From: Rhizomucor pusillus
Taxonomy: Eukaryota; Mucoromycota; Mucoromycetes; Mucorales; Lichtheimiaceae
NCBI GenBank assembly: GCA_900175165.2
Contig: FWWN02000654.1
Coordinates: forward strand, 1-40,180
DNA: 40,180 nt
Direction: 5' to 3'
A program made the position numbers and the translations under genes. Every line of letters begins with the position of its first letter. Within the stretch, counting starts at the first letter, position 1. Under the pieces are notes generated by a model, which made no database searches, had not been told where the DNA came from, and saw nothing but the letters and a program-made list of their open reading frames with translations. Of the stretch, positions 1 through 40,180 are shown piece after piece.

Positions 1-1382
1 CCCCCAAAAAAAAGAAAAGAACCAAGAAAAACGTGCTCATTGCTCCAAAGCGCTCCTATGAAGTGGGGCAACCAGGGGCTTCAAAACGGTCTCAGTAGAG
101 CGGTGGCTCTCGGTGAAGCCTGTATCCGTGGTCCGCAGTGTCCCTCGCGTGGTTTGATGCAGGACTGTCAGTTCGAACGGCTACATCTTGGAGGATAGAT
201 GTCACAAGCAGTACAGGCAACACATATTTGATGCGGAAACTGTGCTGATTCTGATGTTCGCTGTTGGGAGGGTAAAGCAACAGCAGCAGTGATGGCAGCC
301 TCTATGCAGTCTGGTCAAGGTTCCCAATTCCTAATTGCAAATCAGGATACGCGTCAAAGACACTACGGTGATGATGATAAAAAGCTTTACATTTTGGATT
401 ACGATGGTGATGAGTATTATTTGAACAACAAGATATTTCATCTGCTTTTCTAGGTTTCCTTGCACAGCCCGATGTATCAAGAGCAAAGATGAGTATCAAA
501 TACTAAGAGTACATCAATGACTTTGGATGCTAATCGATTTCTTACTTGCATAGGTATCCTGAAGCTAAAATTACTTCAAGACCGCGTGGACACAAAGCTG
601 GAAAGCCCCAATGGCCTTCGGGCTATTGGGCGCCTCCATAGAAAGTTGGCTCTTGGCGGTTGTCGTGGCCAGCTTCGACACATCTTCAAGGTCAAGTCAT
701 TGGCTGTATCTTTCTGTGGAAGGTGGGGACTGGCAAGTGTCGCCTCCTCGCGGTGGTCCCTGGATATATCGTTGGCTATATCTTCATGCCAACGTGAACT
801 AAACGGCACTTCTAGCTGTCTGAAGGTTGCGAATAGATCAAGGAATAAACATGTTAACAGCAGTCTTCGTATACAGATCTTTCTTTGCTCAAGCTGTATT
901 TATATTTGACGTTTGAGGGGACGTTGTTTGCATTGTTGGGAGTCTGAATCTTTTTTTTCTGTTTCCATCTAGTAATCCACACTTGGGACTATAATGAATT
1001 CAGGGCGATAATATGAGCTAGCGGTTCAATAAGTGTCGTGGTCTGTCACACAAAGGCATCAAGGAAGCAACATCAACGATGGATTCTGTAGAGGCGAGAA
1101 AAGCAGCGAGACAGCGTCGGAAAGCAAGAACCAGAATCGATTCATAGCCGGCTTGGAGCCGTGCAGCGCAAAAGTGGATATGATCTTCAAGCACACAAGC
1201 AACGGATTCGGTTGCACCGATACAAGCTTTTTGCGACAGATAGTCAAAAACCTTGGTCTGTACCAGTTCTAAGTCAGTTGTTAAACGTCATGAATTGCCC
1301 ATAGGCTCTGGAAAACATGTTGTGAATAAATTTCAGTGTACATACAATGAATATATATATGTATATATATTTATTTTATGCT
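1..1382. other. Unresolved region, possible gene fragments
   Basis: No gene could be assembled with confidence. On the + strand an open stretch from an ATG at 58 to a stop at 196 and another from 291 to 461 look protein-like (the second contains LYILDYDGDEYYLNN). A splice from about 405 into 452 would extend the second. A longer + frame runs 517-909, and a - frame over 576-809 is also open. None matches a family I recognise and no set of joins is clearly better than another. The stretch before 1382 is AT-rich and probably carries the 3' end signals of the minus-strand transporter. It could hold one or two short-exon genes or decayed sequence. Confidence 0.3.
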
Positions 1383-3822
1383 TTAGGCTTGGTCGAAGCC
1401 TCTCCGTACACAGACGGACCTGACAGCTGCGTCTATAGTATAATGGAAACAGGGATATTTATCTTGCGGCGGGGGGAAACCATTGTTCGTGACGATAATA
1501 GAATCGTACGAGCGCAAACTTGACATCTTGGCGGGTATTGTTGTTTCGCGCTTGTTAGCGACGGGCGGCAGAGTGCCGAAGCCGAATGCAAGCAAGTTGC
1601 GGCGAACATCCACATTCAGGTTCACAAAGTGCCATTCGACCGACTGGCCCGCATAGTTATCGAGCGTTTTGCGCAGGTTGACGAGCATTTGCAAGCCTGT
1701 GGCATCCACGCGACGCACAGCACTGAAATCGAAAATGAGAGCTTGCAAGGGCGGCAGCTGCAGCCTGCCATCCCCTGCACAGATCGGTTCTTGGTTCCAC
1801 AGGAGATCTTCTTGATGCCGGCTGTTGTTACCCCTATTATCATCGTCATCGGCGTCGTCGTTATCGTCGCTGCAACCTTTGGTCCGCATCTTGACAGCAT
1901 CGAGGATGACTTCAGAGACATGAGCTGCGTTTGGAAAGAGGATGGAATCGATGGGTCGTAGAACAACCAAACCGCGAGGCAGATTTTCGAGTCTCGAGAT
2001 GAACACTGGGTCGCGCTCACACACGTACTGGCCAGGTTGCAGTCTGCCAAGGACTTGGACAGGCGGTCTTGCAAGGCGCACCAGCAGTCCAAAGACGGAT
2101 AAACCGATCGCGACGTAGATGCCCACTTCGACGTCCACAAAGAACGTGATAAGCACGGCGCAGAGCCACACACCTAGTTCGAACCAGCTAGCTGTCCACA
2201 GCTCCTTGAGGTAGGAATAGCCAGAGACGAGGTCGGACACGGCGTGAATTACGACAGCTGCCAAGGCAGCGTCCGGAATGTAATAAAACGCGGGAGTAAG
2301 CACGTACAGTGCGAGCACGACGACGGTTGCGCTGCAGAGACCTGCAAGAGGGGTTTTTGAGCCGGACCTGGCCATGATAGCTGTGCGACTAAATGCACCG
2401 GTGCTTGGGTATCCACCAAAGAATGCGACGGCAACGTTGCATACGCCAATGGCGAAAATCTCCTGATCAGGGCGTATTGTATAGTTGTACACTCTCCCAA
2501 ACGATTTCGCCACAGACACGTGCTCCAGGATCAGGATAAGAACAATGCTTGGAATGATGCCAGCGACTGTCCAGATAACAGTCATGTCGATCATCGGCAC
2601 GCCGAGAGCATCGAAACCGGCGGGCACGTCTCCAATGATGCTGAATGGGCTGTTGTTGTAGTTATTATTGTTTTCCTTTTGCTTCAATGAAGCGTTGATG
2701 ATGAAAGATATCAGGGTTGCAACAATGACAATGAGGCCGCTGCGCATGATGCTGAAATAGAAAATGGCTTTGCGTAGAAGTCCTCTCTGTCCAGAGACCT
2801 TTGAATGCTGCAACGCGCGCTCGCAGATCCATTTGATGGCATACAGAGTTATGAGAGCGATTAGCCCAAATGCAAGGTCGACCTTGGTTTCTCCTAGATG
2901 CGCAAAGAATTCATAGAATACAAGGTACGGTGACTGGTGGGTATCGATGCTGTTGGATGTGCCGGCGAGAGACGGTAGCTGCGAGAGTGTGATGGTGATT
3001 GCAGAACCTGTCATGAACCCGGCAATGGCAGGGCCTAATATGTGTAATATGGATATATTAGGTGATTATTGCTCTTATGTGCGCACGTTACATGAGAGAG
3101 ATAAGGATTTGTTCTTACCAGGTATGAAATCGACGAGAATACCGAGTCGGATGCATCCGATTCCGATTGCACAAATGCCGACAAACAGAGCTAGTGTCAC
3201 ACCTATTTGCGCTGGAGAGATGGAAGGGTCGGTATTCACAACGGTGGTAACTGCTTGACCGACAAGAAGCGAAACCGTGGCTGCAACGAAATACTTAGGA
3301 ATTGCAAGGTTGGATTATTCCTTTTTTTCTTTTACATACATATCGGACCTATGCTGATGTCCTTGGATGTGCCAAAAAGGCAATATATGGCGGCACCCGC
3401 GAAAGAGGAGCTGTCAAAAAACAAGATGATGAATATGTGAGCACACGCCAATGTAGCTATATTAATGTACTATATTTTTCAGTCAAAAAGAGACACATAC
3501 TACAATCCATACTGCGGGTCGAGATTCGCCAGTTTTGCGTAGGCCATTCCTTGGGGCACCATGACGATGCCGACAGTTACACCTGCAATGATATCTTGAA
3601 GCAGCCACTGGTACAGACCAATGTCAGTTTGAAAACGTTATATTGCTGTTGCTCTCGAGATAAAAATTTAAATACCGAGAGATTGTATCGATGTATCCAT
3701 TCAAAAACCGGAAAAAGGCTGCAGATGTAGTTACGTAGACATCGCGGTGCATCGTGTATCGCTTTTGATGCTTGTTGACGGTACGTCAAGTCGTCGTAGT
3801 CTACAATGATGACGGTGCTCAT
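1383..3822 (-). CDS. SulP family sulfate/anion permease with STAS domain
   Basis: Plasma-membrane SulP (SLC26-type) transporter, probably for sulfate. Exons (-): 3676-3822, 3501-3607, 3340-3410, 3119-3280, 1383-3034; joined length 712 codons. The N-terminus carries the family signature [13 protein letters not shown] followed by MVPQGMAYA and YGLYSSF, then many hydrophobic segments to about residue 470. A C-terminal STAS domain (about 500-650) shows [16 protein letters not shown] and [16 protein letters not shown] very acidic Asp/Asn-rich insertion lies in the STAS variable loop. All four introns are GT-AG. The start is the first ATG of the first exon, just before the conserved N-terminal helix. 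Family assignment is secure; the exact anion is inferred, since some fungal SulP proteins carry molybdate or other anions. Confidence 0.92.
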
Positions 3823-5689
3823 ATGTGGATTTGATATATGCTACAGAGCACTGTGGGGTATATGTGAATAAGATGAAGAGATTGGATGATGAGGATTGAA
3901 AATGTACGAGTGAAAGAAGAAGAAATAAAAAAAGGTGTATGATATATATAAATGTGTATGTATAAAGTGAGAAGAAAAGAAATGAGATTGCTGCTGCTGC
4001 TGCCGTTGCTGCAATGTTCAAGGGCCCGTGCGGTTTTGTTTTTGTTTTTTTTTTTTTACTATTTCGTCGCTGCTTTTATTTCAAGGGGTAGATGGGGGAC
4101 CCTAATGCAAGAGCCGCAAAGGAGAAGTGTGGAAGGGGAGGTGTGCGTAACTGTTCCAAGGCTAGCATGTCTCACTGTGTGTCTATCCTTTTATGTAGAT
4201 CCCAGTAACTCAAATGTTATAATACATACCTGTCTGTCTGTTTATCTTTTTTTTCCGTGAATGATGCATGCATGCTTATGTTTCTTCTCTCGTTTCTCTC
4301 TTAAACTTCATCGTGCTTCCACTAAACCGGTGATCTGTCTCCTTTTTTTGTTTATTCTCTGCTATCGGCCCTCCTTCCGCTTCCATCGGCACGTCTTATT
4401 TGTCTTGATTTGCCGGGCAAACTTTACGTTGCACGACTGCACACGTCTGCCGCTGCTGCTGTCAAAGGAAATCGTTCTGCTTCTTAACCGATCCCATGAG
4501 AGCTACTACTTTCGCATTGCATGCGTTGTTTTTCTTGTTCACATTGCCGTAACCAAAACCTTAAAACGATGTATATAAAAAACGCGCAAAAAGTCATGAG
4601 GAACTATCCATTCCGTTTACCCTCCCCTTTCACCCTCACTTTTTCTTTTGCTGTAATGATTTTTGACTTGCTGCTGTGCCTGACGAAATGCTACAGTATT
4701 TAATTTTTCCGTTGCAACTGAAGCTGATGCAAGACCGCACACTCAAAGTTTCCAATGCAGCCGGCGGCAACCAAATAGAACCATAAAATGTATTTTTGTT
4801 CCTTTTATCCCTCTCCCAGCTGAGCAATAGTTCTACTACAACCACCTTGCCGAGAAGAAGTTTTGGAATTATCCAACAAGTTGGCTGTTTTGTTGGCAGG
4901 TATCTTTTTAAATATATATTTCCAGATCCATCAGTAGGTACAACGATAACGAAGCGGTGGTCATCTTGCTATGAAGGAAAGTTAAAGTATTATTTTGCTA
5001 TCATACATCTTTTGTTGATAAGCTTTCCGAATGTGTGCGACTACATCGGTCATTGTTATTTCTCCTGCAGCTCCCTCTACTTTCTTTCCAGAAAGAAAAC
5101 TTCGTCATTCTTCTCAAGTATGTATATATGCATAGAATTTCTATTGACTATGTAAGCTTGCACCAAGGCTTTTGGAGGGCTTGCACGCCACCATCCAAAG
5201 TAGTGTGATTGGCTGTGCAGCGGATAGCGTTTCGGTATACCTTTTTGGCAATCTGCTCTTGCTACATATTTTCGGTGGATAGGTCGGCTTGCATAATTAT
5301 GTGTTAATGATTAATGAATGCCTTGGATGGCACATAAGCAGTAGGATTGCATTGGCGGTTTGCACGGCAGCAGCTTGGCACATGCTCCGATGCAAACATG
5401 AGTGTACCGCCCAAGTCATCAGCAAACAATATGTGAAAAAACGCAATCATTGATCACATTCATGGTGTAAGGTTTCCAATTGTCCTTTTTTCAATTTTTT
5501 TTTTAAAAATCATCTATTTACAACACGCAAGCGAGGACCTTTGGAAGGTTCCATAAAAATACAACAACTGCGATACATGCAAGACCAAATATGAAATAAT
5601 GAGAAAATGGGATACGAGGAAATACGAACAGGAAAAAAATATTTGTGCATGCCGGATCTCTCTGCCATCTTTTGTTGATTTTCGTCCAT
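3823..5689. other. Intergenic: upstream region of the SulP gene and 3' region of the synthetase
   Basis: About 1.9 kb between two minus-strand genes. The first few hundred bases beyond 3822 are rich in poly-T, CT and GA tracts, as expected of a fungal promoter and leader. Open frames at 3952-4260, 4261-4578 and 4796-5155 are T-rich, hydrophobic by composition and lack splice continuity, so I do not call them genes. No RNA gene or mobile element was seen. Confidence 0.5.
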
Positions 5690-7726
5690 CTAGATCGCTT
5701 GAGGTTGGCTGTGGATCATGTTGGGTACAGGCTCATAGATGTACTGCAAGATTTTAAGGTTATTAATTTTTCAGTTTCTATGTTGTAAGTTCATCTATTG
5801 CATGTATAACTTACGTCGCGGTAGAGCTCTTCGATCTTCATACGGACAAGGCATTTGCCGGGGACCTTTGTGTTCTTCATAAAGAAGGTGTACATCGGGT
5901 GATCCTTTGGAATCATAGCCTCCATGTGTTTGCGGACCATCTGCCAACCACGTCCATTGTGGTGCATACCGAGGACTCGGATGAGGCGTTGGAACTGAGA
6001 GTGGAAGAGGGTGTGGTAAAGGAGCTTGTATACTTCGTCCAAAGTTTCGGCGACGACGCAGCTATCAGGGATCACATCCAGCTTGGCACCGCATGACTTT
6101 TCCAGAGTTTCACCGTGAACCTTGACGCCTCCAAAGTCGCGAATGACGAAACCTTTGAGCTCGCCTGTGTTACGGTCGAAGCGGGCAAGCGTGTTTTGGC
6201 CGTGGGCTTCAAATGCTACGCCGTTCTCGAGACAGGGGGGAACAAATGCTTTGAGTGCGACCTCGATGTATCTATCCAAAAATTGGGCGCGCTTCTCCTC
6301 CGTGTCCAGCTTCCATACATGCTCTGCCAAGCTCACGTCGGTGTCGGGGCGCTGAATCTTTTCGACCAAGGCGGCAGTGACAATGATAGCGTCCTGGTTA
6401 TCTTCTTGGTACTCGAAGGCTTCGCGGAAGACCGCGCTGCAGTGCTTGGCAACGTCAAAATCGGGGTGCTTGTAAACAGCGCTTGCGAGTTCGCGTTCAA
6501 TTGTGAGGTAGTTGGGGTCATAGGTAAGGCGGGGAACAACATCTGCGGAGAATCCAGGGCCAAAGTGAGTTGTGAATGGCGTGATCGTTCGGAGAGCTGA
6601 AGAAACTTTAATGCCAAGGCAGAGCTTGAGCGAGAGACCCTTGAGGACGTCTGGGAGGGCGACCGAGCGGATGGATGTGAGACTCTGCGCGGTGATACTG
6701 TGACGTTCAGACAGAATCACGGCGTCTGGGAATTTCTGCTGAATGTTGGGTATTTGAAGCTCGTGCACGGGAACAAGGACATGTTCCGGGTATTCTGCAG
6801 GGTCCACTTGCATGGCCCGCATCAACGGAACCGCGTATTGCTCGAAATCGCCGCGTAGCTTCATGGAACTTTTGGGAACTGCAATCACGCGCAACGAAGG
6901 AGTGACCAGACTGCTCTGTCCAGGCTTGATGGGCGGCATGGGTGGGAAGCTCTTGCGTGCCTTGTGCATCTAGATAATATATATATAAAGATTAGATACT
7001 GATGGGTACCTGCAACCACGTGTCACGAGGTTCCCTTTATCGGCATTAAACTTACCGGGTGCGTAGCGTGTCCTTCCAAGATCGATTGTTCCCACTGGAC
7101 AGAGGACGATTGGAGCGTCGGCAATGGCTTGGGATGGTCGTATGCGTATGCTAAGTAATGCAAATATCTTTAATATGCTTGCGTGCATGTGCAAGAAGAA
7201 GTGCAAATAACTTACTTTGGTGGATAACGGAGCTTTCAAGTTCGGCAGCGATTTGAGAGCTAAGCTTGTCATTTACACCGTAATCCTTGGCAAAGTCGAA
7301 CCAGAGGGTAACAGCATCGTATCCATCGGATACTTGGATTTCCTTCCAGATTTGCTGAACAATCTTGTTGACGGACGCGTTGGTTGTGGAGTACGCGTTT
7401 TGGACACGATCGGAGGATGCATAGATTTGGGGAAGCATGTCCCAAGGATCAACGAGATCGACCTTGTAAGCTTGCATGCCATTCCAGAGAGTCTCCTTGG
7501 CCCCAAGCTCGGGATATCCACGCAACGGAACAGCGGCTAGAAGTTGTTGCTTTGACTTGGGGCAGCAGAGCACGCATACACCGACGGTGTTTTCAGCGCC
7601 AGCAGCATCGGTAGGAAAGAAGTACGCAGGAACGAGAGCTTCGGTGACGAGGCATGCAATTAATCGGGAGGTAGCGGCAAACTTGCCGTACAGGGCATTC
7701 TTTTCAGATACGTCAGGAACAGGCAT
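5690..7726 (-). CDS. NIS siderophore synthetase (IucA/IucC family), probable rhizoferrin synthetase
   Basis: ATP-dependent, NRPS-independent ligase. In Mucorales this family makes rhizoferrin by joining two citrates to putrescine (diaminobutane). Exons (-): 7216-7726, 7056-7150, 5815-6969, 5690-5743, giving 604 aa, normal for the family. The IucA/IucC nucleotide- and citrate-binding motif is rebuilt across an exon junction as SILEGHATHP followed by MHKAR (about residues 190-207). The C-terminal FhuF-like region contains GFVIRDFGGVKVHGE. The last exon is only 54 nt and ends in SQPQAI. The start is the ATG at 7726; the upstream in-frame stretch has no ATG. The gene stands alone. Two iron-type GATA sites lie 100 and 278 bp upstream of the start. 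The family is certain; rhizoferrin as product is inferred from the lineage, and another citrate-based siderophore is possible. Confidence 0.9.
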
Positions 7727-7825
7727 GAGGAGCAGGCAATTAAAAGAAAGGGGGAGTGAGAGCAAGGTTGTCGGCTTAAATATGTGGGTGAAGCGGAACT
7801 TGCTGACAATCCGTTCCGTGCTACT

Positions 7826-7834
7826 TTATCAGAT
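7826..7834 (-). promoter_or_regulatory. Iron-type GATA site (ATCTGATAA), proximal
   Basis: Reads ATCTGATAA on the minus strand, an exact match to ATCWGATAA, the site bound by fungal iron-responsive GATA repressors (Urbs1, SreA, Sre, Fep1 class). It lies 100 bp upstream of the synthetase start codon and in the orientation of that gene. The match is seen directly; function is inferred. Confidence 0.6.
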
Positions 7835-8003
7835 GTAACTTTTTTTTTTCTATACGTTGGTTGCACACACACACAAAAGCAAGACGCACAGCAGCGTTTC
7901 GCAATGCAAAGGGCAAGGGAAAAAGGAAGGTGCAAGGAAACACACGATCGTCCACACTAATTTTCAATTCCCGAGAGCCACCCAAAAAGAACAATTTTTT
8001 TTC

Positions 8004-8012
8004 TTATCAGAT
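8004..8012 (-). promoter_or_regulatory. Iron-type GATA site (ATCTGATAA), distal
   Basis: A second exact ATCTGATAA on the minus strand, 278 bp upstream of the same start codon and in the same orientation as the proximal site. Paired sites are typical of siderophore promoters controlled by iron-sensing GATA factors. Function is inferred from the repeat and its position. Confidence 0.6.
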
Positions 8013-10057
8013 GACTTTGGCTGTCGTCATCCCGGATCCGATCTGTCTCTCACTCATCAAATCATGGGTACTTGCACTGCTGCTTGAGATCCCGATCATC
8101 TCTCTTTCTTGCAAACGGATCACTAATCAAATATTAAATTCTTTCGGAAGCATGAAACTGTGAAACCGTACAAGCAGATCGGCTTCAGATGACTCTCCCT
8201 CCCTCCCTTCGTTACCCCCGACTGCAAGGCTAAACTATTTAAGCAGCAATATTATACATAACTTTAACACTGTGTGTATGGGATATGGATAGAGTATATA
8301 TTCTCATCCTACATACTACTTTAAATTCTAATTCTTCCAAAAGCAGCAACAATTGTAATAATCACTAAAGCAAGCAGGGAAATCTGCAGTGGGCATTCCC
8401 GTCCTTCCATCAATTCTCTAGTAGATTGCTTATTTCTTTCGCAGATCAAAATCTTTGGCAATCGGTTTATTCCACCTTTTAGATGCGAAACGGGTAGCCG
8501 AGATTGGTAAAGACTTTATCGTTATCATGATAATTCTTCCGTGTCCCATTGTCCTAGATCGCTCACGAAATAAACTGGAACATCCTTAGTGATAATTCTC
8601 TTTCCTTATCGCTGCGGAAGAACTTTTTTCTGGAGACTGAAGCGATGTGACAAATGGGTGAAGGGCCAGTTTTTTGATGGAAAAATGTAGCTAACTGATT
8701 TATTCACCTTCCACACGTGTTGTATGGTAAGAGTGTATAACACGAAATGGGCTACAAAATTAACGTTTACCTTTGGAGTTTGGCAGGCAGAACAGACACC
8801 AGTCTGAGGAACTCGACTTCAAATTTTTGCATATTCAGCATTGTATATAACTATATACGGGGTCTAGCCGATAACGGGCCTTAGGTAGACAAGCGGTAGA
8901 TTTATCAAAGCAAACTCTTTGGGTGGAGAATCTCCTATGTTGAAATGAGCGGTTAAATGTATAAGTTCTTTTGGATGGAAACATGCTGTACTATATTGGA
9001 ATGAATAGTGGGAACGCATTTATGACGGTCAAGATTTTCAATGTGTGGGTTAGGAATCTGTTTTCCGTAAGTCCCCAGTGTCTTTGCGCGAAGCGTATCG
9101 CGGCGAAGGAGCGCTCAAACGTTCAGGAAATAAAGAGTTCGACGCTACTGTTGTCGACTAAGCCGAAAATGCCGAGCCTATGTACGCGGCGACGCAGGAG
9201 CGCCAACCCCAAATCAAGAGTGTATTCCCCATCGAGCGCCGCTCCGAATAAATCGGGAATTCGATGGCGCTGTGCTTGCAATAGCGAAGCGGATGCAAAG
9301 CTGCCGAAGAATGGATGTTTATGAGGGTCAAACGAGTAGCACAACGCCTCGAATTCCCTGAAAATATTCCCAAAACGTCGAATTCATCTTGAAATTTATT
9401 GAACCTAGCACGCGAAAAGATACAACGATTTGTGCAACTTCCTTCTTTGTTGCTCATTTTTTTTTGGATCGCTAAAATCCAGAAATGTCAAGCTTCGCAC
9501 AGATTTCCATGATTTTTTCCCTGCATGCATATAAAAGCTTGGAAAGACGAATCCACTGGAGTTTCGTCTCCAACTTTATGTTATGCTTCCAAAAATACTG
9601 TGTCAATGACGTTGCAATCATTTGGTGAAACCGATCATTCGATGTTCCAGCAGACTACGCATCTACAACAGTGTCGATGCGTGCGTATTGCATGTCATAC
9701 TGCGGTATATTATCATCGAGTGCTGTCAGTTGATATATACATTACAAAGTAGATTGCATACTCGATAACAGTGGGTAATTATCGAAATCATATTTTCATT
9801 TCATTACTGTTATAACTCAGCAGAAGCTCATTTTGACACATCCGGATCGTTCTCGCCTACAATGCCTAATCTTAAGACTACGGCCCTGGAACTCAGACAA
9901 AGATGGCGAGGCTGCATGATACAGGGACAGTTCAGACACCACAGACCCTGTTGCATGTATGCTTCCCTATCCCCAATATCGACGAATCTTCAAAACCGCA
10001 AGTAATCAATAAGGTGTATCCAATGGCGTAGAGATATCATCTCCTTGCTGTTAACAG

Positions 10058-10134
10058 TAAACCTGGAACTTCAATGGCCGGTGCAAAACCAAGTTTCACA
10101 TAAACCTGGAATCTCGATGGTGGATGCAAAACCA
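10058..10134 (+). repeat. Imperfect direct repeat, two 34-bp copies
   Basis: Copies at 10058-10091 and 10101-10134 (43-bp spacing) both begin TAAACCTGGA and end TGCAAAACCA, with about six mismatches between. An open frame through them reads a repeated PGISMVDAKPG-like unit, but the frame is short and unsupported. This may be a tandem duplication or a fragment of a former repeat protein. Confidence 0.6.
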
Positions 10135-10373
10135 GGGTTGGGAGAGACACGCGAGTCTGTTTCGGTGCAATGCACTATCCAAAATATACTTTTGAACACC
10201 TACAAAATTGCCTTAGAGGTAAGCAGGTTCCGTGGAAACTCCTGGAGGAAGATCGACATAGAAGATTTGTAGACTTTACATGTCACTGGGCAGGTTCACA
10301 AAAGATATCATACTGTGAAACAGCATTCGATGTCCCGGATGTAAGCATTGTCTCTGATAACAGTTGAGATGCC

Positions 10374-10380
10374 TATAAAA
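10374..10380 (+). promoter_or_regulatory. TATA-like element
   Basis: TATAAAA followed by a CT-rich tract, about 510 bp upstream of the ATG at 10894. An acceptor-like CTACAG just downstream suggests that a leader intron could lie between it and the coding start. Weak evidence. Confidence 0.25.
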
Positions 10381-10893
10381 AGAGCAATCCCCTTACATTT
10401 CTTTTTTCTCTTTATCTTCTACAGAAACAATAAAGAGAAATGATATGGTAAGCTAGAACATCAAATCTTTTAAGATTGCAAACGATTGACGGTTGTTGCA
10501 GATTGAAGCATATTTATATATACCTTTTGCCTAAATTATGTATGCAGCTTCTCTGCTCTCCGGTGTCTTCCCCTGGGCTCTGTGATCTCTTGCATGCTCT
10601 ATACAAAAGCTTACTCATATTCTATGGCGTGCGTGCGGCGTGACAAGTATTTTTTGCTTGCAAGTGCATATCGTTCTATCCAAGCAAGTCTCCTCTCTGT
10701 ACGTAGAAGCATCCCTCTGTCCCCCATCTCAAAACTGTATTTTTTATATATTGTCTTTCCCTCTGCCCGCGTCTGCACTGCCCCGACACGATGGGTGGAC
10801 CCGGCTTAAAGCGGGAGACAATAACTTTTGTTCGTCGGTCTGGTATAGTTTTCTGCATTTATACCCAACTTGAAAGAGAAAGAAAACAAGATC

Positions 10894-11903
10894 ATGGCCG
10901 ATCTCGATTTTGCATTTGACGACGATGTCTTTATTCAAAAAGCAGAGCGCAAGCTCCCAGTCGTGCAAACAAGCTACGATGCCAAGGAGGAGACGGACGG
11001 GGTAACTTGACGTTATGTCCTCGCTCGTAGATCGATCTTACAAACCAACGTCCAGTGGTTTCATAACTTTAAAGATTACGAAAGCCTCATGCACGAAAAA
11101 CTCGGGCCAATTCAGCTCAAGAGCGCGGTTGAGCACGATTACTTGCACAAACGGTATGACCGTGCACTGGAAGGGGCGCTGGCATACATTAAAGTCGTCG
11201 AGAGCGGCAGCGTAAAAATTACAACTGCACGGGAAATGTGTGAGACAGCCGTGCACTGTGCTGTGCGACTCGGCAAGTTCGATGTGGCAGGAAAACTATT
11301 AGATAAAACAACGGCAAGTCTGATAATATCTTACCATTGCTGCTGTGTGCTGTATAGCTCACGTTTGATCAACCATCTACATAGTCATCTTCGGAACTGG
11401 GGACACTGCAGTTGCAAGGAAAAGTGTATCCACTGTGCGGACGGCCGCGGGACGGCGTAGCAGCGTTGGTGCGGTACAACAGCGTGCGACGATCCGATTA
11501 CCAGACGTACAAGCAGCTTGCTTTAATTTTTTACAACCCTGAGCAGGTGGGATGCATGTGCAACCATCTGGCACGGATGTGTATCGAGCGTGCACGCAAG
11601 ATCATGACGACGACGCGGTGGGCCCTGAATGTGGAGCACGTGCGTCGGCGGTATGAGCATGAACTACAGGAACTGGACCGAAAACTGGATCAAATCATAA
11701 AGTCGGGCGGTGAAAGTAGCTGCTTTGTAACCTGGATGCAGCAGCAGCAACGCGACGCACCAATATCTGCGGAGCAATTGGCAACCGTCGATTTGGATGC
11801 ATACAACCCAGACGACATTGAAGCTATCTACAAGCATCTTGTCAAACACAACGATGATGCCACCGAAGACGTAAATGACTCGCGGAACGTTCGAGAATTA
11901 TAG
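10894..11903 (+). CDS. Helical-repeat protein resembling animal C8orf76
   Basis: Exons (+): 10894-11001, 11056-11313, 11412-11903; 285 aa. The N-terminus is acidic and aromatic (DLDFAFDDDVF). After the first junction comes WFHNFKDYE, then alpha-helical TPR-like pairs: KRYDRALEGALAYIKVVESG and LGKFDVAGKLLDK. This order (short acidic start, a W-F-aromatic step, then TPR-like helices) resembles C8orf76, a conserved protein of unknown role; I recognise it by pattern only. The C-terminal half is helical and coiled-coil-like, from RRRYEHELQELDRKLDQI to the end. The second intron (11314-11411) uses a GC donor (GCAAGT); no GT donor in the phase needed was found. Function unknown. The gene converges on the 14-3-3 gene with 185 bp between stops. 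Confidence 0.65.
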
Positions 11904-12088
11904 AAAATGTAAAGTAAAAAAGAGTAGTGTGAATCATCGCAAAAAAAAAAACCCAGGGGTTGGGGGCATCTCTTTGTTTCTTGGGTTGGATATAACATGC
12001 ACGCTAGATCGCTTTCTTTCGTGGTGGAAATTTTATATAAATTTGGGCATCTTCTTTTTTTTGTTCTTTTTTGTTTTCTCCTCTTTCT

Positions 12089-13536
12089 TTACTCTTGAGC
12101 TGCTGATGCTGGCTCCTCTTCGTTCTTCTTGTCGGCTTTATCGCCATCTATAAGGGTCGGATCGTCAGTCAGGTATTTAAAAAGAAAATTCCCACACCGA
12201 AATGGGGCGTGCTTTTACCTTCTTGCAAATCTGAGGTCCAGAGGGTCAAGTTGTCTCTCAAGAGCTGCATGATGAGGGTGGAGTCCTTGTAAGATTCTTC
12301 GCTGAGAGTGTCGAGTTCAGCGATGGCATCATCGAAGGCCTGCTTGGCGAGGTGGCACGCGCGGTCGGGTGAGTTCATAATCTCATAGTAGAAGACCGAA
12401 AAGTTGAGGGCCAAGCCAAGGCGGATAGGGTGAGTAGTTGCGAGATCGACCTGAGCGACATCGGTAGCGGTCTTGTAAGCTTCGTGAGCGGCCTGGGATG
12501 CTGCGTCGCGCTCCTGACCTGTGGCATACTCTGCAACGTAACGGTGATAGTCACCCTTCCTACAATGTGTCGCACAAACGTGTCACGCAACCAAAAACAA
12601 ATCAAGGGCGTTTGTATAACCTTACATCTTGTAGTAGAACACCTTAGCTTCGCCCTCGGAGGCGGAGGGAATCAGGAACTCCTTCAAGAGTCCAAGAATG
12701 TCGTTGCAGACATCGTACAACTCGGACTCGATCTTTTTGCGGTACTCCTTGATCTTGGCAACTTGGGCCTCGTGGCCCTTGCTTTCTTCCTTTTGCTCGA
12801 TAGACGATACGATTCGCCAGGACGCACGGCGTGCACCAATCACGTTCTTGTACGCGACAGAGAGAAGGTTGCGCTCTTCGACGGACAAATCCACGCCCAT
12901 CTAAGCGAGACAAAGAAAGTCGTCAACAAACACTAATCTTTTTCTTCTTCCACTACCCCGTGATTTTCACTTGGTTGCATACCTTGGCTACATCCTTCAT
13001 GTACGATACCATTTCTGTTTAGGTGGGATGGAAGGGGAGAAATAGTGGGTGAATATGCATGTTGAAGACCAAGTAATTTGGGGGAGGAAAGGGGAGCAGA
13101 AAGGATAATAATATACCGCTCATCCTTTCCGCTTTCCCTTTCTGCTCCTTGCTTGCTTACCGTCGTAGCGCTCGGCCTGTTCGGCAATCTTGGCCATATA
13201 AACCTAGCATACCGTTTGCGTGTTAGAACAAAAAGCTTATTTGCGAGGCCAAGGAATACAGAGAAAGGAGAGGGGATTGTCTGGTTTGACAGCCTCCCCA
13301 ATCCTCGCTCTCTTTGTCGTTGTTGATGCTGTACCTTATCTTCGCGTTCCTAAGAGTATATACGTTAGAGGGGCACTGCACATTTATATATATATGAATC
13401 AAAGGGACACCAAAGCAGCGTAGCAAGTGCGCGTTGAGACGGGGCCACGTATACCCACACGAGTGTATAGCGCATAGGTACCGTGTGCACTTGTGTGCGC
13501 AGGGCGGTGTTTTGTGACAAGACTTACGTTGGACAT
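12089..13536 (-). CDS. 14-3-3 protein
   Basis: Dimeric phosphoserine/threonine-binding adaptor of cytosol and nucleus. Exons (-): 13528-13536, 13335-13349, 13161-13203, 12983-13014, 12626-12900, 12219-12559, 12089-12147; 257 aa, the usual length. Signature stretches are [20 protein letters not shown] (helix 3, with the phosphopeptide-binding Lys/Arg), [16 protein letters not shown] (binding Arg-Tyr) and [10 protein letters not shown] through NLTLWTSD (helices 7-9). The acidic C-tail ends EPASAAQE. The first two coding exons are only 9 nt (MSN) and 15 nt (EREDK). All introns are GT-AG. Identification is certain; it is a BMH1/BMH2/rad24 homologue. Confidence 0.97.
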
Positions 13537-14376
13537 GGTCAATCGTGTGGGTGTAGCGAGATGGAAGTGAAAGAGTGAAGAAAAAGCAAAAGAGAGAGAG
13601 ATAGAGGGGTGTAAAAGAGGGGACCGAGTGTGGGTTCCCAGACCTTTTTCTTCTGTCGTCACAGGCTCGTGCTGCACAGCGGCACATCCCCCCTTTCTTT
13701 GCTGTGCTTTGCTGCTGACTTTAACCTTTTGTGCACGGGAGCACGGAACAGACAACCCGAGCTGCTGCTCACCTTTTTTACTTCTCCTCCCGCCAGTATC
13801 GTCACAAAACTGGATTGTGCTCCTTTTTCTGTTTACTTACATAGTGAGAAGATGATATTGTATGAACTTTTGACTGTCGTGAAGATCTATGTTTAATTTG
13901 CAGGCTATGTATGTCCCTAAATTGAAAAGGCTGAGGTTGTCGACAAGAGCCGCATGTGCAACTGATATATTAACCTCAAGTCAAGTTGAAAAAGGAAATC
14001 GACCCACATTTTCCCTTTTCCATTCACAGATCGCATGCAAGTGTATACCGTTTGAATGATTGTCAGCTATCTACAGTTAAGCAACCTGAGCATTGCAAGC
14101 GGATTCGTCCTTCGTGCTACATGACAGCTTTATTCAATGTGCAGCATCGCTTCCAGCGTATCGGATGTAGTGCTTTTTTATAGTAACCATCAAATATCCA
14201 TGCTGCCCATTTATCGGGCAAAGTTCACATCTCCGGCAGTCGCGAGATGCTGCAATTTGATTTTCTACACGTGAGTCAGGTCAAGGGGTATTCTATTAAA
14301 CAAGTCGAAAGAGTAATAGTCACAACAGCAGCAGTAAGCTGCTGCCGGCATTTTTATATGAAAATCCATGATATCT
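13537..14376. other. Intergenic: 14-3-3 upstream region and MFS gene 3' region
   Basis: Between two minus-strand genes. The part adjoining 13537 has CT/GA tracts typical of a fungal leader. Open frames at 13628-13896 and 13986-14183 have no recognisable product. Nothing else seen. Confidence 0.5.
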
Positions 14377-15971
14377 CTAATCCGCAGAAGAAGAAGCCAC
14401 GCGATGGTAGCCGCGAGGATTGCGGTAATAAATACATGCACTCAGGCAGGTTAATATAAAGATCATGAACCACATTATATGAGCTCCAAAGTGGCTGTAT
14501 ATGTATCCTGAGGCAATGGTTCCGAGCCCGGTACCGAGACCTAGGTAGACGGTACCAAGCAGACCTTGAGCGCGGGCCTTAAGAGCCGGCGGTGCGATGG
14601 TATCAGCTTCAACGACTGCGGCGCTCCACAGAAGAGAGTATGCAAGACCTAAATATAGGGTTAACCACAAGTAAAATACTGAGCACCTGTCCTATTCATT
14701 CTTACCGTGAAGCGGCTGAATTACCATGACGAGCAAGGCGCCACCGCTTGGTAGGTATGTAGCGAGCATATACGCGATACAGCGAAACATGAGAATACCG
14801 TGGGTGCAGACGATCATTTTCTGTGGACCCAGAGAATGGAATATCTGAAATCATGACGATGCAATAATGAGCATCAATCCGATAACAAGTGAAAAAAAAA
14901 TGTGTTTGCCTTTTATCCCCTTACCTGTTTGGCAAAAAAGAAGCATACAACTTCGACGCAGCTAGCAAGAGGACCCAGTAGACCAACCATGGCAGGCGTT
15001 CCGTGCAGCTCTTTTTGAACAAACAAGAACAAGAATGCGATCATGACTCCCATGACAGCGCCTAATATCGTCATTGAAAAGTAAAACCGTACTGCGTGTG
15101 GGAGGGCTAGCAAGTCCTTTGTGGATGTCGGTCGCTGCCGCTGATCAATTATCTCCTCGTCATCCTCTACCACTGCTCCCGCTGTTGCTGCTTCCTCTTC
15201 CTCTTGTTCGTTCACTGTTAGAGGCGGTTTCACTGATGTGTATCGCGGTGTAAAATCGGTGACAAGGCACGTCAGGACGAATGCCAAGACACTCGAGCAG
15301 AAAACCACAAAGATGGCGTAAGGACCCCACGCATCCATCAGAACGCCGGTCAGAAACACGGAAAGGCCAAACCCGATAGGCGTGCCCATCTTTTGCTTTC
15401 CATACAGCTCCTGCTTGCGGTCGCCGAGCACGTACAAGGTCGCGCTGTCCGTCATGATCCCGATCACGGGATACCCGAAAAACGCGTAGCCAAGATAGCC
15501 CACACTCACCAAAATGGCAGCTACCTGTTGTTGCGCTTGCTCTTGTTCCAATACTTGCACGACACTCGGTACTAAACTAACAGATAAAAAGAACTAGATA
15601 GAGCGGATATTTTTTTGTCATGTATAAGCTTCTTGCGAGTATACGAGTGCCGGGAAAAATACTTGCCACGAGTGCGATGAGCATGTTGATTGTCATTGTC
15701 TTTTTGTACGATTTCGTCTTGTCGATCCTTGACATCCATAGTGGAAATGCGACGCAGGATACAAACGGCGCTGTGTTGCAAGAGACCCTAGTTATTTAAA
15801 CAATTCTATTTTTGTTTGTGTGTGGCACTGCTACTTGCTTATAGAGTAAATGAAGCCAATGATATCCGGTTTCAAACCTAAAGCTTTGTCACAGAACGTG
15901 GCCAGGTACAACTGTGCAGAACCAACACATGCAATGCCAAATACGTTAAGCAGTTTTAGTCCCAAGAACAT
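14377..15971 (-). CDS. Major facilitator superfamily transporter (MFS_1-like)
   Basis: Predicted 12-helix membrane transporter. Exons (-): 15839-15971, 15645-15770, 14925-15571, 14706-14844, 14377-14648; 438 aa. The first half shows the MFS pattern of this family: IGFIYSI, then PFVSCVAFPLW and a basic loop, then VSVGYLGYAFFGYPVIGIMTD. The second half contains GLAYSLLWSAAV and LGLGTGLGTIASGYIY, the glycine-rich helix of the LacY-like/MFSD6-like group. An acidic loop (EQEEEEAA) joins the halves. Intron 1 is best explained by a GC donor (15771-15838), restoring YSI-TPFVS. A GT-AG alternative (15788-15834) is also in frame but inserts seven residues into a conserved turn. The join at 15572-15644 is the least certain. 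Substrate unknown. Confidence 0.82.
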
Positions 15972-16077
15972 TTGATTACAAGAAAAACGGAGGAAAGCAA
16001 AAGATCAAATTGGAAAAAGAAAAAAGGAAAAGGTAGAACGCAGATATATATAGAACGAGCGAAAGCGGAATAGGTAG

Positions 16078-16190
16078 ATAGATAGAGAGAGTGTGTGTGT
16101 GTGCGAGAGAAAGAGAAAAGAATGAGCGTTTCGTGTAGAAGAAGGAAAAAGAAAAGAAAAGCAAACAAAAAAAGAAACAACAAAATTTAT
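16078..16190 (-). repeat. Low-complexity GA/GT tract
   Basis: Purine-rich on the + strand with a short GT microsatellite near 16090. On the minus strand this is a CT-rich tract lying 5' of the MFS gene and just beyond the stop of the WOPR gene. It probably serves as the MFS leader; the two genes are only 228 bp apart. Confidence 0.6.
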
Positions 16191-16199
16191 GGCTGCTAA

Positions 16200-17979
16200 C
16201 TACTTTAGCATGAGCGTCCCAGCGCCACCTAGATCACCTTCTGTCAGCTCCCCGCCATTGTCGTAAAGAGAGAGATGTGAGTAAAAGCTCTTGGGGATAG
16301 TCAGGTCCTGCTGATGGTTACTCAACGGTTGTTGTCGATGTTGATAGTGCATGTAGCCATCGACCCCGATGCTACCTCCTCCTCCGTATTGTTTTTCTTC
16401 CTGTTCTATACGTTGTCTAAAGTTTTCTTGTGTAGTTTCTGCCGTCGTGGGTTTAATGTCAATTGGAACGGAGGTGGTTGTAGGAGGATTGCACTGTGCA
16501 CTGTACGCAGCAGCAGCCATGGGATCAAAAAGAGGATGAGGATGATGCTGATCCTGTTGCTGAGGTTGCTGTTGGTGGTGTGATATTGCTTGATGTTGTT
16601 CTTGTTGCGTTTGTTGTTGTTGCTGCTGCTGCTGCGATTGTTGTTGAGAAGGAGGCGGGTTACTGTGCAGAGGATGGATCGGATTCAGCAGTTGCCCGAG
16701 GTGAGGATGGCTATCAGTCTCCACGGGAGACTGTTGCTGATGATGTAAGCTTGACCGGCGGTCGTTTGCATAGAAAGAAGCCTCTTGACCAAGATGGTTC
16801 ATGGCCAATGGCTGCGGTGCATCCTGCGCGGGAGGCAAGCTCATGATATCAGAGGAGCTATAGTTGCGAGGGAGAACCAGGGAAGAAGTGGAGTAATGCC
16901 GCTGATGCTGCGGGAAGGGCGGCTGTCTGACAGGCGACAGCATAGGAGTGCTTGGTGACGAAGACATACTCGAGGGAGATGGGATGGGATAGGCCGAATT
17001 GTACATGTTTATATTATATATGGAAGACTTTTGGTCCATATCCATACGCTGGTACATAAAGTGTTGCTGGGAAGGCATGGTCGACTGACCAAGACTCTCG
17101 TGGCCATGCAGTGACCCAACAGACATACTGCGCATAGCAGTCAAATTGCCACGGCGATCTTTTTTTGAATAATATATTATTAATTGCGAGCCATTGCAAG
17201 TACCTCTGCAGTTGATCTTACCAGCAAGGGACTCGGGGGGAGTCAAGGGACCAGCCGAAGCGGGATCGTAGGTCGATTCGACCATGGGCGGGATGCGAAA
17301 GTTCTGTTTGATCAAGAGTTCAGGTGAGATCTCGAGCGTAGCGAGTTCAGGGACAGACGAGGGCGTTCTCAATTTGCCGTGCAGAACGTCCTGGGGATGA
17401 TAGTAGGAAATCAAATGCTGTGCAACCCCGTTGACAACGATGGACATTGTCTTTTTGATCAGACCATCCTTGCGGAACTTGTATGAATCGGATAGACTTC
17501 CAACCAATTGCCTCTCACGACTGCGGTCTGGCGACATGGCGGTTGTGTCTGCGCTGAAGCTTCTCTGGCGCATATCGCCGGACGCCGCTGCTGCTGCCGC
17601 AGAGGATGACGAAGCAGAGGCAATAGAGAGGCGCTTCTCGCCAGGAGCTCGTTTGTCGAGCTCGCGATAAATAAGAAAGTTGCCGAGGATACGGGATGGA
17701 CTCCAAACACGGCCGTCCGTCCAGCGCTTGATACCTAGAAGCAAAAGGCGTTACATTAATCCATGCCGCGCACCGGGACCGTCCGCCTTCTTCGGCTGCA
17801 GCCGTACCTGACTCTCTCTCGTCAAACACAAAGACTGAACCGGACTGAATCATTCTCCTCTCCTTCTCTTGCAAGCGGCGACATATCCTCGGCAGCAGGC
17901 CTCGACGACACCCTTCGAATATGAGCAGCACATCTTGGGTACTTTCAATGAAACCATGGAATGTCTCGGTGACCAACAT
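16200..17979 (-). CDS. WOPR-family transcription factor (Gti1/Pac2, Wor1/Ryp1 type)
   Basis: Fungal master regulator family controlling morphology, sporulation or host-associated growth. Exons (-): 17808-17979, 17222-17734, 16200-17158; 547 aa. WOPRa occupies about residues 7-88 (FHGFIESTQDVLLIFEG; IKRWTDGRVWSPSRILGNFL, rebuilt over intron 1). WOPRb occupies about 134-182 (SDSYKFRKDGLIKKTMSI; LISYYHPQDVLHGKL). Between them lies a Ser/Ala-rich linker. The rest is a long disordered tail rich in Gln, His, Pro and Ser with polyQ, typical of activation regions. Intron 2 (17159-17221, 63 nt) has a good GTAAGA donor and AAG acceptor but no in-frame stop, so retention would add 21 residues. The family is certain; which branch (Gti1, Pac2 or Wor1) is not. 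Confidence 0.95.
16545..16660 (-). repeat. CAG/CAA-type repeat coding polyglutamine
   Basis: Interrupted CTG/TTG triplets on the + strand encode Gln-rich runs with His in the tail of the WOPR protein. Mixed codons (CAA and CAG) suggest an old tract that would be fairly stable. Confidence 0.75.
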
Positions 17980-19152
17980 GATGGCACACAGGAATGTCGT
18001 CTGTTAACTTGTATGGTTTTTGAGCTATAGCAGTGGCTTTGGTGGTCTCCCCTTTGCCTTTTCCTAATACTACGTTGAACGAATAGCAAGGTTAGAAAAA
18101 GGAAAGTCAAGCGAAGAGGGGAAAAGGAAAAGGTCGCGGACGAAATTGGGGTGTGGAAGGGCCCCGTTGCACAGACCCTCTACACTGCTATTTTCACGAG
18201 ACAGGTTGCCTACCCGCGGAATTTTTTTATTGCAAGATCGAGTGGGAAAAAGAAGGTTTGCTATTGTTCCCTTTCCTCTCCTTTGCTTACCGCTTCTTTA
18301 CACTTTGGCACCGACCTTCCCCTGGCCCGCGCTCGCAGTTGGGGCGTGAATCCGTGGGGTCAAACCACAAAGCCGGTGTGTGCTAGGCGACGGGAGACCT
18401 TAGCGCCACCCCTTTCCCTGGTCCCTGCTCCTCGTTGGTGTACATTCGTGAAGGAGTTTGAATTCGCTCTTCTCAACTGATTCGAGTCAGTTATTACCAA
18501 AACCTTGGCATCATGAATCATCACCACTACTTTAACCTTTTCCACGCTCTTAATGACTTCGATTTCCATGGATACCGGCTCGTACAGTGTGCAAGAAAAA
18601 TGTGCTGCTCTTTTTGTAGCAACAAGTCCATATTGTCGACTGAACCCACCTGCTTTGTTGAACCATACAGAAGCTAACGGAACCTGAAATTTCTGAGGTT
18701 TTTCTGCACTTTGACATCACTGGCAAGTGATACACTTTCCCGATACGTTATATTCCCCCGCCTGGTTCCAAACATCATCCACTTGGTGGCAACGCAGTGA
18801 AAAATCGGGTAGCTTATATACCTACTTTTGAGAAAAATATAACGGGTATCATTACACTGCTTGCTTATGTAACCAAGAAACTTTGATGACCCTTGGGCCC
18901 CTCTCTCTGATCGAGCTTGTTAACTACAACGATTGTGCGTCTGTGTATGTTGTCACGTTGAGTTGTTGTCTGATTACGATAAAAGCAACATACTCTATTT
19001 GGGAGGACCGAAGTTGCCTTGCTCCTCTTTCAAAACAGCTGCTTTTTTGTTGGCACGTCTGAGCTCTATTCCTTTGCTGATTTTCATGGTACCCAAACAA
19101 TATTGCCTCCCCAAGTCTTAACCAGTATGGCTACGTTCTGCAGCTCGAGTTT

Positions 19153-19171
19153 CGATCGTTTTAAACGATCG
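19153..19171. repeat. Perfect inverted repeat, 9-bp arms
   Basis: CGATCGTTT, one base, AAACGATCG. It sits at the edge of the decayed repeat region. It could be a protein-binding palindrome or chance. Confidence 0.6.
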
Positions 19172-19232
19172 ATATCTGAAGCAGCAAACAAGGTAGGGAT
19201 TACCACTGAGGAGACTGATTGTCAACAGATTG

Positions 19233-19383
19233 ATAGACCGCTTTCTGTGCATAGCCACATTGAACGACCATAATTTCCATCCAGATTGTTATTAATAACT
19301 AATGTTTGCGGCAATCTGCATTTTTATCGCAAATAAAAAAGAAAAATCATGGGCTATTTGATCGGTTTTTTTTCCTATCCAGT
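19233..19383 (-). repeat. Decayed repeat, copy 1
   Basis: On the + strand it shares ACCGCTTTCT, a following CAAATTGAA/CACATTGAA step and TTTGYGGCAATCTGCAT with the segment at 19795-19876, in the same order and orientation but with gaps. Read on the minus strand it gives DCRKH followed by a stop, matching DCHKHEFNLAYRK of copy 2. It is a broken copy of the same element. Confidence 0.5.
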
Positions 19384-19475
19384 TGGACGCATAACTAGTG
19401 CAGAGACTGTTGATAGTGAAGTATTTGAAAAGGGAAGGGGAACAGTAAATACTGTGAGACTGGGTGTTGTTGCTT

Positions 19476-19882
19476 TTAATGGAATAAGAAGCAAAGAATC
19501 AAGTGTACTGGTAGACAGTTAAAATAAGAGGGAGTTCTAATCGTTGTATCGCCTCCATCACTGATCAGTCCACACATACAACAGGCATATTCATCGCTGC
19601 TATTGGACAAAACGTTGCTGTCTAGGTATTCTTCAGCGGAAAGCTTGCTGAAGGTTCTTGGCAAAGCGCGGTAGAAATCAGTACAGCAACCCTGCTAGGC
19701 AAACTTAAATCGATCTTATTGACTAAGCTGTACACATAAACGCCACGTAAAGGCATCTGAAGCCGGTATAAAAAACAGTTGGTTTTGATTCGCTCACTAT
19801 ACCGCTTTCTATAAGCCAAATTGAATTCATGTTTGTGGCAATCTGCATCTTTCATTAGTCGTTTTCGATAGCCAGGAAGCAA
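19476..19882 (-). pseudogene. Decayed coding relic, copy 2 of the repeat
   Basis: Two overlapping minus frames, 19622-19882 and 19476-19664, read like one disrupted protein. The first contains DCHKHEFNLAYRKRYSERIK and CFLYRLQMPLRGVYVYSLVN and ends after ALCQEPSASFPLKNT. The other frame continues with FSKLSAEEYLDS and a C-x-x-C stretch (CCMCG). No start codon or plausible intron joins them cleanly. The pattern resembles lineage-specific repetitive proteins of Mucorales that I cannot name. A real short gene cannot be excluded. Confidence 0.4.
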
Positions 19883-20426
19883 AAGAATATCAGCAACAGA
19901 TACGATCCTTATGTATAAAATATGGTGTCTCTAAGCAAGCAATGGTGGTTTTCCCGTTACATAGTTCTCTGAGAAATATTGTATTATTGCAGTCGCTGAA
20001 CAGGACAAAGTGGCGTGCAACGCCTGATAGGGTGATTGGAAGGGACGGTTGTCATCTTTTGTTTATTATTTCAAATGTGATCGGATAGCCGGCAGACATT
20101 TTAAATGACGGTGGGAATATTCTTGTTTTGGCAATAATCGCCAGAAACCTTGGAAGAAGCGGAAACATGGGTGAACAGACACTACATCGTTTGTAATAAA
20201 GACTCAAAGATTTTGATGACATGCATGCAATGCAGTGGCACAATATGATGATGAAATTATCCATTCACATGTGCCAGCAATAATAAGCTTGCATCAGGCC
20301 CATGCAGGCATGTTTAGGATTGGGAATGGGGGAAGCCGTGACGGGTTTGGTAAGTGTGAAAGGGCGGGATATCCGGATCCGCAGGACAAAGCGACTGACC
20401 GCTGCATCCTCGTTTTCTTTTCCTTA

Positions 20427-21505
20427 ATGTCGACACCTTCCAGCAATCATCACTCGCCGCAGGGCGAGTTGCCGCCTATGGGCATATTCAATGATCACTT
20501 TTCTCTAAACAATCAACAGCAAGTATCAATGCTTTCAGTGTGACGGACAGGATCTTGGGACTGACATGCTAAAATAGCACAATGGCTGGTTCAAACTTGT
20601 CGAGTTCGCCTTACGGCTATGGAATATCGCCACCGATCGGCTCGGGATTCAATACACAGCATAGAGACAGCTTTGTACATAGGCAGGAGTTAGAGAATGC
20701 CTTTTACCGAGATCTTGTTTGTTGCAATCAGCGTATGCGAGACTTGCACCAGTTATTGCGCCACTTTGAAGAGCATCATTACCCGCAAGTTGCACAACAG
20801 ATGCAAGACGAGGAAAAAGAGCAGCAAGAAGTAGAACAGCAAGATAAAGATGATCATATGGATCATGACCCACAGGACATGACGATGCTGACAGAATCAC
20901 ACGCATTAACAGAAGATACAAACACAACAACGACAACGACGACAACGCCTGATACTCGTCAGCATATTATTATCGAGCACAGCGTAGCTGATGATACCAT
21001 TGTCTCTCACTTGACACATCCTCTCACCGACTTTGAGCCGCCACCTCATGAATTCTTCCTCTTCCCCACCGCATCCATAGACGCTGCTGCATCGGTGGCG
21101 CGCGGATACGAAGATCCCGAAAAGACATTGAGATCTGCCACGAGCGCGCAGCGTACATATGACGACCGCGAGAAACCATACAAATGTCCCGTGCCGGGAT
21201 GCTACAAATCATACAAGAACCCTAACGGTTTAAAATATCACAGAGAGCACGGGCACGTCAACGGCGCAGATGACGAAAGTAGCAAGCCTTTCCGGTGCAC
21301 CGTCGGAAATTGCCCTAAACGATACAAGCAAATGAGTGGGCTTCGGTACCATATCACCCATTGTCATCCGGAGGAGGCGCTTAGACATGAATCGCCGGTC
21401 TACCCCACTTCACAAATTGCATCTCCTTCGCCGCCGCCATCCTCTGTGCATAGTTTCGATGCTGGTAGTAAACCAGGCTCTCCATCCCCCAATGTACCAT
21501 ATTGA
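20427..21505 (+). CDS. Sfp1-like C2H2 zinc-finger protein
   Basis: Nuclear DNA-binding protein. The main exon is 20578-21505, with an ATG at 20582 giving 307 aa. Counting from that Met, finger 1 is CPVPGC...HREHGH (C202, C207, H220, H225) and finger 2 is CTVGNC...HITHCH (C239, C244, H257, H262). KCPVPGCYKSYKNPNGLKYH is the hallmark of Sfp1-type factors, which in yeast link TOR and nutrients to ribosome synthesis. The N-terminal half has an acidic/Gln region, a Thr run and two hydrophobic patches. An upstream exon 20427-20539 (start MSTPSSNHH) can be joined in frame by a 38-nt intron (20540-20577). If that join is wrong, translation starts at 20582. The family is clear; the target genes are unknown. 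Confidence 0.85.
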
Positions 21506-21942
21506 AAATAGTTGACACAACGCACAACCCACGCGTGCACGCACGTATATACATATACGCACTCACCCTTTATATATTGCTTTTTTTCCCTTGCTACAGC
21601 GCGCATCGGAGAATTAGGCTTGATGTAGCTGCCAATGTCTGTACCATTTCCACGATTGTAGTTTGCATGATATGACGGAAAACAAAAAAAAAGAAAAGTA
21701 GCAAAGAAAGAATTGCATTATTCCTTGCTGTTATCACTGTTACCCCGTTTTCCCCAATACTCTTGCTAAACTAGTAGATTAGCAAATGACATGGGTAGTT
21801 ACAACGGTAAAAAAGTACACAGATGGAAACGCTACTAGCTTTTTTTAACGTGCAGATAAAAATCTCCTTATCACTGTCTCCCTCCCGCCCCACACGCACA
21901 CTTTTTCCGCCAAAAGTTCTTCCTTTTTTTTGACACTCTAAT
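21506..21942. other. Intergenic: Sfp1-like 3' end and USP gene upstream region
   Basis: About 440 bp between two plus-strand genes. T-rich and CT-rich runs near 21900 look like the leader of the next gene. Nothing else is visible. Confidence 0.5.
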
Positions 21943-23196
21943 ATGCATACCGACGAAGAAGGTGAAAAATCATTGATCACATCGTCGTCATCTGTATCAC
22001 AACCATCACCGCCGTTATCATCATCATCGTCATCATCGCCGGGAAAGTCGGCATCAGCAGCCAAGAAGCTAGTGATTCAAGAACCGGACAAGAACCAGCC
22101 TGATCCACGCCAGCAGCAACGGGAAGAACGCCGCGGGTCGCTTTCATCCAGCACGCTATCCGTCAACCGACATGCATTCCAAGCTGGCCGCCATGCTTAC
22201 CACCGACGTGTTTCTTTTGATAATTCAACCAACGAAGCACCATCGGTGCATCACTCGTTTGTTTTGCGGAGGAGTACACAGGGATTCGAAAGAACCAAAC
22301 GGACACGGACGTTTATGATTCCCGTGGACTTGGATGGTGGATCAACCGATGCTGTGTGTAAAACAATGACGGTAACAATGGCTGCGGCTTGTTTTCACTG
22401 AAATATCTTGTACAAAACGTGTTTTCTCTCTTTAGGATTTTGTAGACGACGATGATATGGTGGTCGTTGTAGGAGCGTACAATGGGAGTAAGTCGAATAA
22501 AGATAGCAATTGTTAGGAGCAGTGTAAACAATGATCATTGCTGCAGAGCATCGAGATCCAGGATGGCCCAAGGAGAAGGCAGACGAACTTATGAATAAAT
22601 TGTACGAGTCGCATCAAATGGAAAAGGCAGGTGACACGTTGATCTCAAGTGGGAATATATTTTGACATTGGATAAAAAACATCATGCACACGCAATAATT
22701 AAAGTAGATTTCTTTTACGGTCGACCTTCAATCTGGGGATCCGAACGATATATTGGACAAAATGGCAAGTATATAAAGCTCTAATGTTTGGCATATACAT
22801 AGTGTGCATATTGACAATGGAAATATATACATATAAATATGGTAATAGATCGACATGTACGAGCCTGACATGGTTGTGGTGACAAATGTCGAAACATCAA
22901 AGTACAAGAACCAGCTGTCTGGGACAGGCGTATTTAAAGTTGCATTGAAACGGTGCAATGTCCCTATCTGCTTCGTGCATACGCGGCCGCGGCCACGGAG
23001 CCATTCGACGGGCGAGATCCGGCAACTGCCAAAACGCAAGTACTCGCTGGACCAAGCTATCCGAGCCACGTTGCTCCGGTCCCAATCCGATCCTCAGACT
23101 CCTCTTCTGCGCCGCTTGTCTTCATCCATGTCGACGCAAAGGAATCGATTCGTTGCCCGATTTGTAGAATGCTTTAAACCTTCCTCGGTTGAATAG
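21943..23196 (+). CDS. Universal stress protein (UspA) domain protein
   Basis: Exons (+): 21943-22371, 22436-22487, 22547-22626, 22708-22764, 22849-23196; 321 aa. The first 120 residues are disordered and rich in Ser and basic residues. The USP alpha/beta fold then appears only after splicing: strand 1 RTFMIPVDLDGGS, strand 2 DDMVVVVGAYNG, then EKISFTVDLQSGDPNDILDK, EPDMVVVTN and NVPICFVHTR. The usual ATP-binding glycine loop G-x2-G-x9-G-S/T is mostly absent (TNVETSKYKNQLSGTG), so nucleotide binding is doubtful. A basic Ser/Arg-rich tail follows. Introns 3 (22627-22707) and 4 (22765-22848) need GC donors (GCAGGT, GCAAGT) to keep the fold in frame. The role is unknown; stress or signalling is inferred from the domain. 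Confidence 0.75.
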
Positions 23197-23397
23197 ATAT
23201 ATATACGTACTGGATGACACTGTTGTATCCTCTATTGTCGGTCTTGCATGGCTGCATAAAGGGGCATATCTTGGAAATGTGTGTTTGTACGTAAGTTCAG
23301 GAATTGTTGCTGTGCATCGTGTCATCATCTCTGTCTTGCCGTATTTGTTGCCGTTGCCGCTTCCATCCTTTTCTTAAAAATGATATCGATTGAATAA

Positions 23398-24348
23398 TTA
23401 GAATGCATAAATTGTGTAAAGGAATCGTATGATAACTGAAATGAAGGATGTCAGCAGAGCGAGAATGCGTTGCGTCCAGGTGTGACAAAGCTTTGGTACG
23501 TCAGCAAGAGGCAAGGTAGCTGGTGCAGCCGATAAGGATATAAACGTCAAGTGTTCCCCGTCTCGCACCGCTACGACTTGGCATTCGTCGTCTTCCTCGT
23601 TGCACAGCATTCGGTGATCGCCCCGTTTTTGCAAATACTTCGCGTACTCTGCAGTATACGACTTGAGCCGCTGCATCCACGTTTCAAGGGACCAGGGATT
23701 ACAAACGGGCGTCATTGTTAACCATATATGTTTCTTCTTTTTCGTCCACTTCATCCGGCTTGTAACAATAATGCGCTGGTATCGCGATTCAACGTTGTCG
23801 ATTAGCCATCGCACCGAAAATGTACACTGCAGCTGCTCGTATGTCAGTTTCAACTGGCCACACAAGGTTTGCACATCATCCGAGTGTATAAAGGCCATGA
23901 TCGGTCGTCCAATAATATGTTTCAGAGTGCTGTTGCTGGAATCCACGACGCCGTATGGACTCAAACGAACTGTTGTTTCCGTCTCCAAAGGCAGTGGCGC
24001 GCGATGGTAGGCAAATCCTGTTGTTCTTGTTGCCATGGTATTCCCGCGTTGATGGTGGTAACCTGTCTTTTTTTGAGGCTGGAAAAGCCAGTAATCTAGT
24101 AACCCGGTCGTTGTCTTTTGAAGCGGGTCGTGTTGGTGTACACAGATTTGCAGCGGCCCATGTCGAGTGGTCAAGACTTGCAAAATGTCATCAATAGGCT
24201 TTCCGATCAAGTCAGCTGGACTGCAACCCGAAATGTCAAAGACGTGATCGGTTGCTGCAACAATGACACGACTCGTCTGATTGATGATACACAGGAGCGA
24301 GGATGAACGAAGCGGGCATGTATGAAATGAGTGGTGGTCTTTGGTCAT
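23398..24348 (-). CDS. PAS-domain protein with hydrophobic C-terminal tail
   Basis: Single-exon gene of 316 aa. Residues about 15-110 form a PAS fold: SSLLCIINQTSRVIVAATDH, then a GCSPADLIGKPIDDIL helix pair. A second PAS-like unit (about 118-215) contains LKHIIGRPIMAFIHSDDV and ends in a basic WTKKKKHIWLTMTPV strand. The last 22 residues (ILALLTSFISVIIRFLYTIYAF) are hydrophobic and end at the stop codon, the layout of a tail-anchored membrane protein. No kinase, GATA finger or bHLH is present, so it is not a White Collar or PAS-kinase protein. It may be a membrane-tethered sensor or adaptor. It converges on the USP gene with 201 bp between stops. The PAS call is by pattern; ligand unknown. 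Confidence 0.75.
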   Translation of the reverse strand: MTKDHHSFHTCPLRSSSLLCIINQTSRVIVAATDHVFDISGCSPADLIGKPIDDILQVLTTRHGPLQICVHQHDPLQKTTTGLLDYWLFQPQKKTGYHHQRGNTMATRTTGFAYHRAPLPLETETTVRLSPYGVVDSSNSTLKHIIGRPIMAFIHSDDVQTLCGQLKLTYEQLQCTFSVRWLIDNVESRYQRIIVTSRMKWTKKKKHIWLTMTPVCNPWSLETWMQRLKSYTAEYAKYLQKRGDHRMLCNEEDDECQVVAVRDGEHLTFISLSAAPATLPLADVPKLCHTWTQRILALLTSFISVIIRFLYTIYAF

Positions 24349-26090
24349 GAAACGATGAAACGTGGAGAAAGAGAAAGGAAGGATGACCGGAGAGAGATCT
24401 GGGTTCCTTATCCTATTTTTTTTTTTTCTTATTCACTTGGATATGCCCTTTCTTAGATCTTACGTCTTTTCACATGAAAAGGATAGACAAATGTGTCTAC
24501 TGTGTAACACTTTTCCCCTCACCAAATGGATCGTGACACCAATGAACTGTTGATTTTCTGTTGGCTGCCTGTTTTGTACTGCCATGGACACGCAATCCAC
24601 AACCGTTTGGCTTGTATGATTACGGAATATAAAGCAAACTGGAACTTCTTGATGTGCGTCGTTTGCAAACGTTTTGTTTTTAAAAGTCGTCAGAAGTATG
24701 TTGCTACTGATTTTAACCATAAGTTTTTTAGATCCGTGCCTGAAATGATTGTGCATAGTAATAGTGCTTGCGATGCATAGAGCTATAACAGGAAACTGTG
24801 CGAGATATTTAAGCATAAAGCATTATATATATTTACCTGTTTTAACTGATATCCGCAGGTTATCATCCAGATAACCTCGCGAGTATGCAAGATGTAAATG
24901 AAAAGACATGCCACTTTTGGCAAGAACAGCATTTTGGATTATATCCTACCGCAAATTTTCCGGATTATTGTATTTTATGTAAATTATATCAACAGACGTC
25001 TTCTACAAATGTATTCTAGGAAACTGTTGTAAGCTACATTCTGACTAGAGGCGACTCAAGGTTGTTGATGTGAATTCTCCGGTCCTCGTATAGAAATATC
25101 TAATCATAGCATGGAATGTGTTACACGGGCAGCAAGTCTCGATCGAATGTAATTCAATAGCGTAAGATGTTAGTTGCCCCAGATATTTGATTACTAAAGT
25201 TTTATGTTGAACGTTGATCAATATTGACGAATAAACTTATTATGCAAGATCCGCTAATAGAAATGATGTTGGGCAACTGAGTGGTTCCACATCGAAGACG
25301 AATATGTCATGGATAAGGAGACTGCATTCAAGCGCGCCACGTGTAGTATTGTACAGTACTGGAAGTACAATTTGGTCGGCACGGAATTCGAGCCATGCTA
25401 AACTTTGATTTTGAGAGTCTGTTTTATATTTCTGTTAAGAAAAATATCGATATACTAATATCTCAAATATACATACTTAAAGTAATGAAAAGAAACAAAA
25501 CAGAAGGTGGTTGGGACAAGAGGGAAATGGCCACTACGCTTCGTGGGTCTTGCCGGGACTCCCGATTGTATAGAAGTCCTACACGCTACCCCCCCCCGCC
25601 ATGCATGACTAAATTGTACTTCCCGCTCCTTATCATCATCGAATGACTTGCTGGCTTTCCCACGGCATACATTTTTGATACACCGTTTTCCGTATCAACC
25701 TACATTTATCCTTCTTGCCAATGCTTGTCTACAATAATCATTTATATTCCATTTCTTTAGCGTATGTTGGACTGTACAGTGAATCTTGTAAAGGGAATTG
25801 TGTGTACAAAGACAAGAGTGTGTGTGTGTGCGTGCGACTGTTCGGTTGCGAGCATTCGCAAGGAGGAAAAAACAAGTTAATATACTACGGATGCAGTGAT
25901 TCTGTAGTTTGCATTGTGTTTCCGCAGCTCAAAGTTAGTGTTGTGGAATTCGCGCACTGCTCGATACGCTTCAGCTTCACTGTCGAGCTTGACCAAGAAC
26001 TTGGATACAATTGCCTGCTTTTTACTGGATAGCAAAATGTACAATGGTCAGTTTCTTCGTCTGGAATGATCCACATCCAATGCAGTTAAC
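24349..26090. other. Intergenic region
   Basis: About 1.7 kb upstream of the PAS gene and downstream of the RRM-like gene. AT-rich, with only short open frames (24362-24553, 24460-24816, 25395-25646, 25715-26032) that lack motifs or splice continuity. A short GT microsatellite lies near 25818. No RNA gene or mobile element was recognised. Confidence 0.5.
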
Positions 26091-26934
26091 CTACGTAGCG
26101 AGTTGGATCACATTCTTTGAAGATCCCTCTGCAGGGAACACGTTTCTGGAGCGCAGAAATCCAAGCATTTGATCAATCTCCGTACGCTTGGGGAAGCCAA
26201 TGAATAACACGGATCGACCCGAGGCACTGGTTAGATCACCGTCTGATTCAAGCTCTGGCCGTCGCTTTTCTTCTGCCAGGATGCGTGCAATCTAACAGAA
26301 AAATCATTTTAAGGTTGACTTTTTCCCTTTCTTCGCAAATATCGATTGAAACTTACAGGGAACATTCGAACGACGTTTCCGCCGACCATACGTTTGTTGC
26401 CATAATCAACCAACTGGCGCGCATCTGCAGAATTCTTCATCGTGACAATGCATTTTCCTCGGAAATCAAAATAATCATCACGAACAAACAGTACTAGATA
26501 TATATATCAGTATTTCGTACATTTTTCCTCGCCTCAACCAACGTACTGTCTTCTATGTGCTTGTCACCATCTGGCGGCGCAGCTTCTCGCGCAAGTTTTC
26601 GAATATCTTCAAACGTGGCAGTGATAGGCAATCCTTCAACTTTAACCAGTCGCGATTGTCCCATGCGAGAAACCTGGCTGTCTTTTTCAATTTGGCCTAT
26701 TATATACAAGCACCGTTCAAGTCAATGTCGCAACGCTGGTGTAAACCGTAAAGAATACTTGCTTATGAATTTCGACTTTAAAGCTTCACCAGCTCTGACA
26801 TTGTCGAGCGCAACGGCAGCAGCGCTGAAACAGCGTAGCTGTAATTGCTGAGCTGGAAGGTATCTAAATGCTGCTGCGCTGCAGCCTCCTATCCGGCGTG
26901 CTACCAAGCTTGCGGCGATGCGACGGCTGGCCAT
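26091..26934 (-). CDS. Mitochondrial RRM-like RNA-binding protein
   Basis: Exons (-): 26763-26934, 26547-26696, 26357-26493, 26091-26291; 219 aa. The first ~45 residues are Arg/Ala/Ser-rich without acidic residues (MASRRIAASLVARRIGG; LRCFSAAAVA), a clear mitochondrial presequence. A fold like an RNA recognition motif follows: SRLVKVEGLPITATFEDIRK (RNP2-like strand and helix), LFVRDDYFDFRGKCIVTM (RNP1-like) and VDYGNKRMVGGNVVRMF. A second partial unit begins RSVLFIGFPKRTEIDQML. Intron 1 (26697-26762) needs a GC donor (GCAAGT); the nearby GT donor gives an immediate stop. Intron 2 uses GTACGT at 26546. It probably acts on mitochondrial transcripts or translation. No named orthologue recognised. 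Confidence 0.7.
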
Positions 26935-27764
26935 GACCTTAAGAAGCGAAGCGTGCCTTGGATTCTTTCCCTGGAAATGTTTCAAGCCACACCCAGCCAG
27001 GGCTAGTCATCCAAAAATGGTAACAGCATATTTCGAGTACCTTCATCCATCTGTTGCTTTCCTCTCTTGGACCTGGCTTGCTGGAGTAAATGATAATGAG
27101 ATTAATAATAAGAAAGTGATTTACAAAGATGAGATGGTTTCAAGGACATCATTGCTGTTGCATTCTACATTTGGAAACCTTTGCTTAACATAAGTGTTTG
27201 GCACGCTATCCTTCTTTTGCTGTAAGATTGATTGAAAGATCTCTTATGTAGAGTCATTGCGCCGAATGAAGACTCGTAACTGATGGGAAAGCAGCCCCAT
27301 TTGATTATGCGGGTAGGATTGCAGGAACAGGTTGGATAATCTGACGATTATCCAAAGCATTCATCTCCGAATCAGCTATCACCCCACACTGCGATGCGGG
27401 GGCTGCATCCTTGTCCGACTTGACTATTACATATGACAGAAGATCAAGAGTTCATGATACTTCATCGTGAGAGCGCGAGGGAAAAATCCATATGCGATAC
27501 TTCTGTGGATGTTCCAACAGGTCTAAAAATGCAGTCTCTGGACTCGCTTAAAACTTTAACCTGCATGGATTAGACTGATAAAGAGAAAATTCCCCGCATC
27601 AGAGTTTGGATCGTCTCCGGAAAGAACTTTACACAACGCGGGAAAAAATGATGAGTCGTATAAAGCCGACGAGGAGGGGAAGATCGAATTCTACTTCTTT
27701 TTCACCGCTAACTTCTGAAACTCGTCCACTAAACCACACCCCCAACTCTTGATTTGTATATACC
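26935..27764. other. Intergenic region between divergent genes
   Basis: About 830 bp that must contain promoters for the RRM-like gene (-) and the dehydratase gene (+). A plus-strand open frame at 26918-27193 is not supported by motif or splicing. An upstream exon coding for a targeting signal of the dehydratase would have to lie here, but I could not identify one. Confidence 0.45.
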
Positions 27765-30214
27765 ATGTCTGAAGCTGGACAAGTGCACATGTAAAGCCAA
27801 AGATACAAGAATGACATTCATGGGCAATGATGCAAACTGACGCGTCCGTCCTTGTCTTCCAGCCACAAGCTCACGACTCCTCGGGATCGCCAAGCTTTGA
27901 AGGCTGGTGCTGTCATGAACAAGTACAGCCGTATGATCACCCAGGAACCGACCGCGGGAGCCGGCCAGGCGCAGCGTGAGTAATGAGGATTCATGCGTGG
28001 GAAGTCAATCAATATACTAAGTTCCATTCGCAAAAGTGTATGCTACTGGTCTGACTGAAGAGGATATGAACAAGGCTCAAGTTGGTATTGCAAGTTTGTA
28101 AGTACCTTTGATAAACGATGGAGTACGTTGCGATATCACGCTGATGATGACGATGACGCGTTTGACAACAGTGGTTACGACGGTAATCCGTGCAACATGC
28201 ATATCAACGATCTTGCTGCCAAGATAAAGGAAGGTGTCAAAAAGGCCGGTCTCGTTGGCTACCAATTCAATACCATTGGTGTCAGCGATGCCATGCCCAT
28301 GGGCACCGCTGGCATGTCCTTCTCCTTGCCCAGTCGCGATATCATTGCCGATTCTATCGAAACAGTGAGTCTTTTTTATTTTCTTGATGCAGTAAATAGA
28401 ATTTTGATCCAATGTGCCAAAAAATTACAACTATTCAAGGTCATGAGCGCTTTGTGGTACGATGCGAATGTATCTATTCCTGGCTGTGACAAGAACATGC
28501 CTGGTTGTATGATGGCTATTGCTCGTCTTAATCGCCCTGCAATCGTAGTCTACGGTGGTACCATGAAGAAGGGCCGAGGAACACTCGGTGCATGTGCCAA
28601 TCGAGAAATTGATATTGCCAATGCGCTGGAGTGCAATGGTGAATACATCAGTGGAAAGATCACCGCTGATGAACGCAAAGATATCATCCGTCACGCGTGC
28701 CCTGGTGCTGGTGCATGTGGTGGAATGTAAGATAGTTGAGCAGATTTCTTTTGGAGCATATAGCTGATCAATTCTATCCTATTTCCATCATGCTCTTATT
28801 GCAGGTTTACTGCCAACACGAGTAGGTTTCTTTAATGCATCATTCGTTTCCAAGACCAAGGTACTCATCAAAAATCATGTCATACAGTGTCCAGCGCTAT
28901 CGAAGCCTTGGGTATGTCTTTACCTTACAGCTCCTCCATCCCTGCCACCGATCCCGCCAAAATTCAAGAATGTCTCAAAATTGGTCCTGCTATCCGCAAT
29001 TTGCTTGAAAAGGACATCAAACCTAGCGATATTCTCACCCGCAAGGCTTTTGAGAATGCATTAACCTTAATCATTGTTCTTGGTGGTAAGTAAAGGGGAT
29101 GCTTTACTCTTTTATACAATAATGCTGATTTGCATTTAATTTGTGGTCGCGCAGGTTCCACAAACGCAGTGCTGCACATGCTAGCCATGGCAAAGGCTGC
29201 CAATGTCCCATTGACCATTGATGATATCCAGGAAATCTCCAGCAAGACCCCGTTTTTGGCTAATTTGCGACCTAGTGGCCGCTATGTAATGGAAGACCTC
29301 CATGCCATTGGTGGCACCCCTGCTGTCCTCAAATACCTCTACGAGAATGGCATGATCCATGGCGACTGTATGACCGTCACTGGTAAAACTCTTGCCGAGA
29401 ATCTCCAAGAAGTCGAAGGACTACCCGACGGTCAGGATATCATTCGGCCCTTGTCGAATCCCGTCAAACCGACTGGCCATCTTACCATTCTCCGTGGCAA
29501 CTTGGCTCCAGAGGTAAACAGACTAAAGTATAGCTCTAGTCACAAGTATAAAATCTGAGCAATTCCTTTGCAGGGTGCTGTTGCCAAGATTACTGGCAAG
29601 GAAGGTTTGGAATTCACGGGCGTCGCTCGTGTATTCGATGAAGAGGACCAGATCTTTGAAGCCTTGGAACAAAAGCGAATTCCTAAGGGTTCAGTCGTCG
29701 TCGTTCGATACCAAGGTCCAAAGGGCGGTCCTGGTATGCCGGAAATGCGTAAGTTACATTCAATTTTTTCTTCCTACATTTTGCGCAGTACACTGATGCT
29801 TTCGCTGCTTAGTGAAACCGACTGCTGCCATCATGGGTGCCGGCTTGGGCAAGGACGTTGCACTCATCACCGACGGCCGTTTCTCCGGTGCATCCCACGT
29901 AAGTGTCACTCTTGCTATCATCTCGACTATCCAGTTTGGGAGTCTTACAATCCCTTATTTTAATGTAGGGCTTCATTATCGGTCATATTTGCCCTGAAGC
30001 ACAAGTAGGTGGGCCTATTGCTCTCGTGCAAGACGGAGATCAGATCACTATTGATGCAAAGACTCGAACCATTCAAGTCCATATTTCTGATGAAGAAATG
30101 GGGAAGAGAAGGGCCGCCTGGGTTCCCAAGCCTGTCAAATATACCAAAGGTGCTTTGGCACGATACGCAAAGACGGTCAAGAGTGCCAGCGAAGGCGCCG
30201 TTACAGACGAATAA
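27765..30214 (+). CDS. ILV3: Dihydroxy-acid dehydratase (branched-chain amino-acid synthesis)
   Basis: Fe-S enzyme converting dihydroxy-isovalerate and dihydroxy-methylvalerate to the 2-keto acids of valine and isoleucine. Exons (+): 27765-27790, 27863-27975, 28037-28097, 28172-28364, 28440-28726, 28805-28821, 28888-29085, 29155-29513, 29574-29748, 29813-29898, 29969-30214; 586 aa. Diagnostic motifs: [37 protein letters not shown] (rebuilt over a 17-nt exon), [40 protein letters not shown]-type [13 protein letters not shown] and [11 protein letters not shown]. The three cluster cysteines are present. The N-terminus (MSEAGQVHI) is not an obvious mitochondrial presequence, unlike yeast Ilv3. 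The stretch before GNPC reads SFGYD where most fungi have an aromatic WYE/WWS. Identification is certain. Confidence 0.96.
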
Positions 30215-30259
30215 ATGGAATCAACTTTGCGAACCATTTAATATGTAAATAAACAAAAT

Positions 30260-31740
30260 CTACTGTGCAAAGACTTCTCCTCCCTGTTCTCCAACAAATG
30301 CCTTGATTTTTCGCACTTGATTGTTCCATTCTTCCAGTTGTCGTCGCATGCCATCAATCTGCTCCTTGTCCAATACACGCGGCTGTACCCAAGTGACCGT
30401 CACGAGCTGATCGACTTGATCGATAGAACCTCTGATGAGCTTCAGGGACAGCGCTTTCATAACAAGATGCTCCACCTGTGGAGATATGCATTCATCAGAA
30501 AAGGAAGATGAATTCGGGACTACGCATTTACCTCGTCAATATGCAATCGAGTCTCTGCTGCAATATCTGAGAATGGAATGACGCGGTTGTCGCTGGAGCG
30601 TCTAAAGACAGCTTCGATGAGGGACATGAGGCATATTTTATGACTCAGCTTTTCTGCGTTCTGTTGCAACAATGGCTACAATAGATAATGTTAGTTCCTT
30701 TATTTGCCACCTGCTCTCATTTTTTGGATCCGGTCCTACCTGTTTGCTAAAGTGAGGAGCTAGTGCCTCGTATTTACCAATATCTCCACTGTTAAACGCA
30801 AACAAAAGCGAGCGAAGCCAGCTGTGTTCTGTACTGCTTAGAGAATCAAGGATCGGATGCATCAACTAGATTGAAAATAAAAAAATACGTCAGCTTCTTG
30901 TTGGCCAAATCCAGAAAACGAGTAAATCCACTGACCAGTTCACCAAAGTTGTAGATCATTTCTCCCAACAATGCCGAGATTGCCAAATCATATGCTCTTT
31001 CCCTCTTTTCTTTGTCTGACAAATCATCGATATTTACGCAGGCGAGATATAACAGTGCGCTCTTGTAGTACTGTGCATATTCAGCCTTGACTTTGTAATA
31101 CTCGGCGCTGACGCGGTAGAAGCTGGCGTAAATGACGGTCTCCACGCTATCAAACTGGTCCAAGATCTTTCCGGATTCATCGATTGCTTTTTGGACTTCG
31201 TCATATTCGTTCAGTTGCAGTTTGAAATGTGCTGTCTCCATCAATGCAAGAACGTAGACATCCTTGGACGCATCGGTATCGACTTTGGCGGTGATTTCGT
31301 TCAGAAAGCTAACTGATTCTTGCACACCTAAATTACATATTATTAATTGCACTGAGCTGTTGTCAATATGCGTGTGTGACACTGTACTGGGACAATGGGT
31401 GGCAGCCTTCAAGACTATTGACACGAGCGACAGCTTGTTGATCTTGCTCTCCCAGTCTGCAATGAACTTTTGATAGATGGGAATTTGGTGCGGTGCTGAC
31501 TCGGGCTTTTCAAAGAACTCGAGTATGGATTGCGTCAATTGATGCCACAGTCTTTGGAAAGACGTGGGCTTGTAAGTAACACGGCGGTGGGAGCCTACAG
31601 AGAAACACAACGCAGACTCACTTTCTTTCATATAAATCTTCAAAAGTGGTAAAGTAATGTTGAATAGAGGGAGCAGCCTTTTTGCGTTCCTTGTTGAGGA
31701 AGCCAGGTACGTCAAAATCCACGTCCATTTGCTGTGCCAT
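30260..31740 (-). CDS. RPN9: 26S proteasome lid subunit Rpn9 (PSMD13)
   Basis: PCI-domain scaffold of the proteasome lid. Exons (-): 31622-31740, 31388-31551, 30936-31327, 30740-30865, 30532-30675, 30260-30475; 386 aa, matching the family. Family features in order: DVDFDVPGFLNKERKK start, WHQLTQSILEF, IDESGKILDQFDSVETVIYA, YAQYYKSALLYLACVNI, ALLGEMIYNFGEL, TEHSWLRSLLFAFNSGDI, and the winged-helix end of the PCI domain (SLIEAVFRRSSDNRVIPFSD to VEHLVMKALSLKLIRGSIDQ). It ends RQLEEWNNQVRKIKAFVGEQ and a short tail. The 60-nt intron 31328-31387 has no in-frame stop, so it could be read through. The stop lies 45 bp from that of the convergent dehydratase gene. Confidence 0.95.
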
Positions 31741-32176
31741 CGTGTGCGTATAACAAGTTCAGGTCAAAGAACTACTCGAGGCAGGATTGCGCGTCGCAGG
31801 TCTTGAGGCTCCGACATGATCAGATTGAAACTGTCAACTCTACAAACTTAAAAGTTGCCAAGGTACGTAGAAAGCCCCAGTGCAAATTACCAAATACAAT
31901 AAGAAAAGGATGCAAATAAGAAGTGCAGATATTATAGCAATTGTATCAATACAGATAGATACTCCCAAATGAAAAAAGAAAAGCTTTGTATGCGGCGAAT
32001 ACATAACAGTTCCGCACACTACTTTGCCATACATATCCACATGCCATCCTTACATATATCAGCAATTTTAGTTCTTGAATAGCTTTGTTTTTTGTGGCAA
32101 GTTTTTCTTATGTAAAGAAAAAAAAGGAGAAAATAAAGAATAATAAGCTGTAGATACCGTTATTTTGTGTTTTTCG
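31741..32176. other. Intergenic: RPN9 upstream region
   Basis: About 440 bp between two minus-strand genes. It must hold the RPN9 promoter and the 3' end of the VPS9 gene. A-rich stretches with AATAAAG-like sequence near 32130 could be processing signals. I could not identify a proteasome-associated control element with confidence. Confidence 0.45.
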
Positions 32177-35100
32177 TTACAACCGTCGAACGGTCCGATA
32201 AGACCCGCTTGCTTCGCCGACAATATCGCCATCCAGAGTCTGTAATCCTCTTAGAAAATCGCCCATTAGATCATCAGATGTGCCATCGTCGTCGCCGTCG
32301 TCGGATTGGTACCGCATGGAGCCGCGCGGATCAATGCAGATGGAGGCTGGGCGTCTTATTGCGTCTCGATCGCGAAGATTAATTACTTCGGGAGGATGCC
32401 GGAGCCGTTTGTCGAGCATAGTGGACGTCGAAGACAGTGAGCGTGCTAAGCGTCGTGTTTCTGGTGACTTGTCGCTTGGATCAGGTATCAGAACGGGACA
32501 GGGAGATGCTGGCGAAGAGGCATGACAAGAGCTATTCGTGTTGGTATTGTTGGTATCATGTGAGTGTCCCGGCAGAGGACTAGAGTTGGATATAGTGGGG
32601 AATGTAGTTGATATAATAGGTCGGGTATGGCTGATTTTGGGTGTTGCGAAAGACGAAGGCCGCCCGCTGAATGAAGTTGGATGTGATGTCGGCGGTGGCG
32701 GTGAAAATCGGGAATGTTTGCCGCGGGATGTCATCCATTCATTAGGGATATCAATGCTTCTACGATTCGACTCCTGAAAGCTGGATAGCATGATGGGTGG
32801 TCGAACGACAACGCTCGGAGTTAGCGAGTTCCGGCGACTGTTGCTGCTAGACGTGTAGCTTCCTGGTCTGTCGGCTTGCTGTTGATTATAATGGTGGTGG
32901 TGCTGATGGTGCTGATCGTCATGCCGGTTATTCGCATGCTGCGTAGTCCCTTGGATTTCTGTCATGACCCCTCGTAAATCTGCGCTGTGAGATTTTCGAT
33001 GGCGTAGTCGTGGAGAGGTAAGTATCAAATCTGCAGTTTGAGATGACATTGAAACTGAGCGATAATGTTGGGGGTGTTGGTGAGTTGGAGCTGCGACAAC
33101 GGCAGGTGAGGGTATCGGTGAGCCGAAGGAAGTGGAACGTGTCCGGTAACTTGTAATTTTTGGTGAGAGTACGGTCGAAGATGTTGAGTTGGTCGAAAGC
33201 GTCGATATGCCTGAGCTAGCATCGTGGAGTGCTAGTGGGTCTCCTTTCAAAAAGTCCATGGCAGCTTTTAATGTCACTAGAGCAAAACTAAAGTACCGAA
33301 AGGTGATCGTAAATACGATTATTCTTTAGACAAGCGAAGAATATATAGAAGACTGATACATACTTGTGCTCCGATCTTTCTATCGGCGAAAGTCGAAAGT
33401 ATTCCATATAAAATGCGAGACTGGCTATGCGTGAGATATGACTGTGCACAAGTATATATGCGAATAATGGTATCATTTCGTCCGTGTTAACTATGGAGCC
33501 TGCTTTGTATGCAACGTTAGAAGCAAATGACAATGATTTATGTTAGCAGTCGCAAAGCCTTACTGTCATGCACCGTGTCTACCGTTGTACTCTGTACATA
33601 TTCGGTCACTGCAGCGGATATCAGATCCAACGTCTTACGTACGCAAATCAGTTTTTCCAATGGAGTAAATGCAAGCTGCGTGGAAATATTTGGGAAAACG
33701 CCGGGAGATCTCTCCTCATCCGCTGTGGCGCTTATGGGTTGCTGCGCATCTGTATCGACTTTGCGCAAGTGTGCAATTGCCGACTGGAAGCACTCCAGGG
33801 GCATATCTGCCATGGGATGACTGACTGCATATCGATTCAAAGTGATGGATTCTTTGGCGTAGAGTCTGCATATGGCATCCAAATAATTATCTTGAGACTG
33901 AAGGATGGAACGAAGTGACTGGATCCAGATCTTCTCGTGCAAGAATCCCATGACAACGCTGTTCCAAAAGAGAGAGTGAGAGCACATGAGACAGGTTAGC
34001 CAAATTCCAATCCAGCCCATTAAGGCAATGAAGCATGACCTACTTTTCGACTAGTTCCAAAAAGTGATCGTGCTCAGATTGAACACGGCATGTATCACGC
34101 AGAAGCTTATTTCTCTGCAGTATCGTCTACAATGTACATTAATCGAAAAGAAACAATTCAAACAGGAATATATATTTACAAACCTTCCATGTTTTCGTGT
34201 ACATATGCTGGATTTTGTCGACAGTGTAAGCATTGAAGCCGCGGATGTATACATAAGTATCAGCAAATTTCTGGACCGAGAGCTGCAGTTCATGCAAAGC
34301 TTCGGCATTCTCGGGAAACATATTGAGGAAATCCAGGTCGCTACGTTGCATTCGAAATTAATTAGCACTGTCGCCATATCGTGTTTTAAACAAACAGACT
34401 CACGTTTTAGAGCAACGAGTGGTTGGGATCGAAAGCATGTTGGCGTTGTGCGGCTGCAGTGGCTAAGCGAAAGAGAAATGGTCACGACATTTAAATATAT
34501 TAGAAAAATAGAATATACAACTCACTGGTGGTTCCCCTTCCAGAGGTCTCTCTATCATGTATATTTGAATTTTCTTGCGTGACAAGTAGACCCATTCTTC
34601 GGACAAGACATGAACCGTCCGTGGTTCCTTAAATCCTGTAATGTATCAGATTCGTATTAGAGACATTGTTGGGTACATAAAACAATTGAGGCAATGATTA
34701 CCTGAGACGGTGCTTATGATAGGTAGCTCAATTGATATGACCTTTCCGTTGGCTGCTTGATATTGTCCTCGATAGTACGGTGACGGGTTGTAAGAATGTG
34801 TCTCTGTGCACGTTAACCTTTAGAGATGCCTGTTGAAAGAGATAAACGCTGCGCATAGCTCAATCCTTACCGATAAAATCTTTTGTCAAAACGAGACCTT
34901 CAAGGGATTTGGAGTGTGGTATGCAAACGACCAAGGAGCGGGAGAAGATCAGATTAAAGTGTGAACGGATATAGCGGTAAAAGCGGTTTTCCTCGAGTTC
35001 TTCAGGTTCAGGGAGCACTGACGGACACGCTGCAATCGACGTGGGTCGCGATCGTGAGGATGTTGAAGAGGTTGGGGACGGATTGGGCGAATTTCCAGTC

Positions 35101-35291
35101 TTTGACTGAATCATAGAAACAAGGGTTGGGTAGGACGACGGTTCCTTGCCTTCGCCGTTGCTCATTCCAGAGGACGACGAAGACGAGGACATGCTGGAAG
35201 GCGGGTGCTTCTGTAGACATTGCTGGGTTGCTGCGTATTCTCGCTTTTTTCTAACACCATTCTTGAAAATGTATGGAATGGAAAAGGACAT
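32177..35291 (-). CDS. VPS9-domain Rab5/Rab21-type GEF (ANKRD27-like, without ankyrin repeats)
   Basis: Endosomal guanine-nucleotide exchange factor. Exons (-): 34871-35291, 34702-34803, 34526-34635, 34404-34462, 34184-34340, 34044-34114, 33564-33958, 33364-33499, 32177-33287; 853 aa. A Ser-rich start is followed by an ANKRD27-like N-terminal region (FSRSLVVCIPHSKSLEG; GKVISIELPIIS; helical LHELQLSVQKFADTYVY). The VPS9 domain (about 310-500) shows VVMGFLHEKIWIQSLRSI, TPLEKLICVRKTLDLISAAV, NTDEMIPLFAYILVHSHI and NFALVTLKAAMDFLKG. The following ~350 residues are disordered, rich in Ser, His, Asn, Pro and Arg, with no ankyrin repeats. All introns are GT-AG. An in-frame ATG at 35192 could be an alternative start. 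The VPS9 call is strong; the Rab target is inferred. Confidence 0.85.
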
Positions 35292-36534
35292 TCCTCAAAG
35301 CAGACTCTGCCTCTTTCCTTAAAAAAAGAAGAGCAAGGCGGAAAAGGGAACGGCCTGGTGACGGCAGAAACTCAACCCGCCCAGCAACCAAATTTTGCAT
35401 GACTTGTCCCCACATTTCAACGTTACCTAAAGCCCCACCTCACTTTGAACGCGAGCGTGCGTAAAGAAAAAACTATACACCACGCCCAAACGCAAATTTA
35501 TCCGTTTTGACAACATATCTATCCACAAGACGAAATAACTCCAGCGCGCGGCACTTGTTCCCCTTGCAGCATATTGCACCAATTGCTCTCAGAGATTATC
35601 ATTTGACATCCAAGCAAATAAATAAAGCACTGTTATGTATTTGAAGAAGACTATTGTATCAAAGCAGGACAAAATATCCAAGCTTGTGTTGCAATCAATG
35701 CTTACTCCATTCAGATAAATCGATGACAGATGTGCTATAATACGGAAAGGGCTTTGACATGGTCCTGTGGATTCGACAATTGTTATCAACGTTAAGCAAC
35801 GTCTGGCATGTCGTATGTTTAGTGATTAGTCTGCTGGACAAAGTAATGATAGCACACGGATACTTATTACGTGAATGATTGTCCAAAAATCTTACAGTCT
35901 TTACTCAAATCCCAAAGAAGACCGGCGGCTTGCATATGTCGACATATCCATAAGGGATTACGTTGAAGAATTGAAGTGGGAAGGTGGAAGCAGTAAGTAG
36001 TTTTGGAGTGTGTAAAGCATCCATGGAGCCATATGACATGCTTCTCCTGTTATCATGTATAATCTTGAATGCCTTCGAGGTCACTCTGCTAATCGCGACT
36101 GTTTGGAACGGAAGAAAGCAGAGTTAGTTGCCCAGCATCACGGGACATGATATGATAAAATGACGAAAGTTTAACGAATGTCGAGGGTAATATTTTGACT
36201 AAACCAAGTAGCATTTACATAAAGCACCAGTCTTTGAATAGATGCGATGCGTGTCCTTGTTTGAATATATTCGCTGACAATCTTGGCTCCTGAAAGGAGG
36301 TGGCGACGTTGTCCGTGCCTCGGAAAACCAAACGCAGGACAAATCACGGGGCTGTTCACAGAACTTAGCGATTGCGGCATATGACATCGCACTCCCAAAT
36401 GGTGCGTTTGAGCTTCCCGACGCTGAGCGTTGAACATCATAATCCGAAAGATTTTGGCTGGAATATGCATTTCAGCTTCCAAATCTTAGTGCTTTGCCTG
36501 AGATATGCCATACTTTATTAACGAGCACTGCATT
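35292..36534. other. Unresolved region, possible short-exon gene on the minus strand
   Basis: About 1.2 kb. A minus frame from an ATG at 36469 to 36171 reads MHIPAKIFRIMMFNAQRREA and later IVSEYIQTRTRIASIQRL, which look helical and protein-like. A strong pyrimidine tract and CAG acceptor precede 36285, after which a different frame reads to a stop with no internal start. I could not build a model. The part near 35292-35550 is the upstream region of the VPS9 gene. Confidence 0.3.
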
Positions 36535-37729
36535 TTATTCCAGTAAATCTGTTTTCAGCAACTCTTGCAATGCATGAATTTGATGGCGGGCATTATCAAC
36601 TTGCAGTTGGATCAAACTTTCCACAGACATGCTAACACAGTCAAGTACATAGTCCTTTTTAAATCGCAAAATAGTAGTATTCAACAGACTATGTTACTTA
36701 CCCCCTCTTTTGAGCGACGACAGTTTGCTCGTAATCGACGATCGTCTTCTCAGATGGGCTTCTGCCAAAAATGATAAGTCTGAGATATATCCTTGATCTT
36801 CAAATACTGCGAATATTTACTCTGATGCAAGCTTTTGTTTGCTGTCGAAACCTTGATCTGAGACGTAAGCAAGGAATTGCTGGAGATATGCTTTTGCTGA
36901 CTCGTCAACTACGATATTTCTTCTGTTACTCAAGTGCACGTACAATGTTACTGCTAGCTTTATGGAATCAACCTCTTTCTGCGATGTCTTTCATAGCAGG
37001 TTCGATCGTCGCCACCTCAGTCAGACATCGGCTTATCTCTTCACAGTAAGCAGTTGAATACGATGTTATTTCATTGCTGTAAACGGATAAGAGCTGTAAA
37101 TAGTGAGAGATAATTAAGTTGATGTCTGTATAAGCACCATTGCATTTCTAGGTTTTTTCTTTTTTCATGCAAAGCATTAGAAGCAGTCGCCGTTTGCAGC
37201 TGCAGGGATGCTAAAGCCGTAGTGTAACATGCACTTTGAAGTCAAGTCAATTTTCGATCGCTCACATCTTTGCTGTTGCATATGACTTACGCTCCCCCAG
37301 CTGTACAATTCTCTGTAGCCATTGACGGGAAGAGAGATGAAATTGTTGACGTGTACACAACTTTGAAAAATGTTCCAAGCGGAGAGAATTTCCCAAGCGC
37401 TATAATATTTATTGACTTTGCCTTCCAATAAGTAACACTGCAAAGACGCCAAAGGGTTGTCATCCTTCGTATAGAGTGACAAAGCATACTTGTATCCATG
37501 GAAACAATAAAGGATCGTATATCGTTCCTGTTGGATCGACCGTATCTTCAATCCTCAATAAGCGAGGGACCGAAGATAATAAGTCTGAAATAATCGTCAT
37601 GCTGTAATCTGAAGTCCAGGTTCGTCGCATATGAGTATTCAATGGTCCAGCAGGGCATAGTAACCCCAGCCAGTGCAGGCTTGGCCTTTGGCTTTCCAGG
37701 ACGTTTGGAGAACTTCCTGGAAACAACAT
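36535..37729 (-). CDS. Unidentified six-exon gene
   Basis: Found only by joining splice sites. Exons (-): 37490-37729, 37291-37437, 37016-37093, 36821-36978, 36702-36761, 36535-36631; 259 aa. All donors are GT (GTATGC, GTAAGT, GTGGCG, GTAAAT, GTAAGT) and all acceptors are CAG or TAG. Phases agree at every join and the total is a whole number of codons. The translation is helical: LHWLGLLCPAGPLNTH and SVPRLLRIEDTVDPTG early, KVNKYYSAWEILSAWNIFQS in the middle, then KEVDSIKLAVTLYVHLSNRR and a coiled-coil end, SVESLIQLQVDNARHQIHAL to DLLE. The third intron (36979-37015) would be only 37 nt and is the weak point. Start: the ATG at 37729, 80 bp from the divergent CHORD start. I do not recognise the family. 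Confidence 0.55.
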
Positions 37730-37809
37730 GTTGCGGCTATTCAATTTTTTGAATATGGAAAGCAGCTGTCAACGCTCAAAAAGTTGATCACTCTTCCTCC
37801 GTCCTCGTA

Positions 37810-39145
37810 ATGGTCAAGTGCACCCACAAAGGCTGTAACAAGGAATTCTTGGAACAAGACAATGGTGACAATTGTAAGCGATCGCGAAGCATGAACACTC
37901 AGCTTTGACAATTACTAACCTCGACACACCAATTTCTAGCTTGTCAATTCCATCCCGGTGCTCCAATCTTCCACGAGGGTATAACGTTTATAGCTTGAGT
38001 TCTCGTAAACTTTTAGTGACAAGAGTCAACTGTTTAGGCTTGAAGGGCTGGTCTTGCTGCAACAAGCGTGTGGTCGACTTTGACGAGTTTCTTGCTATCC
38101 CTGGCTGCACGTTCGGAAAGCACACGACTGAGAAACAGAGTCAAGAAATTGCATCGACCCAACCAAAGCAGGAAAGCAACGTGGCTGCACCCACCGAAGT
38201 AAACAAGGATGGCGTGGAAGTTTACGGTGAATCAAAACCTGTTGCATCTATCCAGCCTGCAGCCGCCCAGCCGATAGAGACTCCACAGGCCGCGCCTGCT
38301 GCAAAGAAGGAGGAGCCAGAGGAAGAAGATGATGAAAGCCTGCCAGTTTCAGCCGGCACCATTTGCAAACGCAAGAGTTGTGGAGTAGCTTACAAAGACA
38401 ATGCTACATCGCGTGGAGACGGCGCTGAAGCTAAATGCCGATACCACCCAGGTCAGCCTATTTTCCACGAAGGATCCAAAGGTTGGAGCTGCTGCAAGCG
38501 CCGCGTTCTCGAGTTCGACGAGTTTCTCAAGATCCCCGGTTGCAAGGAAGGCAAGCATCTCTTTGTTGGACGCCAAACGAATGTAAGGATAAGGATTTTA
38601 GAACAATCTGGATTTGCGCATAGATCCTGAGATATCTTTGCAGGGGGAAGAGCTTGTGGATTGTCGCACTGACTGGTATCAGACTCAAACACATGTTATT
38701 CTCAGCGTGTTTGCCAAGGATAAACTCGATACACAAGTCTCTTTTGAAGCACGCGCTGTATCCATAGATATCAAGATGAAGAGTAATAAGCGATATAAGA
38801 AAACCATCCCCTTGTTCCATGTATGTCATTGATCTTGCAAAGGAGCATAGACGCCGCTAACTCATTGACACTGTATAGACCATCGAACCGGAAAACTCCA
38901 AGTATTCGGCTCTGTCAACAAAGGTCGAGCTATCCCTGAAAAAGACTAGCGGTGTGTCGTGGGCAGCGTTGGAACCGACGTCAGATGTGAAGACTTGGAC
39001 GACCTTTGGTGTAACTGGAGGTGGCGGTTCTGTGGGTGCAAAAGAGGTGAGGATGACATGACGCCGATATAATAATGGCAAGACTGACAAGATGACTTCA
39101 TAGATGATGTACACTAGTGATTCTCCTCTACACTTGAAGCAATAA
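37810..39145 (+). CDS. CHORD- and CS-domain co-chaperone (CHORDC1/RAR1 family)
   Basis: Zinc-binding HSP90 partner. Exons (+): 37810-37873, 37940-37978, 38038-38582, 38644-38820, 38879-39046, 39104-39145; 344 aa. Two CHORD modules with paired Cys/His: the first from CTHKGCNKEF through CQFHPGAPIFHEG and LKGWSCCNKRVVDFDEFL to GKH; the second from CKRKSCG through CRYHPGQPIFHEG and KGWSCCKRRVLEFDEFL to GKH. A Glu/Ala-rich linker separates them. A CS (p23-like) domain follows: CRTDWYQTQTHVILSVFAKD to VELSLKKTSGVSWAALE. The last short exon (ends HLKQ) is preferred. If the final intron is not removed, the protein ends at 39061 with VRMT instead. Identification is certain. Confidence 0.94.
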
Positions 39146-39363
39146 GTATAGTAAACGAAAATGGTAATGTTTAAGCTCGCGGGGCTCAGCTACGAGCAAT
39201 GATTGTCATAGCGGGATGTTGCTGCGTCTTCATATCGCACGACATTTTTCAATAAAGCTACTGCTGGCTTCCATTGAATACCTCCCTTTTTCCTTTTTTT
39301 TCCTTTTTTCTTTTCCCTTTTCTTTTTTATTCCTTTTCTCATTGCGATTGTACATTGCTAGTT

Positions 39364-40180
39364 ATGAGGAAACATTCAAAGTCAACTGCCAAGGCGATCG
39401 ACGTGGTCTTGAATGAGGAGAAGTTCTATTTTCCTGGCGAGTCTTTGAAAGGTATTATCTCGCAGCTTAACGACTAACAGTTCTGTCGCAACTCAAGTGG
39501 GGTGTATGCTAATAAATGTTGTCACTTGCACTCGCAGGCAAAGTCATTATCCACCCAAAAAGTCCAACGAAAACCAACCAGATTGTACTGAAATTCATCG
39601 GCGAAGTACAACTGTCTATCAAAGACAAAGAAACGATAACGCTCTTCCAGAGAAAGCAAATTATTCCCGTGACACAAGAGAAAGATAGCAGTAAAGCGTG
39701 TGTGTTGGATGCGAAACAGCATGAATTTCCGTTCGAATTTGTCGTTCCAAAGGGTCTTGATCTTCCCAGCTCGATGGAGGTACGAAGAACAACTCCCCTC
39801 TCTCCCACATTGTTGTCACTCTATGATTGGGAGTTCTAAGTTATGCTTGAAAATTCTAGTATAGTAAAAAGTGCCGCGTGCAGTATCTTTTGACAGCCAT
39901 ACACGATCGCCCGATGGTTCCAGAAGCATTCTGTGCCAAGGCGGAATACAGAGTACCTATTCTCGAAATGCTCGATATCGAAGCCGTGCAGTTCACTCGA
40001 CCGCAAGAAAAGATAGCCAATGTAGCCTTTGGAAGGGACAGGACTAGTCATCTTCGTGCTAATATGCCACGTGTTGGTTTTACTCGAGGTAAAAAGACGC
40101 ATTGATGCAGTTGGCGAGCCTTTTACTGCCGGATCGTAACTTTTCTCCTCTTGCCATACCTTTTATCCATCCTTTTGTTT
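39364..40180 (+). CDS. Alpha-arrestin (ART family), 5' part only
   Basis: Adaptor that links membrane cargo to ubiquitin ligases for endocytosis. Exons (+): 39364-39451, 39538-39779, 39860-40088, continuing beyond the window after a GTAAAA donor; about 186 residues are visible. Arrestin-N features: EEKFYFPGESLKGKVIIHPK (first strands with the P-G-E turn), VLKFIGEVQLSIKD, then HEFPFEFVVPKGLDLPSS and CRVQYLLTAIHDRP. The start ATG at 39364 follows a long TC-rich leader (39280-39345), typical of fungal promoters. The C-terminal arrestin domain and PY motifs lie outside, so the subgroup (Rod1, Rim8/PalF or Aly type) cannot be told. Confidence 0.85.

What the first reader, a model, noticed from the sequence alone, without database searches (positions are those of the whole stretch)
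7826..8012. Paired perfect iron-type GATA sites upstream of the siderophore synthetase
Two identical ATCTGATAA sequences (minus strand) lie 100 and 278 bp from the start codon, both in the gene's orientation. ATCWGATAA is the known site of iron-sensing GATA repressors in asco- and basidiomycetes (Urbs1, SreA, Sre, Fep1). Two exact 9-mers within 190 bp of each other is well beyond chance. It implies that a mucoralean fungus may use the same iron-repression circuit for its rhizoferrin-type enzyme.
Basis: partly seen in the sequence, partly recalled or inferred. Interest (0 to 1): 0.75.

Follow-up and report, generated by a model that had tools for sequence, protein, structure and literature searches.

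The report
Iron-repressor sites before siderophore gene
Two perfect binding sites for a known type of fungal iron-sensing repressor sit in front of a siderophore-making gene of a mucoralean fungus, and the same sites stand before several other iron-uptake genes and the repressor's own gene, so this early-branching fungus probably uses the iron switch known from other fungi.

Summary
In detail: two ATCTGATAA sites, in the gene's orientation, lie 99 and 277 bases before the start codon of an IucA/IucC (NIS) siderophore synthetase. Alone they prove little: 28 of 100 shuffled windows hold two or more matches, and about three pairs this close are expected genome-wide. ATCWGATAA occurs within 500 bp upstream of 7 of 14 iron genes gathered by family (0.17 expected) and of 0 of 34 control genes. 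The seven are the window's synthetase, one FTR1, one FET3, two ferric reductases, a siderophore transporter and a GATA factor with two fingers and the C-X5-C-X8-C-X2-C motif of Fep1/SreA/Urbs1. Among 64 three-base prefixes of WGATAA, ATC ranks first by far. Iron limitation induces the same kinds of gene in Lichtheimia (PMC4133162), and the motif was already reported in silico before Mucor lusitanicus rfs (PMC9226013). Half of the iron genes lack the site; binding, iron response and conservation in relatives were not tested. Verdict: a well-supported member of a known circuit; its extent in Mucorales is the new part.

The parts
7826..7834 (-). ATCTGATAA, proximal iron-type GATA site, 99 bases before the ATG
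8004..8012 (-). ATCTGATAA, distal iron-type GATA site, 277 bases before the ATG
7727..8226 (-). 500-bp upstream region scored as the promoter; its only GATA/TATC cores are the two sites
7216..7726 (-). NIS synthetase exon 1 (start codon at 7726); end read by eye from splice consensus
   Evidence: residues 1 to about 170 align with homologues
7056..7150 (-). predicted exon 2, read by eye
   Evidence: splice consensus only
5815..6969 (-). exon 3: IucA_IucC (PF04183) and FhuF (PF06276) domains
   Evidence: boundaries by eye
5690..5743 (-). predicted short last exon with stop codon, read by eye; the model gives about 604 aa
   Evidence: many named Mucorales homologues are about 610-650 aa

Best explanation
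The two sites are operators of an iron-responsive GATA repressor of the Fep1/SreA/Urbs1 type, most likely the protein encoded on contig C109. When iron is plentiful the factor, loaded through its Cys-rich motif, would bind ATCWGATAA before the siderophore synthetase, FTR1, FET3, two ferric reductases, the siderophore transporter and its own gene, and shut them down; iron lack would release them. Shown: sites, enrichment, a regulator gene with the defining anatomy, a site before that gene. Inferred: binding, iron dependence, direction (repression) and rhizoferrin as the product.
For: Within 500 bp upstream, 7 of 14 iron genes have ATCWGATAA (binomial p 1.4e-10 at the genome-wide rate; without the window gene 6 of 13, p 5.7e-9, or 1.7e-5 at four times that rate). 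Controls: 0 of 34, Fisher 4.7e-5, including 0 of 7 other multicopper oxidases and 0 of 12 other GATA genes with long open frames. 0 of 3000 scrambled 9-mers reach 8 sites or 7 promoters at 300 bp (the best scramble reaches 5 promoters); ATC tops 64 prefixes of WGATAA with 7 promoters against 2 for the next. In an unguided 8-mer count TCTGATAA has the joint highest number (6 of 14 promoters, 1 of 44 controls), tied with an A-run word found in 4 controls. The C109 protein has two GATA fingers and CPGDGHCNGTGGSASCAGC; 112 of the 120 homologues listed share both features. In Lichtheimia corymbifera iron limitation raises one of four FTR1, two of three ferric reductases, the siderophore transporter and a GATA-type factor, and expression data pointed to an IucA/IucC gene (PMC4133162 section 15). 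Mucor lusitanicus rfs falls with Fe2+ (PMC9226013 passages).
Against: Seven of 14 iron genes lack the site within 500 bp: the second NIS synthetase (C258), the divergent FTR1 and FET3 on C44 (with a tandem pair inside a FET3 intron instead), three ferric-reductase-like genes and the C32 GATA paralogue. The genome holds 609 sites, more than an iron regulon needs. Sites near non-iron genes: a close pair on C14, where I recognised no iron gene (only weak kelch matches below cut-off); one on C3 between two MFS genes that look like drug transporters; several around a two-finger GATA gene without the Cys motif on C22, next to a ferric reductase; one 242 bp before the finger exon of a GATA gene on C196 that was not among the controls. 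With the shorter word ATCWGATA 2 of 34 controls match at 500 bp. No expression, binding or cross-species promoter data were available. With 39 GATA-domain matches in the genome another GATA factor could bind.
Confidence: 0.8

Rival explanations
1. The sites are bound by another GATA factor (nitrogen, light or development), so the gene is not under iron control through them.
For: 39 GATA-domain matches in the genome; 609 sites genome-wide, 2.3 times the reversed word; sites also near some non-iron genes.
Against: General GATA factors are held to need only HGATAR (recalled); here the ATC prefix is what is enriched before iron genes, and 7 other copper oxidases and 12 other GATA genes have no site.
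Confidence: 0.1
2. The factor is bound there but acts as activator or mixed regulator in low iron, as reported for Cryptococcus Cir1 (recalled).
For: A GATA-type factor of L. corymbifera rises under iron limitation (PMC4133162), which suits an activator as well as a self-repressed repressor. Sequence alone cannot give direction.
Against: The C109 protein has the Cys motif described for the repressor Fep1; M. lusitanicus rfs falls with Fe2+.
Confidence: 0.12
3. The pair is a chance match with no function.
For: 28 of 100 shuffles of the window hold two or more matches; about 2.9 pairs within 190 bp expected in the genome.
Against: The same word before six further iron genes and none of 34 controls.
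Confidence: 0.05

Closest known systems
SreA of Aspergillus fumigatus and its ATCWGATAA motif (PMC2610380, passages seen)
   Same: Same nine-base motif, over-represented upstream of iron genes (5.4-fold there); overlapping kinds of target.
   Different: Different siderophore enzymes (hydroxamate synthesis there, NIS synthetase here); binding and regulation are untested here.
Urbs1 (Ustilago maydis) and Fep1 (Schizosaccharomyces pombe), binding sites as cited in PMC2610380
   Same: Sites at sid1, str1 and fio1-fip1 fit the motif; two fingers and Cys-X5-Cys-X8-Cys-X2-Cys (described for Pichia Fep1, abstract start of PMC4992955) match the C109 protein.
   Different: Dikarya; here a mucoralean fungus.
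rfs of Mucor lusitanicus (PMC9226013, passages seen)
   Same: Siderophore synthetase with an ATCWGATAA element in its promoter, expression lowered by Fe2+.
   Different: In silico, one gene; no regulator gene, regulon or background test in the passages seen; its Table S4 was not seen.
Lichtheimia corymbifera iron-limitation RNA-seq (PMC4133162, section 15 and passages seen)
   Same: The same kinds of gene respond: one FTR1, two ferric reductases, siderophore transporter, GATA factor, IucA/IucC gene.
   Different: No promoter motif analysis of these genes in what I saw; orthology gene by gene was not tested here.

Membership tests
Fep1/SreA/Urbs1 iron-responsive GATA factors (C109 protein) | Two GATA zinc fingers | tested here: met
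Fep1/SreA/Urbs1 iron-responsive GATA factors (C109 protein) | C-X5-C-X8-C-X2-C between the fingers | tested here: met
   CPGDGHCNGTGGSASCAGC
Fep1/SreA/Urbs1 iron-responsive GATA factors (C109 protein) | Binds iron or an iron-sulfur cluster; represses in high iron | not testable with these tools
   needs biochemistry
Fep1/SreA/Urbs1 iron-responsive GATA factors (C32 paralogue) | C-X5-C-X8-C-X2-C between the fingers | tested here: not met
   two fingers, but RCIAPKPSNPCDKCTGICEC between them
SreA-type target promoter (window synthetase) | ATCWGATAA in the upstream region | tested here: met
   two copies
SreA-type regulon | Motif enriched upstream of iron genes over background | tested here: met
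   7 of 14 against 0 of 34
SreA-type regulon | Motif kept in the same promoters of relatives | not testable with these tools
   I found no collection with fungal genome DNA other than this genome
SreA-type regulon | Genes respond to iron in this organism | not testable with these tools
   seen only for relatives in papers
NIS siderophore synthetase (rhizoferrin type) | IucA_IucC and FhuF domains | tested here: met
NIS siderophore synthetase (rhizoferrin type) | Groups with Mucorales synthetases; makes rhizoferrin | tested here: inconclusive
   places among Mucorales proteins, next to the Lichtheimia/Dichotomocladium/Zychaea group (support 94/94); product untested

The most novel reading that the evidence does not exclude
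A complete iron switch (Fep1-type regulator with a site before its own gene, the same operator word, and reductive uptake, siderophore transport and siderophore synthesis as targets) is older than the split between Mucoromycota and Dikarya, and each lineage plugged its own siderophore enzymes into it: a bacterial-type NIS synthetase in Mucorales. The three perfect sites before an MFSD1-like transporter on C18, a family whose named relatives in our list are all early-branching fungi, would then mark a candidate rhizoferrin or iron transporter.
Probability: 0.5. Interest if true: 0.6.

Novelty: new member of a known kind. Interest (0 to 1): 0.5.

Why it matters
How Mucorales control iron uptake is poorly known although iron is central to mucormycosis; a 2025 Mucor paper still points to yeast Aft1/Aft2 as the model (PMC12380104, passages). 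A site-defined regulon names the regulator and its likely targets and suggests that the fungal iron switch is older than the siderophores it now controls.

Tried and rejected
Window-level statistics: not significant alone. Reversed-word control: a 2.3-fold genome-wide excess is too broad to mean iron. Control genes: 47 rows were made, 3 dropped because the held stretch was too short (none had a site in what was held), 44 kept; 3 of 44 have ATCWGATAA, all three in loci (L035, L046) that I had fetched for their clustered sites. Leaving out the loci fetched for clusters leaves 34, with 0 hits. The control starts are first in-frame Met codons, so some are not true gene starts. Of the GATA genes, 13 with long open frames were tried and 12 used (one had no ATG); a GATA gene on C196 with a site 242 bp before its finger exon was not among them. 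The iron list was set by family searches, but I had seen some of the sites before the formal test, and I split two FET3-type oxidases from seven others by reading (one sits beside FTR1); those seven served as controls. Of seven TRI12 matches I read five genes and judged one (C134) a siderophore transporter from memory of such sequences; C110 and C229 were not read. Mitoferrin-like C8 and MFSD1-like C18 also have sites but were found through site clusters and are left out of the test. PF04120 found nothing anywhere (uninformative). The heme oxygenase and VIT1 promoters were sought and not obtained. Sigma-70 scan: not meaningful for a fungus. Species name: not established.

Full report
What is there. 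Two ATCTGATAA words lie on the minus strand at 7826-7834 and 8004-8012, the only ATCWGATAA in the window. They stand 99 and 277 bases before the ATG at 7726 of a minus-strand gene, in its orientation. In the 500 bp before the ATG they hold the only GATA or TATC cores. The gene encodes an IucA_IucC plus FhuF protein; by splice consensus read by eye it has four exons and about 604 residues. Its best named relatives are Mucorales NIS synthetases (72% identity to Apophysomyces over the third exon; 99% to an unnamed assembly), and it groups next to Lichtheimia, Dichotomocladium, Zychaea and Circinella (support 94/94).

Chance. The word occurs 609 times in 24.45 Mb; its reverse 267 times. A 500-bp promoter holds two by chance with P = 7.7e-5, and 6 of 20,000 shuffles of this promoter do; but about 2.9 pairs this close are expected in the whole genome, and 28 of 100 window shuffles hold two or more. 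The pair alone is thus suggestive only. In the first 100 of the 609 places (all that were listed) two adjacent pairs lie within 190 bp, 0.47 expected: one before the MFSD1-like gene on C18, one on C14 without a recognised iron gene.

The regulator. Of 39 GATA-domain matches, the open frame on C109 (456 aa) has two fingers with CPGDGHCNGTGGSASCAGC between them, the C-X5-C-X8-C-X2-C motif described for Pichia Fep1 (PMC4992955, abstract start in the listing). Of the 120 homologues listed (of 3569 found), 112 have two fingers and the motif; one is named URBS1 and others Suppressor of ferric uptake 1 by their sources. A paralogue on C32 has two fingers but an altered Cys stretch. The C109 gene has ATCTGATAA at -174.

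The regulon test. Fourteen genes were gathered by family search: two NIS synthetases, two FTR1, two FET3, five ferric-reductase-like genes, one siderophore transporter, the C109 factor and its C32 paralogue. Seven have ATCWGATAA within 500 bp: the window synthetase (2), FTR1 C91 (1), FET3 C239 (2, and five of the shorter ATCWGATA), reductases C22 and C292 (1 each), C109 (1) and transporter C134 (1). Nine sites were seen, 0.17 expected. The seven without are NIS C258, FTR1 C44, FET3 C44, reductases C337, C192 and C23, and the C32 paralogue. FTR1 C44 and FET3 C44 are divergent neighbours, so the 14 promoters are not fully independent. Controls from loci not chosen for clustered sites: 0 of 34; with the others, 3 of 44. 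If the seven other copper oxidases were counted as iron genes the figure would be 7 of 21. With the shorter word the controls give 2 of 34 at 500 bp. The ATC prefix is specific: 7 promoters against 2 for the next of 64 prefixes (300 bp).

Against. Half of the iron genes lack the site. C44 carries two ATCAGATAA, 13 bp apart, inside a FET3 intron rather than in the promoter. Some sites lie near genes with no known link to iron (C14, C3, C196, and a GATA gene on C22 next to a ferric reductase). All this is one genome; no promoter of a relative could be read.

Outside evidence. In L. corymbifera, iron limitation by BPS raised one of four FTR1 (another fell, two were constitutive), two of three ferric reductases, the siderophore transporter, one of two heme oxygenases and a GATA-type factor, and expression data pointed the authors to an IucA/IucC gene (PMC4133162 section 15). 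This agrees in kind with the present pattern (one of two FTR1, two of five reductase-like genes, synthetase, transporter, GATA factor); orthology was not tested. In M. lusitanicus an in-silico ATCWGATAA is reported for rfs, and rfs falls with Fe2+ (PMC9226013 passages). A Fep1-like sequence is noted in Rhizophagus (PMC4765768, one passage). Searches for a tested GATA iron circuit in Mucorales showed none in the titles and abstract starts listed; PMC4133162 proposes a GATA factor from expression. Only open-licence papers were searched, and four of the lists were cut (20 of 28, 15 of 260, 15 of 56, 15 of 48).

Reading. The sites most likely are operators of the C109 repressor. Steps shown: sites, enrichment, regulator anatomy, a site before the regulator gene. 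Steps inferred: binding, iron sensing, repression, rhizoferrin as product.

Noticed in passing
L042 (G000:C18:5500-14500), sites at 4170, 4334, 4687: Three perfect sites (-90, -254, -607) before an MFSD1-like MFS gene; the named ones of its 94 listed relatives are all early-branching fungi (only part of the candidates was scored).
   Followed up: partly
L048 (G000:C8:121000-129500), site at 3363: Mitoferrin-like carrier (name from memory; Mito_carr by Pfam) with ATCTGATAA at -243 and ATCTGATAT at -192.
   Followed up: partly
L040 (G000:C44:68000-76000), 2515-2536: Tandem ATCAGATAA pair inside a predicted FET3 intron, while the shared FTR1/FET3 promoter has none.
   Followed up: partly
L006 (G000:C32): Paralogue of the Fep1-type factor with two fingers but an altered Cys-rich stretch; might be iron-blind.
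   Followed up: no
L035 (G000:C22:103500-110500): Five sites in 3.4 kb around a ferric reductase and a neighbouring two-finger GATA gene that lacks the Cys motif; a second regulator under the same control is possible.
   Followed up: no
window 9274-9315 and L075 1005-1046: A 42-base stretch, 88% identical, upstream of both the synthetase and the siderophore transporter; perhaps a dispersed repeat.
   Followed up: no
L050/L069 (G000:C258): Second, divergent NIS synthetase without iron-type sites; on a long branch with Syncephalastrum in the tree.
   Followed up: partly
window 1383-3065, 14913-15593, 16200-17750, 28059-28730, 30846-31763: Window neighbours by Pfam: a sulfate permease, an MFS_1-like transporter, a Gti1/Pac2 regulator, a dihydroxy-acid dehydratase and a PSD13 proteasome subunit; no further siderophore gene among the ten ORFs scanned.
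   Followed up: partly
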